From Candidatus Poribacteria bacterium (lineage in GTDB: Bacteria > Poribacteria > WGA-4E > PCPOR2b): a stretch of 43,287 nucleotides of DNA. The position numbers and the translations under genes are program-made. Below, piece by piece: positions 1-43,287 of the stretch. Position 1 is the first letter of the stretch. Each line of letters starts with the position of its first letter. The notes beneath the pieces are model-generated. The model was not told the DNA's origin and did not search any database. It was given only the letters and a program-made list of their open reading frames with translations. The stretch lies in NCBI GenBank assembly GCA_028819845.1, contig JAPPKS010000020.1, positions 1 to 43,287 of the forward strand, given 5' to 3'.

Positions 1-241
1 TTTCTAGTCGAAAAGATCTCTTATTCAATTGTCTAGTTTTTGGGGGTAATTACAGTTGTCTCTTTGTTTAGACCAGAAATGGAAGGAACTTAGTCGGATT
101 TTTATCGCTCGGGTTTAGATGTTAATTGGAAATAATCTTAAATCGGGTTGCATAGCCATGGCTGTGATGATGTTGCGCATGATTGTGCATTCTGAAGTAA
201 TTAGCAAAACTTCAAACCTGATTTAAAATTCAGTTATTTAT

Positions 242-1900
242 TTAAACCTTGTCCAGTCGGCGAAAGAGATGCGAAAGTAAACTCAAAGCATCCAGACAAT
301 CTTTTTCAGTGAAAAGACGTGAATGGCTTAATGCGTTGACCTCTTCGTGACTGAGCGGATTTCTACACCCGGTGACGATTCCTTTAGACAATAATTTTTG
401 CCCCTCTTGAATATTTTGCAGAGTAACTGAGTGTATTTCGGACCTGCCTATTTTCTCCAAGTCTTCCGCCACTTGCAAAGTATAATTTGAATTTTTCCCA
501 AAGACCGCCTCCATCATATTTGCGTCCGCAACATTTGGCCACCCCGACTTAATACGGACTACGTTCATGTATCTTTTCACTGCTTCGTAGAACGCTCCGT
601 AATATTCACCTTTCTTGTAACAGCTTTCGGATACCGCCTTTATTTCGTCGTGCAGATGTCGCCAATGGTACTTCGGGTATTCTGGTACAATTTCATGCAG
701 GTTTTTCACTGCGGCTGTATTCATTTCTTCTGGCAATTCGGCGTCTCGAACGAGGGATAGGACCACGGGCTTTAGCTTTACTCGAACGTCATCTGGAACT
801 TTATCGAACCATTTCGATATATTGATTTCCGTGGCATCGCTGATCTTTTTCTCTCTTATCTTCGTTCTCTTTTTGCGCCAATCACGCTCAAGCCTGTTGA
901 TAAGTCCGCGTAAGTGATCGTGTAGTTTTTTGGTTTCTTCGTGTCCCCAATTCAGAGATTGTCTGTTGGTCGCGATGACATCGTCTTCCAAATCGTCTAT
1001 GAAATCCACTTCCAGCCACCCAGTTAGGTATGAAAAAAAGTGGCTCGAAGTGCTGTCGGAAAAGTGTCCCGGCGAATTTACCAATTTTTTTCTTGAAAAC
1101 AAGGTAATACCTCGCATGTCCGTGTTTGGTGGTATCGGTTTCTTTGTCGCCATCAAATGGCCGCGTATCTGATCTGATTTATCGTACTCGTCCGAGTATG
1201 GAGAATCGTCTGGCATTTTCCACTCGACCTCATTGTCCAAGGTTGCATATCGCCGTTCATTTGTAACACAAATCGGTTCATTGGTATTATGTTTAATTTT
1301 TACCTCAAACCCTAATTCAATGATAAACATCCTTGATAGACTGTTCGCTAGCGTTTCGGGCTCAAAATCAGTTTTTCTTTGTAATTTTCGCAACACAATC
1401 GTCGTTCCGTGATTTTCAAAAGAACAATCCGAATTGGTCTTTAAAATTTCTGGCTTATAGTCATGCTGTTCTGCATGTTTGATATCTTCCCACCGCATCC
1501 TAAACGAATTTTCTTTTCCGTCTTTCCTGGTCGAGATTCCGATTTCACGCGCAATGCCGAAATACGACAGCTTGCCGAGTCCCTTTTTCCCAATTATTTT
1601 CCTGCGTTTGGGCGTGGTATCTGCGCTTTCTTCCGATCTGCGATTTCGTCCTATTCGAAGGAATTTTTCATTAATATCGTCAAATGCCATCCCTATGCCG
1701 TCGTCCTCAATAACGATTTCTTTTTCATCGCTTTGGTCGTTAAGCGTCAATGTGACATGCTCTGCGTCGGCGTCATATGCGTTCGCAATCAATTCCGCCA
1801 ATACGGGCGGCAGGGTTGAATACATCCGCACGCCCAAATGTTCTATCGTGTTCGGGTCAAAAGACATTTTTAATTCTGAGTCGAATCTAGTTGAATTCAT
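242..1900 (-). CDS. GHKL ATPase (MutL/MORC-like) with C-terminal TIGR02391/HEPN-like domain
   Basis: This is a predicted ATP-hydrolysing protein of a DNA-modification or defence operon. The N-terminal half shows the GHKL (gyrase, Hsp90, histidine kinase, MutL) ATP-binding motifs: N-box ELIANAYDADA (N40, D43), IEDDGIGM (residues 64-71) and the G2 loop GKKGLGK (104-110). A later VIATNRQSLNW stretch resembles the strand-loop that follows the ATPase core in MutL/MORC-like proteins. The last 130 or so residues look like the TIGR02391 (Ymh) family, with GCRNPLSHEE near residue 513. The spacing R513-x4-H518 fits the RX4-6H signature of HEPN ribonuclease domains. The start codon overlaps the stop of the upstream methylase by 4 bases (ATGA), so translation is probably coupled. 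GHKL ATPases in restriction-modification operons are an established theme (Iyer, Abhiman and Aravind 2008). The HEPN fusion and an effector role are inference. Confidence 0.85.
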   Translation of the reverse strand: MNSTRFDSELKMSFDPNTIEHLGVRMYSTLPPVLAELIANAYDADAEHVTLTLNDQSDEKEIVIEDDGIGMAFDDINEKFLRIGRNRRSEESADTTPKRRKIIGKKGLGKLSYFGIAREIGISTRKDGKENSFRMRWEDIKHAEQHDYKPEILKTNSDCSFENHGTTIVLRKLQRKTDFEPETLANSLSRMFIIELGFEVKIKHNTNEPICVTNERRYATLDNEVEWKMPDDSPYSDEYDKSDQIRGHLMATKKPIPPNTDMRGITLFSRKKLVNSPGHFSDSTSSHFFSYLTGWLEVDFIDDLEDDVIATNRQSLNWGHEETKKLHDHLRGLINRLERDWRKKRTKIREKKISDATEINISKWFDKVPDDVRVKLKPVVLSLVRDAELPEEMNTAAVKNLHEIVPEYPKYHWRHLHDEIKAVSESCYKKGEYYGAFYEAVKRYMNVVRIKSGWPNVADANMMEAVFGKNSNYTLQVAEDLEKIGRSEIHSVTLQNIQEGQKLLSKGIVTGCRNPLSHEEVNALSHSRLFTEKDCLDALSLLSHLFRRLDKV

Positions 1901-2955
1901 ATGCGGTTGGCGTAAGATATTATATGCTTGCCGATTATTTTTGCGAATTTGGGAGGAAAGGCATTTCCAATCATTCTGGCAATTGAAGCCATGTTACTGC
2001 CAATGAATTGATAATCTTCGGGAAAAGTTTGCAACGTTGCCCCTTCCCGCAAGGATATCCCTCTGTCTTCATCTGGATGAGCAAAGCGACCATTGCTTAT
2101 GCTAGTAAACCTCGTGGTAATTGTCGGGGCGGGTTTGTCCCACCACATACGTCCGTAAGTGTCGGCAAACTTCTTTTCGCCAGAAGCATAGCAAGGTAGT
2201 TCAAGATGTTTCTTAGCTTGCCATCTCGATCTATCACCACCGTCTTTATTCGTCATCCGCAATCGTTCTAGATTTTTCGCACTCAAGCCTGCCGACGTAT
2301 GCAAAAATGGAGTTTCATCGCGTGTCCCGGCACAAATCTTTCGAAATCCGTTATTTGTGCCAATTACGTCTTTAACCGTTTTGCTTTCGCCCGTTGGCTT
2401 TGGTATGTCAATATCCGAGACGCGTGACGCCAATAATGTAAAACGACGCCTTTTCTGTGGAACACCGTACAACGACATATCTGTTATTTTGTACGCCGGG
2501 TTGCAATACCCAAGTGAATCGAGGTCGGTGATAAATCGCCCCATCGGACTCTCGGAATTTGAAGAAATGCCGGGAACATTTTCCACAACTACAAACCCTG
2601 GCCTGAAGTATTCGACAAACTTCTGAAATTCCAAAATAAGCTCGCTCGTCTCTTTGGATTTTTCTTTATTGGTCTGAATTATACTCCAATACTGGCAGGG
2701 AGCGCAGGCGGCGAAAATCATGAAATTATCATTCATCGGAATTCTGAGCTCTCGTTCCAAGTCCACCGGCGAGAATGTCGTGATGTCTTTTTCCAAAAAA
2801 ACAGTTCTTTCATTGTTTGTTTCAAATGTTTCCTTGCAAGCCGAATCATTGTCTATGCCAGCAATGACATCGATCCCCGCCCACGTCAACCCGTGAGTCA
2901 ATCCGCCCGCTCCAGAGAAGAAATCTATGGCTTTTAACCTATTTTTCACGTTCAT
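1897..2955 (-). CDS. DNA (cytosine-5) methyltransferase, Dcm-like
   Basis: This enzyme transfers a methyl group from S-adenosylmethionine to C5 of cytosine in a specific DNA sequence. The conserved motifs are in the usual order: motif I AIDFFSGAGG (9-18), motif IV APCQYWS with catalytic C87, motif VI ENV (125-127), motif VIII QKRRRF (167-172), and motif X RMIGNAFPP (327-335). The variable target-recognition region lies between about 180 and 270. At 352 aa it has the normal length for a stand-alone M.C5 enzyme. The motif IV tail is PCQYWS instead of the commoner PCQPFS. It is the middle gene of a minus-strand operon: vsr ends 13 bases upstream, and the ATPase start overlaps its stop. The target site cannot be read from the sequence. 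Confidence 0.96.
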   Translation of the reverse strand: MNVKNRLKAIDFFSGAGGLTHGLTWAGIDVIAGIDNDSACKETFETNNERTVFLEKDITTFSPVDLERELRIPMNDNFMIFAACAPCQYWSIIQTNKEKSKETSELILEFQKFVEYFRPGFVVVENVPGISSNSESPMGRFITDLDSLGYCNPAYKITDMSLYGVPQKRRRFTLLASRVSDIDIPKPTGESKTVKDVIGTNNGFRKICAGTRDETPFLHTSAGLSAKNLERLRMTNKDGGDRSRWQAKKHLELPCYASGEKKFADTYGRMWWDKPAPTITTRFTSISNGRFAHPDEDRGISLREGATLQTFPEDYQFIGSNMASIARMIGNAFPPKFAKIIGKHIISYANRI

Positions 2956-2968
2956 TATTGAAAAATAA

Positions 2969-3367
2969 TCAACCTGATTTTAGCAATTCAAAATCGAACT
3001 TGAAATCCCTTTTCTTCAGATCGTGTTCCCAAAGCCTGATAATTCGCCAACCAATGTTTTTGTAATAGTTATTCACTATGTTATCACGCTCTTTGTTTCT
3101 CTCGATTTTTTCTTTCCAGAATTTTACTCTGGTTGTCGGTAAGTGGCAGTGCTCCTTGCATCCATGCCAAAAACAGGAGTCTATGAATATCACTGTTTCG
3201 AATTTTGGCAAAACTATGTCCGGCTTGCCAAAGTGTTTCGCTGAGTTTTTTCGGTAGCGAAAGCCGCGTTTCCAAAGTGCTTTACGAAACGAAACTTCGA
3301 TTTTACTGTCTCGGCTTTTTACTCGGGACATCATTTCGCTTCTCTTTTCTTTAGAAACTATATCCAT
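2969..3367 (-). CDS. vsr: Very short patch repair (Vsr) endonuclease
   Basis: Vsr nicks DNA next to the T of a T:G mismatch that arises when 5-methylcytosine deaminates. The sequence shows the N-terminal MSRVKSRDSKIE segment, the catalytic GKPDIVLP (D50, equivalent to E. coli D51) and the zinc and active-site region FIDSCFWHGC (62-70), then WKEKIERNKERD. The full 132 aa is typical of the family. It is the first gene of the operon and sits directly before the cytosine methylase, the usual place for a repair partner. No dedicated restriction endonuclease is seen beside the methylase, so Vsr may only protect against mutation or may instead serve as the nuclease. No clear promoter or strong ribosome binding site was found upstream. 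Confidence 0.95.
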   Translation of the reverse strand: MDIVSKEKRSEMMSRVKSRDSKIEVSFRKALWKRGFRYRKNSAKHFGKPDIVLPKFETVIFIDSCFWHGCKEHCHLPTTRVKFWKEKIERNKERDNIVNNYYKNIGWRIIRLWEHDLKKRDFKFDFELLKSG

Positions 3368-3584
3368 GCTAGAATGGTTCCATTGAAATTCGGTTATTTA
3401 TCATTAATACTTACGTGGAGAATGAACGGAATACGACGTTGATAAAGTATTGAACGCCAAGAATACAGGCTGTCCTCACCTACTCACATTATAACTTGAA
3501 TAATAACTGATTTACTAGCCCCAATTTCAACAAATCAATTGGTTGGCTTGGGATATCCTTGATTTAGGGATTGTGGTTACGGTA

Positions 3585-4346
3585 TTACATCTCCACAATC
3601 AACCCGTCGTAAGCGAGTTCAACACCCTCAGGGAGTTTCGAATTTGTATCGTGATGTTCGACATCGTGGCTCATGTGGACGAAGTAAGTTTGTTTCGGTC
3701 TGAGCTGCCCTACGATATCTAATGACTCCGGAATAGTGAAATGCGTGGGGTTAGGCGGTGACCAGCGCAGCGCGTCGAGCACTAGAAGGTCGAGACCACG
3801 CATCAGTTCCATGGACTCGGGCGGAATATGGTTGCAATCTGTTGCATACGCAAAATCGCCGATTCGAAACCCTAGTACCTCCGCCTTCCCATGCAATAGA
3901 ACGAGTGGAATTACCTCAACCCCAAATAACTTAAACTTACCCTCAATTTGCACCAATTCTATTTGCGGGATAAGGGCGCCGAGATGCTGTAATTTGAACG
4001 CGTAATGAAAGACGGTACGAATGCGCTCGAGGGTTTGGGGACTGCCGTAACAGGGGATTGCATTGTCTTGCAACGCCGTAAATGCACGTACGTCATCAAG
4101 CCCGTGCAAGTGATCCGCGTGGGTGTGCGTGAACAAGATTGCGTCAACACGTTCTACCCCGCATCGGAGCGCTTGGATGCGAAGTTCAGGCGATGTGTCA
4201 ACGAGGATGTTTTTACCGTTGAGCGCGATGACGATGGAAGGTCGAGTGCGATGGTTTTTGGTGTCAGTTGATGTGCATACCTTGCAACGGCATGCAATCA
4301 CCGGCACACCGTGCGATGTGCCCGTTCCTAGAAACGTAATTCTCAT
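3585..4346 (-). CDS. MBL-fold metallo-hydrolase, PhnP-like
   Basis: This is a metallo-beta-lactamase-fold hydrolase of the PhnP / phosphodiesterase type (253 aa). The metal-binding motif HTHADH is at residues 74-79. The N-terminal FLGTGTSHGVP opening and the Cys pair CRCKVC (19-24) are typical of PhnP relatives, which bind an extra structural zinc. The reading frame is open 87 bases further upstream, but family similarity starts at MRITFLG, so the ATG at 4346 is chosen. That ATG overlaps the stop of the preceding zinc-ribbon gene as ATGA, which supports coupling. PhnP proteins hydrolyse cyclic phosphodiesters. There are no phn genes here, and placement behind endonuclease IV suggests a nucleotide or DNA-repair-related role, which is inference. 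Confidence 0.88.
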   Translation of the reverse strand: MRITFLGTGTSHGVPVIACRCKVCTSTDTKNHRTRPSIVIALNGKNILVDTSPELRIQALRCGVERVDAILFTHTHADHLHGLDDVRAFTALQDNAIPCYGSPQTLERIRTVFHYAFKLQHLGALIPQIELVQIEGKFKLFGVEVIPLVLLHGKAEVLGFRIGDFAYATDCNHIPPESMELMRGLDLLVLDALRWSPPNPTHFTIPESLDIVGQLRPKQTYFVHMSHDVEHHDTNSKLPEGVELAYDGLIVEM

Positions 4347-4528
4347 CCACGCTCCTGCAGCCTTTTCTTCCTGGGAAACACCACCCCGCATTCCGGACAA
4401 TGGGAGGTATAAGAGCGGATGGCAAAGCCGCAATTACGGCAAATACGCTTGGTTTGATAACGAGAAATTAATACGATTCCTAGAAAAACCGTAAGTAAGA
4501 TTGCGACTTCCCAGAACCCGATGGACAT
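4343..4528 (-). CDS. Small membrane-anchored zinc-ribbon protein
   Basis: This is a 61-residue protein of unknown role. An N-terminal hydrophobic helix (about residues 4-20, FWEVAILLTVFLGIVLI) is followed by a zinc ribbon with two CxxC knuckles, CRNC and CPEC, 13 residues apart, and a basic tail. It probably sits in the inner membrane with the ribbon in the cytoplasm. The ATG at 4528 is preferred over a TTG at 4543 because GAGAGG lies 6 bases before the ATG. The gene lies between endonuclease IV (11 bases upstream) and the metallo-hydrolase (4-base overlap), so the three are almost certainly co-transcribed. Confidence 0.7.
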   Translation of the reverse strand: MSIGFWEVAILLTVFLGIVLISRYQTKRICRNCGFAIRSYTSHCPECGVVFPRKKRLQERG

Positions 4529-4539
4529 GCTTAATCCTC

Positions 4540-5382
4540 TCAACCCGCTAGTAAGCCCCTCAGCACGGCAAGATTGGTTGCGTGCATTACCTTCATCTTG
4601 GGCGTTTCGATAATCGCGGGGGTGTGCTCAAATCGAGGGTCGTTTACGAGGCGTTGAAAGGGAGGAATTCCGAGATTTCCTTCGCCGATGTGATCGTGGC
4701 GATCCACACGGCTGTTAAACGCCGATTTGGCGTCGTTGAGGTGGAATGCAACCAACCGATCCAAGCCGATAATCTGGTCAAAGCGTTCGAATGTCTCATC
4801 ATAGTCGGCGTCCGTACACAGGTTGTAGCCGGCTGCAAAGACGTGGCACGTATCGAAGCAGACCCCCATCCTTTCTGGATTTTCAGACATATCGATAATC
4901 TGACGCAAATGTTCAAAACAGTAGCCTAGATTAGTCCCTTGCCCGGCCGTGGTTTCCAACAAGATTTCTACGTCTCCGCCGGTGATTTGTTCCAGCGCTA
5001 AATTGAGGCTATCGCTTAACACCTGCAATCCTTCGGTTTCGCCCGAGTCAAGGTGCGCGCCAAGATGTGTCACGATGTATCGGATATTGAGGCGAGCCGC
5101 GAGTTGCATTTGTACATTGAACTGTTCGCGCGAATTTTCAAGCACATCCTTCTTTGGGGAGGCGAGGTTGGTGAGATGGATGTCGTGAATCAATATCTCT
5201 TGGATGGGAGATTCCCGCCAGCGCTCGATAAACTGGTCTATGTCGCTTTCGGAAGGTGACTTGCCAGCCCACTGGTTCGGGTTTTTAAGGAAGATTTGGA
5301 TAGAGTCGCACCCTAAGTCTGTTCCATTGGAAATCGCATTGTGTATGCCGCCTGCGGTGGAAACGTGAGCACCAATCATCAT
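4540..5382 (-). CDS. nfo: Endonuclease IV (AP endonuclease)
   Basis: This enzyme cleaves DNA 5' to abasic sites in base excision repair. The 280-aa protein is full length. It starts MIGAHVSTAGG and carries the trinuclear zinc-site motifs of the family: VTHLGAH, LLETTAGQG, GVCFDTCHVFAAGY and the C-terminal DRHDHIGEG. Either of two adjacent ATGs (5382 or 5379) could be used. It is the first gene of a three-gene minus-strand operon, behind a good sigma-70 promoter at 5448-5476, and diverges from the HU gene. Confidence 0.97.
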   Translation of the reverse strand: MMIGAHVSTAGGIHNAISNGTDLGCDSIQIFLKNPNQWAGKSPSESDIDQFIERWRESPIQEILIHDIHLTNLASPKKDVLENSREQFNVQMQLAARLNIRYIVTHLGAHLDSGETEGLQVLSDSLNLALEQITGGDVEILLETTAGQGTNLGYCFEHLRQIIDMSENPERMGVCFDTCHVFAAGYNLCTDADYDETFERFDQIIGLDRLVAFHLNDAKSAFNSRVDRHDHIGEGNLGIPPFQRLVNDPRFEHTPAIIETPKMKVMHATNLAVLRGLLAG

Positions 5383-5447
5383 AGTGGTCTCTATTGCCTC
5401 TTCAGTGAACAGTATTGCCGTCTTTAACCTAGATGCATCAGGGCGTC

Positions 5448-5476
5448 ATTTTACCCGTTTTCTGGTATCCAGTCAA
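5448..5476 (-). promoter_or_regulatory. Sigma-70 promoter of the nfo operon
   Basis: Read on the minus strand, TTGACT and TAAAAT are separated by exactly 17 bases, about 65 bases before the nfo start. Its position back-to-back with the HU promoter supports it. Confidence 0.75.
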
Positions 5477-5546
5477 CAAAAATTCCACGGTTTCTACGTT
5501 TTTTTTCTTAAACGGTTGTTAAGCCGAATCATCATTGTGTTTTTTC

Positions 5547-5575
5547 TTGACAGGAAATTTGATTCACAGTATAAT
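5547..5575 (+). promoter_or_regulatory. Consensus sigma-70 promoter of the HU gene
   Basis: TTGACA at 5547-5552 and TATAAT at 5570-5575 match both consensus hexamers perfectly, with the optimal 17-base spacer. The start of transcription should be near 5582, giving a leader of about 60 bases before the HU start. A promoter this strong fits an abundant nucleoid protein. Confidence 0.9.
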
Positions 5576-5643
5576 GGGCGAAATTCAGTCATTACTGAAG
5601 ATTTTTGATTATTTTTAACTCAAATTTCACAGGAGATGCTCAT

Positions 5644-5928
5644 ATGGCTAGATTATCAAAGCAAGATGTTGCGAGCAGCGTTGCAGAAAGTACCGGATTA
5701 AGCAAAAGGGATGCGACTACAGCCGTTGATGCTGCTTTGGAAGCAATTCAAAATGCCCTATCAAATGGGGATTCCGTCGGGCTGATTGGCTTCGGCACGT
5801 TCGATGTTGCAACCAGAGCCCCCCGCCAAGGCCGCAATCCTCGAAATCGAGACGAGATAATTGACATTCCGGAAAAAACAGTGCCGCGTTTCAAGGCCGG
5901 CAAAGGACTGAAGGACGCTTGTTCCTAA
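5644..5928 (+). CDS. HU/IHF-family DNA-binding protein
   Basis: This is a 94-aa histone-like protein that bends and packages DNA as a dimer. The frame extends upstream, but the ATG at 5644 follows AGGAG (about 5633-5637) and begins the family domain (MARLSKQDVASSVAE). The core GLIGFGTFDVATRAPRQGRN matches the HU signature, including the flexible arm region with P and RN. The C-terminal VPRFKAGKGLK is typical. It resembles HU more than IHF, but the subclass was not resolved. A perfect consensus promoter lies upstream and a long inverted repeat (5950-6033) directly downstream. Confidence 0.95.
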   Translation: MARLSKQDVASSVAESTGLSKRDATTAVDAALEAIQNALSNGDSVGLIGFGTFDVATRAPRQGRNPRNRDEIIDIPEKTVPRFKAGKGLKDACS

Positions 5929-6319
5929 TTTAGCTAGCATTGCCCCCTTAGGTTGGCAACAGTCACCCCGAAGTTTCAAATTATTCGCAGCAGCCTAATG
6001 AACGTAGTTGGATTTGGTGATTGTTGCCCACCTCATTAGTTTCTTACATTCCCTTCCATTATTATTCCATTTCAAATGAAGCCTTTCGATATATCTAATC
6101 CTAGCATTTTCAAGGCGCTCCAAAATTTGTTTCGTTAGAGAAACCTTCCAGTAGGTATCAGGTAAGAGTAATTTCGATTTTTATTAAGTTGTGATTTACC
6201 GAATAGCAAAACAACATAAAGAAGCCGGAGAGAAATCTCCTTATCTACGCGTCTTGCGTAGAGATTTGCCTTGACTATTCTGCGATGAACACAGCAAGAC
6301 ATCACAAGCCGGTCATTCA
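5929..6319. other. Intergenic region between HU and moxR
   Basis: No gene is seen in these 391 bases. They contain the inverted repeat at 5950-6033, an AT-rich middle, and two small hairpins just before the MoxR gene: GGAGA-GAAA-TCTCC at 6227-6240 and TCTACGC-gtctt-GCGTAGA at 6244-6262. No convincing promoter hexamers were found. Confidence 0.6.
5950..6033. repeat. Long imperfect inverted repeat downstream of the HU gene
   Basis: The left arm AGGTTGGCAACAGTCACC (5950-5967) and the right arm GGTGATTGTTGCCCACCT (6016-6033) can form an 18-bp stem in RNA: 16 Watson-Crick pairs, one G-U and one mismatch. The loop is 48 bases. It starts 22 bases after the HU stop. There is no T-run, so it is not a standard intrinsic terminator. 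It may stabilise the HU message 3' end or be a small mobile repeat. Confidence 0.6.
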
Positions 6320-7357
6320 ATGGAGCACAATTATTTGAATACATCTAACACTCAAGACGTACCAGATGCAAATTTAGAAGCGGCGGCGTTCTTGAGAAAG
6401 GCGCGGGAATCCATATTGAGTGAATTCAAAAAACGGATTGTCGGCCAGGAAGAGGTAATTGATGAGTTATTGATAGCTCTTTTTTCCCAGGGGCATTGTC
6501 TGTTAGTTGGCGTACCCGGACTCGCCAAAACGCTTCTCATTAACAGCCTCGCCGAGATTTTGGACCTTCAGTTTAACCGCATTCAGTTCACGCCGGATCT
6601 CATGCCGTCGGATATCATTGGAACAGACATTATTCAGGAGGACACGGATAAAGGCAGCCGGTTTTTCAGATTCATCAAGGGTCCTGTTTTTTCAAACATT
6701 CTTCTTGCTGACGAAATTAACCGTACACCGCCCAAGACGCAAGCGGCGCTATTGCAGTCCATGCAGGAGTACAAAGTTTCGGCAGGCGGCGTGACCTATC
6801 CGCTAGACTTGCCCTTTTTCGTACTTGCAACCCAAAACCCGATTGAACAGGAAGGCACCTATCCATTACCGGAAGCGCAGTTGGATAGGTTTATGTTCAA
6901 TATCTACATTGACTATCCGGATTCCGCCGCTGAAAAGCAGATTGTCATGACAACAACTTCTGCTTATGACCCGTCGTTGCAACCGGTTATCTCGGGCGAG
7001 GAAATTTTGCGGCTGCAAAAAATCGTGAGAAAAGTGCCAATTGCGGAATCTATGGTTGAATACGCAGTTGCATTGAGCCGTGTTTCGCGTCCAAATAATC
7101 CCGATGCACCCGATTTTATTAAAGATTGGGTGAACTGGGGTTCAGGACCGAGAGCGTCCCAATTTCTCGTGTTAGGCGCAAAAGCACGGGCAATCATGCA
7201 CGGCCGTTATCATGTCTCTCAAGACGATATAAAATCCGTTGCTAAACCTGTTTTGCGGCACCGCATTTTAACAAATTTTAACGCCGAAGCTGATGGCATC
7301 ACGAGCCTTGATATCATCGATCGGTTACTGGGAATTGTTGAGGTGCCGACCCACTAA
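6320..7357 (+). CDS. MoxR-family AAA+ ATPase
   Basis: This is a 345-aa chaperone-like AAA+ ATPase of the MoxR/RavA group, which usually helps mature or insert metal cofactors with von Willebrand factor A (VWA) partner proteins. It shows Walker A GVPGLAKT (64-71), Walker B LLADEINR (128-135), the sensor stretch [22 protein letters not shown], and a C-terminal lid domain. No strong ribosome binding site precedes the ATG. The usual next genes (DUF58, VWA proteins) do not follow. The only BatA/VWA gene in the window is 12 kb away on the other strand (19036-20964), and any link between them is inference. Confidence 0.95.
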
Positions 7358-7623
7358 GTACAGTTGACTTTTTGACAAATTGAACCATCTATGATCCGAG
7401 AGTTTATTGCCGGGCGCAAGACCTGTCCCTACATAAAGGCTATCCTCGTGGCTGCCCTTATGGATTGGATGTCTCGCCCAACTTGGGTATTTGGCACATT
7501 AGTCGGTCGTTTGTTGCATTTGCAACGCCACATTCTCAACGCACTCTAGTCTTTATGGTGCGCCGTAAAAGCACATGTTTTTGTAAGTATGCTCAAAATT
7601 TTCTTGTATGAGCCAGTGTTATT

Positions 7624-9027
7624 ATGAAACAGCAATCACAACAGTCAACACCAAACATCCTAAAGGAAATTGCGGGCGGGAAGATCCATCCGGTTTATCT
7701 GCTATGCGGAGAAGAGAGTTTTCTAATTGAGAACACGCTCAAGCAAATGCTCGAAAGCCTCCTTGAACCAACGACACGCGATTTCAATCTGAATCTTCTT
7801 GATGGACTAGAGGCCTCAGCCCGAGACATTTTGAGCGCAGCGGATGTCTATCCTGTGATGTCGGATTGGCGGGTCGTGGTCGTGCGGGAAGCCGCCGTTT
7901 TCAACGCTCAGAAGTCGCCGCCCCAACTGGATTTGGTACGGAAAGCCATTGATGCGTTCGACGTGGATTCTCGTAAGGGTATCGGGTTGATTGCCAAAGC
8001 GCTGGAGGTTTCAGCACCGGAAATCGCGGTTCGAAGCAGCGAATTCGAGAGCGCGATGAAGCATTTCATTGAACAAAACAAGAATAGCTTGAGCGCGGAT
8101 GACCTCGAATTATTTCAGGATTTACCCCAAGCCGCCTCGCAGATTGATGAGTTGCATGCCATACCGGAAGCCACGAATGATGCTGAGTTATTGATTGAAT
8201 GGCTTGAAGGTGAATTGCCCAAGTCTTGTGTGCTCATATTTATCTATAGCGGCAGTGTTGATGGGCGGAGCCGGCTTGTAAAAGCGATAAAACGTGTGGG
8301 GCGGCATGTTTCATTCACACGGTTGGAATCGGGGCAATCTCTGAGAGAGGATAAACTGTTTCAAGGGGTCCAGCGAAAACTTGATGGTTTTGGTAAGAAG
8401 ATGACTCCGGGCGCCTTTCATCTCCTGCGAAAGCGCACCAGCAACGATATGGGGTTAATTTTTGAAGAACTCGATAAACTCATCGCTTTTGTTGGAGAGA
8501 AAACACAAATTGACGAAAGGGATATCCAGACCCTTGTAGTTAACAGCAGCTTTGATAGTATCTTTGCCCTGATGGATGCGATTGGGAAGAAATCGACTAG
8601 CCAAGCATTGTCCAGCTTGCATAGTGTATTGAATAGCGGTGAACCTCCAATCAAGGTTAACGCATTAATTGCCCGACAAATACGGCTCATGCTTCAAGCA
8701 AAATTGCTTATTGAGAACGGAAATCTGAAGTCAACTGTGGTACGGATGAGTTTTCAAAGTTTTGTGGATACGGTTTTCAAGGCACCGACAGCGAAATTGG
8801 CAGATCTGCTGCCTCAATCTGCACAACTCAACCTCTTCAAGCAAAACCCTTATGCGGCTTATAAAGTGATTCAGTCAAGTCCTTACTTCGGTGTTAAAGA
8901 GTTAACTACAGCGATGGAAAAGGTACTTGAAGCGGATATCCACCTCAAAAGCAGCCAATTGGATTCGGAATCGATTATCGAACAACTCGTGTATGAGCTT
9001 TGCGCGAAATCATCAGTTAGACGATAA
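7624..9027 (+). CDS. holA: DNA polymerase III delta subunit, enlarged
   Basis: This is the clamp-loader delta subunit, which opens the sliding clamp during replication. The N-terminal IHPVYLLCGEESFLIE, the DVYPVMSDWRVVVVREA segment and the later GRHVSFTRLESGQSL, NDMGLIFEELDKL and ALMDAIGKK parts follow the HolA pattern. At 467 aa it is about 120 residues longer than a typical delta. The extra length sits around residues 98-185, between the first strand-rich subdomain and the LIFIYSG strand, and reads as helical and acidic. The frame is continuous, so this is an insertion and not a frameshift. The 266 bases upstream hold no gene. Confidence 0.9.
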   Translation: MKQQSQQSTPNILKEIAGGKIHPVYLLCGEESFLIENTLKQMLESLLEPTTRDFNLNLLDGLEASARDILSAADVYPVMSDWRVVVVREAAVFNAQKSPPQLDLVRKAIDAFDVDSRKGIGLIAKALEVSAPEIAVRSSEFESAMKHFIEQNKNSLSADDLELFQDLPQAASQIDELHAIPEATNDAELLIEWLEGELPKSCVLIFIYSGSVDGRSRLVKAIKRVGRHVSFTRLESGQSLREDKLFQGVQRKLDGFGKKMTPGAFHLLRKRTSNDMGLIFEELDKLIAFVGEKTQIDERDIQTLVVNSSFDSIFALMDAIGKKSTSQALSSLHSVLNSGEPPIKVNALIARQIRLMLQAKLLIENGNLKSTVVRMSFQSFVDTVFKAPTAKLADLLPQSAQLNLFKQNPYAAYKVIQSSPYFGVKELTTAMEKVLEADIHLKSSQLDSESIIEQLVYELCAKSSVRR

Positions 9028-9177
9028 CGTAATGATCACCCGAAAATTTCGTGCAAGCCTAAATTTAAATTGCTTTGGTAAAGACGCTGTTGCAACTTGA
9101 TAGGGTACGGCACTCGGGGGTTGATTGCGTCGAATCTGACAGGTAGCCTCCTCTCTTACTTAATTGGAATATACGCG

Positions 9178-9969
9178 ATGGCAATTCGTTACCAATTTAT
9201 CGTTTCTTGTAAGCGAGCGGCAGAAACAAAATGGATATTCAAGATTCAATCCGACACAGGGGATATCCCGATGTCGATTGTTGAACCGATGTCAAAAGGC
9301 GATGGTGTGTTGGCAGCAGAACCAATCGTAAAGGAGGTCGCCGATCCGCATGTCATAACAAGTTACCTGCGTCAATTGAACCGTTGGAGAAGCGGTCAAA
9401 CCACGGGAAACAACGATACTGTGATATGGAATATCACGACTCGGCTTTTTCAATTACAGATTGAACAACAGATAAAAGTGAGTGTAACCTACTTTGAAGA
9501 TAAGGAATTGCAGTCGGGGGCTTATGAAATTCTGTCTCAAGGTGTTTTTCCACGGGTTTTCCCAAACAAAAGCCTAAACTCTCAGTCCTCGTCCGAATAT
9601 TTTTCCCCATCAACCCGTCCGCCAGCGCGTCAACACGATGGCTCAACGATTACGCCGGTGCCTAAACCGGTTGGTAGGACGAAGCAACTACTTATCGACG
9701 CTAAGGCTGAAGTGCCCAAATTGACCGCTCGCGGCGTTGAGCCAGCCACGCAACCCCCAAACAATCAGACCTCTCAAGAACTCAGCAACATAGTCGCTAA
9801 CTTGGTATCATATGTTGAGCAACTGCAGCAAGAATTCCTGACAATAAAGAATACGTTGCAAGACCAAGAATCACGTATTAGTGCTATGAACGACCAAATC
9901 AGGCAGTTAGAATTGGAAAATCGTCAGTTACACGAATCCTCAGAACGGCATGATGCGACTTCCATATAA
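9178..9969 (+). CDS. Uncharacterised protein with C-terminal coiled coil
   Basis: I do not recognise this protein. The frame is open from a TTG at 9097, but the ATG at 9178 (MAIRYQFIVSCKRAAETKW) is the more plausible start and gives 263 aa. The first 135 residues look globular with alternating strands (WIFKIQSD, VIWNITTRLFQLQIEQQIKVSVTYFED). A low-complexity Ser/Pro-rich linker follows, then a strong heptad-like coiled coil from about residue 200 (LVSYVEQLQQEFLTIKNTL and onward). No membrane segment is seen with the 9178 start. It lies 150 bases after holA on the same strand and could share its transcript. Confidence 0.7.
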   Translation: MAIRYQFIVSCKRAAETKWIFKIQSDTGDIPMSIVEPMSKGDGVLAAEPIVKEVADPHVITSYLRQLNRWRSGQTTGNNDTVIWNITTRLFQLQIEQQIKVSVTYFEDKELQSGAYEILSQGVFPRVFPNKSLNSQSSSEYFSPSTRPPARQHDGSTITPVPKPVGRTKQLLIDAKAEVPKLTARGVEPATQPPNNQTSQELSNIVANLVSYVEQLQQEFLTIKNTLQDQESRISAMNDQIRQLELENRQLHESSERHDATSI

Positions 9970-10178
9970 GACCCGTTTAGCGCAGCACGGGCGGCGTGAA
10001 CGAAATGGTCCCAATGTTGCTCGAGTAAATTGCGAGGTGACGATTTACGTAGTAGACTTCAAGAATACAGTTTAGAATTTACCTGCCATAATCCCCCACA
10101 TTTCAAGCCAAAACAACAGTTGTTGGTATTAAGCCAATTAACCCAACCCTTGTCTGACTATTTGGGCGATCAAGGCTG

Positions 10179-10541
10179 ATGCGCGAACCGATCGTTTGGA
10201 TCTCCGTACTGATTATTTTGGGTTTACTCGGCGCGATCGCAGTGGTTGTTGTGAATATGTCCAACACAACTCCGAGGACTTTCGCATCGGATAACGGGCC
10301 AAATTTCATTGATGTTTCTAACTATTCTTTAAAGATGCAGGAATACTACCATCTCTTTGCGCAGAAATGCAGCCGGTGTCATACACTCGCTCGTCCAATT
10401 AACTCAAGATTCATCGGGGAGGAGTGGCGGAAATATGTCTACAAAATGATGAGAAAACCAGGTTCAGGATTAACTCCCAAAACTGCCGAACAGATTATCG
10501 AATTTCTGATTTACGATGTCGCCCTGAGAGAAAAGAGATAA
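10179..10541 (+). CDS. Membrane-anchored monohaem cytochrome c-like protein
   Basis: This 120-aa protein has one N-terminal hydrophobic helix (about 5-26) that probably acts as an uncleaved anchor. A short periplasmic domain follows with a single haem c attachment site CSRCH (64-68). Met90 or Met91 in KMMRKPGSGLTP is a candidate sixth haem ligand. The layout (CxxCH, then about 25 residues to MM-x-KPGSGL, then a final IIEFL helix) matches small class I cytochrome domains. No respiratory partner genes are adjacent, so its redox partner is unknown. It ends 87 bases from the convergent metG gene. Confidence 0.85.
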   Translation: MREPIVWISVLIILGLLGAIAVVVVNMSNTTPRTFASDNGPNFIDVSNYSLKMQEYYHLFAQKCSRCHTLARPINSRFIGEEWRKYVYKMMRKPGSGLTPKTAEQIIEFLIYDVALREKR

Positions 10542-10628
10542 TCCTAACAGTTTTCCAATCTCTAGACTGCCCGCGTGAGGCCGTTTGCCATTCTCAACCT
10601 CTTCGCAATACACATTAGCCGCGGCGTT

Positions 10629-12521
10629 TTAGCTTACCCGTGTTCCCGCCGGCAACGCCTTTTCAATCGTCGCGACTGCGAGGTCATTTCCGTCGGCGGC
10701 CGCAAGCAACATCCCTTGAGATTTAATCCCTCGGATTGTGGCAGGTTCTAAGTTTGCAACGAGTATCACCCGTTTCCGGATTAAATCCTCCGGAGTGTAA
10801 TTCTCGGCGATGCCAGCAACGATTTGCCGCTCTGTATCACCGATACTGACGCGTAGTTTCAGCAGCCGGTCCGCATTAGGCACGCGTTCGGCAGCAATAA
10901 CTTCCGCAACACGCAAGTCTAACGACTGGAAATCTTTGAACGAAACAAGGTTAGCGTCTTCAGTTCCATCTGCATTCTTGCTTTGCACCGATTTCGTATC
11001 CTTTCGTGGGAATATTGGCTCAGGTTTCCGAATTGGAATGTCCGATGGTAATCCGCCCCACTGCGCGACCGTGTCTAATCCCTGCGCGTTGAAACTCTCA
11101 TCGAGCCCCATCTGCTGGCGGATGCGGTTTGCGGTGTCAGGCATAAATGGTGAAATCAGAACGGCAACCGTTCTCAGGGCTTCCATGCTGTTATATAGGA
11201 TAGTTCCCATGCGCCTCTTGTCTTCCTCCGATTTCGCCAGCGTCCAAACCTGTGTCTGCTGAACATAGCGATTGACACGACGCACAAACTCCCAGATAGC
11301 TTCCAACGCTGCATCAAACGCGCGCCGGCTCATAAGCGAATAGACCTCGTTTACTGTCTCGCATGCCGCCTGTTTGACTTCGCTGTCGAATTCGCCGGGC
11401 GTCGAAGGATCAGGAACGACGCCGAAGTGCTTTGCGACAAGTCCTAGCGTGCGATTGAGCAGGTTGCCAAGATCGTTTGCCAGATCAGCGTTATACCTCA
11501 ACACAAAGCGATCGCGCCGAAAGTCGCCGTCATTGCCAAAACTGAATTCACGCATCATATAGTAGCGAAATGCTTCTAAACCAAACTCGTCAATCAGCGC
11601 ATCCATATCAATAATGTTACCTGTTGTTTTGCTAATCCGTTTTCCGTCCTTGGTCAACCACCCGTGTCCGAAAACCTGCTTGGGCAGCGGCAGGTCGACA
11701 GACATTAACATTGCGGGCCAAATTATAGCGTGAAAGCGGGTAATCTCTTTCCCCATCAGATGTAAATCGGCCGGCCAATACTTGCGGTATTTTTCGCCGG
11801 TCTCATGATAATCGAGCGCTGTGATATAGTTGCACAATGCCTCAATCCAAACATAAATATTGTGGGTAGGATCGAACGGCAATGGAATTCCCCACGACAC
11901 GGATGCTCTTGAAATGCTAACATCTTTCAATCCTGACTCGATTGCGCTAAGGATTTCATTACGCCGGCTGTCCGGTTGAATAAATTCTGGGTTGGCGTTA
12001 ATATGATCGAGCAACCGATTTTCGTATTTCGACAATGCGAAAAAGTAGTTCTCTTCTTCCACCCATTCCACGGGCAACCGGTGTACCGGACATGCCTTTG
12101 CTTCGCCGAGTTCTTTATCCATGTAAAAACTTTCGCAGGGGCGGCAATAATATCCCTCATACTTGTCTTTATATATATCGCCGGATTCATGAAGACTAGT
12201 GAGGAGTTTCGCCACGCCGCGTTTGTGTAAATCACTGGTCGTCCTGAGAAAAATATTGTAGGAAATATTTAGCTTCTTCCAGAGATTTGTGAAGGCCGGC
12301 GCTATCTGATCGCAATATTGCTGCGGCGACACTCCATTTTCAGCCGCGATTTTTTCAATGTTTGCACCGTGTTCATCCACACCCGTTAAAAAGAACACAT
12401 CGTCCCCTTTGAGGCTATGATACCGTGCTAGCGCATCGGCGGCAATACTTGTGTACGCATGACCGACATGCGGCTCCGCATTAACGTAGTAAATTGGCGT
12501 TGTGATGTAGAATTTACCCAT
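10629..12521 (-). CDS. metG: Methionyl-tRNA synthetase
   Basis: This enzyme charges tRNA-Met with methionine. It shows the class I signature HVGH (18-21), a zinc knuckle with C126, C129, C144 and H147, the KMSKS-equivalent KRISKTTGN (294-302), an anticodon-binding helical domain, and a C-terminal Trbp111/EMAP-type tRNA-binding domain (about 525-630: DLRVAEVIAAERVPNADRLLKLRV). At 630 aa this is the full two-part bacterial form. A promoter (12775-12803) and a terminator-like palindrome (12555-12580) lie upstream on the same strand, suggesting that expression is controlled by premature termination. Confidence 0.98.
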   Translation of the reverse strand: MGKFYITTPIYYVNAEPHVGHAYTSIAADALARYHSLKGDDVFFLTGVDEHGANIEKIAAENGVSPQQYCDQIAPAFTNLWKKLNISYNIFLRTTSDLHKRGVAKLLTSLHESGDIYKDKYEGYYCRPCESFYMDKELGEAKACPVHRLPVEWVEEENYFFALSKYENRLLDHINANPEFIQPDSRRNEILSAIESGLKDVSISRASVSWGIPLPFDPTHNIYVWIEALCNYITALDYHETGEKYRKYWPADLHLMGKEITRFHAIIWPAMLMSVDLPLPKQVFGHGWLTKDGKRISKTTGNIIDMDALIDEFGLEAFRYYMMREFSFGNDGDFRRDRFVLRYNADLANDLGNLLNRTLGLVAKHFGVVPDPSTPGEFDSEVKQAACETVNEVYSLMSRRAFDAALEAIWEFVRRVNRYVQQTQVWTLAKSEEDKRRMGTILYNSMEALRTVAVLISPFMPDTANRIRQQMGLDESFNAQGLDTVAQWGGLPSDIPIRKPEPIFPRKDTKSVQSKNADGTEDANLVSFKDFQSLDLRVAEVIAAERVPNADRLLKLRVSIGDTERQIVAGIAENYTPEDLIRKRVILVANLEPATIRGIKSQGMLLAAADGNDLAVATIEKALPAGTRVS

Positions 12522-12554
12522 GAACCTGAGTCCCTTTAGACTGAAACAAAAAAA

Positions 12555-12580
12555 CCTATTATCACCGCGGTGATAATAGG
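12555..12580 (-). terminator. Perfect 26-bp palindrome plus T-run in the metG leader (candidate attenuator)
   Basis: The palindrome has two perfect 13-base arms centred on CCGCGG. On the minus strand it is followed immediately by seven T residues, the form of an intrinsic terminator, 33 bases before the metG ATG. No T-run follows on the plus strand. Nothing but the metG promoter lies upstream on this strand, so its likely job is to interrupt the metG transcript. An operator role for the palindrome is an alternative. Confidence 0.75.
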
Positions 12581-12774
12581 CGATTCTACAAAGAAAATGT
12601 TACAGCTAATCCCAAGTCTGATTGTGGCACGCCCGTTATCACTTTAACTTGAACACATGGACATGCCCATATTGGAAAGAATGGCAAAGCGCTTCATTGA
12701 GAATAATCCGGATTGAGATTGCGTGATTAACTTATTTACCAACCTGTAAATTAATGATTTACCTTAACCTTGCT

Positions 12775-12803
12775 ATTTTATCACAATGCCCAATGTATAT
12801 CAA
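12775..12803 (-). promoter_or_regulatory. Sigma-70 promoter of metG
   Basis: On the minus strand TTGATA (12803-12798) and TAAAAT (12780-12775) are 17 bases apart. Transcription would start near 12768, giving a leader of about 245 bases that contains a hairpin GTAAAT-CATTA-ATTTAC and the terminator-like palindrome. Confidence 0.65.
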
Positions 12804-13035
12804 GACAATTTTAACGGCCGAAGTGGTATTATTGACAATCTGCTCAGTGTCACGGTGATCGGAGGGATTTGTGTTGACGCTTATTTGGCCTTCTGTTAAG
12901 CTACCGCAGAACTAATTTTGAGCCGGACAGCTAGCAGCTTACTGAGGATGTTTCGAACCTGCCGCACCCAATGCTGCGAGGTTTAAGTCTTGAATTCTGT
13001 GAATTGAACAATCGTGAGAGTGAGATGAATTCGCC

Positions 13036-14454
13036 ATGTCCCACCAAGAAATTTGCTATATGACAGCTTCCGAGTTGAGCCGACGCATTCGGGCAAGAGA
13101 TGTATCGGTCAAAGAGGTGATGGAAGCCCATTTAGCGCAAATCGAGCGTGTTAACCCTAAAGTAAACGCCATAGTTACTTTGTTACCCGAGCTAGCGATT
13201 GAACAAGCTGCCGCCGCCGACGAGGCACTGGCACGCGGTGAATCGACGGCCGCTTTGCATGGACTGCCGATAGCGCACAAAGATCTGTTTGAAACTCAAG
13301 GAATCCGCACCACATTCGGATCTCCGATTTACAAGGATTTTGTACCGGACGAAGACGCACTCATTGTAGAGCGGCTGAAGACAGCCGGAGCAATCACCAT
13401 CGGTAAAACCAATACACCCGAATTCGGCGCGGGGGCACAGACTTTTAACGCGGTATTCGGAGAAACGCTGAACCCCTACGACACCTCAAAAACCTGCGGC
13501 GGCAGCAGCGGCGGTGCAGCAGCGGCCTTAGCGTGTAGGATGCTGCCAATCGCGGACGGAAGCGACATGGGCGGCTCGTTGCGTATTCCCGGCAACTTCT
13601 GTAATGTCGTTGGTTTTCGCACGTCCCATGGCAGAGTGCCGATATGGCCGAACTTAACAGGTTGGTTTCCAATTACAGTACAGGGGCCAATGGCAAGAAC
13701 AGTCCAAGATGCCGCACTCGTATTGAGCGCTATCGCCGGGCCGGATTCGCGTTCGCCTATCGCCATCGCTGAGCCGGGCGGTCGATTCGCTCGTCCTCTC
13801 GAACGTGATTTTACAGGTGCGCGCATCGCTTGGGGACATGATTTGGGGGGGCTGCCGATGGATGCGCGCGTAACAAACACCATCAATAGCCAGCGGCGCG
13901 TGTTCGAAGACTTGGGCTGCGTAGTCGAGGATGGCGAACCCGATTTTACTGATGCGGATGAAGTCTTCAAGATATGGCGGGCGTGGCGCTTTGAACTTGC
14001 ATTTAACGGCTTGCTGAAGACCCACCGCGGCCAATTGAAGGAGACTATCGTCTGGAATATCGAAGAGGGGAAGAAGTTAGGCGGGCCGCAAATCGGATGG
14101 GCTGAACTCAAACAGACTGAAATTTTTCACCGTGTTCGGAAATTCATGGATACCTACGAGTTTCTAATTCTTCCTGTGAACCAGGTACCGCCTTTTGACG
14201 TGACACAACGATATGTAACGGAAATTGGCAGAGTAAAAATGGAGACCTATATTGACTGGATGAAATCTTGCTACTATGTAACCGTTACGGGTCTGCCCGC
14301 CATCTCAGTTCCATGCGGATTCACACCGGAAGGCTTGCCAGTGGGCGTGCAGATTTTAGGGCGGCACCAAGATGACTTCGGCGTGTTGCAACTGGCTCAC
14401 GCCTTTGAACAAGCTACAGGGATTTGGAAACGCATTCCGTCTATAGCCAAGTAA
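13036..14454 (+). CDS. Amidase signature family hydrolase
   Basis: This is a 472-aa amidase of the GatA / aliphatic-amidase superfamily, which cleaves carbon-nitrogen amide bonds. The Ser-cis-Ser-Lys catalytic set is visible: K82 in AHKDLFE, the cis-Ser in GGSSGGAAAALA (S157/S158) and the nucleophile S181 in DMGGSLRIPG. There are no gatB or gatC genes nearby, and the C-terminal TGLPAISVPCGFTPEGLPVGVQI is typical of stand-alone amidases, so a catabolic or detoxifying amidase is likelier than the tRNA amidotransferase subunit. The substrate is unknown. Confidence 0.93.
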   Translation: MSHQEICYMTASELSRRIRARDVSVKEVMEAHLAQIERVNPKVNAIVTLLPELAIEQAAAADEALARGESTAALHGLPIAHKDLFETQGIRTTFGSPIYKDFVPDEDALIVERLKTAGAITIGKTNTPEFGAGAQTFNAVFGETLNPYDTSKTCGGSSGGAAAALACRMLPIADGSDMGGSLRIPGNFCNVVGFRTSHGRVPIWPNLTGWFPITVQGPMARTVQDAALVLSAIAGPDSRSPIAIAEPGGRFARPLERDFTGARIAWGHDLGGLPMDARVTNTINSQRRVFEDLGCVVEDGEPDFTDADEVFKIWRAWRFELAFNGLLKTHRGQLKETIVWNIEEGKKLGGPQIGWAELKQTEIFHRVRKFMDTYEFLILPVNQVPPFDVTQRYVTEIGRVKMETYIDWMKSCYYVTVTGLPAISVPCGFTPEGLPVGVQILGRHQDDFGVLQLAHAFEQATGIWKRIPSIAK

Positions 14455-14592
14455 CTGCATACACCGCCGCACACCTTGATTCCAAATTGTCATTTGCAGT
14501 AGACTTGGTAGAATTAGGCGTTTTTTTCAGGAGGACGTAAACAATTCTGAATCACCCGCGCAACGTGCGAATTCTGATAGGTATCGCTTGAC

Positions 14593-15414
14593 TCAAATGA
14601 GTCCTGTTCTGGGCTGGATTAACGCAATAATACAGGTTGTGATTACGGCTAACCAGATAGCCACGAATAGGGGCACAAAATTATATCTCTTTTTAAGCAT
14701 CTCAGGGAATTGTATTGCTTTTCCCGCAAATTTTCCGCGGGGCTTGTTTGGGAAAAAGAACGTCTTGTAAGTTTCGATAGTACCGACCGTATAACCGAGC
14801 GCGCCCATAGAGATATACAGGTAGTCGTTGGTAAAACAGGCGATGAGCAGCGCGTAAATAGATGCAATTACTGGGCTGCGGAAAAATTTAAGCCATTCAA
14901 AACCCTCCAACGGCGCATCTTTCCAGGCGCCGCCAAAGGCTGAAATCCACCCGCCGACACTGCCAACTAATAGGACGATGATCACGTCAGGAAGATTTAA
15001 ACTCACATTCCGCAAAGCCATGATACCCATAATAGCTAAAGCAACACCAATTGCGTAAGCCCCACCAGTCAACCATCGCCGCCACTGGCTATGTACAACT
15101 TTCCCCCCCACATGAAACTGCATCGGAATGAAATACTTGGATTGGTCCTCTTCTCGCAGAAACGTCTTGTAGAACTCGAGCATTCCGCGTTCGATGACAT
15201 AGGTCATGCCGTAGAAAATAACCATATTCGCCGGCTGCATTACGTCGAGATTTGTAACGCGCTCAAAAACGATGGCGATGAGGCCGCTTAATATGATACT
15301 TCGGAAATATTTCCTGTATGTGAAACCCTCGTAGACGGCATCCTTATACATTCCCCAAGTTGCGGAATGCGCACCTGCCATCAAACCGATTACCAGCGCG
15401 ATTAGTAAATTCAT
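14593..15414 (-). CDS. Polytopic membrane protein with an internal duplication
   Basis: I do not recognise this 273-aa protein. It has about seven to eight hydrophobic segments. Its two halves look like repeats of one unit: GAHSATWGMYKDAVYEGFTY near residue 15 lines up with GWISAFGGAWKDAPLEGFEW near residue 155. In each half a K-(Y/F)-FRS, a hydrophobic helix and an E-x-YKTF (FYKTFLRE, TYKTFFFP) then follow. An inverted or tandem two-fold repeat of this sort is common in transporters, but no transporter family was identified. It is convergent with the amidase gene and 108 bases from the oxidoreductase gene upstream. Confidence 0.75.
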   Translation of the reverse strand: MNLLIALVIGLMAGAHSATWGMYKDAVYEGFTYRKYFRSIILSGLIAIVFERVTNLDVMQPANMVIFYGMTYVIERGMLEFYKTFLREEDQSKYFIPMQFHVGGKVVHSQWRRWLTGGAYAIGVALAIMGIMALRNVSLNLPDVIIVLLVGSVGGWISAFGGAWKDAPLEGFEWLKFFRSPVIASIYALLIACFTNDYLYISMGALGYTVGTIETYKTFFFPNKPRGKFAGKAIQFPEMLKKRYNFVPLFVAIWLAVITTCIIALIQPRTGLI

Positions 15415-15522
15415 AGTCAGTTAATATGCCTCCGATTTTTAAACCAAACTCAATTGGATAGTGTGGTCGTTGTTTCTAACGTGCCATTTGTAGTAAAACA
15501 CAAACAATGTAAAATGTACGCA

Positions 15523-16494
15523 TCATATTGATTTGCAGATTGTATCAATTAGGGCGACATCTCTCTCCGCCAAGTCAAGATTCATTTGAGCTTCCTTCCC
15601 GTTTCTTATGGCGTAGGAAAAATCCCTGAACATGGCCTTGTAGCCTGCGACATCGGTGAGGTTGGGAATGATAAAGCGTTTCCGCGCACCGTTGACAATA
15701 ATGAATAGCCCGTTGGATTCAAATGCGATGGAACCTTTTCGGCCAAATATCCTAGATATTCGCAACCCCTTAAATAACGACGGAATTTCCCAAGAATAAT
15801 GAAGCGCTCCAACCGCTCCTTCGGCGTATTTAATGCCGACAAGCATACTCTTGTCCAACCCTTCTTGCGCCCCTGGACGAAAGCCGCGAACGGCCTCCAC
15901 TGTTAGACCTAAATTGCCGGCAAAGTTTATCCAGTGAATACCGCCTTCAAACAGAGCTCCGCCTCCAGCTAATTCAGCATCACTGCGCCAACCGTTGGTC
16001 GCTTGGTGTTTGAGCGCATTGACATGGACGAAAAGCACATCACCAATAATCCCGGATAAGATTAGTTCTCGAAGCTTGGCGGCGAGCGGCTTGTAAAAGT
16101 AATTCTCCGCAACAAAGACGCATCGTCCGGTTGCGGCTTGTGCCTGGCGGATGTCCGTAAAATCACCGGCGCGCAGAAAGGCCGGTTTTTCCACAATGAC
16201 ATGTTTTCCTGCACGCAAGGCTGCTAACGCAAGGTCCAGGTGTAACGCCGGTGGGGTTGCAACAAGCACTACCTCAATCCTGTCATTTGCGATGGCTGCT
16301 TCATACGAATCAAAGAACCCGTGTCCTTTGAATCGCCGGTTGTACAAATCTGCCTTTTTGCCATCCCGGCTGGCGTAAAACCGTCGAAAATCGTGTTTGA
16401 AGCCCAATAGAGTCTTGCTATGAAGCCGCGTTGCAAAACCGCAGCCCAAAAAAACGAGGTTGAGTCGCGACGAAGAATTATTATCTGATGCCAT
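15523..16494 (-). CDS. Gfo/Idh/MocA-family oxidoreductase
   Basis: This is an NAD(P)-dependent dehydrogenase, usually acting on sugars, inositols or related polyols. The Rossmann start LVFLGCGFATRLHSKTL lies at the N-terminus. The family EKP motif is present (HVIVEKPAF), and so is the long C-terminal beta-sheet domain with the GGGALFEGGIHWINF stretch that carries the catalytic His. The start at 16494 (MASDNNSSS) is chosen over an upstream in-frame start that would overlap the GMC gene by 53 bases. It begins 4 bases after the GMC oxidoreductase stop, so the two are co-transcribed and probably act on related substrates. Confidence 0.92.
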   Translation of the reverse strand: MASDNNSSSRLNLVFLGCGFATRLHSKTLLGFKHDFRRFYASRDGKKADLYNRRFKGHGFFDSYEAAIANDRIEVVLVATPPALHLDLALAALRAGKHVIVEKPAFLRAGDFTDIRQAQAATGRCVFVAENYFYKPLAAKLRELILSGIIGDVLFVHVNALKHQATNGWRSDAELAGGGALFEGGIHWINFAGNLGLTVEAVRGFRPGAQEGLDKSMLVGIKYAEGAVGALHYSWEIPSLFKGLRISRIFGRKGSIAFESNGLFIIVNGARKRFIIPNLTDVAGYKAMFRDFSYAIRNGKEAQMNLDLAERDVALIDTICKSI

Positions 16495-16498
16495 GGTG

Positions 16499-18067
16499 TC
16501 AATTTGTCTCGGAAGAAATGCCTGCGATGCGATCGCCAACGCGTAAGGCATTAGCGGCTATTGTCAAGCTCGGGTTCAAGCCCGCCGACGTAGGCATGAA
16601 ACTGCCGTCCACTACGAATAGATTATTAACCCCACGAAATTGGCAGTACGGGCCAAGGGCAGATACATGAGGCGCATTTCCCATGCGGACAGTGCCCACG
16701 GCGTGAGAGAAGGTTTTGATTTTGTGAACGTAACAGAACCACGCGCCGGCTTTTCGGAAAATTCGCTTCGCGCTCTGGATAAGTGTATCACGCGCAGCGC
16801 TATCCCTGCTAGCATAGCCGTGGGTAACAAGTAACTGCGGGAGGCCAAAGCGATCCATTCGACGCCGGTTGATAGTGACGCGGTTCTTGTACTGGGGTTT
16901 ATCCTCAGCCATGACTAAAAGCCCGGTCAGATGCTTAACACCTATGCTTAGAATGTGGCCGAGTGGTGTTGGCAAAGCCTCTTTAACCAATCCCACGGGC
17001 GGTGTTTGCAACTGCTGGATACTCCCCAATTTGCCGTTGGGGCTTTTTATGTTCGGGTGCCCAAAATAGAAATCGTGAATGCCAATCTGTTTGTGGAACT
17101 GCCCCGCCTTGTTGGGGCGGATCGGAAAGAACCCAAACACAATGGCGCTGCAATGGCGCATCAGATAACGGCCAATGGTGTGGCCGCCAGGATTAACACT
17201 GTTTAGTTCGGACGAGAGTAGTAAATGCGGCGACCCTAACGCGCCCGCCGAAAGAACGAAAAACCGAGCGCGGTAATCGTGTTTTTCATCCGTCTGCTTG
17301 TCGTGGCATTCAAGTGAGACTAGCCGATTTCCATCACGAACCAACCGAGTCACAACCATGTTCGGCTTAAGGTGGAGCCCGTTTTCTATCAAATTTGGGA
17401 GGACACAGGTTGCCAAGTCATTTTTCGCTTGAATTGCGCAGGCAAACGTGTCGCAAGTGGTGCAAGAGATACACCGCGCTCGATTGCCGTTGGAGGAGTA
17501 GTTAATGGCTAATGCGAGGCGAAACGGGTTCAATCTAAGATCGGTCGCTGCGTGTTCAATGAGACGCGAGGTGTACGATAGCTTATCAAGCGCCTGCGGA
17601 AATGGAGCGCTTCGCGCCGGTTCGGTTGGATCACGCCCAACTTCACCGGCAACGTCTAATATTTGTTCGGCGCGTGTGTAATAGGGTTCCAAGTCTGCAT
17701 AAGAGTATGGCCACCGCGCATCCGAGTTGCCGACGATTTCAGGGGATGCGTCGAAGTCCGCCTCGCGAAAGCGCATCGATACACCGCCATAGAACACGGA
17801 TGGTCCGCCAACGCAACTATACGCACCCATCACATCGCTGGTGCCGCCGGCTAAAATACGATATGGCGTCTCGTCGGTGTAGAATGGCGTTAAATCCACA
17901 GTGCCGTTGGGCTCCCAATTTTGCGGGCCGCGCGGTACCCAATCGCCGCGCTCAAGCATCAGCACATTTAATCCGGCATGAACTAAACTGTGCGCAACCA
18001 TCGATCCGCCAAAACCGCTCCCGATGACAATTGCGTCATAAGTCATATTCGCAGACTGATGCGGCAT
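16499..18067 (-). CDS. GMC-family FAD oxidoreductase with Cys cluster
   Basis: This is a flavoprotein of the glucose-methanol-choline oxidoreductase family (522 aa), oxidising an alcohol, sugar or sterol hydroxyl. The FAD-binding GSGFGG is at residues 16-21. The C-terminal half holds FSHAVGTVRMG and LFVVDGSFMPTSAGLNPSLT, the regions with the catalytic His and Asn. An internal RCISCTTCDTFAC supplies four cysteines spaced C-x2-C-x2-C-x4-C, which could hold a metal or iron-sulfur site (inference). The ATG at 18067 is preferred because GGAGG sits 7 bases before it; the frame is open further upstream. It forms an operon with the Gfo/Idh/MocA gene. Confidence 0.93.
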   Translation of the reverse strand: MPHQSANMTYDAIVIGSGFGGSMVAHSLVHAGLNVLMLERGDWVPRGPQNWEPNGTVDLTPFYTDETPYRILAGGTSDVMGAYSCVGGPSVFYGGVSMRFREADFDASPEIVGNSDARWPYSYADLEPYYTRAEQILDVAGEVGRDPTEPARSAPFPQALDKLSYTSRLIEHAATDLRLNPFRLALAINYSSNGNRARCISCTTCDTFACAIQAKNDLATCVLPNLIENGLHLKPNMVVTRLVRDGNRLVSLECHDKQTDEKHDYRARFFVLSAGALGSPHLLLSSELNSVNPGGHTIGRYLMRHCSAIVFGFFPIRPNKAGQFHKQIGIHDFYFGHPNIKSPNGKLGSIQQLQTPPVGLVKEALPTPLGHILSIGVKHLTGLLVMAEDKPQYKNRVTINRRRMDRFGLPQLLVTHGYASRDSAARDTLIQSAKRIFRKAGAWFCYVHKIKTFSHAVGTVRMGNAPHVSALGPYCQFRGVNNLFVVDGSFMPTSAGLNPSLTIAANALRVGDRIAGISSETN

Positions 18068-18304
18068 GTTTAACCTCCGCTTGTCACTTAATGCGAAGTG
18101 CGCCCAAATGGACCTTCGCCAACGTAAATTTTCCCGCACGAAAAGGGACGCTATGTCCGAAATATTCTAGCATAAACTGAACACGGTGCCCGACCAGAAA
18201 ATGCGGTGTTTCTAACCGATGAATCCCATTCGATGAAGGTGTTGGCGTAGTTTTGGCAGAGTAAAACTGGAGAGCGTACTTAGCCGTGCTGAAAAATGAG
18301 GAGG

Positions 18305-18940
18305 TTATTTATTGAGCATCGTCCACAGTGCATTTACCGTGCGCCGCAACGCGTCGATGGTGCAGTTATTCTCAATAACAAAATCGGCAAATTTTATTTT
18401 CTCGGATAAGGGCATCTGTGCATCAATTCTCGCCTGTGCGTCAGCTCGGCTAAGCAATCTGTTTTCGGCCGCGCTTCGATTCAACAGTCGTTGGAGCTGG
18501 ATTTCCGGGGAAACTGTGACCACAACAATAAAGTCTACTGTGTCTTGCGCACCCGCCTCAATGAGTAGGGGTGCGTCAATTACGACAACACAACTCGGAG
18601 ATTCTGCTGCAAGCCGTCTCGCTTCAGCGCGAGATTGCTGAATGATTAGCGGGTGTAAGATGCCGTTCAACCGCTCACGTGCGCGCGTATCGTTGAAAAC
18701 GATAGCGCCTAGTTTTTTTCGGCTGACATTACCAGATTCGTCCAGAATGCCAGCCCCAAAATTCTCAATGAGTTCGTTTATGATTGGGCTGCCGCGCCTG
18801 AGCAATCGGTGTCCAATCTCATCCACGTTGATGGGGATGGCGCCTTTTTCACCAAGCAGTTGAGAGACCGTCGATTTGCCGCAAGCGATACCCCCCGTGA
18901 CACCAACAATGAGCCCGCGGTTTGATTCCTTGGATTTCAT
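18305..18940 (-). CDS. coaE: Dephospho-CoA kinase
   Basis: This enzyme phosphorylates the ribose 3'-OH of dephospho-CoA, the last step of coenzyme A synthesis. The P-loop GGIACGKST is at residues 16-24, followed by VDEIGHRLL, the DAPLLIEAG stretch, and VTVSPEIQLQRLLNR. The predicted 211 aa matches the family. The frame extends 174 bases upstream into the VWA gene, but conserved sequence starts just after the ATG at 18940. That start is 96 bases downstream of the VWA stop. Confidence 0.96.
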   Translation of the reverse strand: MKSKESNRGLIVGVTGGIACGKSTVSQLLGEKGAIPINVDEIGHRLLRRGSPIINELIENFGAGILDESGNVSRKKLGAIVFNDTRARERLNGILHPLIIQQSRAEARRLAAESPSCVVVIDAPLLIEAGAQDTVDFIVVVTVSPEIQLQRLLNRSAAENRLLSRADAQARIDAQMPLSEKIKFADFVIENNCTIDALRRTVNALWTMLNK

Positions 18941-19035
18941 TAGTCGTGATTTACCTAGTGCTGCCTCTATTACTAGAATTCCAATGTCGAATAAGCTAAG
19001 ATGAATACCAACATCCAACGGAAGGACAAGTGGGG

Positions 19036-20964
19036 CTACCGCCGCAAGTTTCGGTGATAAAACCACCATTCCACGACGAGCAGCAGCAGCGCGGCAATTG
19101 CCGCAAAGCCCCAAAGTTCCTGATTGACGCCCTGCATTTCATATTGGCTCACAGTAGCCGTTCCACCATCCTCAACGCCTTCAGCCGCCTGATGTTGTCC
19201 TCCCAAGGATAAATCTGATTCCGCTGCATCAAGAAGATTTACAGCAAATTTTCCCAATGGCCGACCATTGATATATAGTGAATAAACACCAATCTGGAAG
19301 GTTTCGGTAAACAAAAATGTTGAATCGTCTATCGCTAAATCTTTCGATGTGTTATCAGGCATTAAAAGCGTCGCGCTCACCACGTTTTCCGGATGGTCGA
19401 GGTGGAATTTTACGGGCTCGCCTGCCTTGACAACATCGGGTTGAATCGGCGCCGTTGCCGCATCAAGCCACTCAAAACACTGAGCCAGTAGAATCGGAGC
19501 GGAAGCGATTGACCGGTCAAACAAAGCAAAACGTGAGACATCAAGATCGAACGGATCAAAAGTAAAAACGATTACCTTTTTTGTGTTGTTCCCGTGCGGA
19601 AGCTCACTTCGAATGATTTGTGTGCCAAGCCAAATCAGCGGGGACTTTGCCGTCTCTGCAAGCGGGATGCCCCAAATTGGCATTTCGCAAATTAACGATT
19701 TCCTAACATTCAAGCCAAGCAGCGAGACATTACGCATCACTGGGTGGGTTTGGTTTTGATATATTACGCTTTGCGATTGCGCACTAGATTGCGCCGGCAT
19801 AAAGGGCAACCCCACAACAGGGTTCAGGAAAATAGCGTTCCCGTTGAGAGGAAGTTTAGGTACGAACCCATCGAAAATCACAAAATCTCGATCTGCTGTT
19901 CCATGGTATTCCTCAGTTCGAATCTGCGAAAACACCACGTATGGGTTTGTTTCCAGCATAGTCGTCAGCAACGGTTGTTCCCTGTCGCTTACGAGTAGGA
20001 TTTTCCATTCTGGCGGCGGCTGCAAAATCGCGTATGCTGCGTCATCAACCGCAAGGTCATCGTCAACATTAACGAGGCGAGCGCTGATTGTCTGGCCGTC
20101 AAACCCCTCGTCTTCTTCAACAAAAACAATCGATTTCGTTGCCCTCGGCTCAATAGTAACCGTTTCATCATCGACCCATCGTCCTTCGATTTCAAGTCTC
20201 ACTTGTACCTGCCTTGGAGATTCTGCAAAATTTTGCAACACTACAAGAATCCGGTATAAACTCGATTGGTGTGTGTCCCGTGCCGCGCTAAATCGTACGA
20301 TTCCGACGTTATCAATCGAGTTGCCCAACGCAATTTCTTGGCAATGCAGCGATATTTGTTGTGCAGTAAAGGGCAAGTCTCGGCAGTTGTCACTGATAAA
20401 GAATACACGAGTGTTCGGCAGATTCCCGTAAATCTGGGCGGAGTCAAATGCAGCTTTTAAGCTTGGCGGGCCATGCCGCACGGACAGATTTTTGACGGCG
20501 AGGCGAAGTTTTTCCTTATCTGACGTAAAAGCCTGAAGCACATTGCTTGATGGCGGGGAAGTGTCCATAATCATCATATTACCGTTCGCATCAAGCTGAT
20601 TTATGCGTTTCAGAGCCTCCGCCTTTGCTGCATCAAGCCGGCTTTTTCCGGAATCAGTTGCCAGCATACTGGTGGACGTATCAATGATTACAATCGATTG
20701 ATCGGTCAGGGCACCGGGTTGGCGCAGTGCGGGACGCGCAACACCAGCAATGACAATTAATAGAAATAAAATCTGTAACGGTAGTAAAAACGAGTTTTGC
20801 AACTTTTGGAAAGGGACATTAGCCTTCATATCCTCAACGGCCTCAAGCCAAAGCATCACGCTCGGCACGATGAGTCGTTGGCGGCGAAGCTTGAGGAAAT
20901 GCAGAAATGCCACGATGGGAATGAACGCCAAGAGATAAAAGGCGGAAGGATTCAGGAAATGCAT
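19036..20964 (-). CDS. BatA/VWA-domain membrane protein
   Basis: This 642-aa membrane protein starts with the BatA N-terminal module: FLNPSAFYLLAFIPIVAFLH, then LKLRRQRLIVPS, and a second helix at about 60-77. A von Willebrand factor A domain follows, with the metal-ion-dependent adhesion motif DTSTS (95-99). A long beta-rich periplasmic part comes next, and a C-terminal transmembrane helix (about 617-635) ends in a basic tail. Such proteins usually work with MoxR ATPases and DUF58 proteins in envelope stress or protein-complex maturation. Here the only MoxR gene is distant. The start lies 3 bases after the upstream small helical gene, so the two form an operon. Confidence 0.9.
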   Translation of the reverse strand: MHFLNPSAFYLLAFIPIVAFLHFLKLRRQRLIVPSVMLWLEAVEDMKANVPFQKLQNSFLLPLQILFLLIVIAGVARPALRQPGALTDQSIVIIDTSTSMLATDSGKSRLDAAKAEALKRINQLDANGNMMIMDTSPPSSNVLQAFTSDKEKLRLAVKNLSVRHGPPSLKAAFDSAQIYGNLPNTRVFFISDNCRDLPFTAQQISLHCQEIALGNSIDNVGIVRFSAARDTHQSSLYRILVVLQNFAESPRQVQVRLEIEGRWVDDETVTIEPRATKSIVFVEEDEGFDGQTISARLVNVDDDLAVDDAAYAILQPPPEWKILLVSDREQPLLTTMLETNPYVVFSQIRTEEYHGTADRDFVIFDGFVPKLPLNGNAIFLNPVVGLPFMPAQSSAQSQSVIYQNQTHPVMRNVSLLGLNVRKSLICEMPIWGIPLAETAKSPLIWLGTQIIRSELPHGNNTKKVIVFTFDPFDLDVSRFALFDRSIASAPILLAQCFEWLDAATAPIQPDVVKAGEPVKFHLDHPENVVSATLLMPDNTSKDLAIDDSTFLFTETFQIGVYSLYINGRPLGKFAVNLLDAAESDLSLGGQHQAAEGVEDGGTATVSQYEMQGVNQELWGFAAIAALLLLVVEWWFYHRNLRR

Positions 20965-20967
20965 TTT

Positions 20968-21414
20968 CTACACTGATGAAACCTGTTCTTCAGCGTTGCC
21001 GGATTTTTCGGCTTGTTTATCTTGCAGTTTTTGCATTATTTCCTGCGCATCTTGACGACCGACTTCACCGTAATTTTTGAGCTGTTCACATTCTTCCGGC
21101 ACTTTGTCGTAATCACCCCGCTCAAAATACATATTTGCCAGGTTTTTGTGCATTTCCCTGAAAACCCCGGGCCAATTGCGATCGGATTCTTTGCTAAGTA
21201 ACTTTTTTGCTCGCTCAATGGCGTAGTCAACAACTTCGTCTAGTGCAGCTTTTTCAGATTCAGGAATACTATTTATATCCTCACTGTTTTCCTGCATTTC
21301 CTCAATTCGCTCGTTGTATTTGCCCAACTCTTTGAGCGCTTTGTCGCAATCGTTATATGTTCTTTCAATACCTATTGCACCATCAAAGATTTTCGAGATG
21401 AAATTCCATTTCAT
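20968..21414 (-). CDS. Small helical (TPR-like) protein
   Basis: This 148-aa soluble protein is rich in charged residues and predicted to be almost all helix. The stretch EMHKNLANMYFERGDYDKVPEECEQLKNYGE reads like one or two tetratricopeptide-type helical hairpins; no named family is recognised. GGAG lies 6 bases before the ATG. It ends 3 bases before the BatA/VWA gene, and TPR-type partners are common in Bat operons, so a partner role is plausible (inference). Confidence 0.7.
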   Translation of the reverse strand: MKWNFISKIFDGAIGIERTYNDCDKALKELGKYNERIEEMQENSEDINSIPESEKAALDEVVDYAIERAKKLLSKESDRNWPGVFREMHKNLANMYFERGDYDKVPEECEQLKNYGEVGRQDAQEIMQKLQDKQAEKSGNAEEQVSSV

Positions 21415-21790
21415 AAAAACTCCGCATTGGTCCCACCTAATCGAGCCATTCAGTTAAGTCAAATTTGCCCGCAGGAAAATCAATGTTTTGAACCAAAAAT
21501 GGCAACATTATCCTTATTGGTTAAATCCGAAGTTGAAATGCATTGTTGTCATCTTATGGCAGGACCTGAAAAATGCGGGTACCTCCTTTCCCGGTATCGA
21601 CTGTTGTCCCCAAATGGTGCCGCCGTTCTGAAAATGTGAGTGGTTAAGAACCATCAATAATACACAACAATCCGAGGGAATTAAAGCTGCCAGATTAGTC
21701 TCGTAACTTCGTGCGGTAGACACCCGACTAACAATAGATGAGCCGGGTGTCGGGGTACAGCGTACTGAACCCCGATTCGTTGAACGGTGG
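21415..21790. other. Intergenic region with tandem hairpins
   Basis: No gene is seen in 376 bases. Downstream of the DUF5069-like gene (minus strand) lie two adjacent hairpins. GGGGT/ACCCC at 21752-21773 has an inner CAG/CTG. GACACCCG/CGGGTGTC at 21719-21751 has a 17-base loop. Neither has a T-run, but as a pair they may end or protect the transcript of the 21791-22231 gene. The rest shows nothing recognisable. Confidence 0.55.
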
Positions 21791-22231
21791 CTAACTCGTT
21801 AATGAAGCGTGAAACTCAGTCCAATCGTCGAGATTGTTGAGATTCACTGCGTCTGGGATAGAACCATCGTCTTCAATACCCGCTGCACCGAGGATTGATT
21901 CGCGTGTCTCATCAGCGTGGTTGTATCCTCTGATATCCGCATTCAGACTATCAATAGTCGCCTGATCGATGCTCCCGCCGTTTTGTTCGATTACCCAATT
22001 CTCAAATTGGGGGTATGTCGGAACGTTGTCCTTAAGGTATTGGAGTGCCGCTTCGCGATCAATCCCCAACCCATCAAGAACCATCTGATCGAATCCCATA
22101 CCGCATTCGTCATAGTCATCTGCAAGTTGACCCGTGGCGCTCAAGATGACCTTAGACCACAGTCGTGGAAGGTGAATCACACCTAAGGGCCCCGCAACGC
22201 CTGAACTGATTGTAGGAATAATTCCTGCCAT
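21791..22231 (-). CDS. DUF5069-like protein
   Basis: This 146-aa soluble protein of unknown function resembles the DUF5069 family: an IHLPRLWSKVILSATGQLADDY opening, a GFDQMVLDGLGIDREA segment, then PTYPQFENWV. The ATG at 22231 is preferred over the ATG two codons upstream because GGAG then lies 8 bases away instead of 2. It stands alone, with tandem hairpins downstream and a 500-base gap upstream. Confidence 0.7.
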   Translation of the reverse strand: MAGIIPTISSGVAGPLGVIHLPRLWSKVILSATGQLADDYDECGMGFDQMVLDGLGIDREAALQYLKDNVPTYPQFENWVIEQNGGSIDQATIDSLNADIRGYNHADETRESILGAAGIEDDGSIPDAVNLNNLDDWTEFHASLTS

Positions 22232-22733
22232 TATCATTTCTCCTTGATTTCGCTATATAACCATGAAACCGCCGCTGCGCAAAAATCGGCCAGTAGCAAC
22301 AGGACGTTTTAAAGGAAATTAGTTTCCTGTCAATAACACACAATTTTGCGGGGGTTCTCCAGTTATCATAGAACCTCTCGCAAGATTTCGCTGACTGCAT
22401 GACATGCATACGCAGACCGCTCTGGACTCTCAATAAATCCATTATAGCATACAAAATAGAAACTTAAAAGCATAAAAGAATTTGGGACAGCAAATTAAAG
22501 GATTCACCAAAATTCCTAGATTACACCGCCAGATTGATTCACCAATTCCGCATTTTCAATCTCTCATACTCTTTGTTTTAATCTCCGCTTCATCTATGTT
22601 ATACTTATGGGTGTAGGATTGAATAAAGTCTCCTAATACAATTTTCAAAGTATAGATACAAATAGAAAATTTATACGATGTCAAAATTTGAAATGTAATG
22701 TAGAAATGTAATAATTGTTTTGGAGGATTGTGG
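22232..22733. other. Divergent intergenic region before the large glycosidase-like gene
   Basis: No protein gene is convincing in these 502 bases. A 6-bp hairpin AGGAAA-TTAG-TTTCCT lies at 22313-22328 in the leader of the minus-strand DUF5069-like gene. The 150 bases before 22734 are very AT-rich, as expected for a promoter, but no hexamer pair with good spacing could be fixed. Confidence 0.5.
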
Positions 22734-25700
22734 ATGAGTATAACCTTTCAAATGCTTATGGCGCTATTGACGCATACTGATAATACCGAAGCGGGTGCGA
22801 AAACTCCTGCTGACGAAGGTGACCACTTGGATGAATTGACGGAAACAAGGACGGACGATAGAGATGAATTTTTTGATAGGAAATCAGAAGACGGACATAC
22901 CCAGAGTACCGAGAAGGTTGATTCGCTCGATCAGCTTGCGGAAGCTGAAGAAACAACTGGCGAGCAAGCGGCGGTAGAATCTAGAGCCCAAGTCAATCAG
23001 GAACTACCTTCCCACGATGCAAACCGTGGGAGATTAGATGAAGCAGAAATGGATGCTGAACGGCACGCCGCCAATTTAGAAACCGGTGAAGACACGCATA
23101 GCGTTGAAGCTGAGCCGGTGGTTGAGATGCCGGTAGAAATCGGTGTTCTCGACGAAATCTACAACTTTGTCAACGAATTTCCGAACAGCCGAGTAAGTAA
23201 TGTCGAGCAAGCCGCCGTAAACACCGAAGACTGTGCTGGCGGAGTAAAGAAGGCTGCGATATTTGAGCACCCCCGCGCTGACGGTAATGCAAGAATTGAA
23301 TATGAACTGAGACTGCCGGATTCAGCCCCCAATGAACAACTCATGCTGCATTTCAGCATCGGCTTAAGGGACGGTGTCGATTTTGATAATGCTACGGCAA
23401 AGCCCGACGGAGTCCGGTTTACAATCGAGATTTCAGGGGAACAACACTTTGAAGGTTTTTCAAATGCGTGCCGTTGGGAAGAACATGTTCTAAATGTGAC
23501 CAAAGAATCCGGGAGCACAATCCAAGTTGTATTTTTAACCAATTGCAACGGGGCGGGCAACACTAACTACGATTGGGCTGTATGGGGAAATCCGCGGCTA
23601 CTTAAACTGACTCGTACGCCATTAATGCCAGAAGCAGGCGGATCAGAACCCGAAATGATACGTGGGATCGCTTTAAGCTCATCAGCTAAGGATACCCCTG
23701 CATTATTGGCATCGGAATTTGTCTTGGACGCTTTCACGCCAATTTCCGAGATTGTGAAAGTCGTTAGTAAAAGGGTACAGGGTTATAATGCCGACGTACC
23801 GATCGCAGCGCTTCAGCTTTATGCTGAGCAAGCAAAATTGGACATTGTAGATATCGGTCCAACTACGGCGCTAATTACGGCCGGTGACGAGTTTGAAGTC
23901 CAATGTACGGTTCGAAATAACGGTTTAGTTCCCCTTGTAACGACCAATCGGGCAAGTATTTCACTTAATCGAATTAAACTGAGACGCGGGCATCACACGC
24001 GATCCATCAAACCGCTCAATCCTGGTGAAGAATCCACGCTGGTGTGGCAAATTCGGAGTTTTTCCCGACGTACGACGGCGTCAATGTCCGCTTCGCTTAG
24101 ATTCCAAACTGCGCAAGGCGAAATGCAGCACACCGTGGAGAAAGCGTTTGAAGTACGGCCAGGAATCCCCAAATTACCCACAGAAATTTCTCCAGAATTA
24201 CATACTTTTGAACTAGATGGACACGTAATCACCGAGAACCAAAACTTACGCGCACTCTTCGTAAGAGGATACGAGGGTTTTGAATATTGCATGTTTTTCG
24301 TTGCGAAAAACGGGCATTACCGGCAAGTTGCCGTCTGCAATGCCGTCTCGGAAATTCGCCATCGAGATTCAAACGGGAATGCTGAGCACATCCGAGTAAC
24401 TCCGGCCGCCTATCGCCTGTCGGGAAATAATCGCGGTGATTCAATTGTCCTCCTGACTTGGGAAGAAAAGGACGGTGATGGTGTGATTTGGTCCTATGAA
24501 GGGCGGTATTCGTTGCGAGCCGATTCCAAGTACCTGAAAATCGAAAATCGGCTCACGGCTAATGAAAAACGGGAGTTGGTTGCATTTAACGGCCCTATGC
24601 TTTACGCCGGGGACGGAACGTTTGGCAATGGCAAAAACGCTGCCCTTTTCCCGGGTTTAGAATTCTTGGAGAACGGTGAATCATCGTCAAACACGCGCGA
24701 CGCCTTGCCGCCGCTGAACAACCGCCTTGTACCGCACCCATACAAAGTAACCATTCCGCTAATGGCGGTTGAACATGATAAATCTCTTGTGGGCTTAATT
24801 TGGAATCCGTTAGAAACGTGGGACGGTGAACACAGTACATTATCAGCAGTATTTGCTTCCCCAAATTGGTATATGCATCAGAAGAATCATCTGATGGGAC
24901 TGTTCTTGCCGACGCCGCCTCATTGGGTGGACGAGAATTGTATGGAAGCATCTACACCATACGCCATGGAGCCAAAACACGCGATTACGCTCAAGGCGCA
25001 GATAATCCTTGATGGCAATGCCTCTATATTGGACGCAATATCTATGTGGACCGCGGCTTACGGTATGCCTGAGCCCTTAGATGCGCCGCGCAGCGACGAA
25101 GAGGAGCTAATGCTTTCTCGGCACGGGTTCATGAAGACTGTCTGGGACAACGAAACGGCAAAATCGCGGCATTGCGTCGATTGGCAGCCGGCGAATGCGC
25201 CAGGATTTGCAACCTTATTGTGGTATGATTACCTCGCATCAAGAGATGAATCGGTTAGGCGGCGCGTAATTGAGATTGCGGAAAATACAATCCGTGAATC
25301 GGGAGTGGGAAGTTTAACCTCCCCCGCGTTATGCCACATATTGAAGTGGGAATTCCCCTTCTACTACGGGCACCTCGAAGCAAACTTGGAACAACTCAAT
25401 TCGGTAACGAAAGCATTGATAGATTCTCAGGAAAGCAATGGAAGCTGGCAGTTCAACCCCACCACTGATCGGACAAGAACACTGGGAGAAGCAGGCGATA
25501 CGGTTTTGGGCGTTTGTGCACATTCTGCATTGATGTTGTTAAAACATGCAAGGGTCACGGGGGACGAACGGTCATTGGCCTCTGGCCTCAAAGCGCTGAG
25601 GTTCATGGAACGGTTTCGAATCCCGCGCGGCGCGCAGGTGTGGGAGTGTCCTATCTACCAACCCGATCTTCTTGCCGCTGCCTATGCTGTGGGGGCGTAT

Positions 25701-26453
25701 GTTGAGGGCTATGAGATAACCGGCGAAAAGAACGAATTGACGCCCGCCGAATACTGGGCTGCAACAGGATTGCCATTTCTCTACCATTGGAATTTGCCAA
25801 GTCGCCCCGGAATGCGGTTCGCCTCTATACCCGTTTTCGGAACCACATTCCACACTCACCCTTGGTTCGGCGTTCCTGTCCAGTGGAATGGATTGGTCTA
25901 CGCCTATTATCTCCAACGGCTTGCGCGGCATAGCAGTCGGGAACCTTGGTCGAAAATTGCAGAGGGGATTACAGTGAGCGCCATGCATCAGCAGTGGACT
26001 GAGGGTGAATTCAAAGGCACATATCCTGACGGCTTTTACGGCTTCTGCACCGAAAGGCGCGGTCCGCACCTTAACCCTGAGAATATCATGGCAAACTTGT
26101 ACGCGCTCCGCGGATTGGATCCCGACATTTCAACGGCTATCATTCGCGGTGAAAATGGGCGAATCCACCTCAGCACTGGAGCTAAAATCGAGCAAGTTGA
26201 ATGCGATGAATCTGCGAAGTTGAATTTTAAGCTGAGGTATGTTCAATATGAAACAAGTTATGCCATAATTTCGGGTTACGGCGGAAATCCTGCCGCAATT
26301 CGCGCGCAAGATCATGAAATAACCGTTGTTGAAAACCTTGAATCAGTCGAGTCCGGTTGGCTATATCGTGAAGAGAAAGATATCATCTTCATAAAATACA
26401 AACATCCGGTTGGTGAGATAAACTTTGAGACCTTACCCGCGGCAAACCTGTAG
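22734..26453 (+). CDS. Very large glycosidase-like protein with CARDB domain
   Basis: This is a 1239-aa multidomain protein. An acidic, Glu/Asp/Thr-rich low-complexity N-terminus (to about 130) precedes a beta-sandwich that looks like a carbohydrate-binding module (about 150-290). A CARDB-type domain follows (about 369-460: LDIVDIGPTTALITAGDEF), then a large beta domain (about 480-780). An alpha/alpha-barrel-like C-terminal part (about 790-1130) includes SQESNGSWQFNP and DLLAAAYAVGAYVEGYE, as in helical-toroid glycosidases, polysaccharide lyases or terpenoid-cyclase-like folds. No clear signal peptide is seen, which is odd for a polysaccharide enzyme. GGAGG lies 7 bases before the ATG. Polysaccharide processing is inference; no exact family is named. 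Confidence 0.8.
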   Translation: MSITFQMLMALLTHTDNTEAGAKTPADEGDHLDELTETRTDDRDEFFDRKSEDGHTQSTEKVDSLDQLAEAEETTGEQAAVESRAQVNQELPSHDANRGRLDEAEMDAERHAANLETGEDTHSVEAEPVVEMPVEIGVLDEIYNFVNEFPNSRVSNVEQAAVNTEDCAGGVKKAAIFEHPRADGNARIEYELRLPDSAPNEQLMLHFSIGLRDGVDFDNATAKPDGVRFTIEISGEQHFEGFSNACRWEEHVLNVTKESGSTIQVVFLTNCNGAGNTNYDWAVWGNPRLLKLTRTPLMPEAGGSEPEMIRGIALSSSAKDTPALLASEFVLDAFTPISEIVKVVSKRVQGYNADVPIAALQLYAEQAKLDIVDIGPTTALITAGDEFEVQCTVRNNGLVPLVTTNRASISLNRIKLRRGHHTRSIKPLNPGEESTLVWQIRSFSRRTTASMSASLRFQTAQGEMQHTVEKAFEVRPGIPKLPTEISPELHTFELDGHVITENQNLRALFVRGYEGFEYCMFFVAKNGHYRQVAVCNAVSEIRHRDSNGNAEHIRVTPAAYRLSGNNRGDSIVLLTWEEKDGDGVIWSYEGRYSLRADSKYLKIENRLTANEKRELVAFNGPMLYAGDGTFGNGKNAALFPGLEFLENGESSSNTRDALPPLNNRLVPHPYKVTIPLMAVEHDKSLVGLIWNPLETWDGEHSTLSAVFASPNWYMHQKNHLMGLFLPTPPHWVDENCMEASTPYAMEPKHAITLKAQIILDGNASILDAISMWTAAYGMPEPLDAPRSDEEELMLSRHGFMKTVWDNETAKSRHCVDWQPANAPGFATLLWYDYLASRDESVRRRVIEIAENTIRESGVGSLTSPALCHILKWEFPFYYGHLEANLEQLNSVTKALIDSQESNGSWQFNPTTDRTRTLGEAGDTVLGVCAHSALMLLKHARVTGDERSLASGLKALRFMERFRIPRGAQVWECPIYQPDLLAAAYAVGAYVEGYEITGEKNELTPAEYWAATGLPFLYHWNLPSRPGMRFASIPVFGTTFHTHPWFGVPVQWNGLVYAYYLQRLARHSSREPWSKIAEGITVSAMHQQWTEGEFKGTYPDGFYGFCTERRGPHLNPENIMANLYALRGLDPDISTAIIRGENGRIHLSTGAKIEQVECDESAKLNFKLRYVQYETSYAIISGYGGNPAAIRAQDHEITVVENLESVESGWLYREEKDIIFIKYKHPVGEINFETLPAANL

Positions 26454-26908
26454 GCGAAATTCCGACAATCCTGCGCGCTGTGGGAAGTTCTTTTCTTTTA
26501 TCCCCCTCCTTACCAAGGAGGATCAACTGACCGAATAGGGAATGCGATAGGTTTTGTAGTTGTAGGTTGGGTAGAGCGGGTTTTACGAAACGTGTAAACT
26601 ATTCAGCATGATTATAGTCTGTCGATTCAGTTTAATAACTGTATGCGTGAAGCGAAACCCAACGCTTTTCAAACCTCCCGATGACAAAACCACGTTCGGT
26701 TTCGCAAGTGTTTGTCCCCCTCCCCACCAAGGAGTATCAACTGACCGAATAGGGAAGGCGATAGTTTTTGTACAGGTTGAAACTGCGGATTAACCGACCC
26801 CCTCTAACTCCCCCTTGCCGAAGGGGAGGATTTTCTGAGCTGTCCTCCGCCCCGCCAAGAAGCGGCTAGACCATGAACACTCATTAGAATATTATGGCTA
26901 GGTCATAG
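26454..26908. repeat. Dispersed repeat copy, short form of the 420-bp unit
   Basis: The region holds two copies of the CCTCCTTACCAAGGAGG / GATCAACTGACCGA / GCGATAG element, starting at about 26501 and 26716 and 214 bases apart. Between them lies sequence matching part of the tandem unit at 37931-39612 (TGTAGGTTGGGTAGAGCGGG, CAGCATGATTATAGT, GCGAAACCCAACGCTTTTC). About 200 bases present in the long unit are missing. A different GC-rich hairpin element (CTCCCCCTTGCCGAAGGGGAG) is at about 26811-26833. No gene is seen. Confidence 0.8.
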
Positions 26909-27787
26909 TTAGGCAATACCGATAATCTGGCGTGCCTCGTCCGGCGTAGCAATCTCCCGCCCAAGTTCACGGGCGATGCGCACAATCTTCTCGACCAACA
27001 CGGCATTGGTCTTAGCCAGTGAACCATCCGGCAAATATGGATTGTCTTCCCAGCCTACGCGGACGTGCCCCCCAAGCATGATTGCCAAGGTTAACAGTTG
27101 CCAGTGTGTTGGTGCATCCATCACACTGAGATTCCAGTTAATCTTGAAATCCGCAGGCAGATGGTCCACCATGTTTATCAACGCCTTCGGTGTGGGAGGC
27201 GTCCAACAACCCCCTTTCCAACCAACCAAGAGTGTAGTCCAAACTGGCTCGGGAAGCAGCCCTTGGTCCGCAATGAACTTTATGTTCCAAAACGCTCCCG
27301 TTTGAAACGACTCGACTTCAATCTTTACCCCGTGTTCAATCGCCGCTCGGCCGTAGGCAGCTAGCTCATCTCTGGGATGGGACGCGTACATCTCGTTGGG
27401 CGGGTAGTTAGGGTCAGGCTGGAAGAATTCATCGTGCGCGTTGAATGCAATCGACATCATATCAGGCTTGAGGTTCATTAGGTTGACCTTCTCTTCAATC
27501 CTGGCGCTCGCCACGCCGAATTGCATGACTGGATTGCAGGAAGCCTTGATTCGTTCCTGCAATTCCCGCCAGCCCTCAAAATCAAGCTTTGATACTTGGC
27601 GCCCATCAGCTTGAATCTCACGCTCAAGGGAACGTACACCGTGAATGTGGGTGATACTTGCCCCGGCGTTAACGGCGCGGATGTATTCTGCCGCGACCTT
27701 GTCTAGCTCCCGCTGTGGTGGACACAAGTAGTTGCCAGGATATGACACAGTCGAGTCGACAGTGACTGTGATAATGAGCTTGTCCAT
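26909..27787 (-). CDS. Beta-keto acid cleavage enzyme (BKACE, DUF849)
   Basis: This is a zinc-dependent enzyme of the BKACE family, whose founding member Kce converts 3-keto-5-aminohexanoate plus acetyl-CoA into two new products; other members act on many beta-keto acids. The protein is 292 aa, the usual length. The zinc ligands H47 and H49 (THIHG) and E247 (VGWEDNPY) are present, and TIM-barrel spacing fits. A strong AGGAGAG lies 5 bases before the ATG. The next gene upstream is a zinc alcohol dehydrogenase on the same strand, 69 bases away, suggesting a shared catabolic pathway. No other lysine-fermentation genes are seen, so the substrate is open. Confidence 0.93.
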   Translation of the reverse strand: MDKLIITVTVDSTVSYPGNYLCPPQRELDKVAAEYIRAVNAGASITHIHGVRSLEREIQADGRQVSKLDFEGWRELQERIKASCNPVMQFGVASARIEEKVNLMNLKPDMMSIAFNAHDEFFQPDPNYPPNEMYASHPRDELAAYGRAAIEHGVKIEVESFQTGAFWNIKFIADQGLLPEPVWTTLLVGWKGGCWTPPTPKALINMVDHLPADFKINWNLSVMDAPTHWQLLTLAIMLGGHVRVGWEDNPYLPDGSLAKTNAVLVEKIVRIARELGREIATPDEARQIIGIA

Positions 27788-27856
27788 TCGACTCTCCTTT
27801 CAAATTCTCAAAACGAGAACCAAGAATTTTTTGGGTAACTTCGGTTCAGCTTGAAT

Positions 27857-28876
27857 TCATTCAGAAATTTCAATGACAATTTTACCTTCCGCCTCCCCAC
27901 TGCGCATGAGTGCCAGTGCCTCGTTGATGTCCACCAGCGGAAACCGGTGGGCAATCAGCGGCGAGATTAATCCGGCGCCCACCATTGAAATGGCATCAAT
28001 GATATCCTGGCGCGAACCATTGCGTGAGCCAATAATCTCTAGCTCCCGCTGCGCGATTTGGGTGGAGTCAATCATAAGAAATTCTGGTTCCTCTCCAATT
28101 AAGACAATTCGCCCGCCGCGCATGACATAATCAGCGGCTGCTTTCGATGTCGAAGACAATCCGACAATATCGAAAACACCTTGGACGCCGTCGCCGCCTG
28201 CGAATGCCTTAATTTGTTGAGTTGCATCAATAGCATCGGCGTCCAGGACAAAATCTGCGCCGAGTTGGCTGGCGATTTGCAATTTAGCTTGTGAACGGTC
28301 AATTGCAATCACCTGTACGCGGGCAAGTTTAAGAATCTGAATTAGGTTTTGTCCAACATTGCCGGCGCCCATCACTACCGCGGTGTCATTCAAGCACAGT
28401 TCAGATCGGCGGAAGGCGTGTAGCGCAGTGATTACGGCGCAACTAATCAGGCCCGCCTGCTCGAATGGCGTGTGTTCAGGCAATTCAAACAGATTCTTAG
28501 CAGGCGCCGCAAAATAGTCGGCAAATCCGCCGTTGACGGTTGATCCAAATACCTTGGGTTGGACACAGAGCGAATCGCGTCCAACCCGACAATAGTAGCA
28601 TTGCCCGCAGGTAAAAAAATCGTGTGGAACAACAGGTTGCCCGACATTCAAATTCGTTACGTTTCGGCCTGTTTTAGCTACCACACCAGCGGCCTCATGT
28701 CCAAGCGTGTGCGGCAGCGACTGCAGGTGCCCCAAGCCATCGATTTTGTGGAGATCGGTGCGGCAAACCCCACACGTTTTGGTCTGTACCAGCACCTCGT
28801 CGTCGCCGATTTCAGGAGTAGGCACCTCATCTATCTGTATCAACCCGCCAATTGTGTGCAGCCGTGCAGCTCGCAT
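27857..28876 (-). CDS. Zinc-dependent alcohol dehydrogenase (MDR family)
   Basis: This is a medium-chain NAD(P)-dependent dehydrogenase. Catalytic zinc ligands are C35 (TCGVCRTD) and the LGHEAAG segment (His60, Glu61). The structural zinc site has four cysteines in TCGQCYYCRVGRDSLC (residues 90, 93, 96 and 104). The nucleotide fold is marked by VVMGAGNVGQN. The ATG at 28876 (MRAARLHT) is chosen because GGAG lies 9 bases upstream; an in-frame ATG at 28891 has no ribosome binding site. It lies between the BKACE gene and the first sugar isomerase gene, all on the minus strand, and probably oxidises a polyol or hydroxy acid of the same route. Confidence 0.93.
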   Translation of the reverse strand: MRAARLHTIGGLIQIDEVPTPEIGDDEVLVQTKTCGVCRTDLHKIDGLGHLQSLPHTLGHEAAGVVAKTGRNVTNLNVGQPVVPHDFFTCGQCYYCRVGRDSLCVQPKVFGSTVNGGFADYFAAPAKNLFELPEHTPFEQAGLISCAVITALHAFRRSELCLNDTAVVMGAGNVGQNLIQILKLARVQVIAIDRSQAKLQIASQLGADFVLDADAIDATQQIKAFAGGDGVQGVFDIVGLSSTSKAAADYVMRGGRIVLIGEEPEFLMIDSTQIAQRELEIIGSRNGSRQDIIDAISMVGAGLISPLIAHRFPLVDINEALALMRSGEAEGKIVIEISE

Positions 28877-28992
28877 GGATTTGTTCTCCATAGCATTAGG
28901 GTAATTATCAAATTCTCAGCCCAAAAGCGGTCTATACTGAAAACGACCCGGTCACATTTAGATGAAGTGTATGTTCAGCGTATGCGTCGTTT

Positions 28993-29844
28993 TCATGTTT
29001 TCAAAGCGAAAGTGCGGTCTAGAAAGCTTTTGCTCTCGGACAGCACTTTGTGAGGGTCGCTTTCATAACCCCATGCGAACGCCTCGTATTCAATCGAGAT
29101 GTAACCGTCGTAGGTGGCCGCGGCCATTGCACCCAACAACCCGTCGAAATCAACATCGCCTTGCCCCAGCGGCGGAAACTCATAATCTTCCAAATTTCCC
29201 TTCGCGTCCTTGGCGTGTACGTGAACTACTCGCTGACTCAACGCCCTGTAAGCTCCAGTTACAGAATCCCCCCGTACGAAATAGTGGCCCGAGTCGAACA
29301 GAACTCCCAAATTTTCCAGGCCATCGTGGCTAAGTAGATACTGCATGCGGCTGAGACTATGCAGGAGGGAACCGGGAGAACTACCCGCTTCCACGGCGAG
29401 AATCACCCCCAAACGGGACGCATGGGCTATCAGATGCCATAGTGCAGCGACCAGCCATTCCCAAAATTGGCTTTCCCGCCCATAAAACTCTTTCCGCCCC
29501 CCGCCGAATACCACATATCGGGCGCCAAGATCTGATGCGAGTTCCAGTGCACCCTCCACAAATTTTAGGTTAGCTTGCCTAACCTCGGGTACGGCGTGGA
29601 TCAGATTCGTGTGCGCGTTCAATGCGGCGATGGCCACGCCGGCGCGTTCTGCATGCTTGCGCACGCGGCTTCTTTCCTCTGCTCCCGCCTGTGAACTCAT
29701 GTGCGGCGGAGGCGGCGGCAAGAACGGCGGCGCCTTCTCAAGACTGATGTCAATGGCTTGATAATCATGTTCTGCGAGAACATCAATAGCCTGTTCGACA
29801 GGGAACTGGCTCAAGAGACCGGAATTGCAACTCAGCCCTTTCAT
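28993..29844 (-). CDS. TIM-barrel sugar phosphate isomerase/epimerase, copy 1
   Basis: This 283-aa protein belongs to the xylose-isomerase-like TIM-barrel family. Strand-end residues expected to bind metal are visible: the Glu in ILAVEAGS, FDSGHYF, VVHVHAKDAKG and ISIEYEAFAWGYE. It starts MKGLSCNSG. It is a clear paralogue of the gene at 33584-34441, with long identical stretches such as QAIDISLEK, RQANLKFV and GALELASDL. A proline run near residue 42 (FLPPPPPHM) is specific to this copy. The substrate is unknown, but the neighbouring dehydrogenase and oxygenase genes point to small-molecule catabolism. Confidence 0.92.
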   Translation of the reverse strand: MKGLSCNSGLLSQFPVEQAIDVLAEHDYQAIDISLEKAPPFLPPPPPHMSSQAGAEERSRVRKHAERAGVAIAALNAHTNLIHAVPEVRQANLKFVEGALELASDLGARYVVFGGGRKEFYGRESQFWEWLVAALWHLIAHASRLGVILAVEAGSSPGSLLHSLSRMQYLLSHDGLENLGVLFDSGHYFVRGDSVTGAYRALSQRVVHVHAKDAKGNLEDYEFPPLGQGDVDFDGLLGAMAAATYDGYISIEYEAFAWGYESDPHKVLSESKSFLDRTFALKT

Positions 29845-30138
29845 CTCATGTTTTCACTTACGCTGTCCTGCCAATTCCTATTGGCGATGAATTGCGTCAT
29901 TACGAGCACGGCCAGAATTTGAGAAATTGGCGATTACTGGCTAACGTTCATCTTGATAACCTCATCGAGGCCTCATTATGACAGCGAATTTATCACGGGA
30001 CAAAAGTTCTGTCAAGCCATTTTACACAGACTCGCATGCCTGCGTGCGTCACAAATTTTTTGTTTTTCGCCCCACGAGCTATGCAAAGCTCGGTGCGCGC
30101 GCACATTTCCCAAGAATCAAAGATTAATTCCTGTTTTA

Positions 30139-32073
30139 TCATTGAGGCAACTGCGGGTGCCACCCCATGTGATACGTTGTAATTTTGAACACCGCGCTAA
30201 TGACGCTCCAAACGCCGCCCATGGTGTAGTCGCCCATTATTAAGCCCGCAAAGAACGGGATTGCCCTGCGGTACGCCTTCAACCCCCCATACCGGAGGAT
30301 AGCAAGTTTAATTGCCCAACTGATGAGAAGCGGACACCAAATATAGACCATCTCACCCGGGCTTATCGCAAGCACGTAGCCAACCGGATGAAACGGCCAC
30401 CACAGAAACCTCACTTTCATGGCTAACAGAAAACCGGTGACACAAAAACCGTAACCCATAAAACACATGGTCACGTAATCTCGCCCCAATGGATTACTTA
30501 GCCACATTTGAAGCCGCCGTGCAAATCCTTCCCTTCCTATCCCGACGATCCACGGCCCCGTATTATCGGCGCCCAGACTACACAAGAGGCTTAAGTATAT
30601 TAAAAAGCTCACGGGTATGCCGACAGCCAAGGTGATAAGCATCGCCCACAATAGCTTCCGATTATTGATATTGGCTTGTTCGCCAATACGAAAAGCTTCG
30701 AGCTGATTGGGCATCGGATGATTGGGCTGATCCCGGTTTAGCCAGTAAAAAAACGTCAGAACCGTCAAATTTCGTGAGCCGTACACTCGTGTTCCGGCTG
30801 CCGTCACCATTGTCCGGCCAGGATCGAGTTGTAGAATCTCATGAAAACCGAGTCCAAGACCAGCCCTCACTTTAGTCACACCTATAGCGCTGCAACAGTA
30901 TATCCCAAAGAAAAGCAGCAGTACCCAGAAAGATAATCCGGCCTTATAGGCAAACCAGAGGAGAAACACCAGGCCTGCCGTAATACCCCAAAGCGCAGTC
31001 CGATATCGCATCGGTTCTTGAGCATCATCTATCTTCCCCTTTCCCGTCGTTGCTTGGATGAAAACCCGTTTCAGGTGTCTGCGTCCGACCCACAACGCCA
31101 AAAAACCCAATCCAATCCACGCGCCTTGAGCCTGTTCATGAAAGTAGAGCTCCCGCCAGCCCATCATGCCCATCAACATTCGTATCAATTTTTGCAAGAG
31201 ATAGAAGAACCATGCTGAAAAGGCGAGGTCTAGCGGCATGAAATAGGAGAGACCGATGAAAAACAACTGGAAGGAAACTAATGTCCCGCCCATGTAACTC
31301 CAAGGCTTATCCGGGAAGTCAATCCGTGTCCACCCAACCGGGATGGAAGGGAATACAGGATAGAAGACATTTAAACCATTTAGCAGACTCACGCCAGCCG
31401 CGATGCCAAATCCTACCCACATCAACTTGTTCTTCAAGAATGCGGATGTGTCACGGCCGATCTCCAGCGGCAGCCAGGTAATCGGATACGTAAGCCTCTC
31501 ATGCTCTGTGAATTGCTTTCGGATAATGGTGTTGATGCAAAATAGGACAAAGCAAAGCACGAACGTAAAGGCAGACCAATAGAACAGCGGTCCAAGCCAA
31601 GCTTTGATGTAGGGCTGGGCAAAGAAGGAGGTCTCGCCAAGAAAAAACCCACTGAGAACATCTTCGTCCTTGACTGTAAACCACGCGGGGATATGCCGCC
31701 AGAATAAATCCCGCCAGTCGTTTTCCGGCGTGGCGAACCAAAAGGGGTGGGATAAAATCGAAATCAACCTGTTGGTTCGCTTTCCGGACATGGTCGTCAC
31801 GATGACGACCATCACGTAGATGACCAGCAGGTCGGAGTCCCTGAGCGCAAGATTCGGAGCAAGTTTCTTAAGTAGCAGGTTGAAAAGAATCACCACAAAA
31901 AAGGTGAAAACGGCATTGCTAAAGAGCGACATGTAGTTATGGGATAGCCCCCTCACGAGGTCATTGACTGAAATCCAATAGGCGTTAACGACAACCAAAA
32001 TAAGCCCAATGACCATTACTCTGAGAGGAATTCCGCTTGCCCTGTCGTTTTCTATGAGGGCGAATTGATTCAC
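30139..32073 (-). CDS. DUF6785/DUF6784-like polytopic membrane protein
   Basis: This 644-aa integral membrane protein has about twelve or more hydrophobic helices. The FFLGETSFFAQPYIKAWL segment and the EHERLTYPITWLPLE motif match my memory of the DUF6785/DUF6784 membrane proteins common in Planctomycetes and Poribacteria, a group distantly like oligopeptide transporters. A GTG start at 32073 follows GAGGAC by a few bases. It is placed between the two isomerase and PhyH groups, so uptake of the substrate of these enzymes is a reasonable guess. The family name is from memory and moderately certain. Confidence 0.75.
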   Translation of the reverse strand: MNQFALIENDRASGIPLRVMVIGLILVVVNAYWISVNDLVRGLSHNYMSLFSNAVFTFFVVILFNLLLKKLAPNLALRDSDLLVIYVMVVIVTTMSGKRTNRLISILSHPFWFATPENDWRDLFWRHIPAWFTVKDEDVLSGFFLGETSFFAQPYIKAWLGPLFYWSAFTFVLCFVLFCINTIIRKQFTEHERLTYPITWLPLEIGRDTSAFLKNKLMWVGFGIAAGVSLLNGLNVFYPVFPSIPVGWTRIDFPDKPWSYMGGTLVSFQLFFIGLSYFMPLDLAFSAWFFYLLQKLIRMLMGMMGWRELYFHEQAQGAWIGLGFLALWVGRRHLKRVFIQATTGKGKIDDAQEPMRYRTALWGITAGLVFLLWFAYKAGLSFWVLLLFFGIYCCSAIGVTKVRAGLGLGFHEILQLDPGRTMVTAAGTRVYGSRNLTVLTFFYWLNRDQPNHPMPNQLEAFRIGEQANINNRKLLWAMLITLAVGIPVSFLIYLSLLCSLGADNTGPWIVGIGREGFARRLQMWLSNPLGRDYVTMCFMGYGFCVTGFLLAMKVRFLWWPFHPVGYVLAISPGEMVYIWCPLLISWAIKLAILRYGGLKAYRRAIPFFAGLIMGDYTMGGVWSVISAVFKITTYHMGWHPQLPQ

Positions 32074-32365
32074 AATTTGTCCTCACTGCTGAGTAGTGGT
32101 GGTGATTCGCCGATTCGCTCCTTTATAATTGAAATCATGCAATTCGTGTGATGCAGGGAGATGGAAAACTAAAGCAACGGAGCATCAACGCTCCGCTGCC
32201 CCAATACGCTTGTGTTTTATCAATTTATATTCAATTCGTTCATATTAACAAATATTTAGGTAGATGTGGATTCCAACCGCGCCTACGAGGCTGGATAAAT
32301 ACCGGTTCGGTTAGGAAACCGAACCTACCGCAGTGTTTAAATGATTATTGGTTTTACTATAATTC
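32074..32365. repeat. Intergenic short hairpin repeats upstream of the DUF6785-like gene
   Basis: No gene is seen. Two compact hairpins occur: CGGAGC-atcaac-GCTCCG at 32178-32195 and GGTTCGGTT-agga-AACCGAACC at 32304-32325, the latter with a perfect 9-bp stem. Both look like members of high-copy intergenic repeat families. Confidence 0.6.
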
Positions 32366-32734
32366 TTAGGCCTTACGCAGTTCAGTCAATTCGGCAATGG
32401 CTGTAAGCATTGGGCAAGCCACCAGAGACTGAACTTACATACCTGTCGCCCCGCTGGGGCTTTGGTATAGAGGGGTTTGAAGTTGCTATACACCTGTCGC
32501 GCCGCTGGCGATTAGGTGTGTGAAGTTTTGCCGTTTCTGCAAGCCCCAGCGGGGCGATAGGTGTATAGGAAACAGCGTAAAATCTGCGCTAAAGCCCCAG
32601 AGGGGCGACAGGTGTATCGCATTGAGTTGGTGCTCGACAACCTTGATAAAATGTCTTTGGTTGCACGATTGCAAGTTGAACAGAGTCCTATAATCGAATA
32701 CGAACCTTTGGACGTTCAACTGCGTAAGTCCTAA
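32366..32734. mobile_element. MITE-like element with 17-bp terminal inverted repeats
   Basis: The ends TTAGGCCTTACGCAGTT (32366-32382) and AACTGCGTAAGTCCTAA (32718-32734) are inverted copies with one difference. The 369-base interior has no credible gene. It carries four GCCCCAGCGGGGCGACAGG-type hairpin repeats between about 32438 and 32620, in both orientations. A related element with the same ACTTACGCAGTT end is at 36854-37005. It lies 34 bases past the stop of the PhyH gene. No target duplication could be fixed. Confidence 0.75.
32438..32620. repeat. Cluster of GCCCCAGCGGGGC hairpin repeats
   Basis: Four copies of a short palindrome-centred repeat, consensus GCCCCAGCGGGGCGACAGG followed by TGTAT, lie in alternating orientation at about 32441, 32489, 32551 and 32592. 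A fifth copy is at about 36770. They may have been captured inside the surrounding MITE-like element. Confidence 0.75.
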
Positions 32735-32768
32735 TTCTGTCTAGGTACGTACTTCTCAAGCGCCCAGA

Positions 32769-33521
32769 TTACGGATTTTCATAAAGGTCAGCACGGTTCT
32801 TCGCCAAACGCCCGGGACACAAGGCTTTCATTTCGGGGGGCATGCGCTCGTATGTCTCAGGCCAAATGGGTTGGTGGCCGCCCATCATCCAGTTATTGAA
32901 CCAACGCGGGTAGTAGCCCATGTTGAGTCCGACGCGAATCTGATTGGATTGATTGGCACGCGCGGCATGAAAAAGACCGGAATGCCACATCAGGACCGAA
33001 CCTGCCCGGCCCGTCACCGGTTTAACCAACGGGTGCTCTGGACCCATCCCGTTTGGTGGGTGATTCCGGCGCGACAAATGGCTCATCGGCACAACACCCG
33101 TGGCGCCGTTCTCGACCGTGAAGTCCGTGAGCATCCAAATCGAGTTAATCAGCCATGGGATATTCGGCACTTCAAGGAATAAACCGGCGGAATCCACGTG
33201 CAGAGACTGATCCTGCGCACCGGGATAGGTCACTTTTGAACAACCGCCTGAAACAATGCGGATGCGTTCACCCAGGAAATGTCGGGCGACTGCTAGCACC
33301 TCCGGGCATGTCGCGCACGCCCATGCCATGTCATCAAGATTCAGTATTCCAAACACCGTCTGATAGTGGCTGCTACTGACGCTTGACGAGCTGTCCGCTG
33401 GGTCATTGTGCAGTTCCAAATATTTATTTGCCATACGTTGCGCACGCTCCGCCGGAATGCGGTCTTCAAGCACGCAGTAACCATAGGTTGCAAGATGGCG
33501 GATAGCTTTTTCAACGGACAT
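32769..33521 (-). CDS. Phytanoyl-CoA dioxygenase (PhyH) family protein, copy 1
   Basis: This is a 250-aa Fe(II)/2-oxoglutarate-dependent oxygenase. The iron ligands are H108 and D110 (LHVDSAG) and distal H185 (MWHSGLFHAARANQ); R196 (QIRVGLNMGYYP) is placed to hold 2-oxoglutarate. The ATG at 33521 follows GGAGG by 6 bases; the frame is open a little further up. It lies 62 bases after the second sugar isomerase, in what looks like an operon LamG - isomerase - PhyH. It probably hydroxylates a small molecule; the substrate is unknown. Confidence 0.93.
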   Translation of the reverse strand: MSVEKAIRHLATYGYCVLEDRIPAERAQRMANKYLELHNDPADSSSSVSSSHYQTVFGILNLDDMAWACATCPEVLAVARHFLGERIRIVSGGCSKVTYPGAQDQSLHVDSAGLFLEVPNIPWLINSIWMLTDFTVENGATGVVPMSHLSRRNHPPNGMGPEHPLVKPVTGRAGSVLMWHSGLFHAARANQSNQIRVGLNMGYYPRWFNNWMMGGHQPIWPETYERMPPEMKALCPGRLAKNRADLYENP

Positions 33522-33583
33522 CGGTGGCCTCCTCAATTTGACCATTAAAATGGATTCTGAAACAGCGCGTTGACTCCAACCTT

Positions 33584-34441
33584 TCAGAGATTTTGCTTCG
33601 AGGCGAGGATGCGGTTAATGAAGGATTTGCTGTCTGCAAGCACTTTCCGGCAGTCGCTTTCATAACCCCAGGCAAAACCCTCGTACTCGACCGAGATGTA
33701 ACCGTCGTAGCCGTCCGCAACGATTGCGCCTAGAAGTCCGTCGAAATCTACCTCACCCTCACCCAGCGGCGGAAACTCAAAATCCTCCGGGTCGCCCTTT
33801 GCGTCCTTGGTGTGCACGTGTACTATATGGCGGCTCAACGCTTCGTACGCCTTCACTACCGAATCTCCTCTGAGGCGGTAATGGCTCGGGTCAAACACGA
33901 CCCGCAGAGCCTCCAGTCCCTCACAACTCAGTAGATGCTTCACCCGGCTTAGATTGTGCACGAAGCGGCCGTACGGTCCCGCTGCTTCGAAGGCTAGCGT
34001 CACTCCCAGTTGGTTAGCCCGGGACAGCAGTGCGCGCAGCGCGGCTAGCAACCATTCCCAATACTGGCTTTCCCGCCCATAGAATTTCTTCGAACCGCCG
34101 CCGGTGACCACGTACCTTGCGTCAAGATCCGACGCGAGTTCCAACGCTCCCATCACGAATTTCAGGTTGGCTTGCCTCGTCTCTGGCACATTGTAGATGA
34201 GATTTGTGGTGGCATTCAATGCCAAGATGGTTACGCCGGCTTGCTCGGCATGCTTTCGCACCTGCCGGCGTGTGTTCGCATCTGCATCCGGACTCATGTG
34301 CGCCTGCGGAACCGGCAGGATGGGCCGCCCTTTCTCAAGGCTAATGTCGATAGCTTGATAGCCCTGCGCTGCGAGCACATCAATCGCCTGTTCCAAGCTG
34401 AACATGTGAAGCATTCCCGAATCGCAACTTAGACCCTTCAT
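33584..34441 (-). CDS. TIM-barrel sugar phosphate isomerase/epimerase, copy 2
   Basis: This 285-aa protein is a paralogue of the gene at 28993-29844, aligning from MKGLSCDSG to the SKSFINRI end with no obvious large gap. The metal-site segments are conserved (TLAFEAAG, FDPSHYRLRGDS, IVHVHTKDAKGDPEDFEFPP, ISVEYEGFAWGYES). The same tryptophan-rich GRESQYWEWLLAAL helix is present in both. It is co-directional with the LamG gene upstream and the PhyH gene downstream. The two isomerases differ mainly near residues 40-60 and in the 150-160 region. Confidence 0.92.
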   Translation of the reverse strand: MKGLSCDSGMLHMFSLEQAIDVLAAQGYQAIDISLEKGRPILPVPQAHMSPDADANTRRQVRKHAEQAGVTILALNATTNLIYNVPETRQANLKFVMGALELASDLDARYVVTGGGSKKFYGRESQYWEWLLAALRALLSRANQLGVTLAFEAAGPYGRFVHNLSRVKHLLSCEGLEALRVVFDPSHYRLRGDSVVKAYEALSRHIVHVHTKDAKGDPEDFEFPPLGEGEVDFDGLLGAIVADGYDGYISVEYEGFAWGYESDCRKVLADSKSFINRILASKQNL

Positions 34442-34521
34442 CCGCAGTCCCTTTTTCGTACGGTATTGCCCACAGCCGCTTGTTTGGGGTAATTGCTGTC
34501 AACGCCCGCAAGGAAGACTTT

Positions 34522-35340
34522 TCAATGTAGCGCCTCCACCTTAAGGTTAGCCCAAGTTGTGGAGAGCTTATCATAAGGTTGAACAGACAGGAAGCCGCTT
34601 AATCCGCCTTGGAAGTGGCTGAGGATTTCCTCTTGGCTCAGAGGCCTTTTAACAATTAGGATTTCATCAAGAAGGCCGCTGAAGAAAAACGGGCCTTCTG
34701 ACCATCCGATGAGGAAGTCGCTGTCAATTGTTTTGGGCATTGGCGTCGGATCGGTGTTATCATCGAATTCTCCAAATGGCTCGCCGTTCAGGTAATAAGC
34801 GTACTTGTTACCCACCCTAACTAGGGCTACCTGATGCCACTCATCTAAATCGGCGGCCCATCTGTCAGAGTTAATCCAAGCGGTTGCAGCTTTACCGCAA
34901 AAGCAATTTTTGATATGGATATGGAGGTGTATCGCGCCGCCGGTATACCACCAAATCCACTTGTCCGTACTTCCGGGCCCTTCATCGTGACTCATTATTG
35001 AAAACCCTTCCACCCCTCTTGTGCCCTTCGGCGGGGCTGTAGCAAAATTCAACCATACCGCCATTGTGAAGTCGGACCTAAATAGGATGAGACTGTCATG
35101 ATTTTTTATCTCCACATGCTGGTTCGAACCATTGAGACTAAGGGCTTTTCCGAACTTGCCTTCTACCTTTCTGGCGCCCGCTTTTAGGACGCCGTCATTG
35201 CCGTGGGGGGACAGGTCTCTAACACCGGCTTCGTCAAACGACATGGCGAGCGCAATGTCTCGGTCAATGACCGCTGCTTCCCCAAAGGAGGAAGCGAACA
35301 CCAAACCAACGATCCACGGGACAAATATTACAATTCTCAT
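34522..35340 (-). CDS. Secreted LamG/concanavalin-like protein, copy 1
   Basis: This is a 272-aa exported protein. An N-terminal signal peptide (MRIVIFVPWIVGLVFASSFG, with cleavage likely after EAA) is followed by one LamG/laminin-type beta-sandwich with the usual ALSLNGSNQHVEI, FTMAVWLNF, WHQVALVRVGNKYAYYLNG and LDEILIVKRPLSQEEI segments. The C-terminal QPYDKLSTTWANLK tail is shared with the paralogue at 37012-37830 and looks like a lineage-specific sorting or anchoring tail. AGGAG lies 6 bases before the ATG. It probably binds a carbohydrate or surface polymer outside the cell (inference). Confidence 0.9.
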   Translation of the reverse strand: MRIVIFVPWIVGLVFASSFGEAAVIDRDIALAMSFDEAGVRDLSPHGNDGVLKAGARKVEGKFGKALSLNGSNQHVEIKNHDSLILFRSDFTMAVWLNFATAPPKGTRGVEGFSIMSHDEGPGSTDKWIWWYTGGAIHLHIHIKNCFCGKAATAWINSDRWAADLDEWHQVALVRVGNKYAYYLNGEPFGEFDDNTDPTPMPKTIDSDFLIGWSEGPFFFSGLLDEILIVKRPLSQEEILSHFQGGLSGFLSVQPYDKLSTTWANLKVEALH

Positions 35341-35723
35341 TTTCTTCTCCTTTCTGTCATGAACATTCGGTCGAGATGAAGACCCATAGCCATTTTTTCT
35401 TAATATTTACACACATCCATATACCCCCCTGATAACTTTACTATTACCCACAAGTCCAGAAATTCGCACGGAGCCACGCTGTGGGAGGGAAGTCCTTTTC
35501 CCAATTTTCGAGGCAGGGATGCCTCTCCTACAGTTAGAACGCCTTGTCGGCTCATTACAATAATCATTCCCCTCCTTACTAAGGAGGATCAACTGAGCGA
35601 ATTGCGAAGGCGATAGTATTGGGGGGTTACACGCTTTTTGATCGAATTGAACCTGATGTGTAATTTTTAGTTGTAATAGCTATAAAAAGGTACAATAACA
35701 GACGTTTACAATCCGCTCGCCGC
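35341..35723. repeat. Intergenic region with a dispersed CCTCCTTACTAAGGAGG element
   Basis: No gene is seen in 383 bases. It holds a motif CTTTACTATTACCCACAAG at 35436-35454, also found near 40149 and 43238. A GTGGGAGGGAAGTCC...GGGATGCCTCTCCTAC mini-repeat lies at about 35481-35532. One copy of the 50-base CCTCCTTACTAAGGAGG/GATCAACTGA/GCGATAG element lies at 35568-35616. Confidence 0.7.
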
Positions 35724-36563
35724 CTATTTGCGTCTCGGCGGCGCGGACGGCGACCCGTACGGCTTGTAGTTGGCTCCCCGGCTATAACGCATGGGCCACG
35801 CTTGGCCGCCTACCCAGCGGAATTGGGTTTCCTTCCCGCATAACCAGTAGAACATCTGAGCGCTTTGCAGCCGATCGGGTCCATAATTAGCCGAGTCAAA
35901 ATCAAAGTCCGGCTCGCGGATCCAATCTCGTTCTGGCGATAGGGTGCGCCAGTAGTTGTACTTCAACATATGGCGCATCCCGTCCGCAGTGGACGCGGCG
36001 CGGCGGTGCCAAATCGAATAGACCGTGATGAAGATGCTACCCGCGGGCGCCGTCGTTTTGTGCGCGCCGCGAATGCTGCCGTAGTGCCCTATTTGACGCG
36101 CATAGGAAAGATGTGACCCCGGCAATATCTCGGTCGGCCCCAACTCCTCAGGTGTATTTTGCGGGTAATAGAACACCTGCAGAGAAGTCAGCTCAGGACC
36201 AAATTTTGAGCTGGCGTCGCGATGCCAACCCTGCGCCGAAGTCGGACACTTAACCCGATGCTGGCTCATAAGAATCGGTAAGCCAAAACTCGCCCCGAGC
36301 AACGACCGGATTGCACCTGCCGCCTGCGTGTTGAGAATCACAGCCTCAACGAACCACTTTTCTCTGAGGATTTCGGTCGGTTCGTAATAGGTGTTATTTT
36401 CGAGATACTCGAACGTCCTGCGATTTATCTCATCCGGAACAACACCCTCAAGCATGAGAAATCCTTGTTTGCAGAATTCCAGCACCTGACTGTCTGTCAG
36501 GGTGGGCTTGCAGTCATAGGTACGCTGCTCTATGTTGTACCGCTCTTCATCTGTTAGTTCCAC
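35724..36563 (-). CDS. Phytanoyl-CoA dioxygenase (PhyH) family protein, copy 2
   Basis: This is a 279-aa Fe(II)/2-oxoglutarate oxygenase, only distantly related to the PhyH gene at 32769-33521. The ligands are H114 and D116 (GWHRDASS) and H186 (SIWHRRAA), with R197 (DGMRHMLKYNYWR) for 2-oxoglutarate. The GTG start at 36563 follows AGGAGA by 8 bases. The C-terminus is rich in Gly, Pro, Arg and Lys. It is a single gene between repeat-rich gaps. The substrate is unknown. Confidence 0.92.
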   Translation of the reverse strand: MELTDEERYNIEQRTYDCKPTLTDSQVLEFCKQGFLMLEGVVPDEINRRTFEYLENNTYYEPTEILREKWFVEAVILNTQAAGAIRSLLGASFGLPILMSQHRVKCPTSAQGWHRDASSKFGPELTSLQVFYYPQNTPEELGPTEILPGSHLSYARQIGHYGSIRGAHKTTAPAGSIFITVYSIWHRRAASTADGMRHMLKYNYWRTLSPERDWIREPDFDFDSANYGPDRLQSAQMFYWLCGKETQFRWVGGQAWPMRYSRGANYKPYGSPSAPPRRK

Positions 36564-36853
36564 AACCCAATTCTCCTAAAATTCACGATTTTTTTCTGGA
36601 TTTTTACCTCTTTTAATCAGCGGCAAACCTACTCCAGACTACGCCTAGGATAATAGACATCTTTCCAAAATAAATCGACCGCCCCATAGCCCCAGACGGG
36701 ATCTTCGATCGTCAAATCGAAGATAGTTTTTTCAGACAAATAGAAATCACTGTTACACGTCAACATCTAGCCCCAGCGGGGCGACAGATTATAGTACCTC
36801 AAACGCCCAAGAATGGCTTTGCCACCCATCATTCAAACAGGCTTTTAAACATT
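36564..36853. other. Intergenic region upstream of the second PhyH gene
   Basis: No gene is seen. It holds one GCCCCAGCGGGGCGACAG repeat at about 36772-36789 and otherwise nothing recognised; the MITE-like element at 36854 begins directly after. Confidence 0.5.
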
Positions 36854-37005
36854 GTAGGACTTACGCAGTTCAGTTTGTAGTAGCGCAATTTATTGCGCGT
36901 CCGGCAGGGCGCACACTTCCTTGACCTGACATGTTGTTTTATGGAGAAACGGGCAATGAATTGCCCTACTACGAACCTTTGAACGATCAACTGCGAAACG
37001 CCTAC
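36854..37005. mobile_element. Short MITE-like element
   Basis: The ends GTAGGACTTACGCAGTT (36854-36870) and AACTGCGAAACGCCTAC (36989-37005) are imperfect inverted repeats. A second, inner inverted pair, GTAGTAGCGCAATTTATTGC and GGCAATGAATTGCCCTACTA, flanks a GC-rich centre. The element ends 6 bases past the LamG gene stop. The ACTTACGCAGTT end matches that of 32366-32734. It carries no gene. Confidence 0.7.
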
Positions 37006-37011
37006 ATTGAA

Positions 37012-37830
37012 TCAACGGCGGAATATACCAGCCTTGATGTTGCCCCAGACTGCGCTAAGTTTCCCACGGGGTTGGACAGCCAAGAATCCCTCTACACCGC
37101 CGTCAAAGTGGCTGCTAAGCTCTTCCTCGGTCAAAGCCCTTTTGACCATAAGGAACTCATCCAGGACGCCGTTGAAGAAAAAGTTGCCTTCAGACCACCC
37201 GATTGTCAGGGGCGCACGTTCGACCAAAGATATCTTCTCCTTCGTAGCATCTGACTCTTCGCCAACATTTTTTCCATCCACATAAAAAATGTAGTCATGC
37301 CCTTCCACGACCACAGCGATTTGATACCATTTGCCCTTATCAGCGACAAAAGGGACTTTACCAAACCAGAGGGGATCGTGATCCGGGGAGTTGATATGGA
37401 ACGTGAGTCCGGGTCTAGCGTTGTCATCGGGTCTATTGTAAAATACCCATTTCGGTTTTTCGCCGCCGCCTTCGTTTTTGGCGCAGAAGGCATCGAATTT
37501 TACACCTGAGTTCGCGAACTTCGCCCACATCACAATCGTGGCGTTAGAATCAACGATGTCCAGGGCATCACCCTTGCTCTCAACCACAACCTTGTCACCA
37601 TCCCCATCGAAACTGAGGGCTTTTTTAATCTTTCCTTCTACGAGCTTGACATCCCCTTCTAGCACGCCCGTATGTTCAAGAGAAGATATGTCTTTTGCTT
37701 CTTCTGAATCAAATGGCATGGCAAGCACCACGTCTTCGTCAATCGCCGCTTCTCCAATAACCGGTGTGATACCAACCCATCCCGCCGTCATGACAAGAAT
37801 TAGTGTTAATGATACAGGTGCTCTAAACAT
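37012..37830 (-). CDS. Secreted LamG/concanavalin-like protein, copy 2
   Basis: This 272-aa exported protein is paralogous to that at 34522-35340. Signal peptide MFRAPVSLTLILVMTAGWVG leads into the LamG domain (ALSFDGDGDKVVVES, ATIVMWAKF, WYQIAVVVEGHDYIFYVDG, LDEFLMVKRALTEEEL). The C-terminal QPRGKLSAVWGNIK tail matches the tail of the paralogue. The ATG at 37830 follows GGAGG by 9 bases; the longer open frame upstream is discarded. It stands alone, with a MITE-like element directly downstream and a long repeat array upstream. Confidence 0.9.
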   Translation of the reverse strand: MFRAPVSLTLILVMTAGWVGITPVIGEAAIDEDVVLAMPFDSEEAKDISSLEHTGVLEGDVKLVEGKIKKALSFDGDGDKVVVESKGDALDIVDSNATIVMWAKFANSGVKFDAFCAKNEGGGEKPKWVFYNRPDDNARPGLTFHINSPDHDPLWFGKVPFVADKGKWYQIAVVVEGHDYIFYVDGKNVGEESDATKEKISLVERAPLTIGWSEGNFFFNGVLDEFLMVKRALTEEELSSHFDGGVEGFLAVQPRGKLSAVWGNIKAGIFRR

Positions 37831-37930
37831 GGTTACAGCCTCCTTTTTTCGTTTTCGTAGCGTTCGCTCTCTTTCGTTTATCAATCTCAAACTCCCCCGT
37901 GTCAAAGGAGAGGATTTTCTGTTTCATTCA

Positions 37931-39629
37931 CCCCCTTACCAAGGAGGATCAACTGACCGATTAGCGAAGGCGATAGTTTTATAGTTTTGAAGGTAGCGTT
38001 TCGTCGTTGGCTCTACCCAACCTACAAATACAGAAGAACATGAGCCCTGTGGGAGGGAAATCCCTTTCCCGATTATTGAGGAACCATTGACCTAGCGTGT
38101 CGAGATTCGGAGATCATTCCTACCGCATTACGACTGTAGGAGGAAATGCCAATTCCCAATAATTTTGTACGCAGTAGCTCTTGTAGGTTGGGTAGAGCGG
38201 GTTCTATGAAACATGTAAGCTATCCAGCATGAATATAGTTTGCCGATTAAGTTCGAGATTTTTATGCTTACAGCGAAATCCAACGCTTTTCAAACCTCTC
38301 GACTTCACGACAACGTGGTATGCTGTGGGAAGTTCTTTTGTTTTTATTCCCCTCCTTACCAAGGAGGATCAACTGACCGAATAGGGAAGGCGATAGTCTT
38401 TGTAATTGTGTAGGTTGGGTTTCGTCGTTGGCTCTACCCAACCTACAAACACCACAGAATATGAGCCCTGTGGGAGGGAAATCCCTTTCCCGATTATTGA
38501 GGAACCATTGACCTAGCGTGTCGAGAATCGGAGATAATTCCTACCGCATTATGCCTGTAGGAGGAAATGCCAATTCCCGATAATTTTGTACGCAGTAGCT
38601 CTTGTGGGTTGGGTCGAGCGGGTTCTATGAAACATGTAAGCTATCCAGCATGAATATAGTTTGTCGATTGAGTTCACGACTTGTATACCCGCAGCGAAAC
38701 CCAACGCTTTTCAAAACTCTCGACTTCCAGACATCGTTGTACGCTGTGGGAAGTTCTTTTGTTTTTATCCCCCTCCTTACCAAGGAGGATCAACTGACCG
38801 AATAGGGAAGGCGATAGTCATTGTAATTATGTAGGTTGGGTTTCGTCGTTGGCTCTTCCCAACATACAAATACCGAAGAATATGAGCCTTGTGGGAGGGA
38901 AATCCCTTTCCCGATTATTGAGGAACCATTGACCTAGCGTGTCGAGAATCGGAGATAATTCCTACCGCATTATGCCTGTAGGAGGAAATGCCAATTCCCG
39001 ATAATTTTGTACGCAATAGCTCTTGTAGGTTGGGTAGAGCGGTTTCCATGAAAAATGTAAGCTATCCAGCATGAGTATAGTTTGCCGATTGAGTTCGAGA
39101 TTTTTATGCTTACAGCGAAACCCAACGCTTTTCAAACCTCTCGACTTCACGACAACGTGGTATGCTGTGGGAAGTTCTTTTGTTTTTATTCCCCTCCTTA
39201 CCAAGGAGGATCAACTGACCGAATAGGGAAGGCGATAGTCTTTGTAATTGTGTAGGTTGGGTTTCGTCGTTGGCTCTACCCAACCTACAAACACCACAGA
39301 ATATGAGCCCTGTGGGAGGGAAATCCCTTTCCCGATTATTGAGGAACCATTGACCTAGCGTGTCGAGATTCGGAGATCATTCCTACCGCATTACGCCTGT
39401 AGGAGGGAATTCCAATTCCCGATAATTTGTACGCAGTAGTTCTTGTAGGTTGGGTAGAGCGGTTTCCATGAAACATGTAAGCTATCCAGCATGAATATAG
39501 TTTGTCGATTGAGTTCGAGATTTTTATGCTTACAGCGAAACCCAACGCTTTTCAAACCTCTCGACTTCACGACAACGTGGTATGCTGTGGGAAGTTCTTT
39601 TGTTCTTATTCCCCTCCTTACTAAGGAGA
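37931..39629 (+). repeat. Tandem array, four units of about 420 bp plus a truncated fifth
   Basis: The marker CCTCCTTACCAAGGAGG starts at 37931, 38351, 38772, 39193 and 39613, giving a period of 420-421 bases. Each full unit runs in the same order through GATCAACTGACCGA, GCGATAG, an inverted pair TGTAGGTTGGGT...ACCCAACCTACA, a GTGGGAGGGAAATCCC segment, TGTCGAGA(T/A)TCGGAGAT, GTACGCAGTAGC, a second GGTTGGG, and CAACGCTTTTCAAA. Differences between units are few and shared in a mosaic pattern. Confidence 0.95.
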
Positions 39630-39978
39630 AGAAGGTTGTTTAGGTTGTTATTTGAAAAAAGACGGAGGCACGAAAAATAGCAGTGAGGTACACTGCTCAC
39701 GGACGGGCGATTGGCAGGAAGAAATGGCGGGAAGTTCAGTAGATCTAACCAAAGCTAGCTGGCATTCACACCGCCCTTGGTTTCAGTTGATTGAACAATT
39801 TCTGAACTCGCTTTCTGATTAGAATTGCCAAGATTATAGCATAATTGCCAATAAAAGACAAGCCAATAAGCAATCACATTCACGGCAACTGCATCTGAAT
39901 TTCATTTTTGCCATGAGAGACATACAAGTTATGCTTCCGCAACATCTTTAGGAGAAGTTTGACCTACACCTCGAGACT

Positions 39979-40007
39979 TTGTCAATGGAATCAAACTGTG
40001 TTATAAT
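39979..40007 (+). promoter_or_regulatory. Candidate sigma-70 promoter upstream of the SRPBCC-like gene
   Basis: TTGTCA at 39979-39984 and TATAAT at 40002-40007 have a 17-base spacer. It points towards the gene at 40297, leaving a leader of about 280 bases that contains two copies of the dispersed repeat. The assignment rests on sequence alone. Confidence 0.45.
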
Positions 40008-40043
40008 TGAGATGCTTTGCCGTGACGCTACATTCTCCTCTTC

Positions 40044-40092
40044 TCCCCCTCCTTACCAAGGAGAATCAACTGACTGATTAGGGAGGGCGATA
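40044..40092 (+). repeat. Dispersed CCTCCTTACCAAGGAG/GCGATAG element
   Basis: This single copy of the 50-base element, with the order hairpin, ATCAACTGACTGATTAGGGA, GGCGATAG, matches the first part of the tandem unit at 37931. Confidence 0.8.
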
Positions 40093-40296
40093 GTTTTTAT
40101 AGTTCTTATAGGTTAGGTTGAGCACTATTTCTAGCACCCTCATTAAAATGTGGGTAATAGTAAGCTTACCAAGGAGGGGCTAGGGGCTGTCGTAGCATCG
40201 AAACTCAGCATTCCATTCTTCGCGCGGTGAAAAACCAAGGCTTTCCTCGGAAACAATCAAACTATAACCCTAAATCCTGAAGTGATGGAGGTTAAA

Positions 40297-40698
40297 ATGG
40301 GTAGGACGTTTGTTTCGGTTGATGTTGAGGTGCCGGTTGAAGTTTGCTATTCTTACGTAAAAGAATCGATATCGAATCCTAAATTCCTTGCTGCCTACAA
40401 CAATCTTCATCCAGGCTGGAGATTCTCTGGAACAATTCTTGAGGAAAATGAAGACCGCAGAATCGTGATTCGAGAGCCTGGAGTAGATTCCGTCACGCGA
40501 ATTCGCCACAAGGGTTGGACAATAATCTACGATTTTGCATCAGCGGGTGAAGCAAAAACCAAGGTTAGCATCTCGGTAAAATACGGTGCATTTCTTGCCT
40601 TCTTTGGGTTGACCACCACGAAACTACAGTCCATAAACGAGGCGCTAGGGCGGATTCAATCTTTGCTAGCACTCGAACACGCATTCAAGCTGCCATAA
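40297..40698 (+). CDS. Small SRPBCC-like protein (tentative)
   Basis: This 133-aa protein has an opening VSVDVEVPVEVCYSYVKESI and alternating strands and helices that resemble the START/SRPBCC ligand-binding fold (polyketide cyclase-like). The resemblance is in pattern and not in a diagnostic motif. The ATG at 40297 is chosen because GGAGG lies 5 bases upstream; GTG and ATG codons at 40282 and 40285 would place that site inside the gene. It is preceded by a possible promoter (39979-40007) and followed by 360 bases of repeats. Confidence 0.65.
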   Translation: MGRTFVSVDVEVPVEVCYSYVKESISNPKFLAAYNNLHPGWRFSGTILEENEDRRIVIREPGVDSVTRIRHKGWTIIYDFASAGEAKTKVSISVKYGAFLAFFGLTTTKLQSINEALGRIQSLLALEHAFKLP

Positions 40699-41058
40699 CA
40701 AGTAATTGCAGCGCATAGGTTGGGTTGACCGATCAATTTACAGAATTAAGGCCCCAATAGTTTTAGATGGCTTCTCGCGATTGACGTACGCTGTCGATAT
40801 TCTCATTGTTTATTCCCCTCCATTCTAAGGAGGGACTAGGTGAGGTTGAAACGGCGGTTTGACTGACCCTCTCTAACTCCCCCTTGGCAAGGGGGAGGAT
40901 TTGCACGGAACAAGTTCAATCAGTTCGGCGGAGAAGCTTCATTCCCCTCCTTACCAAGGAGGGGCTAGGGGAGGTTACAGAAGTAAAACCGAACGCTCTA
41001 TCATCGGCGAGTGTCGGATGGTATGTTTCAATCTCTTTGTGAAAGAGAGGAATAAGTT
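40699..41058. repeat. Intergenic region with hairpin repeats
   Basis: No gene is seen in 360 bases. It carries CCCCTCCATTCTAAGGAGGG at about 40814, CTCCCCCTTGGCAAGGGGGAG at about 40877-40897 and CCCCTCCTTACCAAGGAGGGG at about 40944-40964 with a GGCTAGGGGAGGT tail. These are members of a related but distinct family from the tandem unit. Confidence 0.7.
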
Positions 41059-42414
41059 ATGATTACCGAACTCAGAGCGCAAAATTTCAAGTCCTGGCAA
41101 GATACTAGTACCTTGAAGTTCGCACCCTTGACTGGATTCTTCGGCGAGAATAGCTCCGGAAAAACCAGTATCTTGCAGGTACTGTTAATGCTCAAGCAGA
41201 CCGTTGAATCTCCAGACCGAAATCGTGTGTTGCATTTTGGTGATGATCGCTCCCTCGTTGATTTCGGTACCTTCAATGATTTGGTTTACACGCATAATTC
41301 CGATATACCACTCCAATTGGGCCTATCGTGGAAATTATCTGACGCTTTACCTTTTGATAGATCGCACCTTTTCCCCATTAAAGAGCTTTCGTTCCACACA
41401 ATAATCCGCGACGAAAACAACAGAATTCTCGTCGAGCGGTTTAATTACAAGACTGATAAAAACGAATTTGGGATGGCGCGAGCGATTAAAAATAAGAAAA
41501 AAGGAAGAAATCAATACGAGCTAATTCATCAGGATTATCCGGCGACACGTAACCCCGGACGACCGTGGAATTTACCGCCACCAGTGAAATGCTACGGGTT
41601 TCCAGATGAAGTAGGTGGATATTACCAAAACATTGGCTTCCTCCCCGACTTCGTATTATCCTTTGAGAACTTGTTCTCGGAAATAGCGTATCTCGGCCCG
41701 CTTCGTGAATATCCGCGGCGCAGCTATATCTGGTCTGGTGAACGGCCTCAGGATGTAGGTCTAGATGGAGAAGAAGCAATTCCTGCGTTGCTTGCGGCGC
41801 GTGCGGAAGGGCTGACTTCGCCCAGGCTCGTCAATGTGAGACGTACCCATAAGCCCATCGAACAGCGGATTCTAGAATGGCTTCAAGAAATGGAATTGAT
41901 TTATTCGTTTTCACTTGAACCGATAGCTGAGAACCGAAAGGATTATGAATTACGAGTGAAAAAGAACCGAACCAGTTCCGAGGTGTTGATCACGGATGTC
42001 GGTTTCGGTGTCTCACAGCTCTTGCCTGTGCTGGTACTTTGTTACTATGTGCCGGAAAATTCTACCATTATCCTTGAACAGCCAGAAATTCACCTGCATC
42101 CAAGAGTGCAATCAGACCTGGCAGATGTACTGATTGATGTCGTGAAAAATCGAAACGTCCAGATTATCCTTGAGAGTCACAGCGCACATCTACTCCACCG
42201 CTTGCAACGGCGCATCGCCGAGGAACAGATTTCGGACGAGGACGCGGCATTCTATTTCTGCCAGATCAACGCCGGCACCTCCGGAATTGAAAGGCTCAAG
42301 GTTGATGAATACGGCAACATCCGAAATTGGCCGCAAAACTTCTTTGGCGATGAAATGGGCGACCTAGTGGAAAAAACGAAAGCCGAAATGAACCGGCGGA
42401 AAGTGATGGAATAA
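41059..42414 (+). CDS. AAA ATPase with DUF3696-like C-terminus
   Basis: This 451-aa protein is an ABC/OLD-like AAA ATPase. It opens MITELRAQNFKSW, with Walker A GENSSGKTS (29-37), an ABC-type signature region VGFGVSQLLPVL near 315, Walker B with a QPEIHLHP turn (STIILEQPEIHLHP, near 334-347), and an ILESHSAHLL H-loop near 371. The last 40 residues (ERLKVDEYGNIRNWPQNFF) resemble the DUF3696 tail. The final stop overlaps the next start (TAATG), so it is coupled to the PIN-like gene. Such ATPases often pair with a nuclease or toxin in anti-phage modules (established for Septu and PARIS ATPases in general); this pair's role is inference. Confidence 0.9.
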   Translation: MITELRAQNFKSWQDTSTLKFAPLTGFFGENSSGKTSILQVLLMLKQTVESPDRNRVLHFGDDRSLVDFGTFNDLVYTHNSDIPLQLGLSWKLSDALPFDRSHLFPIKELSFHTIIRDENNRILVERFNYKTDKNEFGMARAIKNKKKGRNQYELIHQDYPATRNPGRPWNLPPPVKCYGFPDEVGGYYQNIGFLPDFVLSFENLFSEIAYLGPLREYPRRSYIWSGERPQDVGLDGEEAIPALLAARAEGLTSPRLVNVRRTHKPIEQRILEWLQEMELIYSFSLEPIAENRKDYELRVKKNRTSSEVLITDVGFGVSQLLPVLVLCYYVPENSTIILEQPEIHLHPRVQSDLADVLIDVVKNRNVQIILESHSAHLLHRLQRRIAEEQISDEDAAFYFCQINAGTSGIERLKVDEYGNIRNWPQNFFGDEMGDLVEKTKAEMNRRKVME

Positions 42415-42956
42415 TGGTTGTTGTGGATACAAACGTTGCGAAGGTCGCCAATGGCCGAGAGGAATCACCCCAGGCCTCTCCCAAATGTGTCAACACCTGT
42501 ATCAATAGGCTTGAGCGTATTGTACGTGGCGAGGAAAAATTAGTCCTTGACAACAAATGGAAAATCATGAGCGAATACAGAGACAATCTCCGATCTAGTG
42601 GAGAACCCGGTGCCGGCGATAGGTTTTTTTTATGGGTTTTGAGGCGCAAGGATACAGAGTGCGTATCGGTTCCAATTACTCCTGTCGACGGCTTAGAAAA
42701 TGAGTTTCGGGAGTTTCCAGACGATCCTGCATTGGATAGTTTCGATCGAGATGATCGAATGTTCATTGCAGTTGCACTTGCCCATACAGCGAAACCGCCT
42801 ATCCTTCAAGCCGTTGACACTCAGTGGTGGCAGTTTCGCGACGCACTTCGTGAAAACGGTGTGACTGTTGAGTTTATTTGCGAGGATGACATTCAGAAAT
42901 TGAGCGGAGATATTGGTTTGGTCAAAGTTACGTGCAAAACAGATGCAGGGCTATAG
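42414..42956 (+). CDS. PIN-like domain protein
   Basis: This 180-aa protein opens MVVVDTNVAK, the classic first acidic motif of a PIN ribonuclease domain (D5). The later acidic clusters DSFDRDDRMFIAVALAH and AVDTQWWQFRD are placed like the other metal-binding residues. PIN domains cleave RNA and commonly act as toxins. The start overlaps the stop of the upstream ATPase by one base. The last 20 or so codons (after about IQKLSG) run across the start of the DUF559 remnant in another frame, so the native C-terminus may have been altered by that junction. No antitoxin-like gene is seen. Confidence 0.75.
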   Translation: MVVVDTNVAKVANGREESPQASPKCVNTCINRLERIVRGEEKLVLDNKWKIMSEYRDNLRSSGEPGAGDRFFLWVLRRKDTECVSVPITPVDGLENEFREFPDDPALDSFDRDDRMFIAVALAHTAKPPILQAVDTQWWQFRDALRENGVTVEFICEDDIQKLSGDIGLVKVTCKTDAGL

Positions 42957-43263
42957 GTTCCGCAGACAATACAGTGTTGGTGTGCACGTCGTTGATTTCT
43001 ATTGCCCTTCGCTAAAACTGGCAATTGAAATTGATGGTGATACACATTTTCAAGCTGGGGCGGGCGAATATGACCGGACAAGGCAAGAATTCATTGAGAG
43101 GTTTGGCATCCGTTTTCTGCGTTTTACGAATGCGGAAGTTTGCGGAAATCTTCAAGGAGTTTTGGAGTGCGTCAGGCAAACAGTCGAGGAGATGAGGAAA
43201 TCCGTAACCCAACCCCCTCTTACTCCCCCTTGCCAAGCTTACTATTACCCACAAGTCAGGTAA
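42907..43263 (+). pseudogene. N-terminally truncated DUF559 nuclease remnant
   Basis: This is a fragment of a DUF559 protein, a Vsr-like endonuclease fold family. In frame from 42907 it reads AEILVWSKLRAKQMQGYRF, the usual A-E-x-LVW-x-LR core, then FRRQYSVGVHVVDFYCPSLK and IEIDGDTHF with the acidic active-site residues. The residues normally before AE are missing: an in-frame stop sits directly upstream, and the segment overlaps the 3' end of the PIN-like gene. No ATG start is available before residue M at 42943; only TTG at 42913. The C-terminus runs into a repeat (TQPPLTPP) and is not native. It is probably a relic. Confidence 0.75.
43209..43257 (+). repeat. Repeat remnant with AAGCTTACTATTACCCACA
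   Basis: The end of the DUF559 frame is made of a CCCCCTCTTACTCCCCCTTGCC repeat piece followed by AAGCTTACTATTACCCACA. The latter 19-base word also occurs inverted at 40149-40167, and its core occurs at 35436-35454. Confidence 0.7.
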
Positions 43264-43287
43264 TCTGGAAGGTGAGCGTTTTTTTGC

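Follow-up and report, generated by a model that had tools for sequence, protein, structure and literature searches.

A long perfect palindrome followed by a run of T lies directly before the methionyl-tRNA synthetase gene (metG) of a Candidatus Poribacteria bacterium, which raises the question of what this terminator-like structure controls and to which signal it responds. The first-pass annotation of the window (the whole 43,287-nt stretch of DNA that was analysed) had described a promoter-like site, a leader of about 245 nt between that site and the palindrome, and seven T after the palindrome, and had proposed an attenuator of unknown class. Direct reading of the minus strand confirmed this layout, with a leader of about 247 nt:

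12803-12798, minus strand: -35-like hexamer TTGATA, predicted by a consensus scan
12780-12775, minus strand: -10-like hexamer TAAAAT with an upstream TG, predicted by the consensus scan
12580-12555, minus strand: perfect 26-bp palindrome CCTATTATCACCGCGGTGATAATAGG, stem and loop of the putative terminator, read directly from the sequence
12554-12548, minus strand: U7 tract (T7 in the DNA) of the predicted intrinsic terminator, read from the sequence
10629..12521, minus strand: full-length metG (630 aa; NF008900, 840 bits), the putative regulated gene

The two hexamers are separated by a spacer of 17 nt, and transcription of the leader would be expected to start near 12768; the consensus scan found 3 sites of this kind where 2.0 are expected, so that a single site is not above chance. 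The palindrome, in contrast, is the longest perfect one in the window and the sole one with 13-base arms (0.0007 expected with arms of at least 13). It ends 33 nt before the metG start (ATG at 12521) and, together with the U7 tract, forms a predicted intrinsic terminator with a stem of 11-12 bp (12581-12548). As had been argued at first, this terminator can act on metG alone, because the only upstream neighbour, an amidase gene on the plus strand (13036-14454), is divergent.

The first reading had recognised neither a T-box nor a SAM motif, and a covariance search agrees: the metG leader has no Rfam family at E<=5 beyond sub-threshold noise, T-box (RF00230) and SAM families included, and the entire window has zero Rfam matches at gathering thresholds. 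T-boxes, SAM riboswitches and every other Rfam family were accordingly rejected for this leader. The pheS leaders of the phylum are T-boxes (RF00230) scoring 98-112 bits, including one in the window's own genome (L273:1076-1342, 102.8 bits), and a T-box before metG would therefore have been seen by the same search.

Met codons and alternative pairings in the metG leader

The leader contains a Met-rich ORF, MKRFAILSNMGMSMCSS, which had been overlooked and which points to a ribosome-mediated class of attenuator where the class had been called unknown. The ORF ends just 5' of an antiterminator strand, and the following elements can be placed on the leader:

12697-12644, minus strand: leader ORF of 17 codons plus UAA, read from the sequence, in a frame homologous to that of leaders before the threonine synthase gene (thrC)
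12656..12670, minus strand: control codons AUG GGC AUG UCC AUG (Met10, Met12 and Met14), 3 Met in 5 codons
12659..12668, minus strand: region 1, GGGCAUGUCC, inside the Met codons, from the minimum-energy fold and pair probabilities
12634-12626, minus strand: partner of region 1, GGGCGUGCC (anti-antiterminator), overlapping region 2, from the minimum-energy fold and pair probabilities
12631..12642, minus strand: region 2, the antiterminator strand GUGAUAACGGGC, directly 3' of the leader stop, from pairing energy and pair probabilities
12570..12581, minus strand: region 3, GCCUAUUAUCAC, 5' arm of the terminator and alternative partner of region 2, from pairing energy and pair probabilities
12555..12565, minus strand: region 4, GUGAUAAUAGG, 3' arm of the terminator, read from the sequence

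The codons of the ORF are AUG AAG CGC UUU GCC AUU CUU UCC AAU AUG GGC AUG UCC AUG UGU UCA AGU UAA, and a TTG start in frame at 12742 would lengthen it; its Shine-Dalgarno sequence is weak. A Met cluster in an ORF at the same place arose in 2-17 of 5000 dinucleotide-preserving shuffles, depending on the start codons and the window allowed.

The 1:2 hairpin is present in the minimum-energy fold of the leader. Region 2 can pair instead with region 3 at 11 of 12 positions (-14.7 kcal/mol), which 3 of 500 shuffles equalled. The first-pass annotation had noticed that the motif GTGATAA at 12642-12636 could pair with the first terminator arm, and this element is real and transcribed; its description as a weak antiterminator does not hold once the adjacent CGGGC is included, and arose because the Met-rich ORF ending just before that strand had been missed. 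The copy of GTGATAA in the -10 region is irrelevant, since it lies upstream of any transcript.

To follow the switch, the leader was folded as transcribed through region 3, before region 4 is made, and a ribosome footprint was masked. In this computation, 0.3 of the 12 pairs between regions 2 and 3 formed without a ribosome and 1.1 when the stop codon occupied the A site, against 10.6, 10.8 and 10.9 with Met10, Met12 and Met14, respectively, in the A site. In silico, the antiterminator is favoured when a ribosome waits at Met10, Met12 or Met14, and not when the ribosome is absent or at the stop codon; this is a computation on one RNA, whose region 3 also has other weak pairings in the no-ribosome and stop states. 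When region 4 is included, the terminator is the most stable structure in every ribosome state, so the choice must be kinetic, as in other attenuators. A whole-switch shuffle control had a metric that counted any pairing of region 3 and that the real leader itself did not satisfy, and the specific 2:3 shuffle test was used in its place.

Sequence reading and computation show the leader ORF, regions 1-4 with their complementarity, the homology of the leader and the phylum-wide pattern of specificity described below, and the Met-rich ORF with its mutually exclusive 2:3 and 3:4 pairings supports the attenuation of metG proposed at first. Very probably, the leader attenuates metG transcription by a ribosome-mediated mechanism, with charged elongator tRNA-Met as the signal and a logic like that of trp. 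In the course of events that we infer, from the start of transcription through translation of the leader and termination to the response to Met-tRNA, a ribosome would translate the 17-codon leader peptide close behind RNA polymerase. Were Met-tRNA scarce, the ribosome would stall at Met10, 12 or 14 and cover region 1, leaving region 2 free to pair with region 3 once this is made; the 3:4 terminator would then come too late and metG would be transcribed. With plentiful Met-tRNA, the ribosome at the UAA would cover region 2, and without a ribosome the 1:2 hairpin would form instead. With region 2 covered or held in 1:2, region 3 would pair with region 4 and transcription would stop at the U tract.

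Related leaders before thrC

In a DNA search, the palindrome, together with the ~100 nt that precede it, was found before thrC in the rest of the window's family. The metG leader is homologous in sequence and frame to the thrC leaders of eight family members, which have the same terminator and MYM..MGIA..SM peptides (for example, ORFs MQGSHFSSSRIANSVLFANITMYMPGMGIAAFAVSMRTGQSENRQF in L095, MPQSHFNLTSIDILTRSMYMPCMGIATVVSMRPGRRENRQLRM in L097 and MEQFFLKFHLICRLRNAVSTPMYMRSMGIATAMSMP in L118); the shared frame is apparent from QSQSGLF... in the window against QSHFNF... in these leaders. A covariance model scores the window copy at 5e-20, this copy having been in the training set. Among the homologous leaders, the 5' half is poorly conserved, and the reading frame with its Met codons and regions 2-4 are kept. 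The frame of the thrC leaders persists across whole-codon indels, as do the Met codons; outside the Met core, non-synonymous differences dominate, and the codon-position and synonymous counts are by themselves no proof of coding, nor are counts over homologous thrC leaders independent. Covariation within the family is nil because the pairs are too conserved (90.7% and 99.1%, nearly invariant).

The thrC leaders of another family of the same class (f7) are unrelated in sequence and again have Met clusters (MAMPSGMRAMRMP and MVMRRGMRAWRMP). In the first of these (L159), region 2 is GGCGGUGGGCG and region 3 is CGCCCACUGCC, and 0 of 500 shuffles paired as well. In f7 the sequence appears to have been replaced while the predicted complementarity and the Met codons were kept, which is the strongest comparative argument, above the near-invariant pairs within the window's family. 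Across the two families, Met-rich leader peptides with attenuator structures were seen upstream of thrC at L091-L097, L118, L155, L157, L159 and L160.

At metG itself, the leader is far rarer than this. It is absent from the metG genes of other sampled genera of the window's family, and, when sought before metG in other Poribacteria and other phyla, it was absent except in f4/g7; besides the window's genome, one or two of a different family are known to have it. At one metG gene of f4 (L011), a promoter, an ORF ending in AIIMIFMMVELNGG before its stop and a terminator repeat the same architecture in unrelated sequence, and at L016 the leader ORF runs through its terminator. The closest metG genes, from Poribacteria, are 69-72% identical. 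The initial proposal of attenuation had been tied to the presence of the palindrome in relatives, and it stands: the palindrome is lacking at the metG of close relatives and is conserved before thrC. A thrC leader is the probable origin of the predicted metG attenuator. In the window's genome itself, thrC has kept the terminator and lost the Met cluster (its ORF ends in SSSIAAVLFLPMRWSENRQILN and a stop).

By family (TIGR00260), the putatively Met-controlled thrC encodes a threonine synthase, and a second thrC copy, about 35% identical, is present in most genomes. Unlike some family members, the window's genome (G000) has no full-length MetH and, at E<=1e-20, no Cys_Met_Meta_PP (PF01053) enzyme. 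Judging from its gene content, it may lack the usual route of methionine synthesis, genome incompleteness and other routes being also possible; such a loss would fit the movement of a Met sensor from thrC to metG. Another genome (G003) has two extra fragments of thrC leaders, L182:5582-5670 and L181 (G003:C144:7166-7296, minus strand), of which one is a leader ORF without a terminator before a 214-aa protein and the other a terminator without a leader ORF before a Gfo/Idh/MocA oxidoreductase.

Cognate codons across the phylum

Upstream regions of ileS, tyrS, trpS, pheS and hisS from up to 30 Poribacteria were scanned mechanically for a hairpin with a T tract and a short ORF ending nearby, scored by the maximum residue count in eight codons. 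Ile clusters (at least 4 in 8 codons) are present in 9 of the 15 hairpin-bearing ileS leaders and in 0 of 43 others (p 5e-7; for example, SIGIISIIIIIP in L354), Met clusters in 12 of 21 metG/thrC leaders against 1 of 37 others (p 4e-6) and, at metG alone, in 2 of 3 against 1 of 37 (p 0.01), all three p-values being optimistic because homologous leaders were counted several times. Clusters of three Tyr occur in 2/7 tyrS leaders (YLYYYTSV and FLYLFYWCY) and a Trp cluster in 1/7 trpS leaders (DWRWPWRCW, L234), each against 0/51 others. The cognate pattern spans families of the phylum, and attenuation of ileS is apparently phylum-wide. A single exception to the rule is the ileS leader L347 (G016), whose ORF has Ile and also a Met cluster (RMIISRPQMMVDACC). 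The hisS leaders of two f4 genomes (L327 and L330) have strong terminators and no His-rich leader ORF.

Ile-rich leader peptides followed by terminators were also seen before ileS in several families (L340, L342-L345 and L353-L357), as were Tyr-rich leaders with terminators before tyrS (L201, L203 and L215) and Trp-rich ones before trpS (L234, L246 and L248).

We tentatively suggest that Poribacteria may have phylum-wide leader-peptide attenuators (ileS-Ile, tyrS-Tyr, trpS-Trp and metG-Met) alongside a Met-sensing thrC, with a portable Met module that moved here from thrC to metG while the genome's own thrC lost its Met codons. If true, control by Met would imply that this thrC paralogue, which is conserved, contributes to methionine supply or competes with it and is not an ordinary threonine gene.

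Other explanations and known systems

The length of the leader and its terminator would also fit a tRNA- or metabolite-binding riboswitch (a T-box, a SAM riboswitch or a new aptamer), all the more as the same genome has a T-box before pheS. We consider this very unlikely, given the lack of any Rfam match up to E 5 where the phylum's T-boxes reach 98-112 bits, and given that conservation falls on the Met-codon frame and regions 2-4, with no aptamer fold and a poorly conserved 5' half. Alternatively, MetRS or another protein might bind the hairpin, in the manner of E. coli ThrRS, which acts on its own mRNA (thrS autoregulation; PMC2965389), and the palindrome is indeed common to metG and thrC. 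Such autoregulation leaves the Met-rich ORF, the 2:3 complementarity and the amino-acid-matched ileS, tyrS and trpS leaders unaccounted for; with an unrelated hairpin in the palindrome's place in f7, where the Met codons are kept, it is extremely improbable.

More closely related to attenuation is an arrest peptide that would respond, inside the ribosome tunnel, to free Met or SAM and not to tRNA charging, as TnaC does for Trp. The thrC peptides are alike between genera beyond their Met residues (MYMPGMGIA..SMR), and those of f7 too have M.MPSGM; however, the strong hairpin that the same stretch encodes, GCAUGGGCAUUGC...GCGGUGUCCAUGC, also accounts for this conservation, the window peptide has the Met codons without the motif, and the ileS, tyrS and trpS leaders obey a simple codon rule, all of which makes arrest a distant prospect. 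It is also unlikely that a decayed remnant of a thrC leader happens to lie before metG, its terminator constitutive or ineffective. Decay does occur, as in the genome's own thrC leader without its Met cluster and in the broken fragments of another genome, but each of those fragments misses some part, whereas the metG copy is intact in its frame, its three Met codons, its perfect terminator with U7 and its 1:2, 2:3 and 3:4 options.

Among enterobacteria, classical amino-acid attenuators govern trp, his, thr, ilv, leu, pheA and pheST, the last being a precedent for an attenuated aminoacyl-tRNA synthetase operon. In known bacteria, methionine genes depend for their regulation mostly on SAM riboswitches, T-boxes or repressors. 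The metG leader resembles the enterobacterial attenuators in its peptide rich in control codons, its 1:2, 2:3 and 3:4 hairpins and its U tract, and differs from them in the Met control codon, the metG target and the Poribacteria host. A Met-codon attenuator of metG would bring a further amino acid to the classical series, in a phylum that is uncultured. Since Met is also the start codon, starvation should lower initiation of the leader as well as elongation, and the question arises how a leader that, like every peptide, starts with Met still initiates under the starvation that it must report. The leader shared by thrC and metG illustrates how a regulatory module may pass from one gene to another and offers a handle on the role of the thrC paralogue.

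Cognate codons before synthetase genes, for other amino acids, are found in Streptomyces, where trpS and leuS have attenuators (PMC1262725), and in bacilli, where hisS paralogues have a His leader (PMC2965389). Upstream of the methionine operons of Actinobacteria, no conserved RNA structures were reported (PMC1262725). The predicted metL before metNIQ of Streptomyces lividans likewise encodes a Met-containing leader peptide; unlike the metG leader, it belongs to a transporter operon, is leaderless, is of mixed Met/Thr/Cys composition and lacks a typical terminator (PMC8079986). Full-text searches of the open-access literature, which could miss older work behind subscription, turned up no article that brought together metG, attenuation and a leader peptide, nor a reported leader-peptide attenuator in Poribacteria. 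T-box leaders (RF00230) also sense tRNA charging before aminoacyl-tRNA synthetase genes and differ in that the RNA binds the tRNA directly; further T-box leaders before pheS were seen at L271, L278, L283 and L285.
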